A program made the position numbers and the translations under genes. 64,000 nt of DNA from Thermodesulfobium narugense DSM 14796 (GTDB lineage: Bacteria; Thermodesulfobiota; Thermodesulfobiia; Thermodesulfobiales; Thermodesulfobiaceae). The notes under the pieces are model-generated. The model saw nothing but the letters and a program-made list of their open reading frames with translations. It searched no databases and was not told the DNA's origin. Position 1 is the stretch's first letter, and each line of letters opens with the position of its first letter. Below are positions 1 to 64,000 of the stretch, one piece after another. Location of the stretch: positions 1,685,421 to 1,749,420 of the forward strand of contig NC_015499.1 in NCBI RefSeq assembly GCF_000212395.1, given 5' to 3'.

Positions 1-1721
1 TCCTCACACGTAAGCGCAGCTGATTCAATTTCTTTAGTTCCAAGCCTGTGCCCAGCAACGTTAATGACATCATCAACTCTTCCCAAAACCCTAATATATC
101 CATCCTTTGCCATAGTTGCTGCATCACCAGAAAAGTATGGCCAATCACGCCAATCTTTGCTGTCTCTATTTTTACAGTATTTTTCGTAATATTGTTTTAC
201 AAGTCTCTCAGGATCTCCCCAGATTGTAAGCATCCTCCCTGGCCATGGATTTTTTATACATAAATTACCAGCCTTACCAGAACCAGGTAATACTTCATTA
301 CCAAGTTCATCATATATAACAGGATATATTCCTAAAGCTCCTGGCCCCGCACTCCCAGGCTTCATCGGCATGACGCTAGGAATGGTAGTACACAACCAAC
401 CTCCAGTTTCTGTCTGCCACCACGTGTCTAAGACGACTGCTCCTTTTTTACCTACCACTTTGTAATACCATCTCCAAACTTCAGGTTCTATAGGCTCGCC
501 AACTGTTACCAACAGTCTAAAATCACATTTATATTGAGTAGGATTAGACCCAGCTCTCATAAGCATTCTGATAGCTGTGGGAGCAGTGTGTAATATAGAT
601 ACCCCTAATCTCTCTGCTATACGCCATACTCTGTTTACATTGGGATATAAGGGAACCCCCTCATACATAACAGATGTAGCAGCATTTGCTAAAGGCCCAT
701 ATACTATGTAACTGTGCCCTGTTATCCATCCAATATCAGCCATGCACCAATGAACGTCTTCAGGATGAATATCGTGTATAAATTTGCTTGTTCCAGCAAC
801 ATAGGATAGATAACCACCTGTACTGTGTGCACACCCTTTGGGTTTTCCTGTAGAACCGCTAGTATACATTAAAAATAATATTGATTCTGAAGGCATTGGA
901 ACATAATCTACCCTTTTGCCTCTGTGTTTCTTCATTAAATCATCTAACAAAAGATCTCTTCCCTCAACTAGGGGCGTTTTGGAAGAGTAGGTTCCAGGAT
1001 GCCTTGTCCAGATCAGAACCTTTTCAACTTTTTGCCCAAGCTTTTCAGCAGTGGCAACCGCAATATCAGCATTTGCTTTATGATCTATAAACTTCCCACT
1101 TCTATAATAACCATCAATTGTTATAAGAATTTTGCTCTTTGAGTCTGCAATTCTTTCTCCACATGCCTGACCGCTAAATCCTCCAAAAACCTCGGAGTGG
1201 ATTATTCCGAGTCTTGCACACGCAAGCATTGAAATAGGCAATTCTGGCACCATAGGAAGATGAAATGTTACCGTATCACCAGCTTTTAAACCCATTTCAA
1301 GAAGTAGTGATGCAAATTCATTAACCTTTACGTACAATTCCTGATAAGTAAGAATCCTATCAGGTTCGTCTACTGACTCCGAAACCCAAATAATAGCAGC
1401 TTTATTTTTATATTTGTCAAGATGTCTGTCAACACAGTTATAACATGCGTTTAATTTACCGCCGACAAACCATCGCCAAAAAGGAGGATTTGAACTATCA
1501 AGAGTAGTAGTCCAATATCTATCCCAACTTAGCAAGTTGGCATACTCATGAAAACATTCAGGAAAATTTTCTTCTTTAAATTTGTTTAAAAACGGTTGAT
1601 TCTGAATATAAGCTTTTCTTACAAATTCTTCACTCGGATAAATATAGTCTTCTTCGAGCCAATAGGCCCCTATTTCAGCTTCTGAAATTCCAGTCCCATT
1701 AATTTGAGTTACCTCCTCCAT
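1..1721 (-). CDS. acs: acetyl-CoA synthetase, N-terminal 573 residues (3' end outside window)
   Basis: AMP-forming acetate:CoA ligase, which activates acetate to acetyl-CoA through acetyl-adenylate in the cytoplasm. Translating the minus strand gives one uninterrupted frame carrying the P-loop-like core YTSGSTGKPKG, the DTWWQTETGG motif and the adenylate-binding YFSGDAA and VAGHRLGT segments typical of Acs. The start is ATG at 1721, preceded by AAGGAGG at good spacing. Family members are about 630-660 residues, so roughly the last 70-80 residues, with the catalytic lysine region, lie outside the window. It is on the same strand as the pheA-pepP operon but 252 bases after it, with its own promoter. 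Family assignment is firm; an acetate-assimilation role is the usual one and is inferred here. Confidence 0.95.
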   Translation of the reverse strand, partial: MEEVTQINGTGISEAEIGAYWLEEDYIYPSEEFVRKAYIQNQPFLNKFKEENFPECFHEYANLLSWDRYWTTTLDSSNPPFWRWFVGGKLNACYNCVDRHLDKYKNKAAIIWVSESVDEPDRILTYQELYVKVNEFASLLLEMGLKAGDTVTFHLPMVPELPISMLACARLGIIHSEVFGGFSGQACGERIADSKSKILITIDGYYRSGKFIDHKANADIAVATAEKLGQKVEKVLIWTRHPGTYSSKTPLVEGRDLLLDDLMKKHRGKRVDYVPMPSESILFLMYTSGSTGKPKGCAHSTGGYLSYVAGTSKFIHDIHPEDVHWCMADIGWITGHSYIVYGPLANAATSVMYEGVPLYPNVNRVWRIAERLGVSILHTAPTAIRMLMRAGSNPTQYKCDFRLLVTVGEPIEPEVWRWYYKVVGKKGAVVLDTWWQTETGGWLCTTIPSVMPMKPGSAGPGALGIYPVIYDELGNEVLPGSGKAGNLCIKNPWPGRMLTIWGDPERLVKQYYEKYCKNRDSKDWRDWPYFSGDAATMAKDGYIRVLGRVDDVINVAGHRLGTKEIESAALTCE

Positions 1722-1815
1722 CCTTTTCCTCCTTCTTTTACAAAATTTAAAGAACAAAAACGTTTAAAATTGAATTGTTATTCACATCACTCCCTTAATT
1801 TTTAAATTACAAACA

Positions 1816-1844
1816 ATTTTAAAATGAATTATCAGAATTGTCAA
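1816..1844 (-). promoter_or_regulatory. sigma-70-type promoter of acs
   Basis: On the minus strand TTGACA (1839-1844) and TAAAAT (1816-1821) are separated by exactly 17 bases. This is a near-consensus promoter with a 5' leader of about 90 bases before the acs ATG. The rest of the 1722-1973 gap is very AT-rich and shows no gene or clear terminator. Confidence 0.65.
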
Positions 1845-1973
1845 TATTATCAGACAATTAATTTAAAATAGATTTTTATAAATTGTTTTTATGTATTTTT
1901 AAATTGCTTGACAATTATTTATAAATTTGCTGAATATTACTAAAAATAAAAACTTTTTCTTGAATAAATTTTT

Positions 1974-3023
1974 TTAGAAGGTAATCTTTTTTACAATCCC
2001 ATCTTCAATGACAAAATCATCTTCAATTCTTATCCCACCCCAGCCAGGATAATATAGGCCTGGCTCTATAGTAAAAACATCTCCTTCCATAAAATTTTTA
2101 ATATGATTAATTTCGTTTACAGAAGTTAAAACAGGTTTTTCATGAATTTCAAGACCCAAACCATGCCCAAGGCTATGGATAAAATATTTTGCTTCATCTC
2201 CAAGAAATTCCCTTACAATTTTTTCAGGAACAGACAGCTCTACATTCTCAGCTATTGAACTAATGGCCTTCTCTCTGGCCTTAAAAAGCAACTGATAGCG
2301 CTCAAAAAAAAGGCTATCTTCGCCATTGAAAATAAAAGTCCTTGTTATATCGCCACAATATCCAGAAAATTTCACACCCATATCTATCAGAACTATGTCT
2401 TTTTTATTTAACTCTATGCCTTGGGGTCTATAATGAGGAATAGACGAATTAGCGCCAAAAGCCACAATAGGATCGAAAGAAACTCCATCTGCATGCTCAA
2501 GTGATTCTGAAACAATCATAGCTGCAACTTTTTTTTCCGTAATGCCAGCTTTCAGCATATCTTTAACTTTATAAAAAATAGTACAAGAAAGTTCTGCAGC
2601 TTTTTTCAAAAGAGTTATCTCTTCTTTAGACTTACTTCTTCTTATTTCACAGGTCAAATCGTCTGCATCAAAAAGCCCAAAGGATGAATTTTTCCTTATA
2701 TATTCAGCATATTTAAAAGGAAAGTCCTTGCCACAAAAAAGTGATATAGGTTTGTCTATTAGCATACAAAACGTCTTTATATATCCATTTCCTGGTTTCA
2801 CCTGAACTAATTTTATATCTTTTAATTTCATAGCTTCTTCTACATATCTTCCATCAGTGATAATATATGGCTTTTCTTCTGGAAGAAAAAAAATCAATCC
2901 TTCTCCTGAAAAACCAGTCAGATAAAGCATATCTGCCACAGAAGTGCTAATAAAACCCTGTGCTCCTCTTTTTTCTATTTCACTTGATAATTTTGCCTGT
3001 CTATCTTTATAGGGAGAAGTCAT
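1974..3023 (-). CDS. pepP: Xaa-Pro aminopeptidase, M24 family
   Basis: Metallopeptidase of the pita-bread fold (M24B) that removes N-terminal residues preceding proline, probably in peptide turnover in the cytoplasm. An N-terminal creatinase-like domain covers about residues 1-130. The catalytic domain shows all five metal ligands: two Asp in the DMGVKFSGYCGDITRTF stretch, His in HSLGHGLGLEIHE, Glu in TIEPGLYY and Glu in GGIRIEDD. Its 349 residues are typical of the short YqhT/PepP type. It overlaps the 3' end of lptB by 17 bases and is the last gene of the pheA-serS-pxp-rnc-lptB operon. Confidence 0.92.
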   Translation of the reverse strand: MTSPYKDRQAKLSSEIEKRGAQGFISTSVADMLYLTGFSGEGLIFFLPEEKPYIITDGRYVEEAMKLKDIKLVQVKPGNGYIKTFCMLIDKPISLFCGKDFPFKYAEYIRKNSSFGLFDADDLTCEIRRSKSKEEITLLKKAAELSCTIFYKVKDMLKAGITEKKVAAMIVSESLEHADGVSFDPIVAFGANSSIPHYRPQGIELNKKDIVLIDMGVKFSGYCGDITRTFIFNGEDSLFFERYQLLFKAREKAISSIAENVELSVPEKIVREFLGDEAKYFIHSLGHGLGLEIHEKPVLTSVNEINHIKNFMEGDVFTIEPGLYYPGWGGIRIEDDFVIEDGIVKKITF

Positions 3024-3717
3024 TTCCCAAAAATTCCTTTCTTACTCCAATGTGTTCTGTTATCTCTCTTGGACTTCCAGAAAATAATATGCTTCCTTTA
3101 GAAATAATGTATGCCCTATCAATAATTTTTAAGGCATCGCGAACGTTATGGTCAGTCAAAAGAACTCCAATCCCTCTTTTTCTCAAGTTAACTATCATCT
3201 CTCTCATTTCTGAAACGGATTTAGGATCTATGCCAGAAAAAGGTTCATCAAGGAGCAAAAAATCAGGATCTAGTATCATACTTCTAGCAATTTCAACCTT
3301 CCTTGCTTCTCCTCCTGATAAAAGCTCACATCTTTTTCTTGCTATATTAGATATTCCAAATTCGTCCAAAATTTTCCTAATTTTCTTTTTGTCCACTTTC
3401 TTCCCTGAAACGCTTAAGATTAAAGAAAGGTTTTCATAAACGTTTAACTTTCTAAAAACTGATGGCTCCTGAGGAAGATAAGCAATTCCAAAACTTGCTC
3501 TTTTGTGAATAGGGAACCTGGTAATATTTAAATCGTCTTTGTATATTGATCCAGAAGTAGGTTTAGTCAAACCTACTATCATATAGAAAGTAGTAGTCTT
3601 CCCTGCCCCGTTAGGACCAAGAAGCCCAACCACCTCACCCTTTCCTATCTTTATACTAACATCATTTACAGCAAATAACTTGTTATATTTTTTGACAAGG
3701 TTTTCAGATCTAATCAA
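3007..3717 (-). CDS. lptB: LPS export ABC transporter ATP-binding protein
   Basis: ATPase that drives lipopolysaccharide extraction by the LptBFG complex. Walker A GPNGAGKT is at residues 34-41, the LSGGE signature at 132-136 and Walker B LLLDEP at 153-158, with the switch His in TDHNVRD. Length (236) and the closing residues match LptB rather than amino-acid importers. Its neighbours are unrelated to LPS (rnc upstream, pepP downstream), and lptF, lptG and lptA are not in the window. Its 5' end overlaps rnc by 8 bases. Confidence 0.9.
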   Translation of the reverse strand: MIRSENLVKKYNKLFAVNDVSIKIGKGEVVGLLGPNGAGKTTTFYMIVGLTKPTSGSIYKDDLNITRFPIHKRASFGIAYLPQEPSVFRKLNVYENLSLILSVSGKKVDKKKIRKILDEFGISNIARKRCELLSGGEARKVEIARSMILDPDFLLLDEPFSGIDPKSVSEMREMIVNLRKRGIGVLLTDHNVRDALKIIDRAYIISKGSILFSGSPREITEHIGVRKEFLGNDFSL

Positions 3718-4396
3718 TATTGTCCCTCCTAATATTTCTCAAATCATTTAGTGCCTTTTTCGCTGCTTCTGATTGTGCTTGTTTCTTGGAACTACCGGTA
3801 GCAGTGTAGAAAAATTTGTTATCTATAGACAATTGAACTTCAAAAATTGGAGAATGCGAGGGACCTCTTACATCTATAACCTTGTATTCTGGAAGAACCC
3901 CAAACAAGCTTTGAGTCAACTCTTGCAAAACAGTTTTAGAGTCTTCTTCATATTCCTCAATCTTTATATTCATTAATTTATCAATTATTTTATAACACTG
4001 TTTAAGACTTGAATCCATATAAACTGCTCCTAATATAGCTTCAAAAGAAGCAGATAAAATAGAATCTTTAATTGTGCGTTCGCTAGAGCCGATCAACAAG
4101 TAATTTTGAAGATTTAATTTTTTTGCAATCTTTGTTAAATGTTTGTCAGAAACAAGATATGCTCTTAATTTTGACATATCGCCTTCGCTCATCTCAGGAT
4201 ACAGAACAAAAAGCTTATGGCTCACTACAAGCTTTAAGACAGCATCTCCCAAAAATTCAAGCCTTTCAAAATCCTTTACCTCAGGATGATTATAAGAATA
4301 AGAAGAGTGTGTGAGAGAGGTCATCAGCCACTTCTTGTTTGTAAATACATATCCTAAATCCTCTTCTAATTTTGAAAGATTTATTCTCGTTCTCAC
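3710..4396 (-). CDS. rnc: ribonuclease III
   Basis: Double-strand-specific endoribonuclease for rRNA precursor and mRNA processing. The signature ERLEFLGDAVL is at residues 44-54, with metal ligands E47 and D51. A C-terminal double-stranded-RNA-binding domain spans about 155-225 and ends in KKQAQSEAAKKAL. The second metal-binding segment reads DSILSASFEA: the Glu (119) is present, but the position usually occupied by Asp (as in E. coli ILADTVEA) is Ala116. Length is normal at 228. It overlaps lptB and starts 25 bases after pxpC. Confidence 0.93.
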   Translation of the reverse strand: MRTRINLSKLEEDLGYVFTNKKWLMTSLTHSSYSYNHPEVKDFERLEFLGDAVLKLVVSHKLFVLYPEMSEGDMSKLRAYLVSDKHLTKIAKKLNLQNYLLIGSSERTIKDSILSASFEAILGAVYMDSSLKQCYKIIDKLMNIKIEEYEEDSKTVLQELTQSLFGVLPEYKVIDVRGPSHSPIFEVQLSIDNKFFYTATGSSKKQAQSEAAKKALNDLRNIRRDNID

Positions 4397-4421
4397 CCTT
4401 TCAACATCCTCTGCTTTATAA

Positions 4422-5480
4422 TTAGTCTCGTCTTAACAAAAAATTAAAGTTTTTAAAATTATATCCAAAATAGCTTATATCATATTCCTTAAATAACTTT
4501 ATATAGTTTATTATAAAATTCACACTTATTTCCAATACTGATTTCTCCATCAATTTCAATACATTATAATATTCATTTATAGCATCTTCAATGCTTACTA
4601 ACTTAAAATTTACTAATTGATGCGGTTTTAATTGAGCCACTTTAATTAAATCAGCCTTAATTACAGTAGCAATCTTAGGATAACCTCCAACAGTACCTCT
4701 ATCCTGCAAAAGAATTATTGGAGTTCCATCAGTTGTAATTTGAACAGCCCCAAGTGGACTAGGATCAGACAGAATATTAAATCCCTTAATAGGTTTGATT
4801 TTTTTATCAGCATAAGAGAGTCTGATTCCAATTCTATTACTGTTTGAAAGCACTCTATAAGAATTATTAAAAAATTTATCTACATCATCCTTTGAAAATT
4901 TATCGTATTGCGAACCCTTTACAACTCTTAAACAAACAGTTTCTTTGTTTTCAATATTTAACAATGGCAAAAGAATCTTGTTTTTCGGCTGAGTGTCGTT
5001 TTTGACTTCAAATACATCTCCTTTTAATAATCTCCTACCAAATATGCCACCTAAGTTAGACGTTTCAAGAGTTGATGTGCTAGAAAGTATAGGAGAAACG
5101 TTTATTCCACCACAAAAAGCACACCAGCACCTAAAACCTTTATTTGAACCATTAAACACAATTTTATCCTTATCCAAAAGCCTAATAGGTATTCCTGTCG
5201 GTATTGCAACGGACTTACCCCCTCTTAATAAGGTCGCATTCAGATCTGCTCCCGAAATAGCAATATAAGTATCTTTATGAACCAAAAATTCAAAGCCCCC
5301 CTGAGTAATTTCTAATAAAGGCGCATAAGGATCGTTATCTAACAACAAGTTTGCAAGCACAGAGGTAAAGGGATCTACAGGTCCACTTTCTGGTACTCCA
5401 AAAGATTTGTAACCCAGCCTTGGATTGCCTTGAATAATTGCGTGGAATTTAGACTCTACAACTTCAACTTTCGCAGTCAA
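4422..5480 (-). CDS. pxpC: 5-oxoprolinase subunit C (biotin-dependent carboxyltransferase family)
   Basis: One of three subunits of bacterial ATP-dependent 5-oxoprolinase, which opens pyroglutamate to glutamate. Conserved features include the N-terminal ARLGYKSFG-like segment (here RLGYKSFGVPESGPVD), the ISGADLNA motif, and the late LQDRGTVGGYPKIATV block. The frame opens with TTG overlapping the end of pxpB by 17 bases, as is common in pxpBC pairs. At 352 residues it is slightly longer than typical (about 310-330); the extra is a Lys/Phe/Asn-rich C-terminal tail with no recognisable domain. Confidence 0.9.
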   Translation of the reverse strand: MTAKVEVVESKFHAIIQGNPRLGYKSFGVPESGPVDPFTSVLANLLLDNDPYAPLLEITQGGFEFLVHKDTYIAISGADLNATLLRGGKSVAIPTGIPIRLLDKDKIVFNGSNKGFRCWCAFCGGINVSPILSSTSTLETSNLGGIFGRRLLKGDVFEVKNDTQPKNKILLPLLNIENKETVCLRVVKGSQYDKFSKDDVDKFFNNSYRVLSNSNRIGIRLSYADKKIKPIKGFNILSDPSPLGAVQITTDGTPIILLQDRGTVGGYPKIATVIKADLIKVAQLKPHQLVNFKLVSIEDAINEYYNVLKLMEKSVLEISVNFIINYIKLFKEYDISYFGYNFKNFNFLLRRD

Positions 5481-6129
5481 TTCTGATAAACCTTACATAA
5501 TCCGACGGTTTTAAGAAAAACGGATCTTCTTTTTCAGGAGAAAACATTACCTGTTCAGTCCTGCCAATAATTCGCCAACCTCCAGGAGATCTTGTAGGAT
5601 ATATTCCAGTTTGATTCCCTGCAATCCCCACAGAACCTGCCTCTACAACTAATCTTGGAACAGGTAACCTTGGAGTTGCAATTCGATCAGACAAAATCCC
5701 CATATATGCAAAGCCAGGCGTAAAACCTAACATAAATACTTTATAGATCTTCGAAGTAAATTCTTCTATTACCTCTTCTTCGGAAATACCATGAAACTCT
5801 GCCACATATTTAAGATCCGGGCCAAATTGACCTCCAAATTTCACGAAAACCTCACGTATGTTTGGCTCTTTATTAGTTGTAGAAAAACTCAACATTGTAA
5901 GATTATAAATTGCTTTTACTTCAGACATAAACTCATCAAAATTGTGTCTTAATGGATCAAAATCAACTAATAAACTCGAGTAAGATATAGTTATATCTAT
6001 AATGTCTAATTTTTTCAATGCCAAAGAAAGGGCATTTATTTTTTCAGATATCTCATAATCAATCTTGTCTGAGATCTCAATCAGTAACGAACTTTCTGAA
6101 ACAAAGGAAAATTTTGCCTCTATACCCAA
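5464..6129 (-). CDS. pxpB: 5-oxoprolinase subunit B (allophanate hydrolase subunit 1 family)
   Basis: KipI/allophanate-hydrolase-subunit-1 fold protein that forms the 5-oxoprolinase core with PxpC. The diagnostic C-terminal stretch is present: GFTPGFAYMG, then RLPVPRLVVEAGSVGIAG and the TRSPGGWRIIGR block. Length (221) is normal. The TTG start lies inside the end of pxpA (10-base overlap), and pxpC starts inside its own end, so the three subunits are translationally coupled. Confidence 0.92.
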   Translation of the reverse strand: MGIEAKFSFVSESSLLIEISDKIDYEISEKINALSLALKKLDIIDITISYSSLLVDFDPLRHNFDEFMSEVKAIYNLTMLSFSTTNKEPNIREVFVKFGGQFGPDLKYVAEFHGISEEEVIEEFTSKIYKVFMLGFTPGFAYMGILSDRIATPRLPVPRLVVEAGSVGIAGNQTGIYPTRSPGGWRIIGRTEQVMFSPEKEDPFFLKPSDYVRFIRIDCES

Positions 6130-6881
6130 TCTCTTGCACTCTTAATTGAAATATTGTTATCTGAAAAGACCTTTAATAACTTTTTCACAAAATTTTCTGC
6201 TCCTGGAGTATCTGAATGAACGCAAAATGTTTGAAAATCAACAGAAATTGTCTTATTATCAATTGTTTTTACAGATTTATTCACGATCATATCTACTGCC
6301 CTTTTCGCTACAAAATCTTCGTCTTTTAAGACAGCTCCTGGAATATTTCTAGCAACAAGACTGCCGTCTGAATTATAAGCTCTATCCAAAAAACCTTCCC
6401 TTACAACCTTTAAGCCAATATCCAGAGCAACCTCTTCAGATTTTGAACCAGGAGGCAAAAAAACTAATAAATCTTTTGAAAAATCTCTAACAGCCGATAA
6501 AAAGGCGTATGCTTCATCCTTATCTTTAGCTATTTTGTTGTAAAGAGAGCCGTGCGGCTTTACATGCTGCATATCCAGTTTTTTTGCACGTAGAAAGGAA
6601 TAAAGAGAGCCAATTTGATATAAGGTATATGCATATAGCTCGTCTTTCGACATATGAAATTCCCTTCTTCCAAAGCCAATCAAATCAGGATATCCAGGAT
6701 GAGCTCCAATTGCTACGTTATTTTTTCCTGCCATTTCGACTGTCTTTAACATTACCATTGGATCTCCTGCATGCATTCCACAAGCAACATTTATTGAACT
6801 AACAAAACCTATTATTTCAGTACTACCATATTTATAAACTCCAAAACTCTCACCAACATCGCTATTTAGATCTACTAACAT
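6120..6881 (-). CDS. pxpA: 5-oxoprolinase subunit A (LamB/YcsF family)
   Basis: Third subunit of ATP-dependent 5-oxoprolinase. It starts with the family hallmark DLNSDVGESFG and contains NVACGMHAGDP, GAHPGYPD, the HVKPHGSLYN motif and CVHSDTPGA near the C-terminus. Length (253) is as expected. It overlaps the 3' end of serS by 7 bases. With pxpB and pxpC it recycles 5-oxoproline, a spontaneous glutamine/glutamate degradation product that forms faster at high temperature; that physiological link is inference. Confidence 0.94.
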   Translation of the reverse strand: MLVDLNSDVGESFGVYKYGSTEIIGFVSSINVACGMHAGDPMVMLKTVEMAGKNNVAIGAHPGYPDLIGFGRREFHMSKDELYAYTLYQIGSLYSFLRAKKLDMQHVKPHGSLYNKIAKDKDEAYAFLSAVRDFSKDLLVFLPPGSKSEEVALDIGLKVVREGFLDRAYNSDGSLVARNIPGAVLKDEDFVAKRAVDMIVNKSVKTIDNKTISVDFQTFCVHSDTPGAENFVKKLLKVFSDNNISIKSARDWV

Positions 6882-8155
6882 TTTTTAGGCTCAATCCTCT
6901 CCATACCAATATAAGGAACCAGCACATCTGGTACAATCAAACAACCATCTTTATCCTGATAATATTCATAAATCGCTGCAAGAGTTCTGCCAATTGCAAG
7001 ACCCGAACCATTTAATGTGTGGACATACCTAGTTTTGCCACCTTTGGGCTTATAGCGTATATTTGCTCTTCTCGCTTGAAAGTCAGTAAAATTGCTACAA
7101 GAAGAAATTTCTCTATAATTTTTAGAATATGCCATATATACTTCAATATCATATGTTTTAGCAGAACCAAAACCCAAATCTCCACTACAAAGTTCAATGA
7201 CTCTATATGGCAATTTTAGCTGTTTTAAAACTTTTTGTGCTTGCTCGGTTATAATGCTTAATTCGTTCATAGAGTCTTCTGGTCTACAAAAGACAACCAA
7301 CTCAACCTTATCGAATTGATGTTGTCTAATTATCCCTCTAACATCCTTTCCATAGGAACCTGCTTCTCTTCTAAAACATGCCGAATATGCACAAAACCTT
7401 ATCGGTAAAGAATCATCAGACAAAATTTCATCTCTAAAAAAATTAGTCACAGGAACCTCTGCGGTAGGTATAAGAAAATACGGATCGTCTGCACATTTAA
7501 AAAGCTCATCCCTAAATTTTGGCAACTGTCCCGTTCCATACATCGAAGCTTCATTGACAAGGTATGGAGGCCACAATTCAACAAAACCATCAGATCTGTG
7601 CATATCCATCATAAAGTTTAACAGAGCTCTTACAAGCCTTGCCCCCAAACCTACATGAAAGGAAAACCTTGACCCAGTAACCTTTCCCGCCCTTTCAATA
7701 TCAAGTAAACCAAGTGTTTTGCCCAAATCCCAGTGTGGCAAAATTTCAAAGTCAAATTCTTTAGGTTTACCGAAATAATTAACCACAACGTTTTGTGTCT
7801 CATCAGTACCAAACGGTACATCTGGCAAGAGTATATTTGGCAGTTGATACCACATGGTTTTGAATTGAGAATCTAAACCCCTCTCGTTTTCTGCAAGTTT
7901 CGAAATCTCATCTCCTATACTTCTAGATTTTTCAACAAGCTCAGTTGCATCTTCTTTATTCTTTTTAAGAACTGAAATCTCTTTAGATAATTTATTTTGA
8001 GCCTCTCTAAGGTTAGATATTTCATTTCTTAGATTTTTTAGTTTCAAGTCAAGTTCCCTTAAATCATCAAGACTAAAGTTTAATTTTACCCCTCTTTTTG
8101 CTAAAGAGTCCTTTAAAATTTCAAAATCTTCCCTTAAAAACCTAATATCAAGCAT
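6875..8155 (-). CDS. serS: serine--tRNA ligase
   Basis: Class II aminoacyl-tRNA synthetase that charges tRNA-Ser. An N-terminal coiled-coil arm (about residues 25-100, rich in Lys/Glu/Leu) precedes the catalytic core. The core has motif 2 (CFRREAGSYGKDVRGIIR, followed by QHQFDKVELV) and motif 3 (LNGSGLAIGRTLAAI). I place the start at the ATG at 8155 (MLDIRFLRE), which has AAGGAG seven bases upstream and matches the usual SerRS N-terminus; a longer reading from 8203 would lie inside pheA. It overlaps the pheA stop by 8 bases. Confidence 0.96.
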   Translation of the reverse strand: MLDIRFLREDFEILKDSLAKRGVKLNFSLDDLRELDLKLKNLRNEISNLREAQNKLSKEISVLKKNKEDATELVEKSRSIGDEISKLAENERGLDSQFKTMWYQLPNILLPDVPFGTDETQNVVVNYFGKPKEFDFEILPHWDLGKTLGLLDIERAGKVTGSRFSFHVGLGARLVRALLNFMMDMHRSDGFVELWPPYLVNEASMYGTGQLPKFRDELFKCADDPYFLIPTAEVPVTNFFRDEILSDDSLPIRFCAYSACFRREAGSYGKDVRGIIRQHQFDKVELVVFCRPEDSMNELSIITEQAQKVLKQLKLPYRVIELCSGDLGFGSAKTYDIEVYMAYSKNYREISSCSNFTDFQARRANIRYKPKGGKTRYVHTLNGSGLAIGRTLAAIYEYYQDKDGCLIVPDVLVPYIGMERIEPKKC

Positions 8156-8996
8156 TTCTAACTCCTTGATTATTTTTTTCTTGAAAAGCTGGATAACTGC
8201 CAAAAATTTTTATAAAAGAAGTCTTATCTACGAGAGCTGAAAGAGCCTCCTTTACATGTAAGTCTTCTCTATGTCCTATCATATCTATGAAAAATATATA
8301 ATCTCCAAGAACTCTTTTGCTAGGTCTTGATTCAATTTTTGTAAGATTAATTTTCCTGAAAGCGAATTCAGAAAGTATTGAAAATAGAGCTCCTGGTCTA
8401 TCTCTATACGTAGAACATGCTATGCTAGTTTTATCGCAACCAGTCCTTGAACGATTTGTTCTCCCCAACAAAAAAAATCTAGTAAAGTTATACTCCTCGT
8501 CTGAAATGCTGTTCAAAATAATTTCAAGTTTATATAGCTCAGCATTTTTCGGAGATCCTATTGCAGCAGATTTTGGATCCAAAGAAGCTAGCCTTGCAGC
8601 TTCAGCTGTCGATGAACAACTAATTACCTTAGCATAAGGCAATAATTTTGCTATCATGTTTTTGCATTGGGATAGAGGCTGAGGATGTGAAAGAACCTTT
8701 TCAATAGAGCTAAGTCTAACGTTAGGAAGAGCCATCAAGGAATTTTGAATTTGCAGTACAGTTTCTTCTTGAATTACAAAATCGTGCTTAAGCATTAGTT
8801 CAAGAACTATGCCAACTGGTCCTTCGATTGAATTTTCTACTGGAACAATTGCATAATCGAGACTCCTATTTTGGAGCATATCAAAAATAGTACTGAAGTC
8901 AGAAATTTCGATTGCTTCAAAATCAACCAGAGAATTTAGTTTAAACAAGGCTTCACCTGAATATGAACCCTTTGGGCCTAGATATCCGACTTTCAT
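8148..8996 (-). CDS. pheA: prephenate dehydratase
   Basis: Converts prephenate to phenylpyruvate in phenylalanine synthesis. The catalytic domain (1-180) carries YLGPKGSYSG, PVENSIEGPVG and the TRFFLLGR motif with the catalytic Thr. A C-terminal ACT domain (about 190-270) has the ESRPSKRVLGDYIFFID segment that binds phenylalanine for feedback control. There is no chorismate mutase domain. The ATG at 8996 has no SD of its own, and two stop codons sit just upstream in this frame. Instead a 10-codon frame with a strong SD ends across the ATG (see next entry). Confidence 0.94.
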   Translation of the reverse strand: MKVGYLGPKGSYSGEALFKLNSLVDFEAIEISDFSTIFDMLQNRSLDYAIVPVENSIEGPVGIVLELMLKHDFVIQEETVLQIQNSLMALPNVRLSSIEKVLSHPQPLSQCKNMIAKLLPYAKVISCSSTAEAARLASLDPKSAAIGSPKNAELYKLEIILNSISDEEYNFTRFFLLGRTNRSRTGCDKTSIACSTYRDRPGALFSILSEFAFRKINLTKIESRPSKRVLGDYIFFIDMIGHREDLHVKEALSALVDKTSFIKIFGSYPAFQEKNNQGVRNA

Positions 8997-9025
8997 AGTT
9001 TATTACATCCAAACAAACTTGACAA
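8993..9025 (-). CDS. candidate 10-residue leader peptide overlapping the pheA start
   Basis: On the minus strand AAGGGGAG (9032-9039) is followed after 6 bases by TTG (9025). That frame reads M-S-S-L-F-G-C-N-K-L and stops at TGA, which overlaps the pheA ATG in an ATGA arrangement. pheA itself has no SD, so translation of this frame would deliver ribosomes to pheA. It is not Phe-rich, so classical attenuation is not indicated. This is an interpretation of spacing only; no homology is possible for so short a peptide. Confidence 0.35.
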   Translation of the reverse strand: MSSLFGCNKL

Positions 9026-9060
9026 AATAATCTCCCCTTAAGTAATTGTCATATTGATTT

Positions 9061-9088
9061 ATTTTAACATACCTACAAACAAAGCCAA
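9061..9088 (-). promoter_or_regulatory. promoter of the pheA-serS-pxpABC-rnc-lptB-pepP operon
   Basis: On the minus strand TTGGCT (9083-9088), a 16-base spacer and TAAAAT (9061-9066) preceded by TGT form an extended -10 promoter about 30 bases before the leader-peptide SD. The remainder of the 9089-9280 gap shows no further gene. Confidence 0.5.
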
Positions 9089-9280
9089 ACAAAAGATTAC
9101 ATTAATTGAAGCTATATTTTAAACCAATAATATTAAATCGACACGTACTTTTCTAATGGTTAGATATTAGCTACTGCGATAAGCTTAGTTATGCCTGTTT
9201 TTGATTATATCTATGTTCAATATAAGTTGTTACAATATACTAAATTAATTATGAAATTAAATTTTCGGAGTTGATAAGAA

Positions 9281-10474
9281 TTGTCTAATAATTTTTGTAA
9301 TTTTATTCCAGCCCCTTTAAAACAACTTAATTTTAGCTTGTATTTTTGGGGGCAAGGGATATCATTAGTTGGAAGTTGGATCCAAAGCGCTGCACTTTCA
9401 TGGCTTGTTTATAAAATAACCTCATCAACATCAGCTCTTGGCCTTTTAACCTTTTCCGCTCAAGTTCCAATGGCAATATTTACACTTTTAGGCGGTGACA
9501 TAGCTGATACTTTTCAAAAGAAGAAAATATTGTATATCACACAAACAGCTTTCACATTTGTAGCCCTTTTAATGTTCTTAGCTACCATCGAACACGCAAA
9601 TTTTTGGTTTTTTATTTTGCTTACAAGCATATCTGGCTTTATAGCTGCTTTTGACATGCCAACAAGACAAGCTTTTGTAGTAGAACTAGTTAGCAACAAA
9701 GAAGATTTACCACAAGCTATAGCACTTAATTCTGGAATGTTTAATGCAGCAAGAATAATAGGACCAAGTATAGCTGGATTTTTGGTAGCTCTTTTTGGGG
9801 AAGCAATTTGTTTCTTGATAAACGCAGTCTCATTTCTTGCAGTCCTTACCTCACTTTTTTTTATAAAAACAAAAAAGGGAGAGAATTTAACCAAAAGAGT
9901 AAGAGTAAACTTTAAAGAAGCATACAATTTTACAATTAATAGCAAGGAAATACTTATGTCAATAACTATACTTTCAATGGCTGGCTTTCTTGGGATATCT
10001 TATATGGTTCTTTTGCCTGCTATTGCAAAAATAATCTTAAACACCAACGTTCAAGGTTACGGACTCCTAATGGGGTCTTCTGGATTGGGATCTCTAGTTG
10101 CAGCGCTTTTTTTGGGAACGAGAAAAAATACATCCAACCTTATAAACATTATAAAGCGTTCTTCGCTCCTCTTATCTGTCAGCCTAATAGGCATAGCTAT
10201 GTTTCAAAACTTTATTTGCAGTATGATCTTCCTCTTTTTATCCGGATTTGGTCTAATATCCTTAGCAGTCACAACAAATACTCTGATTCAAGTAAAAACG
10301 CCCAATAACATTCGTGGAAAAATGATGAGCATTTATTCGCTTTCATTCATAGGTCTATCTCCCTTTGGTGCACTTGTTATTGGTTTCCTTTCAAATTCTA
10401 TAGGTATAGAATCAACTTTAATACTTTGTGGATTCACTCTTCTTTTAGCTGACATCTTCATTTTTAAACTTTAA
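9281..10474 (+). CDS. MFS transporter, enterobactin exporter EntS/DUF894 type
   Basis: Inner-membrane secondary transporter with about 12 hydrophobic segments over 397 residues. The opening QGISLVGSWIQSAALSWLVY, the GGDIADTFQKKK loop between helices 2 and 3 and DMPTRQAFVVELV are characteristic of the EntS-like branch of the major facilitator superfamily. The start is TTG with GGAG ten bases upstream. The substrate cannot be read from sequence. It stands alone, divergent from the pheA operon. A T-rich run follows the stop but I see no clear hairpin. Confidence 0.85.
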   Translation: MSNNFCNFIPAPLKQLNFSLYFWGQGISLVGSWIQSAALSWLVYKITSSTSALGLLTFSAQVPMAIFTLLGGDIADTFQKKKILYITQTAFTFVALLMFLATIEHANFWFFILLTSISGFIAAFDMPTRQAFVVELVSNKEDLPQAIALNSGMFNAARIIGPSIAGFLVALFGEAICFLINAVSFLAVLTSLFFIKTKKGENLTKRVRVNFKEAYNFTINSKEILMSITILSMAGFLGISYMVLLPAIAKIILNTNVQGYGLLMGSSGLGSLVAALFLGTRKNTSNLINIIKRSSLLLSVSLIGIAMFQNFICSMIFLFLSGFGLISLAVTTNTLIQVKTPNNIRGKMMSIYSLSFIGLSPFGALVIGFLSNSIGIESTLILCGFTLLLADIFIFKL

Positions 10475-10516
10475 AAGTATTGATATTAAGCCAATAGATT
10501 CTTTTTTTTATTTTTT

Positions 10517-10568
10517 AGTATCATTTTTGATACTTTATGATATAATATATAGTGTAATTATTGATACT
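10517..10568 (+). promoter_or_regulatory. operator-like TGATACT repeats around the -10 of the ORP-like cluster
   Basis: A perfect inverted repeat AGTATCA-TTTT-TGATACT (10517-10534) is followed by a third TGATACT half-site at 10562-10568, 34 bases (about three helical turns) from the second. A TATAAT sits between them at 10541-10546, without a good -35 at standard spacing. This looks like a regulated promoter. No GG/GC-type sigma-54 promoter is visible in the gap. The binding protein is unknown; the regulator at 13922 is the obvious candidate. Confidence 0.5.
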
Positions 10569-10594
10569 AAAATTATAAGAAAGGGAAGAGAAGA

Positions 10595-11179
10595 TTGAAA
10601 GTTGCATTGTCCGTGCACAACGAAATTATTGCTCCTGTTTTCGATTCATCAAACAACATAGAAATTATCGAAATTAATGACGGCGAAATTATTAGCAGAA
10701 AGGTATACAAAATTGATCTGGCAGATATTTTTAGTTTTTTTCTGAGAAATAGTGTTGATTTAATTATCTGCGGAGCAATCACTAAACAACTTGAATTTCA
10801 ACTATCAGCACTATCCAGAGTTATTTCATTTATATGTGGAAACAAAGAAGAAATTATTTCAGCACTTTTGAAAAATAAAAATTTTAGCAACTTTTTAATG
10901 CCAGGATGCAAAAGAAACAGATTTAGGGGTCATTTTCTAAAAAATTATATTTCAAAAGGAGTGAACAAAATGCCAAGAGGCGATGGAACAGGACCATTAG
11001 GACAGGGGCCAATAGGCTCTGGACTAGGTAGAGGAAGAGGCCGCATGGGAGGACAGGGCTTTGGACCTGGAGGAGAGTGCGTGTGCCCAAACTGTGGAAC
11101 AAGAATTCCTCATAAACCAGGGGTACCATGTGTACAGGAAAAGTGTCCAAAATGTGGAACAATGATGATTAGAGGTTAA
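10595..11179 (+). CDS. NifX-fold protein fused in frame to an MPRGDGTGP/zinc-ribbon domain
   Basis: Residues 1-110 resemble the dinitrogenase Fe-Mo cofactor (NifX/NifB-C) fold: it opens MKVALSVHNEIIAPVFDSS and has DLIICGAITKQLEFQLS, where the family has a glycine-rich loop. Residues 126-194 are a different module: MPRGDGTGPLGQGP, a Gly/Arg-rich stretch, then a zinc ribbon with CVCPNC and CPKC pairs. The TTG start has only a weak purine-rich SD. The second module has its own excellent SD and ATG in the same frame, so two products are possible. It is the first gene of the ORP-like cluster. The metal or cofactor is unknown. Confidence 0.75.
   Translation: MKVALSVHNEIIAPVFDSSNNIEIIEINDGEIISRKVYKIDLADIFSFFLRNSVDLIICGAITKQLEFQLSALSRVISFICGNKEEIISALLKNKNFSNFLMPGCKRNRFRGHFLKNYISKGVNKMPRGDGTGPLGQGPIGSGLGRGRGRMGGQGFGPGGECVCPNCGTRIPHKPGVPCVQEKCPKCGTMMIRG
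10969..11013 (+). repeat. direct repeat, copy 1 (MPRGDGTGP coding segment)
   Basis: These 45 bases recur at 11441-11485 with a single mismatch (11004 versus 11476); the first 35 are identical. The repeat encodes the N-terminus of two neighbouring proteins. The identity extends to synonymous positions, pointing to recent duplication or gene conversion. Confidence 0.85.
10970..11179 (+). CDS. nested in-frame start: 69-residue MPRGDGTGP zinc-ribbon protein
   Basis: AAAGGAGTG precedes an ATG at 10970 that is codon 126 of the longer frame. The product would be a stand-alone small protein with the same MPRGDGTGP opening as the separate gene at 11442. No stop codon separates the two modules, so the cell could make a fused and a free form. 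Whether this is the dominant product cannot be told from sequence. Confidence 0.45.
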   Translation: MPRGDGTGPLGQGPIGSGLGRGRGRMGGQGFGPGGECVCPNCGTRIPHKPGVPCVQEKCPKCGTMMIRG

Positions 11180-11210
11180 AGATGTAGATATCATTAAGGA
11201 GCAAAAAATT

Positions 11211-11420
11211 ATGAGAGGTATGAGAAGAGGTAACCCTCGATGGTTCCTAGGCCAAAGGGGTTTTTATGGCAATGTTTTTATAAACAACAGATCATCTGTA
11301 GTATTTCTAATATTTTTATTTGGACTTATTATTTCTCTAATAATGGGCAAAGTTGAATTAGTACTTGGTTGGACTGCAGTTTTCTTAGTTTTGTGGTTTT
11401 TAGGATTTTTAAGAATATAG
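11211..11420 (+). CDS. small membrane protein of the ORP-like cluster
   Basis: A 69-residue protein with a basic, Arg/Gly-rich N-terminus (about residues 1-25) and two closely spaced hydrophobic segments (about 27-45 and 49-67). AAGGAG lies 8-9 bases upstream of the ATG, and the gene sits between two cluster members with short gaps, which supports it being real. I recognise no family. It might anchor the soluble cofactor or ATPase proteins to the membrane; that is speculation from position only. Confidence 0.6.
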   Translation: MRGMRRGNPRWFLGQRGFYGNVFINNRSSVVFLIFLFGLIISLIMGKVELVLGWTAVFLVLWFLGFLRI

Positions 11421-11440
11421 CTATGAAAGGAGGTGACAGT

Positions 11441-11485
11441 AATGCCAAGAGGCGATGGAACAGGACCATTAGGACTGGGGCCAAT
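11441..11485 (+). repeat. direct repeat, copy 2 (MPRGDGTGP coding segment)
   Basis: Second copy of the 45-base repeat at 10969-11013, one mismatch. The copies lie 472 bases apart in direct orientation, so recombination between them would delete the small membrane-protein gene. Confidence 0.85.
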
Positions 11486-11747
11486 GACGGGCAGAGGTCT
11501 TGGATATTGCTCTGGAAACACTTTACCAGGGTTTGTTGCAGCAGGATATGGGATTGGAAGAAGATTTTTTGGTCGCGGCAGAAGATTTTTTGGCAGAGGA
11601 TTTGGTTGGTTTGGCTGGCCAATATTTAACGCATATAATAATCCAGAAGCAGAAAAGAGTATTTTGCAAAATCAACTAAGCGCCCTTGAAAACACTATAG
11701 AAGCTATAAAGAATAGACTAAACGCCATAGAAAAAGAAAAGGAGTAA
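11442..11747 (+). CDS. DUF5320-like Gly/Arg/Phe-rich protein
   Basis: A 101-residue protein that opens MPRGDGTGPLGLGPMTGRG, the hallmark of small proteins found beside NifX-fold and MinD-type genes in anaerobes. A Gly/Phe/Arg-rich middle (RRFFGRGRRFFGRGFG) follows, and a C-terminal coiled coil (about 68-101; QLSALENTIEAIKNRL) that could mediate oligomerisation. AAGGAGGTG lies 6 bases before the ATG at 11442; a GTG nine bases earlier falls inside that SD and is unlikely. Function is not established for the family as far as I know. Confidence 0.75.
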   Translation: MPRGDGTGPLGLGPMTGRGLGYCSGNTLPGFVAAGYGIGRRFFGRGRRFFGRGFGWFGWPIFNAYNNPEAEKSILQNQLSALENTIEAIKNRLNAIEKEKE

Positions 11748-11752
11748 ACTCT

Positions 11753-11781
11753 ATTAGGAGAGGACTATGTCCTCTCCTAAT
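11753..11781 (+). terminator. strong hairpin with short T run, intrinsic terminator or attenuator
   Basis: A perfect 13-bp stem (ATTAGGAGAGGAC / GTCCTCTCCTAAT) with a TAT loop, followed by TTTTAATT. It lies 6 bases after the stop of the DUF5320-like gene and 46 bases before the next cluster gene, so it could lower expression of the downstream ATPases relative to the small proteins. Confidence 0.7.
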
Positions 11782-11827
11782 TTTAATTGAATACACGTTA
11801 ATTATTAATTTATTACAGGAGGTAGGT

Positions 11828-12190
11828 ATGAAAGTTGCCTTTACATCACAAGGAAATAGTTTAGACTCACAATTTGATGAAAGATTCGGAAGAGCAATGT
11901 ATTTTATAATTTATGATACAGATACTAATGAAACTAAGGTCTTAGAGAATATGGCAGGAGTAGAATCTGGTCATGGAGCAGGAATTAGTGCAGCCAAGAA
12001 GTTAGTTGACGCTAAAGTTGATGCAGTGGTTACTGGAAATTGTGGACCGAATGCTTTTTACGTTTTATCTGAAAACAACATTAAAATCTATCTATCGAAT
12101 GCAAAAACTGTTAAAGAAGCTATAGAAGACTTTAAAAATAAAAAACTTGAAATAGCAAACTCACCTACAAAGGGCGGACATTGGAGATGA
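11828..12190 (+). CDS. NifX-fold (dinitrogenase Fe-Mo cofactor biosynthesis) protein, ORP-like
   Basis: A 120-residue single-domain protein of the NifX/NifB-C/ORP family: MKVAFTSQG opening, SQFDERFGRAMYF, a glycine-rich GVESGHGAGISAAKKL segment and VVTGNCGPNAFYVL. Family members bind Fe-Mo or Mo-Cu-S clusters; which metal applies here cannot be read. It has AGGAGG before the ATG. Its TGA overlaps the start of the first ATPase (ATGA), suggesting coupled synthesis. This is the best ORP candidate in the cluster. Confidence 0.88.
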   Translation: MKVAFTSQGNSLDSQFDERFGRAMYFIIYDTDTNETKVLENMAGVESGHGAGISAAKKLVDAKVDAVVTGNCGPNAFYVLSENNIKIYLSNAKTVKEAIEDFKNKKLEIANSPTKGGHWR

Positions 12191-13041
12191 CAATAGCTGT
12201 TGCATCAGGGAAAGGCGGTACAGGCAAGACTACAATTGCAACCAACCTTGCAGTAATAGCATCCGAAAAATACGATCGGGTAACTTTATTGGATTGTGAC
12301 GTAGAAGAGCCAAACTCTCATATTTTTATAAACGGAGAAAAAGTTAATGAAGAAATTGTAAACGTAAAAATTCCTGAGGTTGATGAAAGTCTTTGTACTG
12401 AATGTGGAGCATGTAGCGATTTCTGTCAATATAACGCTATAGTATCCCTCAAAGGCAAGCCAGTTGTTTTTAAAGAAATGTGCCATTCCTGTGGCGGATG
12501 TTCCCTTGTCTGCCAGCCAAAAGCTATACACGAGGTCGATCACAGGATCGGAGTGATCAATTTTTATAAATCAGGAAAAATAAGTCTTATCGAAGGCCTC
12601 TTAGACGTTGGAAGTCCACTAAGCCCTCCTTTAATTGGGGCGGTAAAAAAACATGAGAACAAGGAGGAGCTAAACATAATTGATGCGCCTCCGGGAACGT
12701 CTTGCCCAGTAATAGAGGCAATAAGGGATGCAGATTACATCATTCTTGTAACAGAACCAACCCCCTTTGGTCTAAACGACTTGATTTTAGCAGTTGAGGT
12801 TTCGCGAAAGCTCAATAAAAGATTTGCTGTCGCGATAAACAGAGTAGGTTCAGGCGATGATAGAGTACACAAATATTGTAAAAAAGAAAACATCCCAATC
12901 ATATTAGAAATTCCAGACGATAGAAAAATAGCAGAATTGTATTCAAACGGTAAAATTATTTTAGGAAATTTACCAGAATACAAAAAGAGCTTTGAAGAAG
13001 TTTTAGAAAAGATTGGGATGGTGATTCAAAATGAACAATAA
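12187..13041 (+). CDS. MinD/Mrp-type ATPase with inserted ferredoxin domain (1)
   Basis: Deviant-Walker P-loop ATPase: SGKGGTGKTT at the N-terminus and IIDAPPGTSCP for the second Walker region. Between them sits a two-cluster ferredoxin-like insertion (about residues 60-115) with CTECGACSDFC and CHSCGGCSLVC plus matching Cys-Pro or Cys-Gln ends, expected to hold two [4Fe-4S] clusters. This architecture is the pair found in the ORP complex of Desulfovibrio. The ATG at 12187 overlaps the preceding stop; a TTG six bases upstream is an alternative. It overlaps the next ATPase by 11 bases. Confidence 0.9.
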   Translation: MTIAVASGKGGTGKTTIATNLAVIASEKYDRVTLLDCDVEEPNSHIFINGEKVNEEIVNVKIPEVDESLCTECGACSDFCQYNAIVSLKGKPVVFKEMCHSCGGCSLVCQPKAIHEVDHRIGVINFYKSGKISLIEGLLDVGSPLSPPLIGAVKKHENKEELNIIDAPPGTSCPVIEAIRDADYIILVTEPTPFGLNDLILAVEVSRKLNKRFAVAINRVGSGDDRVHKYCKKENIPIILEIPDDRKIAELYSNGKIILGNLPEYKKSFEEVLEKIGMVIQNEQ

Positions 13042-13906
13042 GCCTAGAGAGATTGTGGTAATAAGTGGGAAGGGCGGTACAGGCAAGACAAGTATTAGCG
13101 CTTCTTTAGCATATCTGTCAAAGGATTGCATAGTTGCAGATTGTGATGTAGATGCAGCTGACTTATATCTTTTGCTTAATCCTATTTCTATTGAAAAGCA
13201 TGAATTTTATAGCGGTCACATTGCTAAAATAAACCAGGAAAAGTGCATAGGATGCTCAACTTGTAAAAATTTATGTAGATTTGATGCAATAAAGGAAGAT
13301 AGTAATGGCAAATTTAGTGTGGAACCAACATCCTGTGAAGGTTGCAAGGTATGTGTAGAATTCTGTCCTGAAAAGGCTATAGATTTCCCAGATAGGCTTT
13401 GTGGAGAGTGGATGAAGTCAGAAACCAGAGTTGGGTTTATGGTTCATGCAAAATTGGGCATTGCAGCTGAAAATTCTGGCAAACTGGTTTCTTTAATTAG
13501 AAGCGAAGCAAGAAAGCTTGCTCAAGAAAAAGGCAAAAATTTGATTATTATTGATGGACCACCCGGAATAGGATGCCCTGTAATTGCATCTATTACTGGA
13601 GCAACGGACGTTTTAGTAGTTACTGAACCAACAATCTCGGGCATTCATGACCTTGAAAGAGTAGTATCCCTTGCAAATCATTTTAGGATAAAACCTTATG
13701 TAGCAATAAACAAATTTGATCTTAATCTTGAAATAACAGAAAAAATTGAAAAAATAGCAAAGGAACTGAAGGCCCAAGTAATTGGCAAAATCAGATATGA
13801 CAAATTAGTTACTCAATCCCAAATAGAAGCAAAAACAATTGTAGAATCAAATATCCCGTCAGCACAGGATATAATTGATATGTGGGAAAAGTTGAAAGCT
13901 AATTAA
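13031..13906 (+). CDS. MinD/Mrp-type ATPase with inserted ferredoxin domain (2)
   Basis: Paralogue of the preceding gene with the same order: SGKGGTGKTS Walker A, a ferredoxin insertion with CIGCSTCKNLC and CEGCKVCVEFC, then IIDGPPGIGCP and a TEPTISGIHDLERV segment. Two such ATPases in tandem are typical of ORP loci and may work as a heterodimer coupling ATP hydrolysis to Fe-S electron transfer or cluster delivery; the reaction is not established. The start lies inside the previous gene. Only 15 bases separate it from the regulator that follows. Confidence 0.9.
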   Translation: MNNKPREIVVISGKGGTGKTSISASLAYLSKDCIVADCDVDAADLYLLLNPISIEKHEFYSGHIAKINQEKCIGCSTCKNLCRFDAIKEDSNGKFSVEPTSCEGCKVCVEFCPEKAIDFPDRLCGEWMKSETRVGFMVHAKLGIAAENSGKLVSLIRSEARKLAQEKGKNLIIIDGPPGIGCPVIASITGATDVLVVTEPTISGIHDLERVVSLANHFRIKPYVAINKFDLNLEITEKIEKIAKELKAQVIGKIRYDKLVTQSQIEAKTIVESNIPSAQDIIDMWEKLKAN

Positions 13907-13921
13907 TTTTAAGGAGTTGTA

Positions 13922-15175
13922 TTGGAAAACGTCATAGCCCTTTTTGATTTAGATAATATAAATACTTCAGAGATCTGCGCTTTGCTATTAAACAGCGTAA
14001 GCGATGGGATATATGCAGTTGACATGAACTTTAAAATAATCTTTTTCAATAAGGCAGCCGAACATATTACCGGAGTAACAAAGGATGAAGCAATGGGCAA
14101 AAGGTGCTATGACGTTTTCAGATCGAATATGTGTTTAAACAATTGTCCAATAAAGGAGTCACTTGAAAATGGAGAGTGCACTAAAAGATACGGCTATATA
14201 ATAGATTCTTCTGGGAACAAAGTTTTTATCAGCGTTTCAAATGTTTTAATAAGAAACTTATCCAACGAAATAGTAAGCGTAGCACAAATATTTAGGGATC
14301 AATCTGAAATAATGGCATTAAGAGAAGAAGTTCTTAAAGTTGAAGAGGATTTTTGTTTCACAAGCAAGAATTTACAAATGCAAAAAAGTTTTTCCCTATT
14401 AAAAGCCGCTCTACCTAATGTAAATAAGATCTATATCATTGGCGAGAGAGGAACAGGCAAAAGCACACTCGTAAAGTGGATCTTAAAAAACAAAAATATT
14501 AAAGATTTTTCGGAATTTTCTTTAAAAACAATTAAAGAATTGAACCTGGAAAGAATTTTTTCAGATTTTGATGCAATCCATATAAAAGACTTAGATTTTA
14601 TAACTGAAGAATTTAAGTCAAAACTTTCAGGTTTTCTTAAGAATATAAGTAATGTTAATATAAAAAATAAACTCATAATCTTTTCGTCATGTGAAGATTG
14701 TTTACCAAGAGATGAATTTTACTTCAATATAAATGAGTTCAAATTTGAAATAATACCGTTGAGATTTCGCAAGGAAGACATTATGTTTTGTGCTGAAAGC
14801 TTTTTATTTCATTTTAGCAAAATATACGGCAAAAACCTTTCAGGCTTTACCCAAGAAGCAATAAATGCTCTTATTAGTTATGATTTTCCTGAAAATATAG
14901 AAGAGCTTAGAAACATCATTGAAAGGGCAGTTCTTATGTGTTCAGGAGAAAGAATTGATATAAGTCATCTGCCAGAAATTTTACAAAAAGAAGTTAATAT
15001 AAAAGAGGGAATAATTAGTAAAGAAAGGGAAATTATATTAAACGCCCTCAAAAAAAATGGTTTTAATAGAGATTTAACTGCTAAAGAACTTGGTCTTACA
15101 AGAAGTACTTTTTTTAGAAAATTAAAGAGACTAAAAATTGAAGTGCCAAGATCAACTAAATCCAAAAAAAAATAA
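13922..15175 (+). CDS. PAS / degenerate AAA+ / Fis-type regulator, NtrC family without GAFTGA
   Basis: The TTG start follows AAGGAG. A PAS domain (about 20-130) contains several Cys (RCYDVF, MCLNNCPI), possibly a redox or metal sensor. The AAA+ region (about 145-345) keeps Walker A (GERGTGKST) and PLRFRKEDI and YDFPENIEELRNIIERAV blocks. It lacks the GAFTGA loop used to contact sigma-54; the stretch between Walker A and the Walker-B-like DAIHIKDLD is much shortened. Only the first Arg of the usual FRxDLYYRL arginine-finger motif remains (PRDEFYFNI). A Fis-type helix-turn-helix closes the protein (about 375-405). In Desulfovibrio the ORP operons are controlled by a sigma-54 activator; this one probably acts with sigma-70 or as a repressor. 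Confidence 0.85.
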   Translation: MENVIALFDLDNINTSEICALLLNSVSDGIYAVDMNFKIIFFNKAAEHITGVTKDEAMGKRCYDVFRSNMCLNNCPIKESLENGECTKRYGYIIDSSGNKVFISVSNVLIRNLSNEIVSVAQIFRDQSEIMALREEVLKVEEDFCFTSKNLQMQKSFSLLKAALPNVNKIYIIGERGTGKSTLVKWILKNKNIKDFSEFSLKTIKELNLERIFSDFDAIHIKDLDFITEEFKSKLSGFLKNISNVNIKNKLIIFSSCEDCLPRDEFYFNINEFKFEIIPLRFRKEDIMFCAESFLFHFSKIYGKNLSGFTQEAINALISYDFPENIEELRNIIERAVLMCSGERIDISHLPEILQKEVNIKEGIISKEREIILNALKKNGFNRDLTAKELGLTRSTFFRKLKRLKIEVPRSTKSKKK

Positions 15176-15179
15176 ATTG

Positions 15180-15198
15180 TTAACAGATATTAACAGAT
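15180..15198 (+). repeat. tandem TTAACAGAT direct repeat, possible operator
   Basis: TTAACAGAT occurs at 15180-15188 and 15190-15198, exactly one helical turn apart and just upstream of the -35 of the next gene. The spacing fits a two-site regulator, but no protein can be named. Confidence 0.35.
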
Positions 15199-15200
15199 CT

Positions 15201-15229
15201 TTCAAAGACTGTAAATTTTGTGTTAAAAT
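15201..15229 (+). promoter_or_regulatory. promoter with start point at or next to the ATG (leaderless candidate)
   Basis: TTCAAA (15201-15206), a 17-base spacer and TAAAAT (15224-15229) precede the ATG at 15238 by only 8 bases. Transcription would begin at about 15236-15238, giving an mRNA with essentially no leader, which agrees with the absence of an SD before this gene. Confidence 0.45.
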
Positions 15230-15237
15230 ACTTAGTC

Positions 15238-15693
15238 ATGAGGAAACTAATATTTTTGACCTTATTACTTGTAGTTTTAGCACAAACAAAAGCCATGGCA
15301 GTCTCAATAAATGTCAGCCAGGGCGAACCCATAAGTTCGTATCCTATTCCTTATAGCACGTATCCCTTTACCCAGACGCTTTTCTTCCATACAATCCAAA
15401 ACCTAACTACAAATCAAGTAAGAGTATATATATATCTTGACTATCCATTGGGAATAAAAGCTACAGCCACAACCACAAACAATCAAGTCCTTCCAAAAGA
15501 AAACGGTTTCTATTATGTGGATATACCTCCAAAACTTTCAGCTATTATAAGAATAAAAGTTGACTCTTCAGGTTTAATGAATGAATATGCAATAGAATCT
15601 ACTTATGCTACAAACGTTGACCAGGACGTCATAAAGCGAACAGACTATCTGCTTGTAGAGAAGCCATCAGAATTAGACAGTGGTATGTTGTAA
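15238..15693 (+). CDS. secreted protein of unknown function
   Basis: From the ATG at 15238 the product has a clear signal peptide (MRKLIFLTLLLVVLAQTKAMA) and a mature part of about 130 residues rich in Thr, Tyr, Ile and Asn, probably all-beta. I recognise no family. A GTG at 15220 is in frame but overlaps the -10 element. It ends directly against the next gene (stop and TTG start adjacent), so the two are probably co-transcribed. Confidence 0.6.
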   Translation: MRKLIFLTLLLVVLAQTKAMAVSINVSQGEPISSYPIPYSTYPFTQTLFFHTIQNLTTNQVRVYIYLDYPLGIKATATTTNNQVLPKENGFYYVDIPPKLSAIIRIKVDSSGLMNEYAIESTYATNVDQDVIKRTDYLLVEKPSELDSGML

Positions 15694-16833
15694 TTGCTAA
15701 AGATAGCAATTTTTACAGCTGAGCGTTCAGCAGAAGAAATTTCCTTAAATCTTCTAAGGTCAATCGAAAAAATTCAACCATTCAAGCTTTATGCCGCTTC
15801 TTCCAGCTTTCTTGCAGAAAATATAGATTGTGAAATAATTTATGATACAAGTAATCTTAGTGCCATTGGTCTGGTAAAATCTCTTCAAAAAACCCTATTA
15901 GTTGCAAATTATATTAAAACAATAACTGAAAAGATCAAAGAAATAAATCCAGATATCCTTATATTTGTTGACTTTGGGGGAACAAACGTTAGACTTGCGA
16001 AAAAAATGAGGTCTATTGGCATAAAATCACCATTTGTATACCTTTTTCCTCCTGGCCCATGGGGCAAGACTCAGGACGAAATGAATAATATTGCACAACC
16101 TTTCGACCTATTTCTTGTGCCGTATAAATTTTATCTCGATGCATACAAAAATACTGGAAAAAAAACTTTCCTGATAAAAAATCCCATCTTAGACGATAAT
16201 AACAAAATTTTCCCCGCAAGATCGCTTTCCTTTGGGAAAGGAAAAGTTAATATTGGCATATTTCCAGGAAGCAGGTCTCAAGAAGTGGACTGGATTTTAC
16301 CCTTTGTCTTAGATGAATGTCTGCAAAAGCAAACCGACTTTACCTTCAACATATTTCCATTTGGACCTTTAGAAAAAAACATATTTAAAATTCTGATTTC
16401 AAAAAGGGTAAACGTAGAAGAGAAAACAATAAAAAGGGTTGAGGCAGCAATCGTAACTTCTGGAACAATGGTCTTAAGGATTTTAAAAGAAAGAATACCA
16501 TTTGTAGGGGTATATAGAATACATCCGTGGGACTTTTTCTTTTATAAGAAAAAACTTGAAAAATCAAATCAGGTATTTACACCACCAAAATATAACGAAA
16601 AGAGAATATGTTTTCTTTTGCCAAATATTCTACTAGGAGAAAATATATTTCCCGAAGTTCTCTTCCCTTATGAAAAGATGTGGAACAAAGTAGAATACTC
16701 TCTAAAAAATCGGGTGATGCTTCTTAGCGCAACCGAAAAAGTTATGAATGAACTAAACGATGAATCATATCAGAAAGACCTGGGCGCTATTATTTTCACA
16801 AACATAAACATTAAGCCTCAGCCATTATTTTAG
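15694..16833 (+). CDS. LpxB-like (lipid-A-disaccharide synthase family) glycosyltransferase, divergent
   Basis: GT19-family protein by FPGSRSQEV, SGTMVLRILKERIPFVGVYRI, and the closing LLPNILLGENIFPEVL block, which mirror LpxB. It is divergent at the sites that define the enzyme: the N-terminal GExSGD motif reads AERSAEE, and the IDxPDFN motif reads VDFGGTNVRL. It may therefore use another substrate or be inactive. The TTG start directly follows the previous stop and has no good SD. Its 3' end overlaps convergent nfi by 23 bases, and I see no terminator there. Confidence 0.72.
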   Translation: MLKIAIFTAERSAEEISLNLLRSIEKIQPFKLYAASSSFLAENIDCEIIYDTSNLSAIGLVKSLQKTLLVANYIKTITEKIKEINPDILIFVDFGGTNVRLAKKMRSIGIKSPFVYLFPPGPWGKTQDEMNNIAQPFDLFLVPYKFYLDAYKNTGKKTFLIKNPILDDNNKIFPARSLSFGKGKVNIGIFPGSRSQEVDWILPFVLDECLQKQTDFTFNIFPFGPLEKNIFKILISKRVNVEEKTIKRVEAAIVTSGTMVLRILKERIPFVGVYRIHPWDFFFYKKKLEKSNQVFTPPKYNEKRICFLLPNILLGENIFPEVLFPYEKMWNKVEYSLKNRVMLLSATEKVMNELNDESYQKDLGAIIFTNINIKPQPLF

Positions 16834-17497
16834 AAAGTTTATCTGCAATTTTTAATGGTTCAGGTATTCTTGAGAAGGAACACTTTAAAGTTATCTCTAT
16901 TGCATTTGTCAAATTGATCATATTTCCAACAGAAACATACACAGGGGATACATTATCCTGTGTTCTCAACACTACCCCTATAGTTTCGTTTTTGTCCACA
17001 AGCCTAGCAAAACTACCCTTCTTTGGCCCAAGTTCACCTAACTCTTTTCCAAAAAGCCTAGACTTAGCGCAACCAAAAGTAGGTTTTTTCAAAATATAGC
17101 CAATGTGGCAAGCAAGACCTGCCCTTCTTGGATGGGCTATGCCCTGACCGTCAACCATTACAACGTCAAAATCAACCGTAATATCCCTCAGAGCAGCAAT
17201 CAATGGCTTTACTTCTCTAAAAGCAAGAAAGCCTGGAATGTATGGAAATCTTACAGCGCATCTTGAAATGCTTGTTTGAAGAACCTCTTTATACTTTAAG
17301 CTAAAAACTACTGCGCTTGCTTTAGCAAGATTATTTTTATAAGAAACGTCCAAACCAAGTATCTTTATGTCATTTGAAACGTCAAAATTACAAAAATTTA
17401 ACATATTTCTTAAGTTATTTTGAAACTCCTTTGCTTCAGATACTGACATAAGTTCAAGTTTTATAGCCTCTTGATAAAAAAATTCGTACTTTTCCAT
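16811..17497 (-). CDS. nfi: endonuclease V (deoxyinosine 3'-endonuclease)
   Basis: DNA repair nuclease that cuts one phosphodiester 3' of deoxyinosine; the need rises with temperature because adenine deaminates faster. Family motifs with the catalytic acids are present: LGLDVSY, PGFLAFREVKP, and VDGQGIAHPRRAGLACH. Its 228 residues are normal. It is last in the long minus-strand operon, 17 bases after mobB, and converges on the LpxB-like gene. Confidence 0.94.
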   Translation of the reverse strand: MEKYEFFYQEAIKLELMSVSEAKEFQNNLRNMLNFCNFDVSNDIKILGLDVSYKNNLAKASAVVFSLKYKEVLQTSISRCAVRFPYIPGFLAFREVKPLIAALRDITVDFDVVMVDGQGIAHPRRAGLACHIGYILKKPTFGCAKSRLFGKELGELGPKKGSFARLVDKNETIGVVLRTQDNVSPVYVSVGNMINLTNAIEITLKCSFSRIPEPLKIADKLSKIMAEA

Positions 17498-17514
17498 CTT
17501 AAAATTATCAAGTT

Positions 17515-18153
17515 TTAGATTCTAATTTTCAAATCAACAGACCTTATATTTGGATCTACATCGTGTAATGTGTTTATCAAAGCAAGATTAACCTCTCTTA
17601 TGACTTTCTCGACAAAAGATCCTAATTCCACTTCTTTTCCGTTTACCCAAAGAGCACATTCAACACGTCTGAACTTAATAAATTTTTCCTCAATAAAATC
17701 AGCAATTGGAGCAGGATCATCAATTGGAAATTGTGGCACGGCATCAGAAGTAAAGTCATCAGTTACCAGTGCCACAATTTCATTTGGTTTACAAAGGGGA
17801 TCTATACCTTTTCTCCTTACCTCAATTTTCTTCTTGCCTTCTCTTTTATATCCTTCGGTAAATAAAATATCTATCCCTTCAAAAAATTTTGCAACTTCTT
17901 CCAGAGAGAGCTCTTTCGAGACTCTTTGAATAATTGCCATCCTTTCAGAATGCGATATTCCAACCGACCATGCCCCTGCCTTTGCCATCCTCCACGTATC
18001 TTTACCTTCTTTGTCCATTTCAAAACCATGAACGTCATGTTTTAAAACTCCTACTTTATAACCTCTTTTTGTAAGTTCAGAAACCAATTTTTCAAGAAAG
18101 GTAGTTTTTCCAGAATCGCTTTTCCCTACAAAACTAATAATTTCAAATAGCAT
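17515..18153 (-). CDS. mobB: molybdopterin-guanine dinucleotide biosynthesis protein MobB
   Basis: GTP-binding accessory protein for the bis-MGD form of the Mo/W cofactor. Walker A is FVGKSDSGKTT, followed by the family stretch VGVLKHDVHGFEMDKEGKDT and the FTEGYKREGKKKIEV segment. At 212 residues it is about 40 longer than E. coli MobB, with a C-terminal part (about 165-212; WVNGKEVELGSFVEKVIREV) of uncertain role. GGGAGG precedes the ATG. No other cofactor genes are adjacent. A molybdo-/tungstoenzyme (the aldehyde ferredoxin oxidoreductase at the window end) would be a possible cofactor user, though that family uses the pyranopterin without a nucleotide. Confidence 0.88.
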   Translation of the reverse strand: MLFEIISFVGKSDSGKTTFLEKLVSELTKRGYKVGVLKHDVHGFEMDKEGKDTWRMAKAGAWSVGISHSERMAIIQRVSKELSLEEVAKFFEGIDILFTEGYKREGKKKIEVRRKGIDPLCKPNEIVALVTDDFTSDAVPQFPIDDPAPIADFIEEKFIKFRRVECALWVNGKEVELGSFVEKVIREVNLALINTLHDVDPNIRSVDLKIRI

Positions 18154-18171
18154 TTTACCTCCCTAAATTAA

Positions 18172-19158
18172 CTAAATTATGTCAAAAACCAATCTGGAAG
18201 AGAGTTTAAAAGCCTCATTAAAAAGCTCAAATTGAGCGCTTCTGTCAAGCCTTGAGTCAAAAAACACAAAAAACTTTGCCCCGTCTCTTAACAAAAAAGC
18301 CATAACGCCTATTTGATCATCAAGTAAAAGCATATTTTGCAACTTTCCAAAATCTAATCTTAAAAGAGAATCCTTTATCATCTTTGATAAAGAATCCAAG
18401 ATTAATGCCTTCACCTCACTATTCTCAAAAAAGTTTCTTTCAGATAAAATAACTCCATCTTTATTAACCAGAATATACCCACACGAGCCAACAAGATTAT
18501 CTGCATAATGAGAAAAACCAGAAATGCTCAAAGGAAGCTGTATGTCTGTAAAATCTTCAACCTTAGAAATATTAGATAAATTATATTTTTGATTATCCAA
18601 TGGGTTATCAAGATCATCTATAACGCTTTTGTCATTATTTAAACTTACAGGCTCTTTAGCAGTAAGGTTAACATCATTTTCCTCCTTAAAGCTTCGATCT
18701 ATAAGAACTATAGCAAAAGGTAATAAAACTGAAGAAATAATCATAAAGGGCCCAAATTCAATCTCAAACCCCTTATACGGAAATACTCCTATTAAAGAAG
18801 AGAAATAAAATAAAATCACGTCTAAAATTAATGACAGGATAACTAATGTTAAAATCTTATAAATTGAAGTTATTTTCAAAATTATTAAAAAAATTAGAGA
18901 ATAAACTATATAAAATATAACAAACCATATAAAAACTGATGTCCTAAAGGGGAAAGAACCATAAAATGAGTCAAAAAAGACTGAAATTACTACAAGAAAG
19001 AATATCAAAGATGCTTCAAAAATGTTAAACCATGAGTTTTTAATTACAAAAATTGAAAAAGATCTCATTTTCAGACTTTTAGAACCTTTTTGTTCTTCTT
19101 CTAGATTATTGTCTTTTTCAAAAATTTCTTTCTTGTCTTCCCTAAGATCTTCGTCCAA
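18172..19158 (-). CDS. membrane protein with four TM segments and a possible roadblock/LC7-like C-terminus
   Basis: A charged cytoplasmic N-terminus (about 1-35) is followed by four hydrophobic segments (about 45-160), a low-complexity acidic and Asn-rich linker, then a globular C-terminal domain (about 220-328). The pattern GYILVNKDGVILSE ... MLLLDDQIGVMAFLL ... AKFFVFF resembles roadblock/LC7 domains, which bind small GTPases such as MglA. I favour TTG at 19158 because GGAGG lies 7 bases before it; an ATG at 19179 is in frame but its SD is poor. It sits between aroE and mobB. Function unknown. Confidence 0.6.
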   Translation of the reverse strand: MDEDLREDKKEIFEKDNNLEEEQKGSKSLKMRSFSIFVIKNSWFNIFEASLIFFLVVISVFFDSFYGSFPFRTSVFIWFVIFYIVYSLIFLIILKITSIYKILTLVILSLILDVILFYFSSLIGVFPYKGFEIEFGPFMIISSVLLPFAIVLIDRSFKEENDVNLTAKEPVSLNNDKSVIDDLDNPLDNQKYNLSNISKVEDFTDIQLPLSISGFSHYADNLVGSCGYILVNKDGVILSERNFFENSEVKALILDSLSKMIKDSLLRLDFGKLQNMLLLDDQIGVMAFLLRDGAKFFVFFDSRLDRSAQFELFNEAFKLSSRLVFDII

Positions 19159-19194
19159 TTTTATGCCTCCAAAAAACATACTGAAACTTTCACT

Positions 19195-20001
19195 CTAACT
19201 AGTCCTAATTCTCTTCAACAATTCGTCCCTCATATCCTCAATCGGAGGACTAACCTTAAAAATTAGTTCGAATGACTTTACGCCTTGATATAAAAGCATA
19301 TCAATTCCAGATATTACAAAAGCTCCAAACTTTTTTGCCTCTGTTAAAAAGGGGGTATATTGTGGTACATAAACCATATCAAAAAAAACCTTGCCGCTAA
19401 TATCATAATTTTTGGGGAAAGGAGGCATCCCCACAGAATTCTTGCCTAATGGTGTAGCGTTAACTAAAACATCAAAATATGGCAACTTCTCACTCCAAGC
19501 TATAGTCTCAACACCATACAATTTCGAAAGATCTCTTATTTTTTCAAGATTTCTTCCCATCACCCAAACACTTGCACCTTCCTTAAGAAAAAGGTATATC
19601 GCAGCCTTTGCCACCCCCCCAGCCCCAAAAATTCCTACTACCTTATTTTTCAAATCATAATTGATATTTTCAAAAGACTTCTTTATACCATAAATATCAG
19701 TATTATAGCCACACCATCTATCATTAACCAGAACAATAGTATTAAGTGCTCTAGCTCCTATAACATCACGGTCAACGCAATCAATTAGATCAACAACAGT
19801 TTCTTTATATGGAATAGTTACGTTAAATCCCAAGGCCTCCACATCAATCATCACCTTCAGAAAATCGTTCAAATTTTCCCTCTCAAGGTCAAACAATAAA
19901 TATACCGCATCAATACCTAATTTTTCCAATGCTCTATTGTGCATTGCAGGTGATAACGAGTAAGAAATATCTTTTCCTATCAAGCCACTAACTCTTTTCA
20001 T
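19195..20001 (-). CDS. aroE: shikimate dehydrogenase (NADP+)
   Basis: Reduces 3-dehydroshikimate to shikimate. The N-terminal domain has LIGKDISYSLSPAMHN and GFNVTIPYKE with the catalytic Lys; the Rossmann domain has GAGGVAKAAIYL; the C-terminal block ISGIDMLLYQGVKSFEL is conserved. The ATG at 20001 has AAGTGG 7 bases upstream, and a TTG two codons earlier is also possible. It overlaps aroB by 14 bases and belongs to the aroC-aroK-aroB-aroE run. Confidence 0.95.
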   Translation of the reverse strand: MKRVSGLIGKDISYSLSPAMHNRALEKLGIDAVYLLFDLERENLNDFLKVMIDVEALGFNVTIPYKETVVDLIDCVDRDVIGARALNTIVLVNDRWCGYNTDIYGIKKSFENINYDLKNKVVGIFGAGGVAKAAIYLFLKEGASVWVMGRNLEKIRDLSKLYGVETIAWSEKLPYFDVLVNATPLGKNSVGMPPFPKNYDISGKVFFDMVYVPQYTPFLTEAKKFGAFVISGIDMLLYQGVKSFELIFKVSPPIEDMRDELLKRIRTS

Positions 20002-21040
20002 ACTCAATCCACTTCAAGAGACAATTTTTTATTTGTGAAAAATCAGTAGGATATATAAAAACATCAGAAAAATCCTTAAAAATAACAAATCTTATTTTCG
20101 AAGAGATATTTTTTTTATCCTTTAATATATACTTTCTAAGTGACTCAACATCTAAATCAATCGGATATAAAGTAGGCAAATTATATTTATAAAACAAAGA
20201 CTTAACCTCTTTGTACAGTTCTATATTGGCATATCCAAGACAATAAGAAAAGAAGGCGGCAAAACAAGTCCCAATTGATACAGCCTCTCCATGAGTGAAT
20301 CTAGAATATAAGGTCCTTGCCTCTATGGCATGCCCGAGAGTGTGGCCAAGATTCAACAATGCTCTTTTTCCTGTTTTCTCTCTTTCATCTTCCTTTACAT
20401 ATTTAGACTTTATATCAATCGAGAGTTCAACCAACTTTCCGATATCAGGTTTTTCTTTTTTAATCTCATCAAGTATAAAAGAGTCATCAAGTATTGCATA
20501 TTTAATAACTTCTGCCATCCCTGAAGAAATTTCTCTTTCTGGCAGAGATTTTAAAAAATTCAAATCTATAACTATATTTTTTGGGTGATAAAAACTGCCT
20601 AACAGATTTTTTCCAAAATCCAAATCAATGCCGTTCTTTCCACCAATCGAACTGTCAACCATGGACAAAAGAGTAGTAGGTACTAGAGAAAACGATATAC
20701 CTCTCATGTAAACAGAACACAAAAAACCACACAGATCACCTAATACCCCTCCTCCTAAAACAATGACATGAGAATATCTATCTAATGAGTGTTCAAAAAA
20801 GATTTTTGAAAGTTCTATAAATTTTGTTAAAGATTTTGTTTTCTCACCTTCCGGGAGCACAACTATATCAATATTTCTCTTTTTAAAAATATCTTTTAAA
20901 TCATAGATATTCAACAATACAGGATGTGTAACGGCCAGTATTTTTGAATACTCATCTTCCAATATCTTATCCAAAGCCTCATCAAGAGATTTAAAATATA
21001 CTTTTACATCATCTGAACTAAAGTTTAAAATCTTTATCAT
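19988..21040 (-). CDS. aroB: 3-dehydroquinate synthase
   Basis: NAD-dependent cyclisation of DAHP to 3-dehydroquinate. VVLPEGEKTKSL, the NAD-binding VLGGGVLGDLCGFL, VPTTLLSMVDSSIGGKNGID, and the zinc ligands in NLGHTLGHAIE and FTHGEAVSIG are all visible. I choose ATG at 21040, which has GGTGAT at good spacing; GTG at 21052 and ATG at 21049 are alternatives. It starts 33 bases after aroK. Confidence 0.95.
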   Translation of the reverse strand: MIKILNFSSDDVKVYFKSLDEALDKILEDEYSKILAVTHPVLLNIYDLKDIFKKRNIDIVVLPEGEKTKSLTKFIELSKIFFEHSLDRYSHVIVLGGGVLGDLCGFLCSVYMRGISFSLVPTTLLSMVDSSIGGKNGIDLDFGKNLLGSFYHPKNIVIDLNFLKSLPEREISSGMAEVIKYAILDDSFILDEIKKEKPDIGKLVELSIDIKSKYVKEDEREKTGKRALLNLGHTLGHAIEARTLYSRFTHGEAVSIGTCFAAFFSYCLGYANIELYKEVKSLFYKYNLPTLYPIDLDVESLRKYILKDKKNISSKIRFVIFKDFSDVFIYPTDFSQIKNCLLKWIEYEKS

Positions 21041-21073
21041 AAATATCATCACCCATTTTTATTATTTTAAACT

Positions 21074-21598
21074 TTAAAAAACAATGTTATAAATTTGATC
21101 TATTATCTCGTCCACGAGTTCAAATATTTCTTTAAATGAGGTGTCCAAAATAAAATCTGACATAGAATAATATTTCATCCTTTTTTCAAGCAAATCTCTT
21201 ATTCGCTCAAGTATAAGGTCTTCTCTGCCCAAATTCAAAAGTGGTCTATCCCTATTTGAGCAAACTCTTGAATAAATTACTTCAGGCTGAGCCATAAAAG
21301 TAATTATAAGAGAATTCTTGCTTAAAATTTCTCTATTGTAAGGGTTTATCAAAGTTCCTCCCCCAACTGATATAACATAGTTTGATAGCCTGGAGACGTT
21401 AAAAACTATCAGCGTTTCAAATCTTCTAAATACGTCCTCACCAAACTCAGAAAATATTTTTGATATCTTCATGCCGGATAATAATTCTATTTGCTCATCG
21501 GTATCAACAAATCCCCATCCCAATCTCTGAGCAAGGGCCTTCCCTACGGTCGATTTCCCTGTACCCATAAAACCAGACAAAACTATATTTCTCTTCAA
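21074..21598 (-). CDS. aroK: shikimate kinase
   Basis: ATP-dependent phosphorylation of shikimate. Walker A GFMGTGKSTVGKAL is at residues 9-22, with the shikimate-binding VDTDEQIE and RRFETL, the SVGGGTLI segment, and the lid Arg in NRDRPLL. The length (174) is normal. Its first four bases overlap the aroC stop, so translation is coupled. Confidence 0.95.
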   Translation of the reverse strand: MKRNIVLSGFMGTGKSTVGKALAQRLGWGFVDTDEQIELLSGMKISKIFSEFGEDVFRRFETLIVFNVSRLSNYVISVGGGTLINPYNREILSKNSLIITFMAQPEVIYSRVCSNRDRPLLNLGREDLILERIRDLLEKRMKYYSMSDFILDTSFKEIFELVDEIIDQIYNIVF

Positions 21599-22800
21599 GT
21601 TGAAAACCTCTTAAAAATATATTCTTTGTATCTGGCAAAATTATCTAAAGTTTCATTTATATTATCACTACCAAATTTTTTAAGATAACAACCAGCAAGA
21701 GCTATAGAAAGTTGCATTGAAACTATTACTGAATAGGCAGCAATAGCCAATACATCTGATCTTTGATAAGATGCTTCTTCAATTTTCATTGATCTGATAT
21801 TCAAGCCGTTTAAAGGTTTTGCAGTAGATGGTATCGGTTTCATAAATGATTTCACTATTATTGGCTCACCGTTAGACATCCCCCCTTCAATACCTCCTGC
21901 AAAGTTTGATCTTCTAAATATTCCCTTGGGCAAATATTGGTTTAGACCTCCGTAAAGATTTTTAGCAGAGGGTTTTTGCTCTGTAGTAAACTCATCATGA
22001 AATTCTGATCCCAACATCCTTGATGATTGTGAACCCAAACCTATTTCTACAGCTTTTGTGGCAGGAATAGAAGAGATATGAAATGATATGATAGCGGACA
22101 ACCTTTCGTTGTATGAAGTATAACTTCCAATGCCAGGTATCACGTTCAATGCAAAAGCCAATACGCTTCCTCCCAAAGTATCTCCTTTGAGCTTTATTTC
22201 ATCTACATATGACTTTATTTTCTCATCCTCTTCAGGAAAGGGAGTAAAAAAAATAGATTTGCGCGATCTTTCATAACCAACTAAAAGATCGTCAGGAAGA
22301 GGAAAAATATGCTCTCCAACACCTGTTACAAACGAACCAATCTTAACGCCAAAGTTTTCAAGTAATATTTCAGCAACTGCTCCTGCCGCTACTCTCGAAG
22401 CAGTTTCCCTAGCAGAAGCCCTTTCCAAAACGTTTCTCATATCGTCAAAATTATATTTTAAAGCCCCAACAAAATCTGCATGTCCAGGCCTTGCACTCAA
22501 AACTTCTCTACCATAGCCTGTAATTGGATCCATATATTCAGACCAATTTTCATAATCATTATTTTTAATCAAGAAAACCAATGGAGAACCAAGAGTTTTA
22601 GAGCCTCTCAAACCTGTAACAACTTCCACGCAATCTCTTTCTATATTCATTCTTTTGCCTCTACCATATCCTGACATGCGCTCTTTTAGCCTCTTGTTTA
22701 TCTTATCTAGTTCAATAGTCAGACCTGCAGGAAGACCTTTTATAAAAACGATCAAACCTTTGCCGTGTGATTCCCCTGCGCTTTCAAACTGAAAACTCAA
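21595..22800 (-). CDS. aroC: chorismate synthase
   Basis: FMNH2-dependent conversion of EPSP to chorismate, the last shared step to aromatic amino acids. Conserved segments are FESAGESHGKGL, GRGKRMNIERD, the ARPGHADFVGALKY signature, ERASARETASRVAAGA and GGIEGGMSNG. The TTG start has AAGGAG 10 bases upstream and lies inside the end of the GT9 gene (17-base overlap). Together with pheA at the left it covers most of the chorismate-to-phenylpyruvate route in this window. Confidence 0.96.
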   Translation of the reverse strand: MSFQFESAGESHGKGLIVFIKGLPAGLTIELDKINKRLKERMSGYGRGKRMNIERDCVEVVTGLRGSKTLGSPLVFLIKNNDYENWSEYMDPITGYGREVLSARPGHADFVGALKYNFDDMRNVLERASARETASRVAAGAVAEILLENFGVKIGSFVTGVGEHIFPLPDDLLVGYERSRKSIFFTPFPEEDEKIKSYVDEIKLKGDTLGGSVLAFALNVIPGIGSYTSYNERLSAIISFHISSIPATKAVEIGLGSQSSRMLGSEFHDEFTTEQKPSAKNLYGGLNQYLPKGIFRRSNFAGGIEGGMSNGEPIIVKSFMKPIPSTAKPLNGLNIRSMKIEEASYQRSDVLAIAAYSVIVSMQLSIALAGCYLKKFGSDNINETLDNFARYKEYIFKRFST

Positions 22801-23803
22801 ATCCTATTCTCTCCTTGTTTTTTAATATTACATTATACACATTTTGAGGTAGTATTTCATCTAAGCAATTTAAACCCTTAGGGCAACTCTTCTTCATACA
22901 TGGACTACAGCTTAGAGGACTTTGAACAGCAAAATACGGCCCCTCAGGAAGAGACCAATTTGGTCTTGTAGGACCATAAAGCACAACTGCTGGTGTACCA
23001 ACACTAAAAGCCATGTGCAAAGGAGACGAATCGTTTGTTACGAGAAGTTTTGATTTCTTTATTAAAAGAATTGAAGAAAAATATGGGAGTTTCCCTATAA
23101 GGTTATATATATTTTCACCTTCAAAACCATACTTTTCCTCACCCTTTGCACCAATTAACGCAATAGATACTTTGTTTCTTGAAATAATAATTTTTGCTAA
23201 TTCCTTAAAATGTTCAACGTTCCACCTCTTCAGGCTTTGGCTAGCAGAAGTAGCAAATGTAACGAGAGGCTCATTCTTATAGCCTAAGGAATATAAATTC
23301 TTATTCAATACTTCTTCGTCCAAATCGTTAAATAACAAATGCGGTTTTTTAGGCATCTTATCAATTCCTATAGACTTTAAGATCCTAGAAAAATGATAAT
23401 AAGCATGATCATCACCTCTTTCTTCAAGAGATGACATAGATCTTGTTCTTAAATTATATTTGAGCATTTTCAAAAGAAACGCTGACCTTCTATTGTCTTG
23501 AATATCAACAACTATATCAAAAATCTGTTTCCTGAGAGATTTAGCCAAAGAAATCATAGAGATATAGCCTTTTATTCCAAATCTATTTATGCCAACAACC
23601 CTATCTGCAAGCGTTCTGCCCTGAAATACAGGCACAAATTCTTCTCCCATTATCCATGTAATTTCTGAATTTTTATACAAACTTTTTAAAATAGACACTA
23701 CTCCAGAAGCAAGAATTATGTCACCAAAGGAACTAAATCTAATAAATAAAATCCTGGTTTTAAACTCTTTAGGTTCTATTGAAAATTCTAATTTATCTTT
23801 CAT
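22784..23803 (-). CDS. glycosyltransferase family 9 (heptosyltransferase-like)
   Basis: WaaC/WaaF-type GT-B enzyme, probably adding heptose or a similar sugar to LPS core at the inner membrane. RILFIRFSSFGDIILASGV is the typical N-terminus and VTNDSSPLHMAFSVGTPAVVLYGPT the donor-binding motif. A C-terminal cluster of Cys (SCSPCMKKSCPKGLNC) resembles the conserved CxPC end of many GT9 proteins. It starts 11 bases inside the GT4 gene. Exact sugar unknown. Confidence 0.88.
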   Translation of the reverse strand: MKDKLEFSIEPKEFKTRILFIRFSSFGDIILASGVVSILKSLYKNSEITWIMGEEFVPVFQGRTLADRVVGINRFGIKGYISMISLAKSLRKQIFDIVVDIQDNRRSAFLLKMLKYNLRTRSMSSLEERGDDHAYYHFSRILKSIGIDKMPKKPHLLFNDLDEEVLNKNLYSLGYKNEPLVTFATSASQSLKRWNVEHFKELAKIIISRNKVSIALIGAKGEEKYGFEGENIYNLIGKLPYFSSILLIKKSKLLVTNDSSPLHMAFSVGTPAVVLYGPTRPNWSLPEGPYFAVQSPLSCSPCMKKSCPKGLNCLDEILPQNVYNVILKNKERIGFEFSV

Positions 23804-24818
23804 TCCTAATGACTTCTAAATAAATTTCTTCAACTCTTTTTGCTACATTTTCCCAACTAAAAGTCCTGCTTCTTTCAAGTGCCCTCTTTGATAAACTTTG
23901 TCTGCCTTCTTTATCCTCTATGAGTCTCAAAAGAGATTTCACCCACAAATTTAGATCGGATTTAGGCAAAACAATAATTGAATTTTTCCCTATCTCAGGA
24001 ATACATCCCACATCAGAAGCTACACATGCAATACCTGAACTCATTGCCTCTAGAAGAACTAACGGATATACCTCTTTTATAGAGGGAAGACAAAATATGT
24101 CAAAAGTTGGATAAATATTTTCTATGTCATCCCTTTTCCCCATAAAGACTACTCTAGACGATATATTAAGATTCTTTGCTTCTTCTTCTAATGTCTCCCT
24201 TAGTTCTCCGTCTCCTACTATTACAAGCCTTGTCTGTATGGGCAGATAACTAAAAACTTTAAGAAAAAATGAAAAGCCCTTTGCGCTAACCAATCTTCCT
24301 ACCAAACCTATTACTATATCATCATTCGTCCTTTCAACTTTTTTTGGTTTAAATCTTTCTGTGTCTACTCCATTCCCAACTATTCTTATTTTCTCTGCAT
24401 CTACGCCTAACTCCTTGGTAACATAAATTTGATGAGTAAGACAAAGTGCTATGACTACATTAGCCAAAGAAATCAACTTTGATAACCTGTGAGGACTATA
24501 GTTTCCGTGTGCAGTATAAACTACGGGAATTTTTAGAGCCTTAACCCATGGCAAAACAGCTAAAAACGGCATCCTTGAATGCACATGAACAACGTCAGGA
24601 GAAAAATCTTTAAGAAGTTTTAGTAGTCCAAAAGAAGAAAGAAACAGCGACACAGGATCTTTACTGTGTAGCGGCAAACTTATATAATCAGGTTCGTTTG
24701 GGGTATGCCAGACAATTTTCACCTGATGCCCAAGCTTTATAAGCTCACTTGAAAGCTTAAGAACGTGTTGAGACACTCCTCCCGCATCCTTCTCGTGAGC
24801 AACAAGTAATACTTTCAT
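23793..24818 (-). CDS. glycosyltransferase family 4
   Basis: GT-B retaining glycosyltransferase, probably in LPS or capsule assembly. The N-terminal GGVSQHVLKL segment, HVHSRMPFL, the linker VGNGVDTERFKP, GLVGRLVSAKGF, and the donor-site SIKEVYPLVLLEAMSSGIACVAS, with the Glu-x7-Glu pair, are classical. The ATG has no SD; a 20-codon frame that does have one ends two bases upstream (24821-24883). Acceptor and sugar cannot be inferred. Confidence 0.9.
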   Translation of the reverse strand: MKVLLVAHEKDAGGVSQHVLKLSSELIKLGHQVKIVWHTPNEPDYISLPLHSKDPVSLFLSSFGLLKLLKDFSPDVVHVHSRMPFLAVLPWVKALKIPVVYTAHGNYSPHRLSKLISLANVVIALCLTHQIYVTKELGVDAEKIRIVGNGVDTERFKPKKVERTNDDIVIGLVGRLVSAKGFSFFLKVFSYLPIQTRLVIVGDGELRETLEEEAKNLNISSRVVFMGKRDDIENIYPTFDIFCLPSIKEVYPLVLLEAMSSGIACVASDVGCIPEIGKNSIIVLPKSDLNLWVKSLLRLIEDKEGRQSLSKRALERSRTFSWENVAKRVEEIYLEVIRNER

Positions 24819-24959
24819 AATTAAAATAATATGCCAAAATTATTTTTATATATTAGCTTTAAAAAATATTTAAAACAGATCATAACTCCCCTCATATGAA
24901 GTTTTTTAAAATTAATAATATTTTATACTAAATATCTCAATGCTATAAGTAAAGTTTAA

Positions 24960-25931
24960 CTATTGGTTACTTTTAAATAAGTTTCTAACTTTATCGTATA
25001 TTATATTAGCATTTTCAAACTTTATTCTTTCTTTTTTTGTTATATTAACTAATTCATCGTAATTTATTAACTTAATAAAACCCTGTCTTTCCAACATTTT
25101 AAACGAATTACTAAACTTTGTTTTGCTTTTTTCAGGAATTTTAATACAATAGCAAAATAAACCGCAATTAATAGCTTCAGTTATCATAGAAATGGAATCA
25201 GAAGTAATAATTGCAAAGTCAGATATTTCAAAAAAATACCTAAGAGGGTTTGTTCTATCTTTGTGATAATACACGGAAAAATCCAGCGGATAATTCTTCT
25301 TTTCAAGAAGTCTTTCAAAATCCTCAGGAGTTCGCCTCGAAGTAGACAACAAATATTTATAATCTTTAAGATTCTCATTTTTAAATAGCAATTCTAAACC
25401 TTCTATTATTTCATTAGAATCAAACCTATGATGCTTGCTATTTCCACCAATTACAATTGATATCCATGGACCATTTGAACCTAGTTTAGCTTTAAATTTA
25501 CTAATCTCTTCGTTTTTTAGCTTTTCTTTAAAATAAATAGCCCCGAATATGCGATAAACCTTCGAATTATCTGGCGCTCTATCATGATAAGGCACAATTA
25601 TCATATCAAAGACATCTGGCAAAAATTTTGGATAAAAGATAGAAATTGTAGGCAAACCTGTAGCCTTTTTAAAGAGCACCAAAAAGGGGTGGACTCTATT
25701 GCCCGTACCTATAGCTCCTATATACTTTTCTGGCTCCGTACCAAAAAATTTTATGAATAGTTGCTTAGCGAGCTCTTTACTAATAAAATTATCAAAAATT
25801 CTTAATATTTCAGTTCTAAAGTCAACAAACGGTATAGTTTTTATTTCATAGTCCAGACCAATCGACTTTGCCAAAGACACAGATTGATTGTAATGCCCAG
25901 GTCTGCCTTCTGAGATAATAATAATCTTCAC
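24960..25931 (-). CDS. ELM1/GtrOC1-like putative nucleotide-sugar glycosyltransferase
   Basis: A 323-residue protein with the COG3660/ELM1 pattern: IIISEGRPGHYNQSVSLAK at the N-terminus, AIGTGNRVHPFLVLFKK, VVPYHDRAP, WISIVIGGNSKHH and a late TSDSISMITEAINCG donor-site-like segment. It is thought to be GT-B-like; bacterial members lie in LPS loci. It follows the S55 protease gene by 3 bases and precedes two LPS-type glycosyltransferases, supporting an envelope role. Confidence 0.75.
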   Translation of the reverse strand: MKIIIISEGRPGHYNQSVSLAKSIGLDYEIKTIPFVDFRTEILRIFDNFISKELAKQLFIKFFGTEPEKYIGAIGTGNRVHPFLVLFKKATGLPTISIFYPKFLPDVFDMIIVPYHDRAPDNSKVYRIFGAIYFKEKLKNEEISKFKAKLGSNGPWISIVIGGNSKHHRFDSNEIIEGLELLFKNENLKDYKYLLSTSRRTPEDFERLLEKKNYPLDFSVYYHKDRTNPLRYFFEISDFAIITSDSISMITEAINCGLFCYCIKIPEKSKTKFSNSFKMLERQGFIKLINYDELVNITKKERIKFENANIIYDKVRNLFKSNQ

Positions 25932-25934
25932 AGT

Positions 25935-27572
25935 CTACCTTACTTCAAAAGTTTTTGTAGCGATGCCAGTAACTACCCACGGGAAATCTACATATTTCTT
26001 AAAAATTGGTTCAGGTTTGTCTTGATTCAAAGTGGCCTGAGAGGAATAAATTTCTATGACCATTTGGTTGTTTTTTGGCTTATCTGTAATAGATTTAACA
26101 AGTTCATCAAATGTCTCAATAACCTCTTCTTTTGGCTTATTTGAAGCATTCTCAGAAGTTTTCGCCCTTTGGGAAGTTGACTCATCACTTCCAGTTAAAA
26201 TCATTGTATAACTTCCCTTAGGTAGATTCGGGTCGATTGAAATTTGTTCTTTATAAAGTTCTTCTCTGTACGGCCTCAAAGAAACGTCAAATTTAATTGG
26301 TCTCGATTTCTTTACAAAATTTTCCATATTGATCTTATCAATTTGAGCGCTCTTTATTTTATTTGACATATTTATTTTAAAACCAATATATTCAGGAACG
26401 GCCCTTCTCAAAGGATTGGTTAACAGTTTGTACAAAATTTCGTCTAACTCAAGAACGCTTTTATAAGATATGTCATCAGGATCAGAGTATATATTCTTTC
26501 TTTCTATATTGGTCCCATCAGAAAGCCTTAGAGTTATATCAACGGTGCTAGAACCACCATGCTGACTCAAAAGCGAATCGTCCAAACATTGTAATACCAC
26601 TTTAGAAGCATATTTTAGAAGCATATCTTCGCTTTCTGGCAATTGAACAAAAAAACTATGTTCTCCATTTGAGTTAACGTTAACGTCAATAGTAGTAGTA
26701 GGAGGCAATGCTCCAAGATAAGCAGCTATACCATAAGTTCTATCCTGTACAACCTTCCCTATAGGAGAAATTATAGAAGCAACTTTAAAGGGCAAAACTT
26801 GGCTTTTTATAGTATAGTATGTATAAGCTGATGACAAAAAATAATCTACGCTTCCAGCATCTGTAGCGGGATGACCAAAAGCCAAAATCTTATTACCATC
26901 TATTTCAGTAAGAGTTCCTACTGCCCCCAGCTCCACTGAACCCCTCGCAAACTGAACAGCAATAGAAGCTCCTGGCTGAGCAGTCCACTCGTGAGACGTT
27001 TCAGATGAAACGTCTGAAACTAAAGGCATTTCTTTTTTAAGCATAGATAGCACTCTTCCAGAAAAACCTTTTTCATAATACAAAACACAAGGTCGTTCAA
27101 CCAAAACACCGTCTTCCTTCGTTGGTACGCTTGAAACCGCAGTGTAAACCTTGTTATCTATAGTAATTGGTCTTTCTAGTTTGCTTATTTCAGGGGATTT
27201 TTCTTCATAATTCCAAAGGGTTCTCATGGCTTCTATTGGCGTAACAAGTCCAATATGCGGATCTGCATTTTGGAAAGTAGCAGAAATAGCGCCTATTAAT
27301 TTTCCATTAATATAAACTGGGCTTCCGCTCATACCCTCAGCAATACCACCAGTAAAATCAATAGCTTTCCCCCAAACCTTAATTAAATAAGAAGGGTATA
27401 AACCGGGATTGTTAACTATACCTATTATTTCAACATTAAAGGTCGAAATTTCAGAACCCATTATGGTGGTTTTTGCAACTCCAACATCACCAACCTGAAC
27501 TGTGTTAGCAGCGTTAGCACACGAACCAGTCAATAAAAATATTGCAATCAAAAAACCAATTAACCTCTTCAA
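25935..27572 (-). CDS. exported SpoIVB-type serine peptidase, S55 family
   Basis: A signal peptide (MKRLIGFLIAIFLLTGSCANA) is followed by an S55 domain. GGIAEGMSGSPVYINGKLIGA carries the catalytic Ser of the GMSGSP motif, and LAFGHPATDAGSVDYFL is a second conserved S55 block. The C-terminal part (about 330-545) is a large beta-rich region of unknown type. I place the start at TTG 27572, with GGGAGG five bases upstream; an ATG ten codons earlier would put that SD inside the gene. In spore formers SpoIVB activates sigma-K. Here it heads an envelope/aromatic operon with no spore genes, so it probably processes periplasmic proteins. Confidence 0.82.
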   Translation of the reverse strand: MKRLIGFLIAIFLLTGSCANAANTVQVGDVGVAKTTIMGSEISTFNVEIIGIVNNPGLYPSYLIKVWGKAIDFTGGIAEGMSGSPVYINGKLIGAISATFQNADPHIGLVTPIEAMRTLWNYEEKSPEISKLERPITIDNKVYTAVSSVPTKEDGVLVERPCVLYYEKGFSGRVLSMLKKEMPLVSDVSSETSHEWTAQPGASIAVQFARGSVELGAVGTLTEIDGNKILAFGHPATDAGSVDYFLSSAYTYYTIKSQVLPFKVASIISPIGKVVQDRTYGIAAYLGALPPTTTIDVNVNSNGEHSFFVQLPESEDMLLKYASKVVLQCLDDSLLSQHGGSSTVDITLRLSDGTNIERKNIYSDPDDISYKSVLELDEILYKLLTNPLRRAVPEYIGFKINMSNKIKSAQIDKINMENFVKKSRPIKFDVSLRPYREELYKEQISIDPNLPKGSYTMILTGSDESTSQRAKTSENASNKPKEEVIETFDELVKSITDKPKNNQMVIEIYSSQATLNQDKPEPIFKKYVDFPWVVTGIATKTFEVR

Positions 27573-27610
27573 AATTACCTCCCAAAAGTTAGTCAACATC
27601 ATAAGATTTA

Positions 27611-27637
27611 ATTATAACTCAAATATATACCAACCAA
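27611..27637 (-). promoter_or_regulatory. candidate promoter of the S55-glycosyltransferase-aro operon
   Basis: TATAAT on the minus strand (27611-27616) with TTGGTT (27632-27637) at a short 15-base spacing, 39 bases before the S55 start. The -10 is exact but the spacing is suboptimal. Confidence 0.35.
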
Positions 27638-27753
27638 CCTTATTTATAAATTAAAAAGAAAGTTATAAATAAGTTAACTAAAGTTTGTTGTAATCCAAAA
27701 ACTTACAAACAGTAATATAAAATTCCATTACAAAGTACTGCGAGTAACCACTA

Positions 27754-27770
27754 CAAAATACTTTATTTTG
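27754..27770. repeat. inverted repeat in the divergent regulatory region
   Basis: CAAAATA-CTT-TATTTTG, a perfect 7-bp palindrome with a 3-base centre, midway between the S55 operon and the universal-stress/TauE operon. It could be an operator for either side. Confidence 0.4.
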
Positions 27771-27806
27771 ATGACCCCATAAATTCACTTATTCCGACTT
27801 TTTTTC

Positions 27807-27822
27807 GACTTATTGATAAGTC
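27807..27822. promoter_or_regulatory. palindrome GACTTAT-TG-ATAAGTC over a candidate -35
   Basis: A perfect 7-bp inverted repeat whose centre contains TTGATA (27813-27818), a plausible -35 for the plus-strand operon (followed at 18 bases by a weak GATAAA). An overlapping outer repeat, ATTCCGACTT (27791-27800) with AAGTCAGAAT (27819-27828), has one mismatch. A regulator bound here would cover the promoter. The response regulator of the same operon is a candidate. Confidence 0.45.
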
Positions 27823-27869
27823 AGAATAATATCAAAGATAAAAATTAGTAATGAAAGGTGGTAAGTAAG

Positions 27870-28298
27870 ATGGCAAGAAAAAAGAATGTTTTTGTCGTTC
27901 TTAAGGATACAAAGCAAAATCAGGCAAAACTAATCAAGGAAACAAGAAATTATGTAGCAACAAATAATATCGAGAAGGTCTATTTGTTGAAGATTATAGA
28001 CAGATCCGAAGATCTTGGCGTATTTAACCCTGAAGCAGAAGAAATTATCGTCACAAGAGCTGAAAGCGAAATTTCAAAGTTTATGAACGAATTAGGTCAG
28101 ATCGACTGCCAGGTGGAAGGGATCGTAAAGATTGGTTCCTATCACGACAGGATTGAAGAATTAGCAAAAAAGTTTGATCCCGAAGCAATAATAGTTCAAA
28201 GCTCCAAGTTAAGCGGAATAAAGAGAATCTTTCTTGGCAACACAGCTTCGGATGTCATAAACAACGCTCACTGTCCCGTAATTGTTGTCGGCTCTTAA
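27870..28298 (+). CDS. universal stress protein family protein
   Basis: A 142-residue single USP-A-like domain. The C-terminal GIKRIFLGNTASDVINNAHCPVIVV matches the ATP-binding G-x(9)-G-N/S-T loop and the closing beta strand of the family, which suggests nucleotide binding. AAAGGTGG precedes the ATG at 27870 by 8 bases; a GTG four codons upstream overlaps that SD. It is the first gene of the TauE/two-component operon, 48 bases before the small membrane protein. Confidence 0.82.
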   Translation: MARKKNVFVVLKDTKQNQAKLIKETRNYVATNNIEKVYLLKIIDRSEDLGVFNPEAEEIIVTRAESEISKFMNELGQIDCQVEGIVKIGSYHDRIEELAKKFDPEAIIVQSSKLSGIKRIFLGNTASDVINNAHCPVIVVGS

Positions 28299-28346
28299 CC
28301 AGTTTAGAAACGAATTTATAAATAAATTTTAAGGAGGGAAAGAAGA

Positions 28347-28589
28347 ATGAAAAAGGAAAATAATAAGAAGTTAATACCCTTAATAATATGGGGTACTCTT
28401 TCACTAAGTTCTTATCTGATGATTTTCCTATTTCAAAATGAGTTATTGTTTTATTCTACAAGGGGTGGTATTTTTTCAGTAGTTCCATTACTCTTTGCAT
28501 TTTATTTCTCTTTTGTACATGGAGCTTTCGCAAGTTATTTGTTGCCATTTATTGGCGTTGAAGCAATAATAAAGAAGGAGGCGCATTAA
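28347..28589 (+). CDS. small membrane protein accompanying the TauE/SafE transporter
   Basis: An 80-residue protein with a basic N-terminus and two hydrophobic segments (about 9-28 and 41-66). AAGGAGG lies upstream, and its stop is one base before the transporter start, so the two are made together. I recognise no family; a small transporter subunit is the simplest idea, from context only. Confidence 0.7.
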   Translation: MKKENNKKLIPLIIWGTLSLSSYLMIFLFQNELLFYSTRGGIFSVVPLLFAFYFSFVHGAFASYLLPFIGVEAIIKKEAH

Positions 28590-28590
28590 A

Positions 28591-29670
28591 ATGGAAGGAA
28601 ATTCTATGGGGATCTTGTCAAACTTTATCACTCTTGACCCTACAAACATGCTTTTTCTTTTGTTTGTCGGCTTTGTTGGTGGATTGGTTAGCGGCTTTAT
28701 AGGATCTGGCGGCGCATTTGTCCTAACGCCAGGAATGATGAGCATTGGAGTTCCAGGAACAATAGCAGTTGCAAGCAATATGTGCCACAAGTTTCCAAAG
28801 GCAATGGTTGGAGCATACAAGAGGTGGAAGTATGGTCAGGTAGATATAAAGTTAGGTCTTATTATGGCGATATCAGCAATACTTGGAGTTCAGGTAGGCA
28901 TACAGATTCAAGAAGCCATATTAAAGACCTGGGGAAACGCTGGTTCAAACCTTTATGTCAGTACCATGTTTATAATTGTTTTAACGATAGTTGGAACTTA
29001 CGTATTTAAGGATGCCGTAAATATGGCAAAGTCAAAGAACACAAAAGAAGAGTCTACCGCACTTGCAAAGAGAATACAAAGTATAAATATACCGCCAATG
29101 ATATATTTTGATAAGATCGGAGCAAAGATATCATTCTGGGTTACATTCCCAATAGGATTTTGTACAGGACTTCTTGCAGCAACTATAGCAGTAGGAGGAT
29201 TCATTGGAGTTCCTGGAATGATTTATATATTGGGCGCTACAAGTACTGTAGGCACAGCAACAGAGTTAGTTATAGCCTTTGTAATGGGTCTGGTTGGATC
29301 TGTAAAGTGGGCAATGAACGGAATGATAGATATTAGACTAACTCTTATAATTCTTGCTGGATCTTTAATTGGAGTACAAATAGGAGCTGCTGCCACAACA
29401 TTTGTAAAGCCGTATCTTATAAAGTTTGTAATGGGCTTCATAATGCTTTTGGTAGCCGGGTCAAGAATCCTTGCAGTTCCTCAGTATTTAAGTGAGCTAA
29501 ACATAATTCATCTTGAAAAGCAAGCTTTGAGCGCACTCGATCAGACTAGCTTTATGATAATGAGTCTAACGCTTCTTGCTGGTGCAATAATAATAGTATT
29601 TAGTATGGTAAGAGGAAAAAGAGAATTCAGGAGGACAAGTGCTATTGCACAGGTTAAGATAAACGATTAA
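28591..29670 (+). CDS. TauE/SafE-family sulfur-oxyanion or sulfonate transporter
   Basis: Polytopic membrane protein with about 8-9 TM helices over 359 residues. The two family repeats are visible: GGLVSGFIGSGGAFVLTPGM near the N-terminus and GLLAATIAVGGFIGVPGMIY in the second half. A central hydrophilic loop (about residues 140-180) splits them. Family members move sulfite, sulfate, thiosulfate or sulfonates. Given the PhnD-type sensor system downstream and the likely sulfur metabolism, a sulfur oxyanion is a reasonable guess, but substrate and direction are not readable. GGAGG precedes the ATG. Confidence 0.88.
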   Translation: MEGNSMGILSNFITLDPTNMLFLLFVGFVGGLVSGFIGSGGAFVLTPGMMSIGVPGTIAVASNMCHKFPKAMVGAYKRWKYGQVDIKLGLIMAISAILGVQVGIQIQEAILKTWGNAGSNLYVSTMFIIVLTIVGTYVFKDAVNMAKSKNTKEESTALAKRIQSINIPPMIYFDKIGAKISFWVTFPIGFCTGLLAATIAVGGFIGVPGMIYILGATSTVGTATELVIAFVMGLVGSVKWAMNGMIDIRLTLIILAGSLIGVQIGAAATTFVKPYLIKFVMGFIMLLVAGSRILAVPQYLSELNIIHLEKQALSALDQTSFMIMSLTLLAGAIIIVFSMVRGKREFRRTSAIAQVKIND

Positions 29671-29679
29671 AATAATTAT

Positions 29680-30624
29680 ATGTACAAAAAATTATTAGTT
29701 GCATATGACGGTTCATTAAGTAGCAAAAGCGCACTAAAGGAGGCACTAGAAATAAGTGCCTCCTTTAACTCATATATTACGCTTATAAGCGTATTTGACT
29801 TACCTACAGAGATATTCGGAATATCGTCTCTGGAATCAGAAAGGATTGAATCAGAATTATTTTCAATGCTTCTAAACGCCTTCGAGCAATCAAAAGAGAA
29901 AAACAATAAAATAAATGCTTTCTTTGCTACAATTGCAGGTGATAGTGCAACTTACACAAACATCGAATCAAACGAAAAAATTCAAATACCCAAAAAGGTA
30001 AGTTCACCAGATCATGCAATAGTATCGTTCGCAGAGTTTCTAAAGCCCGATCTAATATTGATAGGCACGAAGGGATACAATAGAGTGATAAACGTTGGAA
30101 GTGTAACTGTAGGCGTAATTAGGGATGCTCCGTGTGACGTATTAACTATAAAAAATTATAAAGAGGGCAAGTTTGAAGAAAAGTACAAAAATATACTTCT
30201 TGCCTTTGACGGTTCTGAAACTTCAGTTAACGCGCTAAAAAGGACTATTAGCATAGCAAAAAGGTTTAAGTGGGATATTACTGCAATTCACGTCTACCCT
30301 CTTCTTACTGAAATAAACCTTTTTTCAAGCGTTCACACAAAAGAAGTTTTACTCCAAACTTCAAAACATATTCTTGAAAGAGCAAGAGAAATAGCTTATA
30401 AGGAAAATTATCCTATTTATACCCACTCAGGGGGGTTTGGTGACCCTGCACAATACATTGTTAATTATGCTACAGAAGAAAATTATGATCTAGTAGTTCT
30501 AGGAACACAAAATCCAAATACCGTAAAAAAAGTTCTTATAGGAAGCATTGCATACAGAGTTATTTCAGAAGCTGATTTTCCTGTTTATTGCATCCCCATA
30601 AAGAGCCTGAAAAAAGCGCTGTAA
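29680..30624 (+). CDS. tandem universal stress protein (two USP domains)
   Basis: Two USP domains of about 150 residues each. Domain 1 (YKKLLVAYDGSLSSKSALKEA ... LILIGTKGYNRVINVGSVTVGVI) and domain 2 (YKNILLAFDGSETSVNALKRT ... LVVLGTQNPNTVKKVLIGSIAYRVI) each end in a G-x2-G-like ATP-binding loop. The gene starts 9 bases after the transporter stop without an SD. USP proteins often sit beside transporters as ATP-dependent regulators; that role is inference. Confidence 0.88.
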   Translation: MYKKLLVAYDGSLSSKSALKEALEISASFNSYITLISVFDLPTEIFGISSLESERIESELFSMLLNAFEQSKEKNNKINAFFATIAGDSATYTNIESNEKIQIPKKVSSPDHAIVSFAEFLKPDLILIGTKGYNRVINVGSVTVGVIRDAPCDVLTIKNYKEGKFEEKYKNILLAFDGSETSVNALKRTISIAKRFKWDITAIHVYPLLTEINLFSSVHTKEVLLQTSKHILERAREIAYKENYPIYTHSGGFGDPAQYIVNYATEENYDLVVLGTQNPNTVKKVLIGSIAYRVISEADFPVYCIPIKSLKKAL

Positions 30625-30631
30625 ATAAATC

Positions 30632-31597
30632 ATGAAACAAAAAAATCCCATAAGAGAAAAATTTTTAAGTTATAAAGATATCTTTTTTATGCTATTTTTT
30701 ATAGTCTTGTTGTTTGTCATTGGCGCACTTTTAATTATTAACGTTAACTTCTTCCCTACTTCTTCTTTAAATCTAGATCTAACCAAAAAATCTCTTCCTG
30801 TTTCCACTGAAAATGAACCAAACACAATTGGCATAGTTGTATCTTCTACTTTGCCAATCGAGGAAGTTACCTTAATTTACAAACCCCTAATAATATATCT
30901 TTCAAAAGCAACAAATAAACATATTGTTCTTTTTACAAGAAAGACCTATTCAGAAGCACTAGATTCTATGCTTGCAGGCGATGCACAAATTGGCATCATA
31001 GGCTCAGGCGCCTTTTACGTTGATAAAAATAAGTTAGATTTGCTGGCAGTACCTATGATAAACAATAAAACATATTATAAATCATATATTATAGCAGAAA
31101 AAGAAAATATAAAAAATTTATCTGACTTAAAGGGAAAGACAATAGCTTTTACTGACCCATATTCCTTTGCTGGGTATATCGTATTGGAAAATTATCTTAG
31201 AAAAAATGGCCTTAACCTTAATTTTTTTTCAAAACACTTTTTTACCTTTAGTGTCAATTCATCAATAGACGCTCTAAAAGAGGGCTTGGCTGATGCAGCT
31301 ACTATTGACAGTAATACATATGAGCAATTAAAAGAGAAAAATCCAGAAATTTCAAACTCATTACACATAATATGGGAGTCCCCAATTGAGATTCCAAATC
31401 CGCCAGTAATAGCCATAAAGGATATGGATTATAAAACAAAACTTCAATTTCAAAAACTTTTTATGGATATGGATAAAAGCACAGAAGGGAAAAAAGTTCT
31501 TAGTATATTGGGCTATGATAAGTATGTTGAAGTAAATAGCAACTTTTTTGAACCAATTTCAGAATGGTTAGGTAAAAATAATGAAAATAAGTTTTAA
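30632..31597 (+). CDS. membrane-anchored PhnD-like periplasmic substrate-binding protein
   Basis: One N-terminal TM anchor (about 18-42) is followed by a periplasmic PhnD/TAXI-type binding domain: IGIVVSSTLPIEEVTLIYKP, GDAQIGIIGSGAFYV, NLSDLKGKTIAFTDPYSFAGYIV and DAATIDSNTYEQL. There are no permease or ATPase genes beside it; a histidine kinase gene overlaps its 3' end by 17 bases. That context favours a sensory rather than a transport role. In the known sensors TtrS and ThsS (tetrathionate and thiosulfate) a PhnD-type domain is part of the kinase itself; here it is a separate protein. Confidence 0.83.
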   Translation: MKQKNPIREKFLSYKDIFFMLFFIVLLFVIGALLIINVNFFPTSSLNLDLTKKSLPVSTENEPNTIGIVVSSTLPIEEVTLIYKPLIIYLSKATNKHIVLFTRKTYSEALDSMLAGDAQIGIIGSGAFYVDKNKLDLLAVPMINNKTYYKSYIIAEKENIKNLSDLKGKTIAFTDPYSFAGYIVLENYLRKNGLNLNFFSKHFFTFSVNSSIDALKEGLADAATIDSNTYEQLKEKNPEISNSLHIIWESPIEIPNPPVIAIKDMDYKTKLQFQKLFMDMDKSTEGKKVLSILGYDKYVEVNSNFFEPISEWLGKNNENKF

Positions 31598-32987
31598 AAT
31601 CGCTATATCTGTCATTTTACCATCTCTTATATGTACTCTTGCTCTCTTACTGTTTATGAAATATACCCTCACCCAGAACCTACTTGAAAATCTAAACAAA
31701 AGAATGCAAACTACTTGTTCAGATATTGAATATTCAATAATAGACAGCATTGCCACAAATAACAGCATCGAAGCCAATAGAATTCTAAAAAATATAAAAC
31801 AACAAAACAAAGAGATTGTGTATATATATATCCAGAGACCATTTGGTAGAATTCTTGCATCAACATTTGAGGACGGTTTTCCAATAGAACTATTAAGTCT
31901 TACAAGTTCGAATGAAAAATTAGTAAGAACATTTAATACCAAAGAGGGCACATTGTACGATCTTAACTATCCGCTTTTAGGTGGTAGTTTTGGAACAATT
32001 CACATTGGTTATTCTCATAATTTGATAAAGGATAGGATCAACAACTTTATATTACAATCTCTGTTTTTCAGCTTTATAGTTATTGTAGTTTCTTTAATGC
32101 TTTTTCTCTTTTTGACCCGTTCAATAGTTAGAAATATAAACAAACTAATTTATCTTGCAAAAAGAGTCTCAGTTGGAGATTTTGATACAAGAGTTGATAT
32201 AAGATCTAAAGATGAGCTAGAGCTACTCGCTAAATCAATGAATTCTATGGCAAACGACTTAAAAATTCACAAAATTGAGAGATTGAAGATGGAGGAAAGA
32301 CTAAAGAAGGAAGAAGAAGAGAAAAAGAGAAAGGAGCTTTTAAGAAGGGAGATTTCCTCTTTAGAAAAGGAAAGAAAAAGAATTTCTATGGAGATACACG
32401 ATGGAGTTATGCAAACTTTAGCATCAGGGCAGATTAACCTTTTTCACGTTATAAATAGCGACAAAATTCCAGAAGATCTCAGAGAAAGGTTAAAAATTTC
32501 ATACAACATCTTTAAAGATGCCACAAATGATTTAAGAAACCTGACAATAAATCTTAGACCACGCATCTTAGAAGAAGTTGGCCTAAAAAGGTCTATAGAA
32601 ACACTGCTCGAAAGGGCAGAGCAAAGCAATAATCTTGATGTAGAATTAATTTTTGATATTAGATCAAAACTTCAGGATTATCTGGAATTATCATTGTTTA
32701 GAATAATCCAAGAAGCTATAAATAACGTAATAAAACACGCTAACGCAAGTTTCGTAAGCGTTATTATAAAAGAAAATGATGATAGAATAGAACTAACAAT
32801 TGAAGATAATGGTTCAGGTTTTGAAATAAATTATGAAGACAAAAAATATACCAATAGTTTTGGACTTATAGATATGAAAGAAAGAGCAGAAAGTCTTGGA
32901 GGTTCATTAAACATAGAAAAAAAGAAGGAAGGTGGCACAAAGATTTATGCAAGCATCCCATTCAAAAAAGAAGGTTCTAATAGTTGA
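31581..32987 (+). CDS. NarL-family sensor histidine kinase (HisKA_3)
   Basis: Inner-membrane kinase with TM1 (about 8-26), a small periplasmic loop of about 130 residues, TM2 (about 158-178), a HAMP domain (about 180-232), a charged coiled coil, the dimerisation domain with phospho-acceptor His in RISMEIHDGVMQTL, and an ATPase domain with the DNGSGFE G1 box and EAINNVIKHA N box. Its gene overlaps both the PhnD-like protein and the response regulator, which implies one signalling unit. The short periplasmic loop probably docks the separate PhnD-like protein. Confidence 0.92.
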   Translation: MKISFKIAISVILPSLICTLALLLFMKYTLTQNLLENLNKRMQTTCSDIEYSIIDSIATNNSIEANRILKNIKQQNKEIVYIYIQRPFGRILASTFEDGFPIELLSLTSSNEKLVRTFNTKEGTLYDLNYPLLGGSFGTIHIGYSHNLIKDRINNFILQSLFFSFIVIVVSLMLFLFLTRSIVRNINKLIYLAKRVSVGDFDTRVDIRSKDELELLAKSMNSMANDLKIHKIERLKMEERLKKEEEEKKRKELLRREISSLEKERKRISMEIHDGVMQTLASGQINLFHVINSDKIPEDLRERLKISYNIFKDATNDLRNLTINLRPRILEEVGLKRSIETLLERAEQSNNLDVELIFDIRSKLQDYLELSLFRIIQEAINNVIKHANASFVSVIIKENDDRIELTIEDNGSGFEINYEDKKYTNSFGLIDMKERAESLGGSLNIEKKKEGGTKIYASIPFKKEGSNS

Positions 32988-33642
32988 CGATCACGCTCTG
33001 TTAAGAGAGGGATTAAAATTTCTGATAAGTCAATCAAAAGAAGATTTTGAGGTTGTAGGAGAAACCCCTAGCGCTTCTGAAGCCCTGAAATTAGTAAAAA
33101 AACTTAAACCCGATATCGTAATATTAGATCTATCCTTATCTGATGGAAGCGGTCTTGATATAATAGAGCCGATAAAAAAAATTTCTCAAAACACAAAAAT
33201 TCTTGTTCTAAGCATGTATCAGGATGAGTCTGTTATAGTCCAAACCCTAAAAGAAGGCGCATCAGGTTTTATTCCGAAAAGTGAGGTATCAGAAGAGTGT
33301 ATCCAAGCGCTAAAAATTATCTCAGAGAGCGATGATCTGTATGTACCCGCATCATATTCCAGAATAGTATTAAAAGGGCTTCTTTCAGATAACGCCTCAA
33401 AAACCCTTAGCTCAAGAGAAGATCAGGTATTAAGGCTGTTGGCTTTGGGATATAGCGCCAAAGAAATAGCCCAAACGCTTCAAATTAGCCCCAAAACAGT
33501 TCAGACCTATAGGCAAAGAATAACCACCAAGCTTGATTTAAGAAGAAGATCGGATATTGTAAGATATGCTATTTCAAAAGGGCTTCTAAAAGAAGAAGAA
33601 ATAAAAGGGATAGTTTTTCCAAAAGACGACGAGTTAATCTAA
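32947..33642 (+). CDS. NarL/FixJ-family response regulator
   Basis: The receiver domain (about 10-125) has LIVDDHALLREG, the phospho-acceptor Asp in DIVILDLSLSDG and the conserved Lys in FIPKS. A LuxR-type helix-turn-helix follows at about 155-220 (LSSREDQVLRLLALGYSAKE, then ISPKTVQTYRQRI). The ATG at 32947 is preferred; a GTG at 32932 lies in the SD region. It overlaps the kinase gene by 41 bases and converges with the minus-strand sensor gene (4-base overlap, no terminator). Probable targets are promoters in this cluster. Confidence 0.92.
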   Translation: MQASHSKKKVLIVDDHALLREGLKFLISQSKEDFEVVGETPSASEALKLVKKLKPDIVILDLSLSDGSGLDIIEPIKKISQNTKILVLSMYQDESVIVQTLKEGASGFIPKSEVSEECIQALKIISESDDLYVPASYSRIVLKGLLSDNASKTLSSREDQVLRLLALGYSAKEIAQTLQISPKTVQTYRQRITTKLDLRRRSDIVRYAISKGLLKEEEIKGIVFPKDDELI

Positions 33643-36245
33643 AGTTTTCTCAAGCTTCCAAGAGCGCCTCTAAAAACCCTGCCTTCATATTTTGCAACTA
33701 TTCTCATCTCGAAGTTTATGTACTCTTCCTTATCGTTTTTAATACCAACCTCAAAAACAGCGTCCTTTTTATCTCCTTTCAAAATTGACATAAACAAAAG
33801 AGTAAGTTTCTCTTTCTCAGCAGGAGATGAAAAGTCAACAAAAAATTTGTTAAGGAAATCTCTCGGCTGAAGTTTTGTATAATCATATATTTTTTCACTT
33901 ATAAAGCTAAATCTTCCAGAATAGTCAAGTTCAAATACCACGTCACTTATTAATCTAATTATTTCAAAGTATTTTTCTTCAATATTCTTTGCCAAATTAT
34001 AAGCACTCTTTAGCTCAGTAACGTCGTAGCTCAAGCTTATCAGCCCCTGAAGATTTCTATTCTCATCAAAAATTGGCACCTTTTGGGTGAGAACACTTAT
34101 AGATTCTTTATTAGGTTTTCTGAGCATTTCCTCCTGAAAGTGAACCATCCCAAGCTTTACTGCTGATCTATCTAATTCAAGATTCTTTTCTGCCTGTTCT
34201 TTGTCAAATATTTCGTAATCAGTGTGGCCAATAATCTCTTTCCTGTCCTTTCCCAGCAATTTAGCAAAATTATTGTTAACAAAAATATATATGCCATCTT
34301 TATTCTTGTAATAAATATAACCTGGTAGACTATCAAGGAGGATATTTAGTTCTCTTTGCTTCTGAAGAAGAGCCTCTTCAGAGCGCTTCTTTTCTGTTAT
34401 GTCTCTACAAACGAGAAAGTATATTCTCTTATCATTTTTGTATACAGTATTAGTCTTAACATCAATGACCTTGATGTGATTGTTGACATCAATAGCCCTG
34501 ATTTCAAAAGACATCCCTTTTATATTTTCTTTCAGTACTTTTTCAATTAGAGACTTTGCATAATCTCTGTCTTCAGGATACACAAAGTTTATTACATCTT
34601 TACTTATTACATCTTCAGGTTTGTATCCAAAAGTTCTATAAAGCTCTTCATTTGACTTTATAATTCTAAAATCTGAATCAAGTACTAATACAACATCTTT
34701 TATGTTGTTAAATAGCGTCTCGTATTCTTGTTCTCTTTCTCTTAGAGAGTTATGAACTCTCTCTCTTTCTGTAACTTCAGAGATTGTCAGCAGTATAAAA
34801 TCCTCTACCCTACCAGAAATCTTTTTTGCTTTTCCTTCAAAAGCAACCTTTGCTCCATTCTTTGTATTGAGATAGAATTTAAAAGGAAAGATAGAATCTT
34901 GTTCTGTAGTTAAGATTTTCTCAAATAACAATTTAAACTTTTCTCTTTCTTCATTTTCTAAAAAGTTCAAAAAGTTTTTGGCTTCAATGTCGTTAACGTC
35001 AGAAAATAGCATAGATAAAGAGTCGTTTTCAAAAAGTATTTCGCCGTCTATATCTACAACCAGAATCATATCGCTTGAGTTATCTAAAAGGAGTCTAAAA
35101 TATTTCTCGCTTTCAGAAAGCTTTTTATATTCTCGCCTTTTTTGAATTAATATAATCACAAGCAAAGCAATTATTAGAAGTAACATTAAAGAAACTATTG
35201 AAGAATAAAGGATTGCCTTTGAATATCTCTCAAAAAATGTTTCTTGATGATTAATTATCTTGCTGTTTGGAGGAAGTAATTCCTTTTTTATGTTGAATTT
35301 TTTCAATAAATTTTCATCAAAGGCATAATAGTTTGACTCAGAACTATTTATAATCTTAGAGTTCTCCCAACCAGCACCGTTATCAAAAAGATAATCGTAT
35401 GCTAACTTACCCACAATCTTGCCCTGTTCAAGCCCACTAGTAATCATACCACCAACTATTCCGTTACCCAATTGATAGTCAAACGTTCCAAAAATTGGTA
35501 CGTTTACTCTCTTATAAAGTTCATGTGTGGGAGCAGATCCAATTAGGTCATCACCATATTTGTCGACAGTATGAGCTATTAGATCCAGAACAAGGATATC
35601 CTTCGGCTCTGAATTAATCTTATTTATTATTTTCTCTAAATTATTTGAAACAAAATATTCGTTTGATATATCGTTATGTGATGCAAAAAAATCGTCAAAT
35701 TGCTTTTTGAAATAAGACGCTACACTTTCATCTGCAACGCCCAAAATCTTTTTTGCATTTGGAAAAAGCTTTAGCATAAGAGAAAGAGTAGATTCTAAAT
35801 TCTCTTCTTCCTTCACACCATAAACTTTATATGGAATAAAATTTTTTATATCGTCGCTATAGGTATTTACACCACAAAAAAATATTGGAGGGTTTCCAAA
35901 CTGATTTCTTCTTTCTAAAGCATATACAAAAGCTGGATCGTCTGTTGTAACTATTGCATCAAATTTAAACCCTGAGTATTTTTTCATCAAAAAATTAGAA
36001 AAATCATCCAAATATCTCTTTGAATTAAACCTTTTCGAATCCATATTTTCTATAAATATCTCAGGTGAAGGGAATATAGAATTAAGCTGGGACAAAATCC
36101 CCTCTTGTTCTTCAATAGTCCAAATATAATCCTGGCTATAAGAGTTCAAAATCAAAACTTTCTTGCTTGCTAAACCCTGAGAATAAGCAATTGAAGTAGA
36201 GAAAGCTAAAAAGAAAAAAAGACTTATTATTAATCTTTTAAGCAA
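33639..36245 (-). CDS. ABC_sub_bind-like and four-PAS membrane sensor lacking an output domain
   Basis: A signal/anchor sequence (1-22) is followed by a periplasmic COG2984-like substrate-binding domain (about 28-320; KKVLILNSYSQDYIWT, DAIVTTDDPAFVYAL), one TM segment (about 345-368) and four PAS domains at roughly 378-495, 505-620, 630-745 and 760-868. The third contains GYIYYKNKDGIYIFVNN and the others carry SDMILVVD, DVVLVLDSD and DVVFELDYSG openings. The frame ends immediately after the last PAS: no kinase, GGDEF, EAL, methyl-accepting or HTH domain follows. TTG start with AAAGGAGG four bases upstream. It may work with a partner protein or be a truncated receptor. Confidence 0.8.
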   Translation of the reverse strand: MLKRLIISLFFFLAFSTSIAYSQGLASKKVLILNSYSQDYIWTIEEQEGILSQLNSIFPSPEIFIENMDSKRFNSKRYLDDFSNFLMKKYSGFKFDAIVTTDDPAFVYALERRNQFGNPPIFFCGVNTYSDDIKNFIPYKVYGVKEEENLESTLSLMLKLFPNAKKILGVADESVASYFKKQFDDFFASHNDISNEYFVSNNLEKIINKINSEPKDILVLDLIAHTVDKYGDDLIGSAPTHELYKRVNVPIFGTFDYQLGNGIVGGMITSGLEQGKIVGKLAYDYLFDNGAGWENSKIINSSESNYYAFDENLLKKFNIKKELLPPNSKIINHQETFFERYSKAILYSSIVSLMLLLIIALLVIILIQKRREYKKLSESEKYFRLLLDNSSDMILVVDIDGEILFENDSLSMLFSDVNDIEAKNFLNFLENEEREKFKLLFEKILTTEQDSIFPFKFYLNTKNGAKVAFEGKAKKISGRVEDFILLTISEVTERERVHNSLREREQEYETLFNNIKDVVLVLDSDFRIIKSNEELYRTFGYKPEDVISKDVINFVYPEDRDYAKSLIEKVLKENIKGMSFEIRAIDVNNHIKVIDVKTNTVYKNDKRIYFLVCRDITEKKRSEEALLQKQRELNILLDSLPGYIYYKNKDGIYIFVNNNFAKLLGKDRKEIIGHTDYEIFDKEQAEKNLELDRSAVKLGMVHFQEEMLRKPNKESISVLTQKVPIFDENRNLQGLISLSYDVTELKSAYNLAKNIEEKYFEIIRLISDVVFELDYSGRFSFISEKIYDYTKLQPRDFLNKFFVDFSSPAEKEKLTLLFMSILKGDKKDAVFEVGIKNDKEEYINFEMRIVAKYEGRVFRGALGSLRKL

Positions 36246-36296
36246 AAAACCTCCTTTTTCTTGAAAAAATATTTTTAACAGATTAATTATTGTTTT

Positions 36297-36686
36297 TTAA
36301 AAACTTTTCTTTTTTTCTGCTTTTTTAATAAATCTGTCGAAATTAACAATAAATCTCTCATGCGTACCCCTTGCAACCTGTTCTACTTCATCTCTTGCTA
36401 AAACTTCAAATATCAATCTCCTACCATCTACCCTTATAAGCTTTGCGCTCGCCCAAACCTTCATCCCTACAGGTGTGGGAGCAATATGTTCTATATTAAT
36501 CAACGTCCCCACAGAAGTCTCGCCCGAAGCCAGATTGTTCTTGATAGCTTCTACTGCAGCTCCCTCAAGAAGGCTAACAATTCTAGGTGTAGAAAGCACG
36601 TTTACCAATCCACTACCATAAAATGCTGCTGTATCATTGTCAGTAACAATCGTCTCAATTTCTGCATTTAAGCCGACTTCTATCAT
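36297..36686 (-). CDS. hotdog-fold thioesterase, FlK (fluoroacetyl-CoA thioesterase)-like
   Basis: A 129-residue hotdog-fold protein: VLSTPRIVSLLEGAAVEAI (central helix with Glu), GTLINIEHIAPTPVGMKVWA, RLIFEVLARDEVEQVARGTHERFIV. This pattern is that of thioesterases annotated as FlK-like, and many relatives act on other short acyl-CoAs. The ATG at 36686 has AAGGGAGAG upstream; a longer reading to 36743 would include an unlikely 19-residue extension. It is 12 bases or fewer from the hydrolase gene in the same operon once its leader is included. Confidence 0.75.
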   Translation of the reverse strand: MIEVGLNAEIETIVTDNDTAAFYGSGLVNVLSTPRIVSLLEGAAVEAIKNNLASGETSVGTLINIEHIAPTPVGMKVWASAKLIRVDGRRLIFEVLARDEVEQVARGTHERFIVNFDRFIKKAEKKKSF

Positions 36687-36755
36687 TATTACTCTCCCTT
36701 TAAAAAAGATTTTTAAAATAGAAACTATATTGGAATTATACAATAATAATAAAAT

Positions 36756-38057
36756 TTAAGAAATTTTATTGAAGTGATATTCAAGCCAATTAAATATTAC
36801 TCCCTGAGCAAAACCAAGAGCTCCTATTTGAGAGCCCTCTTCTGCGCCCTCGCTAGCCGTCATATTGATCATCTCTCTTGGGCACTCAAGTAGATCATAG
36901 AATTTCTTAGACTCACCTCTAAAGAAGAACGTGTTTGTAGAGTTTACAACCAGAGTAGGACAATTGATATTCGATATAATATTTTTCAAATTATATGGTT
37001 TAGTCTTTAAGAAAAATTCCGCAATGGTAGGAGCATTAAATGCCCACATACCGTGATGAATCGCCCACCTAAAGGTAATGTTGTCCTTTAGCGCTTCAGC
37101 CATAGCTTTATTGAAAGCAGCCTTATCAGTTTCAAGAAGATTTTTTGCTACAGGAGGTAAAAGTGAAATTAAAGAACTATAATAATCAAAAACTCCCCCA
37201 TCAGCTACCAATAGAGCAATTCTATTATCAAAAGCACAGGCTCTTGGCGCAAAATAACCCCCAAGATCCACCCCAAACATCGCTATCTTTTTAAGATTTA
37301 CATCCTTTCTGGTAACAATATAATTTATTACAGGTTTGCTTACCTTTTCAAAGTCAGGCCTAAAGTAGAGTCCCTGAAGTACAAGTGCTCTTCCTTGTCC
37401 AGGACCGTCAAAGGTTGCAAAGTTGAACCCTCTTTTCACAGCTCCAAATCCCCAATCCATAACAAGCTCTTCAGCGTTGGAGTCAAATCCACCTACCATA
37501 ACTATAGTTGGTCTGGGAACAGAATCATTCGAAGCTTTCACAAAATATAAAGGAATAGTAGTATTCTGATATTGAATCTCTACAGACTCAATTTTTGGAT
37601 CAAAAAGAGATGCAGCTTTTACAAAGGAAGTTCTACTCTTCGTATAAGTATCGAAAATTCTTGGGTCCTTTGGGTTGGTGCCAAGGAAAAAGCCTGAAGT
37701 CCTAAGATAATTGGATGCTCTTAAATAGGCTTCTCTTGCGCTTACAAGAAAACCTTCGGAATAATACTCTTCTGCAAGAGAATACAATCTATCTCCCTGG
37801 GCTTTCCATCCTTCATACCAACTATTGGTATCGTTATCTTTAATACTTTTGATTGCCAAAAAACACTCCTTTATGTCCGCACAGGAAGAAAAAGTCTTTG
37901 AAAGTGTCCTAAGAGCTTGATAAGAGAATTCTTTATTGGCAAACAATTCACTCCCTTCTGACGAACCATTGACTTGTGCAAATGCAATATCATTAAATGA
38001 TTCAAGGTTAAGAAGTGTACCTAAAGCCAGGATGCCCAAAAATTCCCTCCTGTTCAA
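36756..38057 (-). CDS. Tat-exported alpha/beta hydrolase-like protein with altered catalytic residues
   Basis: The N-terminus MNRREFLGILALGTLL is a twin-arginine signal, so export of the folded protein is likely. A helical region (about 40-165) precedes an alpha/beta-hydrolase core resembling the FrsA/2,6-dihydropseudooxynicotine hydrolase group: TIVMVGGFDSNAEEL, FATFDGPGQGRAL. The nucleophile elbow reads FGVDLGGYFAPRA, with Asp where Ser is usual, and the late segment reads EGAEEGSQIGALG, where relatives usually have a His (EHCQ). It may be a pseudoenzyme or an Asp-nucleophile enzyme. The TTG start has AAGGAGG five bases upstream. Confidence 0.75.
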   Translation of the reverse strand: MNRREFLGILALGTLLNLESFNDIAFAQVNGSSEGSELFANKEFSYQALRTLSKTFSSCADIKECFLAIKSIKDNDTNSWYEGWKAQGDRLYSLAEEYYSEGFLVSAREAYLRASNYLRTSGFFLGTNPKDPRIFDTYTKSRTSFVKAASLFDPKIESVEIQYQNTTIPLYFVKASNDSVPRPTIVMVGGFDSNAEELVMDWGFGAVKRGFNFATFDGPGQGRALVLQGLYFRPDFEKVSKPVINYIVTRKDVNLKKIAMFGVDLGGYFAPRACAFDNRIALLVADGGVFDYYSSLISLLPPVAKNLLETDKAAFNKAMAEALKDNITFRWAIHHGMWAFNAPTIAEFFLKTKPYNLKNIISNINCPTLVVNSTNTFFFRGESKKFYDLLECPREMINMTASEGAEEGSQIGALGFAQGVIFNWLEYHFNKIS

Positions 38058-38083
38058 GTCAACCTCCTTAAATGTAGTAAAAT

Positions 38084-38112
38084 ATTAAATTATTGCTTCA
38101 TTATAATGTCAA
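38084..38112 (-). promoter_or_regulatory. promoter of the hydrolase-thioesterase-sensor operon
   Basis: TTGACA (38107-38112, minus strand), a 17-base spacer and TTTAAT (38084-38089), 26 bases before the TTG start of the hydrolase. The divergent HAD gene must share this 94-base region, but its own promoter is not clear. Confidence 0.55.
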
Positions 38113-38151
38113 ACAAAGCTATTTTACAAGTATATTTTGGAGGTAATTCAA

Positions 38152-38808
38152 ATGAAGTATACAATAATGTGGGATTTTGACGGAACAATTGCTGATACTA
38201 CCGATCTTATAATAGAATCTTACCAACAAACCTTCAAACACTTTTTTGGCTTTGAATTTCCAAGAGAAAGGATATTAAGCGTTTTTTCTCTTCCTATGAG
38301 AGAAAGCTTTATAGCGCTTGGCTTCGAAGAGGATGTCATAGACAAACTGTTAGATTATTATCGACAATATCACGAATCTGTATTCAAATACAAGATAAAA
38401 GCGTATCCAGGAGCAAGAGAAACCATTGAAGAGCTTTCAAAAGAGGGCGTAGTCCAAGCAATTGTAACATCTAGAAGGCGTCGTACTACATATGAAGGAA
38501 TAAAACATCTAAAAATTGAAGAATTTATTCAAGAAGTAGTATGTAGTGAAGATGTCAATCGACCAAAACCAGATCCAGAACCAATAGAAAGAGTTTTGGA
38601 AAGGACCAACTCTGATAAAAGAGCATCATTTATGGTCGGAGATAGCCAGTATGATCAGATGGCTGCAAAACAAGCCAATATAAAATTTCTTGGAGCCCTG
38701 TGGGGACCAAGGCCAGAAAGTTTATATCCTGATAAAGATTCTTTTTTGATAAGTGATTTTAAAGAAGTTAAAAATTATGTTTTTTGTTATAATGATAAAA
38801 TTCTATAA
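38152..38808 (+). CDS. HAD-superfamily phosphatase, phosphoglycolate phosphatase-like
   Basis: Subfamily IA HAD hydrolase of 218 residues. Motif I is DFDGTIADT, motif II the TSR in AIVTSRRRR, motif III the Lys of RPKPDPEP, and motif IV VGDSQYDQMAA. A helical cap (about 15-80) suggests a small phosphorylated substrate; phosphoglycolate is the usual guess and is not proven. GGAGG lies 8 bases before the ATG at 38152; an in-frame TTG at 38137 overlaps that SD. fabI follows after 24 bases. Confidence 0.85.
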   Translation: MKYTIMWDFDGTIADTTDLIIESYQQTFKHFFGFEFPRERILSVFSLPMRESFIALGFEEDVIDKLLDYYRQYHESVFKYKIKAYPGARETIEELSKEGVVQAIVTSRRRRTTYEGIKHLKIEEFIQEVVCSEDVNRPKPDPEPIERVLERTNSDKRASFMVGDSQYDQMAAKQANIKFLGALWGPRPESLYPDKDSFLISDFKEVKNYVFCYNDKIL

Positions 38809-38832
38809 CTTTTAAAAATAAGGAGGTATCTA

Positions 38833-39621
38833 GTGGGCATATTAGATGGTAAAAAAGCTCTTATTTTCGGCCTTGCTAATGACAAGAGCATCGCATGGGG
38901 CATTTCTAAAGCGTTTAAAGATGAAGGGGCCGAACTTGCTTTGACTTATCTTCCTGTTATGGAGAAAAGGGTCAAACCTCTTGCCGAAAACCTGGAAGCA
39001 AAAATTGTTCTTCCTTGCGATGTAAATAAAAATGAAGATCTAAAAGCAGTTCATGATTCAATAAAAAATGAATGGGGCTCAATTGATATATTAGTTCACT
39101 CTGTGGCATTCGCTCCAAAGGAAGAATTCGAAGAAGGCTTGTTACAAACATCAAGAGAAGGCTTCAAGATAGCAATGGAAACCAGCTGTTATTCGCTAAT
39201 TGCTATGTGTAACGCCTTTTATCCTCTTATGGAGGGGAGAGAGGCATCAATCATAACCATGACATATTACGGTGCAGAAAAGGTTGTGCCTCACTATAAT
39301 ATAATGGCAGTCTGTAAAGCTGCGCTAGAAGCGTCTGTAAGATTTTTGGCATACGATCTTGGTCCAAAAAAGATTAGAATAAATGCAATTTCTGCAGGTC
39401 CAATTAAGACTCTTGCAGCCTTTGGCATAAAGGGATTTAGTGAATTACTAAAACATAATGAGCAAAATTCTCCGCTTATGAGGACAATTACCATTGAAGA
39501 TGTTGGGAATCTTGCTTCCTTTTTGGCATCAGATAGATCTAAAAATATTACAGGCGATATTATTTATGTAGATGCAGGTTATCACGTTATGGGAACTCCT
39601 AGGGCTCCAGAAGATTTATAA
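38833..39621 (+). CDS. fabI: enoyl-[acyl-carrier-protein] reductase (NADH), FabI type
   Basis: Last reductive step of the fatty acid elongation cycle. FabI-specific segments are GLANDKSIAWGISKAF, LVHSVAFAP, and the active site with two Tyr before Lys (MTYYGAEKVVPHYNIMAVCK), followed by INAISAGPIKTLAA, the triclosan-site region. GTG start with AAGGAGG upstream. Length (262) is normal. It is the last gene before a strong terminator. Confidence 0.95.
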   Translation: MGILDGKKALIFGLANDKSIAWGISKAFKDEGAELALTYLPVMEKRVKPLAENLEAKIVLPCDVNKNEDLKAVHDSIKNEWGSIDILVHSVAFAPKEEFEEGLLQTSREGFKIAMETSCYSLIAMCNAFYPLMEGREASIITMTYYGAEKVVPHYNIMAVCKAALEASVRFLAYDLGPKKIRINAISAGPIKTLAAFGIKGFSELLKHNEQNSPLMRTITIEDVGNLASFLASDRSKNITGDIIYVDAGYHVMGTPRAPEDL

Positions 39622-39628
39622 AAAATAG

Positions 39629-39669
39629 ACTGTGATCTATGAAGTATAAAAATACTCATAGATCACAGT
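39629..39669. terminator. bidirectional hairpin between fabI and amt
   Basis: A perfect 14-bp stem, ACTGTGATCTATGA paired with TCATAGATCACAGT, whose 13-base loop can itself close with GTAT/ATAC. A-rich sequence lies before and ATTAAAATTA after it, so it can serve the convergent fabI (plus) and amt (minus) transcripts. Confidence 0.75.
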
Positions 39670-39700
39670 TATTAAAATTATCTAATTTAGATAAATGCTA

Positions 39701-40981
39701 TTAGAATTCATAAGCTGATTCCTCGTGTTCACTTTCGTCAAGACCCTTGATCTCAGATTCTCTTGAAACCCTTAGGCCAAAAAACCTTTGAATAAGTAAA
39801 CCAATTAAGAAAGTTATTGTGAAGCAATAAATAATAGCTACAACCACGCCTATTATTTGAGATACAATCTGAGTAGCTGAACCAAAAAGGAGACCCTTTG
39901 CTCCGTTTATCAAAGGATTAGCAAAGATGCCAAGTGCTAAACTCCCCCAAATTCCAGAGATGCCATGAATTCCAAAAACGTCAAGAGTATCATCATAATT
40001 GAACTTTGGTTTAATAAACGTAATCGCAAAATAGCAAAGACAAGATGAAATTATACCAATAACAAGAGCGCTTGAAATATTAACATATCCTGCGTCAGGT
40101 GTAATTGCGCCAAGACCAGCTATACAACCTGATATTGCCCCTAAAACAGTTGCCTTATTATCTTTTATGAGATCTATTGCCATCCATGTCAAAAGACCAC
40201 TAGATGCAGCAATATTTGTATTTATAAAAGCATCTACTGCAAGTTGACCCGAAGAAAGAGCGCTTCCTGCATTGAACCCAAACCAACCAAACCATAAAAG
40301 ACCTGCACCAATAACAGAATAGCCTAATTGATGAGGTAAAATCCTCATATCTTTTCTCCTACCAAGAATTAGGCACATTGCAAGTGCAGAGATCCCTGCG
40401 CTAATATGAACCACAATGCCCCCAGCAAAATCTAATACTCCTAATTTGGCAAGCCATCCGTCACCCCATACCCAGTGGGCAAGTGGAATATAGACAAAGG
40501 TAACCCATAAAACTGTAAAAATTATCCAACTCTTAAATTTTATTCTCTCTACAAGGGCTCCAGAAATTAGAGAGACAGTAATAGCCGCAAATGTCATCTG
40601 ATAAACTGCAAAAAGTATTGTGGGTATTGAACCAGAAACTGAAGTAATATGAGAGAAGAAAACATCTGTAAAACTACCTATTATTCCAAAAAAATCTTTG
40701 CCAAAAACTAGTGGAAAACCAAAAACAAACCATATAACAGAAACAATCGCGTATGAAACGATAGACATCAACATCGTGTTAAGAGCGCTTAATTTCTTAA
40801 CCAGTCCGCTGTAAAAAAGAATTAATCCAGGAAATGTCATAAGCATTACGAGTGCAGTAGAAACCATCATCCAGGAAGTGTCAGCCTTGTTAATGGTATT
40901 TAAACTTTGAGCAAAAGCTGACTTCACAGATAGATCCAAAACAATAAACAAAACTGAAAAAACTAACAAAATTCTTTTCAA
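39701..40981 (-). CDS. amt: ammonium transporter (second copy)
   Basis: Amt/Rh family channel: a signal-peptide-like N-terminus (1-24), then 11 TM helices. Conserved [49 protein letters not shown] and [16 protein letters not shown] with the pore His are present. The closing residues EHEESAYEF match the paralogue upstream. TTG start with AAAGGGG seven bases upstream. It is a close relative of the gene at 41103, with a 121-base gap between them that holds a large hairpin, so expression of the two may differ. Confidence 0.93.
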   Translation of the reverse strand: MKRILLVFSVLFIVLDLSVKSAFAQSLNTINKADTSWMMVSTALVMLMTFPGLILFYSGLVKKLSALNTMLMSIVSYAIVSVIWFVFGFPLVFGKDFFGIIGSFTDVFFSHITSVSGSIPTILFAVYQMTFAAITVSLISGALVERIKFKSWIIFTVLWVTFVYIPLAHWVWGDGWLAKLGVLDFAGGIVVHISAGISALAMCLILGRRKDMRILPHQLGYSVIGAGLLWFGWFGFNAGSALSSGQLAVDAFINTNIAASSGLLTWMAIDLIKDNKATVLGAISGCIAGLGAITPDAGYVNISSALVIGIISSCLCYFAITFIKPKFNYDDTLDVFGIHGISGIWGSLALGIFANPLINGAKGLLFGSATQIVSQIIGVVVAIIYCFTITFLIGLLIQRFFGLRVSRESEIKGLDESEHEESAYEF

Positions 40982-41010
40982 AACAATACCCCTTTCTGCT
41001 ATGAAATTTT

Positions 41011-41063
41011 TTAATCACAAAGCAAAGGCAACCATAATTAGGTTACCCTTGCTTTGTGATTAA
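41011..41063. repeat. long inverted repeat between the two amt genes
   Basis: TTAATCACAAAGCAA pairs perfectly over 15 bp with TTGCTTTGTGATTAA, and ACC/GGT plus nearby G-C pairs extend the stem. In the direction of the amt genes the stem is followed by AAAAAATTTC rather than a T run, so it is not a canonical terminator. A transcript-stability or processing stem between amt genes is plausible. Confidence 0.6.
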
Positions 41064-41102
41064 CTTAAAGTAATTCTTATTTAAAAGTTAAAATCAAAAA
41101 AT

Positions 41103-42521
41103 TTACAAACCATAAGCGCTCTCTTCGTGAAGGCTTGCATCAAGACCCTTAATCTCATCTTCAGGCTTTACTCTTAAACCTATGGTCACATCTATAAGCT
41201 TGCCGATAATTAATGTCATTACGAAACAATAGCCTCCTGTTGCAAGTATCGCCAGAACCTGTATACCAACTTGAGATGGATTGCCGAATATAAGGCCTGT
41301 CCCAGCGCTGTTAATCCATGGGCAAGCAAATATACCTGTTGCAAGAGCACCCCAGATTCCAGAAATACCGTGAACACCAAAAACATCAAGAGAATCATCA
41401 TATTTGAAAAATGGTTTTAGGTATGAAACAGCCAAGAACGAAAGAACTGATGCACCAACACCTATAGCAAGAGCACCTGCGATATTTACAAATCCAGCAG
41501 CAGGCGTAATTGCAACCAAACCAGCTACTGCACCAGATATAGCTCCAAGAGCTGTAGCCCTGTGATCTTTTATAAAATCTAATGCCATCCATGTAAGAAG
41601 AGCCATTGCTGTAGCAGTGTTTGTATTGATAAATGCCGCACCAGCTAATTGTCCTGAAGTAAGAGCGCTTCCAGCGTTAAATCCAAACCAACCAAACCAT
41701 AAAAGACCTGCACCAATTATAGATATACCAAGTTGATGAGGCATAAGCCTCGTATCCTTTCTTTTTCCAATGAGTAGTGCTAGCGCAAGACCAGCTAAAC
41801 CTGCATTTATGTGTACAACCGTACCCCCCGCAAAGTCAAGAGCTCCAAGCTTCATAAGCCATCCGCCGCCCCATACCCAGTGAGCAATAGGAAGATAAAC
41901 CACAGTTGACCAGATAAGAGCAAATAACATCCATGATGAAAATTTCATCCTCTCAATCACAGATCCAGATATGAGAGCTACGGTAATAGCAGCAAACGTC
42001 ATCTGAAACGCTGCGAATACGCTTGTAGGTATTGTCCCAGTAAGAGAATTTGTTTCAACAATATTATAGAAAAATGGACTAACAAATTGACCAATTATGC
42101 CGCCTACATCATTGCCAAAAGCAAGTGGATATCCAAAAACAAACCATGTTACGGAAATCAAGGCATAAGCACCGACTGACATCAACATCGTGTTTAATGC
42201 ACTACTCTTCTTTACCAAACCACCGTAAAACAGAGCAAGGCCAGGCATGGTCATAAGCATTACGAGTGCAGTAGAAACCATCATCCAAGCAGTATCGGCG
42301 CCATTAAGTTCGGGAGTAGTCGTAGCATCATCTGCATAACTAACAGAACCAAAACTTTGAATGATAATTAGGGAAAAAAGAAAATAGCCAGTAAGTAAGA
42401 TATATCTTAGATATGACGGAAGCGTTTTAAATAGAGGATTTGATTTCAAAGAAAAGGTTCTTATAATTAACATTATCAGAGTTATAAAAATAGTAGACAA
42501 GCCTTCAGGAACATAAAACAT
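41103..42521 (-). CDS. amt: ammonium transporter (PII-linked copy)
   Basis: Amt/Rh channel of 472 residues with the same hallmark blocks as its neighbour: [65 protein letters not shown]. It has an N-terminal extension of about 70 residues with two hydrophobic stretches (about 8-24 and 40-62) before the first Amt helix. The ATG at 42521 has AAGGAGGG at ideal spacing, supporting the long form. It starts 19 bases after glnK, the PII protein that normally plugs Amt when nitrogen is sufficient. Confidence 0.94.
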
Positions 42522-42540
42522 ATTCTTCCCTCCTTAAATT

Positions 42541-43089
<549 letters not shown>

Positions 43090-43095
43090 GTTTTA

Positions 43096-43124
43096 ATAGT
43101 ACCAAATTTATCTTACTTTGTCAA
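43096..43124 (-). promoter_or_regulatory. sigma-70-type promoter of glnK-amt-amt
   Basis: On the minus strand TTGACA (43119-43124), 17 bases, TACTAT (43096-43101). It lies only 29 bases past the rlmD-like stop; no terminator is seen between, so read-through from the flagellar operon is possible. No sigma-54 promoter motif is apparent, unlike many glnK genes. Confidence 0.65.
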
Positions 43125-43152
43125 ATTTAAAAGTTTATCTTAAGAAGATGAC

Positions 43153-44394
43153 TTATCTTTCGAGAAAAGCCAGAACCTCAGCGTGAACTGTATTAGGAAA
43201 GAAATCAAAACCGTAAATCTTTTTTAAATCATACTTTTTCAATAAAAAGGAAAGATCTCTACCAAGAGTTATAGGATTACACGAAAGATAACAAATCTTT
43301 TTTGGCAAGTTTTTTAATAATTTATCTAAAAGTATTTTCTTAGCACCATCTCTAGGCGGATCAAGGATAACAACGTCAGATTCTTGCAAAATATCTTTAC
43401 TAATTGTTTCAGAGTTAGATAAAATAGGCACCACATTTTTTGCACCAAGCGCTTTTATATTCTTAATTGAATAAAGGTTCGAATTTCTAAAAGACTCTAT
43501 TAAAACTACCTTATCTGCTAGATCTCTTAGACTAAGTCCTATAGATCCAACTCCAGAATATAAATCTACTATTTTTCTCGCACTATTAATCTCGTTTCTA
43601 ATAATCTCTAATACCTTAGAAAAAAGTTCAATGTTGTTCTGAAAAAAACAATCATAACCATATTTAATCTTGGTTCCCAAAAGATCCTGCTCTAAAAATT
43701 CCTGACCAAATATTTGCCTACTATTTGCACCATCAATGACAAGGCCAGCCAAATTTTCAATTTTAGGTATTGTTAATATATCACTTTTATTGCTTAAATA
43801 AATTATCCCTAACACTAAACCATTTGTGTTATTTCTAAAAACAATTTTGTCTAGAGCTCTTTTATCTATATCTAAAGAGGTTATATAATCTAAAAGACTG
43901 TACGCAATATAATTTACTCTATCGTCTATTAGTTTGCATCCATTTTCAAGAATCACAAGATCCTTTGTCCCTCTCTTATAAAAAGCATAATTCAAATTAG
44001 AGTTAGTATTTTCAAATCTGTATTCGATCTTTGTTCTATAACCATATATATTTTTAGCCTTATAAAAAGAGCCAAGCTTGATCTGCTTTCTAATTGTTTG
44101 AAATAATCCTTCCTCAATAATGCCTTTTTTCAGTTCTATTTGATACTCATAGTCTATAGTCTGCCAGGGTGAGCAGCTTAGATAATGATTTTCTTTCGGA
44201 AGAATTCTAAACCTAGATGGCTCAATTATATTTACAAGCTCTGCTTCAATGTAGTCTTTCTTCTCCCTTACAAACCTTACCTCAGCGACCTCACCAGGCA
44301 AAACTCCATAACAGAATACTACTTTGCCGCAATTTCTCCCAAGAGCTCTGCCAGAGCTAACAATCTTTTCAAATTTTATAGGTAAAAACTGCAC
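43153..44394 (-). CDS. RumA/TrmA-family RNA (uracil-5-)-methyltransferase
   Basis: SAM-dependent 23S rRNA (or tRNA) m5U methyltransferase of the RlmD/RlmCD group. An N-terminal TRAM domain (about 1-55) is followed by a central domain and the catalytic domain with VDLYSGVGSIGLSL, VVILDPPRDGAKK and YLSCNPITLGRDL, where the Cys is the nucleophile. Two of the four Fe-S cysteines of E. coli RlmD are missing: the usual CGGC block reads LSCSPWQ. The GTG start overlaps the flhA stop by one base, tying it to the flagellar operon only by position. Confidence 0.88.
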   Translation of the reverse strand: MQFLPIKFEKIVSSGRALGRNCGKVVFCYGVLPGEVAEVRFVREKKDYIEAELVNIIEPSRFRILPKENHYLSCSPWQTIDYEYQIELKKGIIEEGLFQTIRKQIKLGSFYKAKNIYGYRTKIEYRFENTNSNLNYAFYKRGTKDLVILENGCKLIDDRVNYIAYSLLDYITSLDIDKRALDKIVFRNNTNGLVLGIIYLSNKSDILTIPKIENLAGLVIDGANSRQIFGQEFLEQDLLGTKIKYGYDCFFQNNIELFSKVLEIIRNEINSARKIVDLYSGVGSIGLSLRDLADKVVLIESFRNSNLYSIKNIKALGAKNVVPILSNSETISKDILQESDVVILDPPRDGAKKILLDKLLKNLPKKICYLSCNPITLGRDLSFLLKKYDLKKIYGFDFFPNTVHAEVLAFLER

Positions 44395-46421
44395 TATTTC
44401 CTAATTGTCCCAATAACTTTAAGTTTTACACCAGGATCAAGTTCCTCAAAAGACATTATTGGTATTCTTGGCAACGCCCTAAGCGTAAGCGCTCTAATGT
44501 GAGGTCTTATTCTAGAAGTAGTCAAAATTACAAACCTTTTGCCCTGAGATAAGGCTTCCTGTATTGACGTGGTAATACTGTTTACAACAGTTTGAGCAAA
44601 TTGATTATCAAGAACTTTATTTTCAGCTAAACTAGAATAAATTTCGCTTTCAAGATTGGCATCTATAACAATTGCACTAATTTCTCCAGGAGAATCCTCA
44701 TACATCTGAGTAATAGCTTTGCCCAACCTTTTTCTCACAGCTTCAGTAAGTGAGGTTACGTCTCTTAACTGTCTGGCATTATCAGCAAGAGCTTCAAAAA
44801 TTGTAACCATATCTCTAATAGATATACCCTCACTTAATAGAGCGTGCAAAATCTTCTGAACGTCTCCAATTGACAATAGTTCCGGAATTACCTCTTCAAC
44901 AAGTACCGGATGAGTAGACTTTAAATTCTCAATAAGTACGGAAGTTTCTTGCCTACCTAAGATTAAGACAGCATTAGCTTTTATAACTTCCGTCATATGA
45001 GTTACAATTACCGAAGATGGGTCAACTACAGTGTAACCTGATAGTTCAGCAACTTCTTTTTGTTCTAGGTCTATCCAAACTGCGTTGAGCCCAAAAACTG
45101 GCTCTTTAACTCTTATTCCACTTATAGTAATTTCTTGACCAGCTGGAGGCATAGCAAGTAGTTTATTTGGATAAGCATCTCCAAACGCTACAATATTACC
45201 CCTTATTTTAATCTGATACCTTGTAGAATTAAGTTGAAGATTATCCCTTACTCTAATTGGTGGGATAATGAAACCCATCTCTTCTGAAAGCTTTCTTCTA
45301 GTAAGAGCTAATCTGTGAAGGATCCCCTCTCCTCTACTTACGTCAGCTAGCTGAACCAGTGCATAACCCATTTCAAGTTCCAGTGTTTCAACTCTTAGAA
45401 TTGAGGGATCAATCTCTACAGGAGGAAGGGTAACTGGCGCTTCTACTTGAGTTTCCTCCTCAATAATTTCTTCCTTTTTAGCCCTTTGTATAAAGTAATA
45501 CCCTACAAAACCAAAGAAAAGGGCAAGTATGAAAAAGGGCAATTTTGGAAGTCCCGGAATCATTCCCATTATTAACATTATCAAGGCAGCAAAGAGAATA
45601 GCTGAAGGCTGAGCTACCAACTGAGTAAACGTATCAGTCCCCAAGCCATCCTTACTTGATGCCCTTGTTATTATTATTCCCGTAGAAGTAGACAAGAGAA
45701 GTGCCGGAATCTGAGAAACAAGTCCTTCTCCTACAGTCAGAAGCGTGTAAGTGCTAAGCGCCTGATCGATATTCATATTATGCTGTATTATACCTATAAT
45801 AAAACCACCTATTATGTTAATAAACATAATTACAATCGCAGATATAGCATCCCCTCTCACAAACTTTGATGCACCGTCCATACTACCATAAAAGTCCGCT
45901 TCTCTTTGGATATTTTTCCTTCTTTCCCTTGCTTGTTCTTCATTTATCAGGCCAGCATTAAGATCTGCATCGATACCCATCTGTTTCCCTGGCATAGAAT
46001 CCAATGTAAATCTTGCTGCTACTTCAGCCGTACGCGTAGCACCGCTTGTAATAACCAAATATTGAATAACTATAAGAATTAAAAATATAATAAGGCCAAC
46101 CACATAGTTTCCACCAACCACAAATGTCCCAAAAGAATTTATCACCTCGCCCGCAAAGGCATGCAGCAATATTAGTCTGGTAGCAGCTATCTCTAAAGAA
46201 ATTCTAAATATTGTCATTATCAAAATTAGTGTTGGAAAGACAGAAAAATCAAGAGGAGTCTTAACGCTTAGCGTTACCATAAGAGTAACGATCGAAAGTG
46301 AAATGTTAAGAGAAAGCAGAACGTCCATTAAGGTGGGGGGCAATGGAATCATCATGATTCCCAAAATTAGCATAATCAATCCTGCAAGAACAGTTTCAGT
46401 TCGAGAAAAGATTGCGCTCAT
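44394..46421 (-). CDS. flhA: flagellar type III export gate protein FlhA
   Basis: Membrane component of the flagellar export apparatus and receptor for chaperone-substrate complexes. The N-terminal half (about 1-310) holds eight TM helices and the FHIPEP-family signature region (RFTLDSMPGKQMGIDADLNA). The cytoplasmic half (about 340-675) has the usual YRIKIRGN-like and SSVIVTHMTEVIK blocks. Length 675 is normal. It directly follows fliJ with no gap; flhB, fliP, fliQ and fliR are not in the window. Confidence 0.96.
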   Translation of the reverse strand: MSAIFSRTETVLAGLIMLILGIMMIPLPPTLMDVLLSLNISLSIVTLMVTLSVKTPLDFSVFPTLILIMTIFRISLEIAATRLILLHAFAGEVINSFGTFVVGGNYVVGLIIFLILIVIQYLVITSGATRTAEVAARFTLDSMPGKQMGIDADLNAGLINEEQARERRKNIQREADFYGSMDGASKFVRGDAISAIVIMFINIIGGFIIGIIQHNMNIDQALSTYTLLTVGEGLVSQIPALLLSTSTGIIITRASSKDGLGTDTFTQLVAQPSAILFAALIMLIMGMIPGLPKLPFFILALFFGFVGYYFIQRAKKEEIIEEETQVEAPVTLPPVEIDPSILRVETLELEMGYALVQLADVSRGEGILHRLALTRRKLSEEMGFIIPPIRVRDNLQLNSTRYQIKIRGNIVAFGDAYPNKLLAMPPAGQEITISGIRVKEPVFGLNAVWIDLEQKEVAELSGYTVVDPSSVIVTHMTEVIKANAVLILGRQETSVLIENLKSTHPVLVEEVIPELLSIGDVQKILHALLSEGISIRDMVTIFEALADNARQLRDVTSLTEAVRKRLGKAITQMYEDSPGEISAIVIDANLESEIYSSLAENKVLDNQFAQTVVNSITTSIQEALSQGKRFVILTTSRIRPHIRALTLRALPRIPIMSFEELDPGVKLKVIGTIRK

Positions 46422-46874
46422 TTACTTCAGTTTCCGCTTTAACTCACTAATATTACTTGATATCTCATCAATATTGGTTTGATCTTCTTTAAAGTATTCT
46501 TTTAGATATAGCCGAAGGTGATGTTCTTTAATTTTTTCCATAATCTTTTTTTTCATGTCTTTGAGTAAAAAATCAGATTTATCCTCTTTTGCTTTTAAAT
46601 AAGCCGAATACAGTTCATCTCTCTTTGCTCTTAGAAGTTCTTCTAATATATATAGATTGTTCAATAAAACATTTATGTCATATACACTAAAGCCACTTTC
46701 TAAAGCGAAGTTTAATTCATTTCTCGCATTAAGAACTTTTTTAAGTACAAACTTATATTCATTTTCTTTGTCCATAAATTTCTTTAACGATCTTGAAAAG
46801 GCGTTAAGTGAGAGATCTCTTTCTATTTCTCTAAGTTTTTTTATCTTCTCAAATCTAAAAAGAAATTTTTTCAT
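46422..46874 (-). CDS. fliJ: flagellar export protein FliJ
   Basis: A 150-residue, highly charged, almost entirely alpha-helical coiled-coil protein that opens MKKFLFRFEKIKKLREIERD, typical of FliJ, the stalk-like chaperone of the FliI ATPase ring. Assignment rests on this opening, the composition and the place after fliG. Its usual upstream partners fliH and fliI are absent here: its ATG touches the fliG stop. Confidence 0.8.
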   Translation of the reverse strand: MKKFLFRFEKIKKLREIERDLSLNAFSRSLKKFMDKENEYKFVLKKVLNARNELNFALESGFSVYDINVLLNNLYILEELLRAKRDELYSAYLKAKEDKSDFLLKDMKKKIMEKIKEHHLRLYLKEYFKEDQTNIDEISSNISELKRKLK

Positions 46875-47881
46875 TAGTAGACAATCTCATCTTCTCCGCC
46901 ACGCGAGATGACTATCGTGCCAGCTTCTTCAAGTCTCCTAATTATTGCTACAACTTTACTTTGTGCTTCTTCTACCTGCTTTAATCTAACAGGCCCCATA
47001 TATTCCAACTCCTCTTTTAACATCTGCGCAGCTCTTTGTGAAAGATTTTTCAAAATTCTCTCCTTTACCTCTTCAGAACTACCCTTTAGAGCAACGCTAA
47101 GATCCTTAGAATCAACCTCCCTTAAAACAACCTGTATCGAACGGTCGTCAAGATTTACAATATCATCAAAAGTAAACATCAATTTTCTTACATTTTCAGC
47201 CAATTCTGGGTCCTTTTCATCTAATGCCTCTAAAACTGATTTTTCAACGGCCCTACCAGATCTGGAAAGAATCTGTGCCAAAGTCTGAATCCCTCCAACT
47301 TCTGTAAAATCCTGACTAACAATAGTAGAAAGTTTTCTTTCAAGCACGCTCTCAACTTCACGTATGATATCTGGCGAAGTTCTATCCATTGTTGCCAATC
47401 TAAAAGATACGTCGGATTGAATAGCAGGAGGTAATTCGCTTAGGATCGTCCCTGCCTGTTCTGGCTTTAGATGAGCAAGGACAAGTGCAATTGTTTGTGG
47501 ATGCTCGTTTTGAAGAAAGTTCAAAAGCTGTCTTGCATCAGCTTTTCTTGCGATCTCAAAGGGCCTTACCTGAAGCGAAGAAGAAAGTCTGGTCAAAATT
47601 TCTTGAGCCTTTTCTGGACCAAACGCCTTTTCGAGAAGTTCCTTAGCGTAGTTTACCCCTCCTCTTGCAGCAATCTCTTTGGCATACATAGTCTGAAATG
47701 CCTCTTCCAAAACTTCATCCACTTCACTGGTATCTATCTTTCCAAGACCTGCAATCTCAAGAGTCAAAAGCTCAACATCTTCATCAGAAAGATGTTTTAA
47801 GACGTTAGCTGCCTCATTTGGGCCAAGTTGCAAAAGAAGCGCAGCAGCCTTCTGTCTATTCGTAAAACGTTGACCTTTCAT
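46874..47881 (-). CDS. fliG: flagellar motor switch protein FliG
   Basis: C-ring rotor protein that contacts FliF and the stator. Three armadillo-like domains are visible. FliG hallmarks are RQKAAALLLQLGPNEAANVLKHL, NEHPQTIALVLAHLKPEQAG (with the EHPQT motif) and MFTFDDIVNLDDRSIQVVLREV, plus charged torque residues in the C-terminal helix. Length 335 is normal. It starts one base from the end of fliF, the usual gene order. Confidence 0.96.
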   Translation of the reverse strand: MKGQRFTNRQKAAALLLQLGPNEAANVLKHLSDEDVELLTLEIAGLGKIDTSEVDEVLEEAFQTMYAKEIAARGGVNYAKELLEKAFGPEKAQEILTRLSSSLQVRPFEIARKADARQLLNFLQNEHPQTIALVLAHLKPEQAGTILSELPPAIQSDVSFRLATMDRTSPDIIREVESVLERKLSTIVSQDFTEVGGIQTLAQILSRSGRAVEKSVLEALDEKDPELAENVRKLMFTFDDIVNLDDRSIQVVLREVDSKDLSVALKGSSEEVKERILKNLSQRAAQMLKEELEYMGPVRLKQVEEAQSKVVAIIRRLEEAGTIVISRGGEDEIVY

Positions 47882-49429
47882 TTATTCCTCTCTTAACCAA
47901 GTCTTTATGAGGTTAGCAACCTCTGATGGTTTTTCTTTCGCAAGCCTTTCAACCTCATCTCTTGCCTTTTTTCTTGCTAACTCTTCAGGAGTAAGAGGTT
48001 TTTCATGGATAATTCCTTCAGCTCCTACCGTCGCATCAAGAATTTGTGCACCTCTTTGCTCCTGACTCTTTTTCAAAGAAGCTATAGTTCTTCTTAAAAA
48101 TATAATTGCTATTATAGCAGCAATAACTATCGCAACCCACATAGCAATGCTTTTTATAGTATCCATCAGTTGTGCTTGTTGCATTGCCTGAAGCTCTTTT
48201 TGTTGATATGTCCTGTCAAAGGGCATTGCCTGGACGTCCACGCTATCACCTCTTTGAGGCAATATGCCCGCAGCGTTAGACACTGCCGCAGTTAGTGCCT
48301 GAAGATTTACAGTTTGAGGCGTTCCGTCAACAATTACCGAAACAGTCAGCCTTTTAATATCCCCTGATGGATTCTTTATCATTTCCTCCTGCTTGTTTAC
48401 GTCATAATTTGTAATCTCCTCTGTTTTTCTGCTCGATGATGAAGAGGTTGGAGCTGGAGTCTGATACGAAGGTATGCCTTGAGGAACTGTTGCTGAAGGT
48501 GTTTGAGGTGTAGTGTTTTGACTTTTCGAAGTATCAGTAGTAACTTTGCTGGATATAACAATTCCATTTTGGCCTACTACAGGTGAATAAGTTATTTTCT
48601 TAACCTCCGAAGAGGCCAAATTCAATTCAGCAGAAACCCTAACTACAGATTTCCCAGGACCAAGCATTGTATCCAGCATTGTTTGTATTTTTCTCTGAAC
48701 TTCGCTCTCATATTTTCTTTTTATGTCAAACTCTCTTTGAGAAAGTCCAGATTTATTAAAATTAAGATCTGCTGAAAGAAGTTCTCCCCTTGTATCCATA
48801 ATAGTTACGTTTTCCGGTTTTAATCCTTCAACGGCTCTCGAAACTAAAAAAGCTATAGCTTCAGTCTCCTTTTCAGAAATACTCTGGCCTGGTTTTAGAT
48901 TTAACATAACTGAAGCAGAGGCAGGTATGTCTTGAGAAACAAAAACTCCAGTTTTAGGCAGTACAATATGAACTCTCGCACCTTCTACGCCGTTTATCTG
49001 AGAAATAGTTCTCGCAAGCTCGCCTTGAAGCGCCCTGACATAATCAACTCTTTGAGTAAAATCTGTAGTAAAAAGGTTGTTCTTGTCAAATATCTCAAAG
49101 CCAACCCCAGAACCTTCTGGAAGGCCCTGAGCAGCCAAAGAAAGCCTTAGCTCATAAACCTTATCCTTGGGCACCAAAATAGTTGTCCCAGAATCTTTTA
49201 ATTCGTATGGAATCTTCTGCTCTTTAAGCTTCGCTACAATAGCTGCCCCATCACTTGAGGAAAGATGAGTAAAAAGCGGCGCCATCTGAGGCTTAAAAAG
49301 GAACAAAGAACCAAATACAAATAAAATAAAGACAAGAGATACCCCTGATAAAAGCAAAAAGCGCCTCGTTGGTGACAGCGCCAAAAACCTATCACGCAAG
49401 CTAAAAAAGAGCGCGCGAACTCTATCCAT
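47882..49429 (-). CDS. fliF: flagellar MS-ring protein FliF
   Basis: Forms the MS ring in the inner membrane. TM segments lie at about 23-43 and 437-460. YscJ-like ring-building motifs lie between them (LSSSDGAAIVAKLKEQKIPY, FTQRVDYVRALQGELARTI, GARVHIVLPK). A Ser/Thr/Pro-rich loop (about 295-335) replaces the beta-collar variable part. The C-terminal tail VANLIKTWLREE is the FliG-binding helix. It follows fliE by 4 bases. Confidence 0.96.
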   Translation of the reverse strand: MDRVRALFFSLRDRFLALSPTRRFLLLSGVSLVFILFVFGSLFLFKPQMAPLFTHLSSSDGAAIVAKLKEQKIPYELKDSGTTILVPKDKVYELRLSLAAQGLPEGSGVGFEIFDKNNLFTTDFTQRVDYVRALQGELARTISQINGVEGARVHIVLPKTGVFVSQDIPASASVMLNLKPGQSISEKETEAIAFLVSRAVEGLKPENVTIMDTRGELLSADLNFNKSGLSQREFDIKRKYESEVQRKIQTMLDTMLGPGKSVVRVSAELNLASSEVKKITYSPVVGQNGIVISSKVTTDTSKSQNTTPQTPSATVPQGIPSYQTPAPTSSSSSRKTEEITNYDVNKQEEMIKNPSGDIKRLTVSVIVDGTPQTVNLQALTAAVSNAAGILPQRGDSVDVQAMPFDRTYQQKELQAMQQAQLMDTIKSIAMWVAIVIAAIIAIIFLRRTIASLKKSQEQRGAQILDATVGAEGIIHEKPLTPEELARKKARDEVERLAKEKPSEVANLIKTWLREE

Positions 49430-49433
49430 AATT

Positions 49434-49718
49434 TTATGTAATTATTCTAGACAGATCCTGATATGCCCCTATAAGCTCGCTTCTCACGCTCATTAAAAGT
49501 TGCATAGAAAGAACTGCGTCCTCTTGTTTTATAAGAGCCGTGGGAAGATCGATTTTGCCTGCTGCAAGCTGTTCCGCAGCACGATCCCCTTCTTTAAGAG
49601 ATGAATTTACATTTCCCAAAAAATCCATCAAGGCATCCTTGAAGTTTGAAGTAGGCTCAGATTTCCCTGTTAAATTAATTGGCGTTATATTTGGGTTAAT
49701 AGGTTCTACAGGCTTCAT
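49434..49718 (-). CDS. fliE: flagellar hook-basal body complex protein FliE
   Basis: A 94-residue rod adaptor between MS ring and rod. FKDALMDFLGNVNSSLKEGD and the C-terminal TALIKQEDAVLSMQLLMSVRSELIGAYQDLSRI are typical. The start overlaps the flgC stop by 4 bases. Order flgC-fliE-fliF-fliG is the common one. Confidence 0.93.
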   Translation of the reverse strand: MKPVEPINPNITPINLTGKSEPTSNFKDALMDFLGNVNSSLKEGDRAAEQLAAGKIDLPTALIKQEDAVLSMQLLMSVRSELIGAYQDLSRIIT

Positions 49719-50119
49719 TTCAGTTCATCCAGAGTTTGACCTATCATGGATTTAGTAGCGCTAACAACGTTAAGATCTGCCTCATAAGATCGAGAAGCAT
49801 TAATCAAAGATACCATTTCACGAATGGGATTAACGTTTGGGTATTCGACATATCCATCAGCGTTTGCCTCAGGGTTACCAGGGTCATAAACCATTCTAGG
49901 TGGCGAATTATCGCTTATAATACCCGCTACCTTTACTCCAAGGAAACTGCCATCTTTTCCCGTAGATTCCTGTAATTCTACTATTTGCCTTTTAAATATC
50001 TGGCCGTTTTTGTCCTTCACGTTGCTATATGCATTTGCAAGGTTATTTGCAGCCACATCCATCTTTAGCCTTTGAGCTGTCAACCCTGAACCTGCAATCT
50101 CCAAAGTTCTTAAGAACAC
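49715..50119 (-). CDS. flgC: flagellar basal-body rod protein FlgC
   Basis: Proximal rod protein of 134 residues: FLRTLEIAGSGLTAQRLKMD and the D0 motif VAANNLANAYS at the N-terminus, and the closing MVSLINASRSYEADLNVV segment. I place the start at GTG 50119, which follows AAAGGGAGTG; a longer frame to 50167 would add an unconserved stretch. flgB, its near-universal upstream partner, is missing: the next gene upstream is fliW. Confidence 0.93.
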   Translation of the reverse strand: MFLRTLEIAGSGLTAQRLKMDVAANNLANAYSNVKDKNGQIFKRQIVELQESTGKDGSFLGVKVAGIISDNSPPRMVYDPGNPEANADGYVEYPNVNPIREMVSLINASRSYEADLNVVSATKSMIGQTLDELK

Positions 50120-50193
50120 AAAAATCACTCCCTTTAACAGGATATAACTCTTGTAAATATTATACACAAAAAAGTTAATTTAATCAGTTTAAA

Positions 50194-50616
50194 TTAACTA
50201 CTGCTCTTTGTCGCTAAAAACAGCGGCTCTTCAACAGAATAGGAAGACTTATCCATTATGATTTGGATTCCAACTTTGTTCTTCTTGTTGATAACAAGCG
50301 GAGCTAGCAGGTTGACAGTAGAATCCTGAACAGGATTTTTCATATTTACTATACAAAGAACTATAGCATCTTCTTCCTTTTCAAGATTTATTGCATCAGC
50401 ATCATATTTTTCTATAACAACGTCATAATCTTTAAACACGCTAAAAGCATCAACAACTATAAATCTCAAATTAGAAGAGATCTCTTGCAAATAAGCTAAA
50501 GGCATTGACTTATCTGGGATCGATATCTTAAAATTCTTTTCCCCTTCAAAACCGTATACCCCCCGTGGGAATTTTATAATTCCTGTCTCATTATTAATCT
50601 CATCTTTTTTTTGCAT
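50194..50616 (-). CDS. fliW: flagellar assembly factor FliW
   Basis: A 140-residue FliW protein, which in Bacillus binds flagellin and the translation repressor CsrA to adjust flagellin synthesis. GIIKFPRGVYGFEGEKNFKI, PLAYLQEISSNLRFIVVDAF and the late NLLAPLVINKKNKVGIQIIM are the family blocks. It follows flgL, a frequent arrangement, but the usual neighbour csrA is not found here. Confidence 0.93.
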   Translation of the reverse strand: MQKKDEINNETGIIKFPRGVYGFEGEKNFKISIPDKSMPLAYLQEISSNLRFIVVDAFSVFKDYDVVIEKYDADAINLEKEEDAIVLCIVNMKNPVQDSTVNLLAPLVINKKNKVGIQIIMDKSSYSVEEPLFLATKSSS

Positions 50617-50649
50617 TATATCCTCTTTTAGCGATAAATTTTTAAAAAA

Positions 50650-51525
50650 TTACTGTAAGTAATTTACAAGCGATTGAGGCAGTATTTGGGCTCCAACTTT
50701 TAATGCTGCCTGATATGCAGTTTGTCGTGTAGCATAATCCGTAACTACAGTTGGAAAATCTACATCCTGATAATTAGCAAGAATGGAGTTGTAGTTTGTA
50801 AGGGCGTTAGAATAATAATTAGACAAATACTGCATCATATTTTGTCTAGAACCCACAATTGATTGAAGATCGTTTACTGTTTTAATAGCATTTTGTATGT
50901 CAGAAACAGTATTTGATATGGTTACTTGATTTCCCGACTTAAGCGCCAATTGAAGGTTATCAAGGGCTTTAAAAATAGGGAGCAATTGAGTGCCATCAAT
51001 ATTTACTGTAGTAGTTGCGCCAGGTTCTACAGAATAATTTATAGAAGCTGAATCGCCTAAATAAACGACGTTGCCATTCGAATCCAGAGAAAAAGGAGCG
51101 CTAGAACTTTTAGAACCTGCAAATATATATGTATTCCCAACAGATGTATTAGCCACAGAAAGAAGTGACTGCTTTAACGCTTCCACGCTTTTTTCCAAAG
51201 AAGCCAGAGAATCTTGATTGGTTACGTTTGCACCCTGAAGAGCAATAGTATTAGCATTATTAAGAATTGTAGAAATAGAAGTAAGGGCAGAATCAGTTGA
51301 GTTCAAAATAGATTGACCTGCAGTAATGTTGTTCTGGTAGTTATTTATTCCATTAATCTTTTCTTTAAAGCTCATAATGTAGTTATTGGAAACGGGATTG
51401 TCCTGAGGAAGCTGAATTGCATTCCCAGAAGAAAGTTCATAAGAATCTTTTGCAATAGAAATCAACTGGTTATTTAAATCAGAATTAAACTGATTGATCA
51501 TCATATTCATAGTTACTCTAGACAT
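50650..51525 (-). CDS. flgL: flagellar hook-filament junction protein FlgL (HAP3)
   Basis: Flagellin-like junction protein of 291 residues with helical D0/D1 ends: the N-terminal VTMNMMINQFNSDLNNQL and IQLPQDNPVSNNYIMSFK, and the C-terminal DVDFPTVVTDYATRQTAYQAALKVGAQI. It lies 16 bases after flgK, as usual. Confidence 0.93.
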   Translation of the reverse strand: MSRVTMNMMINQFNSDLNNQLISIAKDSYELSSGNAIQLPQDNPVSNNYIMSFKEKINGINNYQNNITAGQSILNSTDSALTSISTILNNANTIALQGANVTNQDSLASLEKSVEALKQSLLSVANTSVGNTYIFAGSKSSSAPFSLDSNGNVVYLGDSASINYSVEPGATTTVNIDGTQLLPIFKALDNLQLALKSGNQVTISNTVSDIQNAIKTVNDLQSIVGSRQNMMQYLSNYYSNALTNYNSILANYQDVDFPTVVTDYATRQTAYQAALKVGAQILPQSLVNYLQ

Positions 51526-51541
51526 ATTCTATCCTCCAATT

Positions 51542-54352
51542 CTAACCTGTTGAGTTTATAAGTTTATCCAACATAGAATTAATTGCATTTATAACCCTTG
51601 CGCTAGCTGAGTAAGCTGTTTGGTATTGGATAAGATTGGTCATCTCTTCATCCATACTCACGCCCTGCACACTTTGTTGTTGATTTTGCAAAAGGGTAAC
51701 AACGTTACTTTGGTTTGTATAATTTGTAGTTGCTTGCTGTCCTTGAGTACCAATATTACTTGTCATACTAATATATGCATTTGCTACCGTAAAAGAACCG
51801 TCATAATTTTTGAAACCCAGCGCAGATGAATACTCACCAAGGACTCTTATCGATTGATTGGGATTAGATGTAACAAAAGTTAAAGATTCCCCGTCTGTCC
51901 CAACCGTAATGCCATACAATGGCATACCGCTCGAGCCATAAATAGAATTTAATTTACTTGCAATAGCACTGGCATTAGAATAATTGCCCGAAGGCAAATA
52001 AATGTTACTTGTAGTTACCTGCCCTGTCAGATTATTTGTTAACATCACCGTCAAAGTTCTTGATCTTGGATCTACGCCGTTTGCGGTAGCTCCGTACATC
52101 GCAAAATTATATAGATTGCTATCAGCTTGAGCAGAATTAGTAATGCCTGTAGAGTCAAAACCTTGAGTACCATCTCCAGTAACCGTTAGGGATGAAATGC
52201 CAAGATTTGGAGTATAGAAAGCAAGGTTTCCATTAATGCTTTCTGCATAAACCTGTCCCTTCAGTGATGATGAGCCAAGAGCAGTGTTCCAGGCACTCAC
52301 AAGGCTATTTATGTTAGTATAAGTCCCAGTGGGTATGCTAATGGTCGTAGGACTTGAAGCATTGTTAAGCGTAAAGTTAAGCGTTGCATTGCTTGTTGTA
52401 GCTATGTTAAGAGGAAAAGTTAGAGCGCTTCCTATAGCAGTAGGAAAAGCTAGTGCTTGAAGCCCAGAAGCAATGAAGGATGAACCCTTAAAATTAGCAT
52501 CCTGTATTGGAGTAGAGCCTTGATAATTATCTACCAATTTAAATGCTAAAAGATTGCCATCCTGATATGCCTGTATAAGTGGCGTAGAATTTGCATTTTG
52601 GACTCCAACAGAGCTAAATCCCAATAGACCGCTTGTATCACCCGAAACAGAAAGAGATGAGGTCGAAGAATCTATAACCTTAAACCCCAAAAGACCACCA
52701 TCATTGTAAGCCTGGACATGGCCAGAAAGAGAAGATGCGGCTATCTGGGTATTTATATCGTTAATTAAATCATTAACTGAGTTGTAATTAGCAGCATCAG
52801 CAGTTATATTAACGCCATTTACAGTTAGTGTCCTTTGCGCCTGAGTTGCTGATCCCAAAGCAAGATTCAAAGTCGAAGGCGAGTCCTCTATTGCATGAGG
52901 GGGCGATGTCAGAGCGCTATTAGCCATTATTTTAGAATTTATATCGCTAATTAAATTTGCAAGGCTACCAAAATTATTTTGATCTATTATGATGCTCTGA
53001 GAAGGAAGCCCTCCCAACTGGATAGTAAGAGTTCTCTGAGCCGTAGTTGCGTTAGAAAAATCCAGGTTATAAATCCCGCTAGAACCTACATCTATATTTG
53101 CGCTTGAGAGGTTATATCCCGTAGAACTAAGATATTGAACTGGTAAGACAGAGCCAGAAACGCTTGTCTGATTAACAGGAAAACCATAAATGGGTTCATT
53201 TTGTAAATTTGCAATAGCTTGAGCTATCTCGCCGTCTCCACTTCCACCTGTAGAAGAAGCACCAATTAAAGCTGGATTATTTATAATTCTTGAATCTATA
53301 CCCATAGTTGTAATGCTATTTCCTGTAAAGAAGTTTAGCGTTGGGCTTATATCGCTAACTAGATACGTAGAATTGAGTGGATATCCCTGTGAATTCAAAT
53401 AATTTACAGCTGACATAAGAGATGTTGCCTGAGAATTAAGCTGATTAAGATAGTTTACAAGGTTAATATCCCTCATGTCTAAAGTAGCACCTATCTGACC
53501 TCCAGAAACGTTAGCGTTCATGCCATCGCTTGACCAAACTAATTTTGACATAGGTTGAGATGTGGGATCGTTTGGGTCTGATGGATTTGATGTATCAGGA
53601 ATAACAGTAAGCGAGTCGTAACCCGCAGTAGAAACCAAAGAATGTCCTCCAATAGAGACCAACAAATTTCCCGACTGATCGGTAGTATAACTAACGTTCA
53701 CCAACTTAGCAAGCTGATCAACCAAATTGTCTCTTTGATCCAATAAGTCGTTTGGTTGTTGACCACTTGCATTAACCACTGCAATTTGCTTATTTAAGGT
53801 ATAGATATTTTGTGCAATTGTATTAACGTTTGTAGCAAGAGTAGAAAGGCTACTGCTGAGCTGATTTCTCAAATCTATCAGACCGTTGTAAAGACTTTGA
53901 TAAGAAAAGATAAGGTTCTGTGAATCAGATATAACTAGCTGTCTGGTAGACAAATCGGACGGATTGTTTGCAAGTGATTGAAAGGCACTAAAAAAGTTTT
54001 GCAAACTAGTTTGAAGACCGATATTACTTGGCTCTGCAAGCGCAGTTTGAACTTGTTGAAGCAAGGTAGATGAAGTGTCATAATATGATTGCAAACTGCT
54101 TGCATTTCTAAGCTGTGCGTCTATAAAACTATCCCTATATCTTTTTATAGTAGATATGTTAACTCCAGTGCCAACTTCCCCCGATGTGGGATAGCTTAAG
54201 GGAGTATTTTGAACAAACACTGGCGACTGGCGAGAATAACTAGCAGTATTTGCGTTTGCAACGTTATGCCCAGTAACGTCCATTGCAAGTTGATTGGAAG
54301 CAAGGGCACTTTGTGCAATTTGAAGACCTAAAAACGACGAAATTGTACTCAT
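51542..54352 (-). CDS. flgK: flagellar hook-associated protein FlgK (HAP1), unusually long
   Basis: First junction protein between hook and filament. The N-terminus (SSFLGLQIAQSALASNQLAM, then the GHNVANANTASYSRQ motif) and C-terminus (VSMDEEMTNLIQYQTAYSAS) are canonical. At 936 residues it is far longer than the usual 450-650. The extra length lies at about residues 425-850 and consists of about four related units: each has an NATxAQRTLTI-like strand, a SxxxLISDINS-like helix and a GxLxF strand. These resemble the flagellin hook IN repeats of FliD and flagellins and would form surface domains on the junction. Confidence 0.93.
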   Translation of the reverse strand: MSTISSFLGLQIAQSALASNQLAMDVTGHNVANANTASYSRQSPVFVQNTPLSYPTSGEVGTGVNISTIKRYRDSFIDAQLRNASSLQSYYDTSSTLLQQVQTALAEPSNIGLQTSLQNFFSAFQSLANNPSDLSTRQLVISDSQNLIFSYQSLYNGLIDLRNQLSSSLSTLATNVNTIAQNIYTLNKQIAVVNASGQQPNDLLDQRDNLVDQLAKLVNVSYTTDQSGNLLVSIGGHSLVSTAGYDSLTVIPDTSNPSDPNDPTSQPMSKLVWSSDGMNANVSGGQIGATLDMRDINLVNYLNQLNSQATSLMSAVNYLNSQGYPLNSTYLVSDISPTLNFFTGNSITTMGIDSRIINNPALIGASSTGGSGDGEIAQAIANLQNEPIYGFPVNQTSVSGSVLPVQYLSSTGYNLSSANIDVGSSGIYNLDFSNATTAQRTLTIQLGGLPSQSIIIDQNNFGSLANLISDINSKIMANSALTSPPHAIEDSPSTLNLALGSATQAQRTLTVNGVNITADAANYNSVNDLINDINTQIAASSLSGHVQAYNDGGLLGFKVIDSSTSSLSVSGDTSGLLGFSSVGVQNANSTPLIQAYQDGNLLAFKLVDNYQGSTPIQDANFKGSSFIASGLQALAFPTAIGSALTFPLNIATTSNATLNFTLNNASSPTTISIPTGTYTNINSLVSAWNTALGSSSLKGQVYAESINGNLAFYTPNLGISSLTVTGDGTQGFDSTGITNSAQADSNLYNFAMYGATANGVDPRSRTLTVMLTNNLTGQVTTSNIYLPSGNYSNASAIASKLNSIYGSSGMPLYGITVGTDGESLTFVTSNPNQSIRVLGEYSSALGFKNYDGSFTVANAYISMTSNIGTQGQQATTNYTNQSNVVTLLQNQQQSVQGVSMDEEMTNLIQYQTAYSASARVINAINSMLDKLINSTG

Positions 54353-54678
54353 TATATCTTTGCCTCAAAAGAAAAGTTTTGAATAGGCTTACCCTCAAGC
54401 ATTGGAATCCCACAAATTTTCAAAGTATATTCGTTTAAAGCTTTTGCAACGCTTAAAAGGTGCATATTTCTTTCGTTTAGTTTTTTGATTTCCTCTAAAC
54501 GAGAAAGGACTTCTTTTTTCTCAGATGGCAAAAATCTCCTATTTTTTAACGCATTTTCTAAAAGCTTAAAAACTTTTTCCTTTTTTTGAGTAATTTCAAC
54601 AAGACCCTTTACGTCATCAGCGATCAAGATATCTTTCTCTTGTTCTAAGATGTCAACTGCATCATCTAAAAGCTTCAT
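54352..54678 (-). CDS. flgN: FlgN-like flagellar export chaperone
   Basis: A 108-residue helical protein: KLLDDAVDILEQEKDILIAD and LVEITQKKEKVFKLLE match the FlgN pattern, and the location between flgM and flgK is the typical one for the chaperone of FlgK/FlgL. Its ATG overlaps the flgM stop by 4 bases, and its stop overlaps the flgK start by one base. Confidence 0.8.
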   Translation of the reverse strand: MKLLDDAVDILEQEKDILIADDVKGLVEITQKKEKVFKLLENALKNRRFLPSEKKEVLSRLEEIKKLNERNMHLLSVAKALNEYTLKICGIPMLEGKPIQNFSFEAKI

Positions 54679-54941
54679 TGCTTCAAGTTACCCAAATAAG
54701 AATTTATAGCTTTAGATAGTTCAAGGCTTGATTTCACTCCACTAGAATTGAGTCTTGAAGCTATGGATTCCAGTTCATCACTACTTTTGGTAAGGGGCAA
54801 AACGTCGAGAGCCTTTTTCTGTAAGTCTACTACACTAACGCTTTGAGCCAGATTATCGCTAAACGATTGAGTCTTATCTGATTTTCCAGATTTTGTAATC
54901 GGAGTAGATGATCCCGATGGAAAGATTCCATATATTTTCAC
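54675..54941 (-). CDS. flgM: anti-sigma-28 factor FlgM
   Basis: An 88-residue protein with a Ser/Thr/Lys-rich disordered first half and a helical sigma-binding second half (ELESIASRLNSSGVKSSLEL, then SKAINSYL). It matches FlgM by size, composition and position before flgN. It implies a sigma-28 (FliA) in this organism, though fliA is not in the window. Confidence 0.75.
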   Translation of the reverse strand: MKIYGIFPSGSSTPITKSGKSDKTQSFSDNLAQSVSVVDLQKKALDVLPLTKSSDELESIASRLNSSGVKSSLELSKAINSYLGNLKQ

Positions 54942-54992
54942 TTCACATTACCTCCTCGATTCTGCTATAAGTATTTATCGACAGGAGGAACT

Positions 54993-55349
54993 TTATTTTT
55001 TAAGCCCTTCATCAATATGAAACCCTTTTTTTCTCTCAGTTTCTTTCTTCAACTCTTGAGCTACCTTTTCAAGGTCTTTGCCGAGTTTTTGTCTTAACAA
55101 AGCTTCCTTGTCCACTTCACCAGAAGGTGAAACAGTTTTTATTCTCCCCTGTTTTATAAATCGAAGGATCCAAAACTCATCAACCTGAGCTCCCTCTGAA
55201 ACTTCATTCGGGCTGGAATTGGGGTGTTTTCTGAGATATTCGTTAACCTTTCTTAGCATTTCATCTTCTTCTTTTACATGCTCAGGGCAAAGGTCGTAAC
55301 CCAGAGAGTTGAACAGTCGATTGCATCGCGCGCAGTTTATCAACGGCAC
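54993..55349 (-). CDS. yvyF: flagellar operon protein YvyF/TIGR03826 type
   Basis: A small protein with an N-terminal zinc-binding pattern (CARCNRLF ... DLCPEH), then a helix-turn-helix-like region (HPNSSPNEVSEGAQVDEFWI, RFIKQGRI) and a charged C-terminal helix. This is the pattern of the YvyF family seen just before flgM in Gram-positive flagellar operons. I prefer GTG at 55349 because GGAGG lies 8 bases upstream; an ATG at 55355 is too close to it. It overlaps flgJ by 68 bases. Function poorly known. Confidence 0.75.
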   Translation of the reverse strand: MPLINCARCNRLFNSLGYDLCPEHVKEEDEMLRKVNEYLRKHPNSSPNEVSEGAQVDEFWILRFIKQGRIKTVSPSGEVDKEALLRQKLGKDLEKVAQELKKETERKKGFHIDEGLKK

Positions 55350-55671
55350 CCTCATCACCTCCAACAAGTTTATCTTTTATATAGTTAGCTATACCTATTC
55401 CACCGCCTTTACTTACGGTATCAGCAATATTTTGAAGCAACATGTCATATTCTATACTCTTATCTGGTTTCCATTCATTTTCACCTGGGATAGTTCTTTT
55501 CATCTCCTCAAGAAGCTGATATATAAAAAGGGATTCAAATCCTTCTGCTACTTGTTGCAATTTTTGGGAGTCCTTTGAATTTTTAACGCTGACTCTATCA
55601 TTTGACTCTAAAGGCTTTAAAACCATCTTTGATGAACTATTTATATTAAAGCTATCTATATTATTCAACAC
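55282..55671 (-). CDS. flgJ: FlgJ-type rod-binding protein (no peptidoglycan hydrolase domain)
   Basis: A 129-residue protein holding only the rod-capping domain of FlgJ: QQVAEGFESLFIYQLLEEMKR, then a short linker and a YDMLLQNIADTVSKGGGIGIA block. The muramidase half found in E. coli FlgJ is absent, as in many phyla. It sits directly after flgI. The C-terminal 22 codons overlap the next gene in another frame. Confidence 0.88.
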   Translation of the reverse strand: MLNNIDSFNINSSSKMVLKPLESNDRVSVKNSKDSQKLQQVAEGFESLFIYQLLEEMKRTIPGENEWKPDKSIEYDMLLQNIADTVSKGGGIGIANYIKDKLVGGDEGAVDKLRAMQSTVQLSGLRPLP

Positions 55672-55705
55672 ATATCACCTACCTAAAAATTTTATCTCAC
55701 ATTTA

Positions 55706-56809
55706 CTACATTACGATCAAGTCCGCTTCCAAAGATCCTGCTTCCTTAAGAGCTTGGAGTATAGCTATTATATCTCTTGGCGTCGCCCCAATGCTGTTTA
55801 GGGCCTTTACTAGATCGTCAACTGTTCCGTTTACGAGAACCAGTGAACCTGCGGATTCTGTAGCAGTAACTTGTGTGTTAGGAGCAGTTGTTGTAACTCC
55901 TCCAGAGAGCGGATTTGGCTGAGAAACAGTTGGCGTAGTCTTTATCTGAACCGTTAAGTTTCCATGAGCAATAACTGCACTCTTTAGGGTGACGTTAGCA
56001 CCAATAACTACTGTTCCGGTTCTTTCGTTAACCACTACTGTTGCCTTATTATCAGGATTTATTGGAAGCTGTTCTATACTCGATATAAAAGCCACGCTGT
56101 TATTTGTAAATTCACTTGGAATAGATACTTCCACAGTTTTTGCATCAACGGCCTTTGCAATATCACCATATGAAGAGTTTATAGCCTTTGCAATCCTTTC
56201 AGCGGTAGTATAATCTGCCTTTCTAAGGAAAAATCTAACCTCATTTGTTGGTTGAAACAGTGCGGGAATGCTCTTAATCAGAACCAAACCATTATTCAAA
56301 TTTGCTACCGTTGGGAAGTTCTTTACTGTTCTGGTTCCCCCGCCTCCAATTGAATACGCTCCTCCCACCGATATTGGACCCTGTGCAAAACCATATTGAA
56401 TTCCATCAGGTCCAAACATAGGAGTCATCAAGAGAGTTCCACCTGCTATAGAGGTTGCGTCTCCCATACTTGATACTACTGCGTCAGCTCTTTCACCCGC
56501 AATGCTCTGAGTTGAAACGCTTGCAGTAACCATTACTGCAGCCACGTTTTTAGCTTTTAATTGAGAATAATCAAAATTAACTCCAAATCTTTTCAACATA
56601 TTTGCATAGGAGTTAATTGTAGATTGAATTTTATCAGAGTCCCCCGTTCCATTTAATCCTACAACCAGACCGTATCCTACAAGCTGAAACGAATTTGTAC
56701 CATCCGTATAGCAAATATCCTTTATTCTAGTCTCGGCATCTGAAGATGGCACACTAAAAATTAGGAGATATAAACATATTAGTACCATTGATATTAAAAA
56801 ATTTTTCAT
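55706..56809 (-). CDS. flgI: flagellar P-ring protein FlgI
   Basis: Periplasmic P-ring subunit: a signal peptide (MKNFLISMVLICLYLLIF...) and conserved blocks GYGLVVGLNGTGDSDK, MVTASVSTQSIAGERADAVVSSMGDATSIAGGTLLMTP (in part) and the Gly-rich stretch around SVGGAYSIGGGG. Presence of a P ring supports a peptidoglycan layer beneath an outer membrane. It follows flgH by 9 bases. Confidence 0.96.
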   Translation of the reverse strand: MKNFLISMVLICLYLLIFSVPSSDAETRIKDICYTDGTNSFQLVGYGLVVGLNGTGDSDKIQSTINSYANMLKRFGVNFDYSQLKAKNVAAVMVTASVSTQSIAGERADAVVSSMGDATSIAGGTLLMTPMFGPDGIQYGFAQGPISVGGAYSIGGGGTRTVKNFPTVANLNNGLVLIKSIPALFQPTNEVRFFLRKADYTTAERIAKAINSSYGDIAKAVDAKTVEVSIPSEFTNNSVAFISSIEQLPINPDNKATVVVNERTGTVVIGANVTLKSAVIAHGNLTVQIKTTPTVSQPNPLSGGVTTTAPNTQVTATESAGSLVLVNGTVDDLVKALNSIGATPRDIIAILQALKEAGSLEADLIVM

Positions 56810-56818
56810 AAGATCACC

Positions 56819-57418
56819 CTATGGAAAGACTATTCCTATTACATTTCCAAAAAAATTCCCAATAGCTCCTAAAATTCCCTTCGCACCTGTTGGAGATGTG
56901 CCCTTAATTGTAATTTGTGCATCGGATATCTGATATGAATAGATGGTATTGTTATTACTAATGTCCTCAGGCCTTATAAGGCCACTTATAATTATGCTTT
57001 GTTTTTCTTTGTTAACTTGAATGTTCTTTTGCCCTTCAATTCTTAAGAGACCGCTTGGTAAAACTTCAACAATTCTTGCTTCTATATCTCCAGTAATAGT
57101 TGCTGATCTTCCATTAGAACCCTGATCGGAATACTGACCGCTTCCAGAAGCAGACATATTTGTCTTTAGAGGGTTTTTTACAAAAGGAACTTGGGTAGCG
57201 CTATTTGAATTCGAATAACTTCCCTGTTTTTTGGTTGAAGTTGAAGTTGAAGAATTAAGATTTTCTGAAAGAAGAACCATTACCGTATCCCCTACTGAAT
57301 GTGCCTTTACATCTGAATAAAGATTTACATACGATGGATCTGACTTAAATACATCAGACGCATACGATACATAGCCCATACAAATAAACAAAAATAAAGC
57401 TAACAAAATTTTTTTCAT
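56819..57418 (-). CDS. flgH: flagellar L-ring protein FlgH
   Basis: Outer-membrane L-ring subunit of 199 residues from ATG 57418 (GGGTGG upstream). Family blocks are YSDVKAHSVGDTVMVLLSE, a Ser/Thr-rich middle, LRIEGQKNIQVNKEKQSIII and SGLIRPEDISNNNTI. The signal peptide has a Cys in LFICMG but no good lipobox, so it may not be lipidated as in E. coli. A GTG three codons earlier overlaps the flgA stop. Confidence 0.93.
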   Translation of the reverse strand: MKKILLALFLFICMGYVSYASDVFKSDPSYVNLYSDVKAHSVGDTVMVLLSENLNSSTSTSTKKQGSYSNSNSATQVPFVKNPLKTNMSASGSGQYSDQGSNGRSATITGDIEARIVEVLPSGLLRIEGQKNIQVNKEKQSIIISGLIRPEDISNNNTIYSYQISDAQITIKGTSPTGAKGILGAIGNFFGNVIGIVFP

Positions 57419-57419
57419 C

Positions 57420-58097
57420 TTAACCACCCGTTTGAACCTCGCTTGAGGATATTATTTTGCCTATAAAAACTTTGTTGTTCGTAATACATCTAACCTTTAT
57501 ATCATCGCCAATTGATCCAGAGCTAAGGGCTACAGCAGGCAAGGAAAAGGTTGCGTTGCCAACTTTGCCTACTACTATTACCCGCTGGCCTAATCTTATA
57601 TCAATTCGCTTCGAAATCAAACCCAATCTTATTACCTGACCCATTGCAATGTTTGCGTTAAGAGTTGAACCGTTTATGTTATCATCTATTGCAAAATCTT
57701 TAGGTAGGGTTGAAAGTTCTCTTTCATCTTTCACGACATTATCGTTTACGTTTATTACACTACCAGCTTTTAGTGGAACTTTAGCAACATATACGTTTAA
57801 CCATATTCTAACTAGATAATCTGCTTCAATAAATCTTTGCACGCCCTCTTGATTGTAAAATATTACAAATTTGTTAACTCCAGAATGAATGGCTCCCATA
57901 CTCATTGCCTTTGTGTAGTCCAGATCTGGAAGAGCATAAATTGGTTCAATAGCAATTTTTGAAGGTTGAAACGTAAGAGAATCCTTTACAGCAGAAAGAA
58001 CCAGAGAGTCAGGATTATTTGCTAAAGCTACGCACCATAAATTCAACGATATAAAGATTAGAGAAATTATTAAAAATCTTATCAAGAACTTAAACAT
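57420..58097 (-). CDS. flgA: flagella basal body P-ring formation protein FlgA
   Basis: Periplasmic chaperone for P-ring assembly with a signal peptide (about 1-26) and a C-terminal SAF domain (about 110-220): VPLKAGSVINVNDNVVKDER, GQVIRLGLISKRIDIRLGQRV. Its stop is one base before the flgH ATG. Confidence 0.92.
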   Translation of the reverse strand: MFKFLIRFLIISLIFISLNLWCVALANNPDSLVLSAVKDSLTFQPSKIAIEPIYALPDLDYTKAMSMGAIHSGVNKFVIFYNQEGVQRFIEADYLVRIWLNVYVAKVPLKAGSVINVNDNVVKDERELSTLPKDFAIDDNINGSTLNANIAMGQVIRLGLISKRIDIRLGQRVIVVGKVGNATFSLPAVALSSGSIGDDIKVRCITNNKVFIGKIISSSEVQTGG

Positions 58098-58108
58098 AAT
58101 TATTTAAA

Positions 58109-58897
58109 TTATGGGAGTTGCTTGACATTGTTTGCGTCGCTCAACATCTGATCGCAAACTGTCATCCCTTTTGCGCAAGATTCATATGCTCTTTCTGCAG
58201 TTATAAGATTTACCATCTCCTCTACGACCTGAACATTGCTCATTTCCAACATTCCTTGCTCTACCCAACCAATGCCCTGAGTACCAGGTGTACCAAGAAT
58301 AGCGTCGCCCGAAGCAGGTGTACTCTGATATAAGTTGGATCCAAGAGAAGTAAGTCCAGATGGATTAATAAACCTTGCAAGTTGAATTGTGCCTAAGTCT
58401 TGTACAGTTCCGTCCTGCATCTTAGCAGAAACAGATCCATCTTTGCCAACGCTTATTGAGACAGCATTCGTCGGAACTACAATTGAAGGCTGAAGTAGAT
58501 AGCCTTCGGGGGTCACTATTTCGCCTGCAGAATCCAGTGAGAAATTACCCGCTCTTGTGTAAGCAGTAGAGCCATCAGGAAGCGTTACCTGAAAGAAGCC
58601 ATCCCCTTGAATTGCAAGGTCCAATTGATTCCCAGTCTGTTGAAGTGGACCCTCTGTAAAAATCCTGACAGTAGCTACAGGCCTTGAACCCAAGCCTATT
58701 TCCAAACCTGTAGGAAGCATATTGCCCGATGCACTAGTTGCCCCAGCTGGTCTGACTTCCTGATACATTAAGTCTTCAAATTCAGCTCTTGCTGTTTTAA
58801 ACCCTGTAGTATTAACGTTGGCTAGATTATTAGTAATAACGTCAACATTAGTAGTCTGGCTTATCATACCAGACGCTGCCGTCCAAAGAGCTCTTAT
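58109..58897 (-). CDS. flgG: flagellar distal rod protein FlgG, conserved start lacks a normal start codon
   Basis: Distal rod protein. From the ATG at 58867 the frame reads MISQTTNVDVITNNLANVNT, and the C-terminus QVVEEMVNLITAERAYES is canonical. The conserved FlgG opening continues upstream in the same frame: R-A-L-W-T-A-A-S-G precedes that Met. The codon before it is ATA (58895-58897), preceded by an in-frame TGA. GGGAGG lies 5 bases upstream of the ATA. So either AUA initiates, or one extra base separates the start from the body, or translation starts at 58867 without the first ten conserved residues. I annotate from the ATA. Confidence 0.85.
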   Translation of the reverse strand: MRALWTAASGMISQTTNVDVITNNLANVNTTGFKTARAEFEDLMYQEVRPAGATSASGNMLPTGLEIGLGSRPVATVRIFTEGPLQQTGNQLDLAIQGDGFFQVTLPDGSTAYTRAGNFSLDSAGEIVTPEGYLLQPSIVVPTNAVSISVGKDGSVSAKMQDGTVQDLGTIQLARFINPSGLTSLGSNLYQSTPASGDAILGTPGTQGIGWVEQGMLEMSNVQVVEEMVNLITAERAYESCAKGMTVCDQMLSDANNVKQLP

Positions 58898-58951
58898 TCA
58901 AACCTCCCATTTTAAGGGCCCCCGACAAGCGGTCCAGCCCAAAATATACTT

Positions 58952-59707
58952 TTAAATTCTAAATTGGCTTAACATTTGACCTGTTTCATTATCTTCGGTA
59001 ACAATTGCCTTTTGTCCACTCTCATAGGCTCTTTCCAAGGCTATCATATCTACCATCTCTCTAACGGTATTTACATTAGAACTTTCAAGATATCCCTGGA
59101 GCACCTTGAAGTTGGAGGCATTAACAACCTGTCCGTTGTAGTTGTAAAGATTAGAACCCTGAGGCACTATTAAAGATGGATTGTCAAGAGATACTATCCC
59201 AAGAGTATCAGTTTGTTGGCCATCTACTTGAATAGAACCGTCAGAAGATATGACGACATTTTGGCCATCAATAGTAATAGGAGCATTTGCACTTGAAAGA
59301 ACAGGATATCCATCTTGTGTAACCAACTCATCATTGTTATTTAGCGTAAAATTTCCATCCCTTGTGTATCTAATGCCATTAGGGGTTTGCACCTGAAAGA
59401 ATGCGTTATTGTTAAGAGTAATAGCAACATCAAATTTACTAGAAGTGTGCTCAAGCCCTCCAGCAGACAGATCCACAGCCTGTGTAGAAATCTCAGAACC
59501 GTTGCCAAGATATCCCATAAACGGAGCCCTACCTCCATCACTTTGTAAAAAAACTCTATTTACAGGATAATTCTCACTTTCTGAAACGTTTTGGATTATG
59601 CGCTTAAATCCTGGGGTAGAAATGTTTGCAAGATTGTTTGTCACGCTGTCAAGTTTGTCAGAAAGTGTAATCATCCCTTTAGCCGCTGCCTCTATTCCTC
59701 TAACCAA
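58952..59707 (-). CDS. flgF: flagellar hook-basal body protein FlgF/FlgG family
   Basis: Rod protein of 251 residues: VRGIEAAAKGM and SVTNNLANISTPGFKR at the N-terminus, a beta-rich middle (GNFTLNNNDELVTQDGYPVL) and a C-terminal TVREMVDMIALERAYESGQK. First gene of the flagellar operon, before flgG, where FlgF is normal. TTG start with AGAGGTGAG upstream. Confidence 0.9.
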   Translation of the reverse strand: MVRGIEAAAKGMITLSDKLDSVTNNLANISTPGFKRIIQNVSESENYPVNRVFLQSDGGRAPFMGYLGNGSEISTQAVDLSAGGLEHTSSKFDVAITLNNNAFFQVQTPNGIRYTRDGNFTLNNNDELVTQDGYPVLSSANAPITIDGQNVVISSDGSIQVDGQQTDTLGIVSLDNPSLIVPQGSNLYNYNGQVVNASNFKVLQGYLESSNVNTVREMVDMIALERAYESGQKAIVTEDNETGQMLSQFRI

Positions 59708-59787
59708 AATCTCACCTCTTTTCTAAAACAAAATTACTTAATACAATACTATAAGATTAGATCGACAAAATCAACTAATTATTTTAG

Positions 59788-59815
59788 TCTTTCGCAGCCA
59801 ATTTAAAAAACTTTA
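59788..59815 (-). promoter_or_regulatory. weak candidate sigma-28 promoter of the flagellar operon
   Basis: On the minus strand TAAAGTTT (59808-59815) is an exact sigma-28 -35 element; 12 bases later GCGAAAGA (59788-59795) is a poor match to GCCGATAA. It lies 80 bases upstream of flgF. The -10 mismatch keeps this tentative. Confidence 0.3.
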
Positions 59816-59919
59816 CCATATGCTACAACTTTAAAAAAAGTTTTATCCCACTTATTTTTTAAACTTCATTAAAGATTAACATAATTAGCAAAAATATATA
59901 GTATAATAGTGCTTGCATT

Positions 59920-61902
59920 TTGATTAAATTTAAAGGAAGAGGTAAAAAACTGGAACAATTTGATTCTAATGCTATGAAGCGCAATATGCTAAAGCTTATC
60001 GAGCAAGACGGCGAGTGGTATCTTCATCTTCTGAACCTTTCACCAAACTGTGTAGAAGTAATAGATTTAGAAGGAAAACTTTTCTTCTGCAACGAATCAC
60101 ACAAAAACGTGTTTGGTTATGAAGCACACACCCTTATTGGCAAATATTGGTATGAACTGCTACCAGAAGAGGATAGGCCAAGAGCCAAAGAGATCTTTAA
60201 AGAAATTGTTGAAAAGAGCAAAAGACCTCATTCAATACCTATGAGGGGTTTAAGATCAGATGGAGAAATAATAAATCTTTGGGTAAGGTGGAATTATCTC
60301 AAGTTGGGGGACTCTTCGGTTTTTGGAATTTTTGCGGTAATTTCTGATATAAGCGAACTTCTTTCGAAAAAGGAACATATCATAAGCCATGAACAAAGTA
60401 TGGAACTGGTATCATCAAAAACGCCCTGTGCGTTTTTTAGCTATAATTACAAATCAAAAAGATTTCACGCCTCTACCAAATGGAAAAAACTACACTCAAT
60501 CGATAAAAGTGCTAAACTTGATACCCTTGAATCCCTTGAAAGGGTTATGGACAATTCTATATACAAAACCCTTATTGCTTTTATAAATTCCTTTAAAAGT
60601 GATGGGATAAAAGAAACGAGATACAACATTGAAACTCCTAATGGGAAAATAGAGTTGGTTAGCTTAGCTAAAGCAAAATCCACAAAAAAGTACGGTTTAA
60701 CCTATCTATCTGGAGTTACTCTACAACTAGAAGATGAATCTTGTTTTGAAGAAGAGTACAAGAATTTATATTCAGATCTTATTGAGAAAAATGCTTCTAT
60801 AATTTTTACTTTTAACCCTGACAATCTAAAAATACTTGACTTTAACAATTCATTTCTAAAGTTAACTGGCTTTAGTGATCAGGATTTAAAGGATAAAAGC
60901 CTTTTTGAGCTTTTCCCTGTAGAAAGTCAGAAATTAACTATTATTTCAAAGGAACTCTATTCCAAAGGTTCGGGCACTTACAGCGTCCATTTGAGATGCA
61001 AAAATTCTAGAATAAAAGACATTTCAATGAACTGCTCCTTCCACAGATCTGGAAAAAATGATTTTATCCTATGTATATTAGAAGATCAAACTGAGAAAAA
61101 CATTTTTATGAGAAAGCTTCTTGAAAGGGAGAGAGAAAATATAAGGTTTAAAGAGAGTTTAGAATCTATAATAAATCTTGAATGCGAAAAAAAACTAAAT
61201 TTGGAAAGAACTCAGCTAATTCGTACTGGTTATGAGGCGCTAAAGTTTTCTACAGATTTTATATGCGAAAACGTAGAGTCAAACCTAAAAAATATTTATC
61301 AGAAAATAAATAAAATTCAAAATACTTTGAGAGAAAAAAACCTTTTAGAAAGCGATCTGTCAAAGGTATTTAAAGAGTGTAGTGCTTATTTTGAGCTAAT
61401 AAATTTAAACATATCCAAATTTAAGAGCTTAAAGTCAACAAAGCTTAAAGAGAATAATGATGTAATAGGTATTCTTAGTAGTTGTAGCGACATGTACAAG
61501 CCGATTTGGGAAAGCAATAATATAAATTTTGAGTTCTCTATAAACGACGAAGTCAAAACATACCCCAAGGATAAAGAAATCTTCAGAGACGTTGTGCTTT
61601 CGATATATTCTATAATTACTAAAAATATGCTTGAAGAGTCAAAACATAAGAAAGAGAGAAATTTCAAAATTAGGGTTCTATTAACAAGAAGTAATGATTT
61701 TGTCAATATAGAATTCTTTGACAACGCAATTTCTTTTGAAAAGATTATCCCAGAATCTCAAAACGATATCGGCAAAATCATTACAAATAACTTACAAGCC
61801 ATCTCCTCTTTGACCACGACCTATCTTAATGGTATTTTGTTATATAGAAATAAACAAAATCAAAATATATTTCACCTAAAAATTCCAACTGTCGTATTAT
61901 AA
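59920..61902 (+). CDS. PAS-containing protein with degenerate histidine-kinase-like C-terminus
   Basis: Cytoplasmic protein of about 660 residues without TM segments. PAS 1 lies at about 45-155 (SPNCVEVIDLEGKLFFCNES), a weaker region at 160-280, and PAS 2 at about 288-395 (IIFTFNPDNLKILDFNNSFL). A long coiled coil follows at about 400-520. The C-terminal 130 residues look like a worn HATPase fold (FRDVVLSIYSIITKNML, IEFFDNAISFEKI), but no phospho-acceptor His box or intact DxGxG box is seen. The start is uncertain: TTG 59920 has no SD and lies about 13 bases after a TATAAT (59902-59907). Confidence 0.65.
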   Translation: MIKFKGRGKKLEQFDSNAMKRNMLKLIEQDGEWYLHLLNLSPNCVEVIDLEGKLFFCNESHKNVFGYEAHTLIGKYWYELLPEEDRPRAKEIFKEIVEKSKRPHSIPMRGLRSDGEIINLWVRWNYLKLGDSSVFGIFAVISDISELLSKKEHIISHEQSMELVSSKTPCAFFSYNYKSKRFHASTKWKKLHSIDKSAKLDTLESLERVMDNSIYKTLIAFINSFKSDGIKETRYNIETPNGKIELVSLAKAKSTKKYGLTYLSGVTLQLEDESCFEEEYKNLYSDLIEKNASIIFTFNPDNLKILDFNNSFLKLTGFSDQDLKDKSLFELFPVESQKLTIISKELYSKGSGTYSVHLRCKNSRIKDISMNCSFHRSGKNDFILCILEDQTEKNIFMRKLLERERENIRFKESLESIINLECEKKLNLERTQLIRTGYEALKFSTDFICENVESNLKNIYQKINKIQNTLREKNLLESDLSKVFKECSAYFELINLNISKFKSLKSTKLKENNDVIGILSSCSDMYKPIWESNNINFEFSINDEVKTYPKDKEIFRDVVLSIYSIITKNMLEESKHKKERNFKIRVLLTRSNDFVNIEFFDNAISFEKIIPESQNDIGKIITNNLQAISSLTTTYLNGILLYRNKQNQNIFHLKIPTVVL

Positions 61903-61939
61903 TAATAATTAAAATTAATAAAAAACCCTAGGGGGCAAA

Positions 61940-63100
61940 ATGTCGTTTATAACCAGGATCCCGATATTTAAAAAGAATCTTGAGCTTTTTGGTTACGAAA
62001 TAAAAGGCTTTTACGAAGGTTCATTTATGTCTTGCCTTGAAGAATGTCTTAATACAATTGGCTTAAACGTATTAAGCAAAGAAAAATATTTGTTCTTAAA
62101 CGTTCCACCTGAAATATTCGAATTCGATAACCTAAGAGACATGATCCCGCCCAAAAAGGCAATTTTTATAGTTAATCCCTCTCAAATATCAAATAAAGAA
62201 ATATTTAAAAAGTTAAAAAATCAGGGAATAATGCTTTGCGCAAATGTTTCAGATCTCTCAAACCTTGAAGAAGTTAAAAACTTTGATTACGTAAAAATCT
62301 CTGTCTCAAGCTTTCAAGGCGATTGGACTAAAATACCTAGCATCTTTAATGGCGGAAAACTTCTCGTTGAAGTAAATGAAAAGCCTATATTTAATAAAGC
62401 TGTAACTTCCGGATATGAACTTTTTGAAGGCGACTTCTTTATTCAACCCGAAATAATAGCAAGGAAAGAATTATCTCCTCAAAAAGCAATTATTTTGAGT
62501 ATTCTTCAAGATGTAAGACAAAAGGACTTTGATTTTTCAAAGATTGAAGAAAAGATAAAAAAAGATCCATATTTAACAATAAAACTCTTAAAGTTTATTA
62601 ATTCTGCCTTTTTTAGTTTTAAAACTACAATAACTTCTATAAGACAAGCTCTTGTAATATTGGGTCAGCAGGAGTTTGTTAGATGGCTGACCTTAGTAAT
62701 TCTTGGGAAGCTAAACGAAGGCAAACCTGAAGAGATAGTTTATAGAGCATCAGAAAGAGCAAGATTTATGGAATTGATATCCAACTATGTAGGGCTTTAC
62801 GAGAGATCTCAGGAAGCCTTTCTGGTTGGCCTATTTTCTCTTGCGCCTGCAATGACAGATATATCTATGGAAGAGTTTATAAAAGAAGTGCCCGTTACGG
62901 ATGACGTTAAGGCTTCACTTCTTGGAAACGGAATATTCACAGATTTATTTAATCTAAGGCTCTCAATAGAAAATGCTAATTGGATGGAGATGAAAAAGAT
63001 TTCAGAAAAGTTAGGAATAAATCCTAACAAAATCGAAATAATAATTTATGAAAGCATAAAGTGGGCGCATGAATCTTTGTTATATATAGAGAAAACATGA
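61940..63100 (+). CDS. degenerate EAL plus HDOD domain protein (YuxH/CdgJ-like)
   Basis: The N-terminal region (about 1-185) has the EAL-fold pattern of YuxH-type proteins (RIPIFKKNLELFGYEIKGF, then YLFLNVPPEIF). The catalytic EAL residues are missing, so c-di-GMP hydrolysis is unlikely. The HDOD domain (about 190-360) shows ILQDVRQKDFDFSKIEEKIK, DPYLTIKLLKFINSAFF and SIRQALVILGQQEFVRWLTL. Such proteins affect motility in Vibrio; beside the flagellar operon that is a fair guess. GGGGG precedes the ATG. Confidence 0.8.
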   Translation: MSFITRIPIFKKNLELFGYEIKGFYEGSFMSCLEECLNTIGLNVLSKEKYLFLNVPPEIFEFDNLRDMIPPKKAIFIVNPSQISNKEIFKKLKNQGIMLCANVSDLSNLEEVKNFDYVKISVSSFQGDWTKIPSIFNGGKLLVEVNEKPIFNKAVTSGYELFEGDFFIQPEIIARKELSPQKAIILSILQDVRQKDFDFSKIEEKIKKDPYLTIKLLKFINSAFFSFKTTITSIRQALVILGQQEFVRWLTLVILGKLNEGKPEEIVYRASERARFMELISNYVGLYERSQEAFLVGLFSLAPAMTDISMEEFIKEVPVTDDVKASLLGNGIFTDLFNLRLSIENANWMEMKKISEKLGINPNKIEIIIYESIKWAHESLLYIEKT

Positions 63101-63150
63101 TCAAATTAACAAAATTTTCCCAAATAGTTCAACTTATTTGTTTTTAAAAA

Positions 63151-63159
63151 TGTTATAAT
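63151..63159 (+). promoter_or_regulatory. extended -10 promoter of the aldehyde ferredoxin oxidoreductase gene
   Basis: TGT-TATAAT is a perfect extended -10, 45 bases before the ATG. No good -35 is present, which is normal for this promoter type. Confidence 0.5.
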
Positions 63160-63203
63160 ATATTTAATATCTAAAAAAATTTATCCCTAAAGGGGGGTTT
63201 TTG

Positions 63204-64000
63204 ATGAAGTGGATTCGCGTTAACATGTCAGACCTTTCTGTAAAGGTCGAGGATGTACCAAAGAAATACGAACAAATGGGAGGCAGATGGCTAACATCCT
63301 CCATAATAGCGGATGAAGTGCCAGCTACGTGCCACCCTCTAGGTCCTTTGAACAAGGTGGTAATTGCGCCTGGTATCCTGAGTGGTACCACAGCTCCGTC
63401 CTCAGGAAGAATTTCTGTTGGCACAAAATCTCCTTTAACAGGTGGCATAAAAGAAGCAAATGCAGGAGCAAAATTTGGCCAGTATCTCAAAAGAATGGGT
63501 TACAGCGCTATTATCGTCGAAGGACAACCGAAGAATAAAGAATCTAGGTATTTATTGAACATCAGCAAGGAAAAAGTAGAGCTAATTGGTGCAGATGAGT
63601 ACAAGTTTATGGGGCTTTACGAACTTAACGAAAAATTAGCAGCAAAATATGGCAAAGATGTGGGAATAGCATGTGTAGGCCCAGCAGCAGAACACCTTTT
63701 AGCTGGAACTGGTGTGGCCTTCAACGATGTTGAAAACAGACCGGCCAGATATGCGGGAAGAGGCGGAGTAGGAGCCGCATTTGCATCAAAGGGCTTGAAG
63801 GCAATTGTAGTAGAAGCCGTAACTGGACAGGCTACAATCTTAAATAACGAACTATTTGAAACCGGTAGGAAAAAACTTCTTGCAGCTCTTCAAGAGCACG
63901 CAGTAACCAAACCAAAGGGCGCACTAAATACTTATGGTACCGCTGTACTAGTAAACATATTAAACGAGGCAGGAGCACTTCCTACTAGAAATTTCTCTAG
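63204..64000 (+). CDS. aldehyde ferredoxin oxidoreductase, N-terminal 265 residues (3' end outside window)
   Basis: Tungsten- or molybdenum-pterin enzyme that oxidises aldehydes to acids with ferredoxin, or reduces acids when run in reverse. The N-terminal domain is complete: GRWLTSSIIADEVPATCHPL, NKVVIAPGILSGTTAPSSGR, SPLTGGIKEANAGAKFGQYL and NRPARYAGRGGVGAAFASKG. The Fe-S cysteines of the later domains lie outside the window. AAAGGGGGG precedes the ATG by 6 bases. The sub-family (AOR, FOR or GOR) and substrate cannot be settled from this part. Confidence 0.95.
   Translation, partial: MKWIRVNMSDLSVKVEDVPKKYEQMGGRWLTSSIIADEVPATCHPLGPLNKVVIAPGILSGTTAPSSGRISVGTKSPLTGGIKEANAGAKFGQYLKRMGYSAIIVEGQPKNKESRYLLNISKEKVELIGADEYKFMGLYELNEKLAAKYGKDVGIACVGPAAEHLLAGTGVAFNDVENRPARYAGRGGVGAAFASKGLKAIVVEAVTGQATILNNELFETGRKKLLAALQEHAVTKPKGALNTYGTAVLVNILNEAGALPTRNFS

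Follow-up and report, generated by a model that had tools for sequence, protein, structure and literature searches.

The seven-gene operon of Thermodesulfobium narugense described here appears, on balance, to join a TauE/SafE (TSUP) transporter unit to its own three-component sensor of an extracytoplasmic oxyanion, probably of sulfur, that would control the transporter. The split layout of the sensor is of a known kind (AioXSR, ArrXSR and HptASR), and what is new is the target, a TSUP unit of a sulfate reducer. The operon is a testable candidate for sulfur-compound sensing outside the cell in a heat-loving sulfate reducer.

Organisation of the operon

Open reading frame analysis of the window (the whole 64,000-nucleotide stretch of DNA that was analysed) found all seven plus-strand genes open, intact and co-directional in the order given in Table 1 and, together with the Pfam assignments, bore out the gene identities and the short gaps or overlaps of the original prediction. 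The gene for the PhnD-like protein does overlap the kinase gene, by 17 bp; the kinase and regulator genes likewise overlap, and the remaining intergenic gaps are 1–48 bp. A search of the operon for terminator-like sites gave none above chance expectation. The USP1 start is an ATG with a ribosome-binding site (the longest reading frame opens at 27858), while the longest frame of the regulator gene opens at 32932. The complete seven-gene block is kept in three further Thermodesulfobium genomes, so the arrangement is not a chance one.

Table 1. Features of the operon, with positions numbered along the window
Feature	Position	Strand	Evidence
Candidate operator, inverted repeat TTATTCCGACTT-17 nt-AAGTCAGAATAA	27789-27829	none	Upstream of first gene
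Universal stress protein (USP1), single domain	27870-28298	+	Pfam PF00582, 1.9e-16
TM80, 80-residue membrane protein, two predicted helices	28347-28589	+	ORF
TauE/SafE (TSUP) transporter, TauE1 type	28591-29670	+	PF01925, 5.4e-36
Double-domain USP	29680-30624	+	Two PF00582 domains, 1.3e-43
Membrane-anchored PhnD/ArrX-like solute-binding protein (X, sensor subunit)	30632-31597	+	PF12974 (Phosphonate-bd), 9.6e-51
Sensor histidine kinase (S)	31581-32987	+	HAMP + HisKA_3 + HATPase_c (Pfam)
NarL-type response regulator (R)	about 32947-33642	+	Response_reg 1.1e-25, GerE 8.2e-18

The TSUP unit and its link with sulfate reduction

TauE1 belongs to the TSUP family (124.9 bits against PF01925, gathering score 32.6) and has no sequence relative in the PDB; its orthologues in other DsrA-positive genomes are 58–63% identical. 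TM80, to which Pfam and NCBIfam assign no family, lies directly 5′ of the TSUP gene in 15/15 loci of another phylum and also in loci L130–L132, and from its sequence and gene order it is predicted to be a dedicated partner of the transporter. The conservation of such small membrane partners suggests that TSUP transporters work as multi-subunit complexes. The double USP gene keeps its position downstream of TauE1. The role of ATP-linked modulators that the original prediction gave to the USPs is not supported: the ATP motif G-2X-G-9X-G(S/T) is missing from every Thermodesulfobium USP examined (USP1, the double USP, the USP of a second copy described below and the TauE3 USP); USP relatives in locus L132 do carry it.

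TSUP units, each with its own small membrane protein, TSUP and USP, are kept across phyla, mostly in DsrA-positive genomes. In other phyla they occur with a different kinase and an NtrC-type regulator and with no binding protein, which is therefore not needed for the unit. The host genome itself carries DsrA and is that of a dissimilatory sulfite/sulfate reducer, and outside the genus TauE1/2-type transporters track DsrA (9/13 versus 19/369 genomes, p = 9e-9); both observations support a sulfur setting for the sensor. The substrates of TSUP proteins in sulfate reducers are not experimentally established (PMC4641369), and the unit could instead be an exporter or a stress module, with the sensor detecting a toxic or competing oxyanion such as molybdate, tungstate or excess sulfite. 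The USPs do suggest stress, an analogous USP/transporter cluster, DVU0539-DVU0545, has molybdate phenotypes (PMC10102598), and the part of PMC3949148 that cites Weinitschke 2007 gives the Cupriavidus TauE as a proposed sulfite exporter. We nevertheless think this unlikely, as units of the TauE1/2 type track DsrA and TSUP-type proteins are the only reported candidates for sulfate uptake in T. narugense (PMC5840216), so that some of them should import.

The binding protein and its pocket

The PhnD-like protein was modelled with a pLDDT of 81.6 and, as predicted, is anchored by one N-terminal hydrophobic helix (residues 14–35), in agreement with hydropathy. Its closest solved relatives, by sequence (ArrX, E-value 2.7e-34; AioX, 2.8e-31) and by fold (best Foldseek matches of the model), are ArrX and AioX, sensor subunits that serve a kinase and a regulator and are not transporter subunits (PMC5908839). 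The match to a model of TtrS was marginal (E-value 3e-4), and a close tie to TtrS/ThsS was rejected. The protein also scores below the TIGR03431 cut-off, no ABC permease gene and no PhnC or PhnE gene adjoins its own, and a genome-wide search gave no PhnE match above cut-off. At the loci of distant relatives (L073–L092), a kinase gene generally comes next after the gene for the binding protein, a regulator gene usually follows as well, and no ABC permease gene adjoins. A leftover of a PhnD transporter was rejected, given the pairing of these relatives with kinases and a genome with no PhnE over the cut-off.

Seven pocket positions (Y88, C106, Y131, S161, S163, H192 and D210 in AioX numbering) are near-invariant among most relatives. 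The corresponding residues in this operon's protein (copy 1) are Y, G, Y, S, A, V and D, and those in the second copy N, T, F, S, S, S and N. Cys106, the residue linked to arsenite, is thus Gly in copy 1 and Thr in copy 2, and His192 is Val/Ile in copy 1 and Ser in copy 2; both residues are lost from both copies in all Thermodesulfobium rows examined. Arsenic sensing by direct subfamily membership was rejected on this loss, and no gene for an Aio, Arx or Arr molybdenum enzyme was noticed beside the operon among the window's reading frames when these were inspected by eye. The lost residues show an altered pocket and do not tell which ligand it takes; because the arsenic-pocket Cys and His are gone and the two copies differ, both proteins probably read oxyanions other than those of arsenic. 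Copy 1 retains Asp210 and both pocket tyrosines, and an acidic pocket residue of this kind is unusual for fully ionised sulfate.

These retained residues, the Phosphonate-bd family assignment and the ligands of ArrX (arsenate and, weakly, phosphate; PMC5908839) would fit a protein that still senses an oxyanion of phosphorus or arsenic, next to a TSUP whose presence is coincidental or that carries some compound resembling a phosphonate. The loss of Cys106 and His192 from both copies, the genome's lack of a PhnE above cut-off and the finding of the cassette on a TSUP unit twice make this improbable in our view.

Kinase, regulator and upstream repeat

The kinase is predicted to have two membrane segments, a small extracytoplasmic domain (weak sCache_3_2), HAMP, HisKA_3 and HATPase_c. 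Its structure was modelled at moderate quality (pTM 0.38), and a structural search with the sensor domain returned no informative match. The inverted repeat upstream of USP1 is a candidate operator whose function we infer from sequence: its left arm is identical across four Thermodesulfobium genomes, and in a scan of the 64 kb window allowing up to 1 mismatch the sole matches were its own two arms, a number not above chance. A single operator common to both cassette copies was rejected, as the repeat does not recur near copy 2.

The regulator could also bind at other sites, and many relatives of the cassette adjoin apparent molybdopterin respiratory enzymes (by eye), as would be expected if it sensed a respired electron acceptor and mainly controlled distant respiratory genes, with the TSUP as one member of the regulon. 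That each copy directly adjoins a TSUP unit, that the kinase and regulator genes overlap and that the upstream repeat is local leave this reading with little probability.

A second copy of the cassette

The same genome holds a second copy (locus L003), consisting of TauE2, a 264-residue membrane protein, a USP, a binding protein, a kinase and a regulator. Copy 2 is conserved in 4/4 Thermodesulfobium genomes, so both cassettes, and hence two copies per genome, are present throughout. In phylogenetic trees, copies 1 and 2 form sister pairs for the binding protein (branch supports 95/91), the kinase (100/99) and the regulator (98/99). TauE1 and TauE2, by contrast, do not pair: each belongs to its own clade together with sequences from another phylum (supports 100/98 and 91/95, respectively). 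Because the sensor genes are sister pairs and the transporters are not, the trees indicate that the sensor cassette was duplicated and paired with two different old TSUP units. The presence of both copies on TSUP units strengthens the predicted tie between three-part sensor and transporter. Sets of binding protein, kinase, regulator and TSUP genes, for which a neighbourhood search had been proposed, recur in the four Thermodesulfobium genomes and were not found beyond them; no binding protein adjoined a TSUP gene outside the genus in 386 broad and 128 G263-phylum genomes, where draft contigs limit detection. Delivery of substrate by the binding protein to the TSUP, in the manner of binding-protein-dependent secondary transporters and with the kinase sensing something else, would suit a membrane-anchored protein whose gene is contiguous with the transporter's, but is very improbable given relatives that pair with kinases and no TSUP, TSUP units elsewhere with no binding protein, and known homologues that are sensors (PMC5908839).

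Proposed mechanism

In the three-component sensor that we favour, the transport unit would consist of the TSUP, the small membrane protein paired with it and the USPs, and the anchored PhnD/ArrX-like protein would bind an oxyanion outside the membrane, probably a sulfur oxyanion and most likely the one moved by the TSUP (sulfate, thiosulfate or sulfite), the direction of transport being itself an interpretation. Through contact with the adjoining HisKA_3 kinase, the binding protein would signal to the kinase's small extracytoplasmic domain whether ligand is bound, as is thought for AioX and AioS and as for HptA and HptS. The kinase would phosphorylate the NarL-type regulator, which would tune transcription of its own operon, perhaps through the upstream repeat. 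More tentatively, one ArrX-like cassette may have given rise to two dedicated extracytoplasmic sulfur-oxyanion sensors, retuned to different oxyanions and each controlling its own TSUP, which would include a small membrane subunit dedicated to it.

If true, this would be, as far as we know, the first case in a sulfate reducer of a transport circuit that responds to a sulfur oxyanion outside the cell, and also the first sensor of the binding-protein type for sulfate itself. Purification and titration of the binding protein would offer simple assays for external-sulfate sensing and for the uptake transporter in sulfate reducers, and there are two copies to compare, with different pockets, each on a different conserved TSUP unit.

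Comparison with known systems

The original prediction set the split layout against the fused sensors TtrS and ThsS, but the layout is not new in itself: ArrX and AioX are already separate sensor proteins (PMC5908839) and so is the binding protein of HptASR. ArrXSR, AioXSR and ArxXSR share with this operon a separate PhnD-type binding-protein gene beside kinase and regulator genes. They differ in their arsenic pocket (Cys106/His192, lost here) and in their target, a molybdenum oxidoreductase rather than a TSUP unit, and the protein here is held at the membrane by its N-terminal helix. HptASR of Staphylococcus aureus, which responds to hexose phosphate, has a separate binding protein and controls its own transporter, UhpT (PMC8774646). 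As here, HptASR and similar Paenibacillus loci (L020, L022 and L023) set X, S and R beside the secondary transporter served, and the Paenibacillus kinases align over their full length with the kinase here; their transporter looks by eye like a UhpT-type MFS protein instead of a TSUP, and their pocket residues differ. TtrSR and ThsSR use PhnD-like sensing for sulfur compounds, tetrathionate and thiosulfate (PMC5408782), but with the PhnD domain inside the kinase polypeptide, where this operon has separate genes. In the sulfate reducer Desulfovibrio vulgaris, the kinase/regulator pair of DVU0539-DVU0545 controls a USP, an anion transporter, a small membrane protein and a second USP (PMC10102598); that transporter is of the PSE family, the operons are divergent and there is no binding protein. 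The TSUP (TauE/SafE, CysZ-labelled) transporters of sulfate reducers are of the same Pfam family as TauE1, and response regulators are known to bind TSUP operons (PMC4641369); unlike those transporters, TauE1 is accompanied by USPs, by a small membrane protein dedicated to it and by a sensor of the binding-protein type.

Operon integrity and host genome

The operon is real, well conserved and informative. All seven predicted genes are intact and real, with tight or overlapping spacing, no internal terminator beyond chance was found between them, and the seven-gene block is kept in three more genomes of the genus. The PhnD-like binding protein is membrane-anchored as proposed, by a single N-terminal helix, and no ABC genes adjoin its gene. 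The host genome (one contig of 1,898,865 bases; G+C in the window ∼32–39%) encodes DsrA and approximately 11 TauE/SafE family (TSUP) transporters; a published count for T. narugense is 12 TSUP genes, with SulP, DASS and CysP absent (PMC5840216).

An inverted repeat precedes the operon and is a candidate operator. Four genomes share an identical left arm, the only near-matches to either arm in the window are the two arms themselves, and the repeat does not recur at the second copy of the sensor cassette (copy 2, locus L003). The original prediction also cast the universal stress proteins (USPs) as ATP-linked modulators, which is unsupported here, since none of the Thermodesulfobium USPs checked has the canonical ATP motif; their double-USP relatives at locus L132 do carry it. 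The convergent neighbour of the operon is not a truncated protein, its C-terminus being common to all four genus members.

Coordinates of features in the window and in compared loci
Locus	Position	Strand	Feature
Window	27789–27829		Inverted repeat upstream of the operon's first gene
Window	33639–36245	-	Convergent, long sensor-like protein; ABC-substrate-binding-like N-terminus, apparently periplasmic (by eye); PAS domains; no kinase or other output domain
Window	39701–42521		Tandem pair of ammonium-transporter-like genes (by eye)
L003	3889–5751		Third TSUP (TauE3) with a USP and a membrane partner of its own (149 aa), adjoining copy 2; TauE3 (61% identical) and the 149-aa protein also together in other phyla (L131, L157)
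L003	11780–13018		CitMHS/ArsB-type permease, in this place across the genus
L082	8404–10128		574-aa binding protein with two tandem PhnD-like domains, followed by a kinase and a regulator of NtrC type; comparably long frames (567–603 aa) in many genomes of that phylum
L097	6230–7324		Tandem array of three TSUP genes of half size (120, 116, 121 aa); each covers roughly half of the TSUP profile
L098	5510–6541		TSUP gene, apparently identical to that of L099 (343 aa, equal scores), ∼700 kb apart
L099	5795–6826		TSUP gene, as L098

The binding protein and its pocket

By sequence, the nearest solved relatives of the window binding protein are ArrX (2.7e-34) and AioX, and the copy-2 protein gives an identical ranking. 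Foldseek with the AlphaFold model (mean pLDDT 81.6) returned ArrX, AioX and then PhnD; one ArrX match is the pocket mutant Y138A, with sulfate bound in the deposited structure (6x8w), so the fold can hold sulfate. The AioX contact residues Y88, C106, Y131, S161, S163, H192 and D210 are near-invariant in Arr/Aio-type relatives. At these positions the window protein has Y G Y S A V D and the copy-2 protein N T F S S S N, and other aligned genus members match one or the other, except for V/I at one site. Both copies have lost the Cys linked to arsenite and the His that binds the oxyanion, and the two pockets are unlike each other, from which we infer that the copies would read two ligands, neither an arsenic oxyanion. 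The operon thus joins a sensor of known design to a new target, and its ligand class is probably new as well.

Duplication of the sensor cassette

Copy 2 lies ∼106 kb from the window copy and comprises TauE2, a 264-aa membrane protein, a USP, a binding protein, a kinase and a regulator. A CitMHS-type permease directly follows this regulator, and is possibly a second transporter under the copy-2 sensor. The two binding proteins (95/91), kinases (100/99) and regulators (98/99) are sisters in their trees, whereas TauE1, the TSUP of the window operon, and TauE2 fall in separate clades, each common to another phylum (100/98; 91/95), in a tree with long inner branches where placement inside the TauE1 clade is approximate. 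The simplest history is duplication of a single sensor cassette, each copy landing on a different, older TSUP unit; such a duplication is the strongest evidence from sequence tying sensor to transporter.

Transport units in another phylum, that of genome G263, argue that the unit is old and the regulator exchangeable. At 15 of 15 TauE1 loci inspected, the 80-aa protein lies directly upstream of the transporter and a double USP immediately downstream, all on one strand, and each of these loci has kinase and NtrC-type regulator matches within the same 16–17 kb; the 264-aa protein is downstream of TauE2 at 5 of 5 loci. No binding protein occurs in that interval at any of the 15 loci, nor close to a TSUP among 128 genomes sampled in this phylum. 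TauE1/2-type transporters are enriched with DsrA (9 of 13 DsrA-positive versus 19 of 369 genomes, p = 9e-9), counted outside the genus among phylogenetically non-independent genomes.

Relatives and known systems

Relatives of the binding protein (E of 1e-20 or better) are present in 44 of 386 genomes, four of the 44 being in the genus. The best neighbourhoods (L073–L092) usually run binding protein, kinase, regulator, often near apparent respiratory molybdenum enzymes, and none has a TSUP or ABC permease adjoining the binding-protein gene. A contig scan found Arr-like genes at a locus from the Deferribacteraceae (L021), and two Paenibacillus loci (L020, L022) where a UhpT-like MFS gene adjoins those for a kinase, a regulator of NarL type and a binding protein resembling a lipoprotein (by eye).

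The split layout, originally thought striking, is of a known kind, because AioX and ArrX are already separate sensor proteins acting with a kinase and regulator (PMC5908839), and HptA has the same role for hexose phosphate and the transporter UhpT (PMC8774646). In sulfate reducers, response regulators have been found to bind a TSUP operon, the substrates not being known (PMC4641369). A comparable operon of USP, transporter, small membrane protein and USP, with molybdate phenotypes, stands under a kinase/regulator pair in Desulfovibrio vulgaris (PMC10102598).
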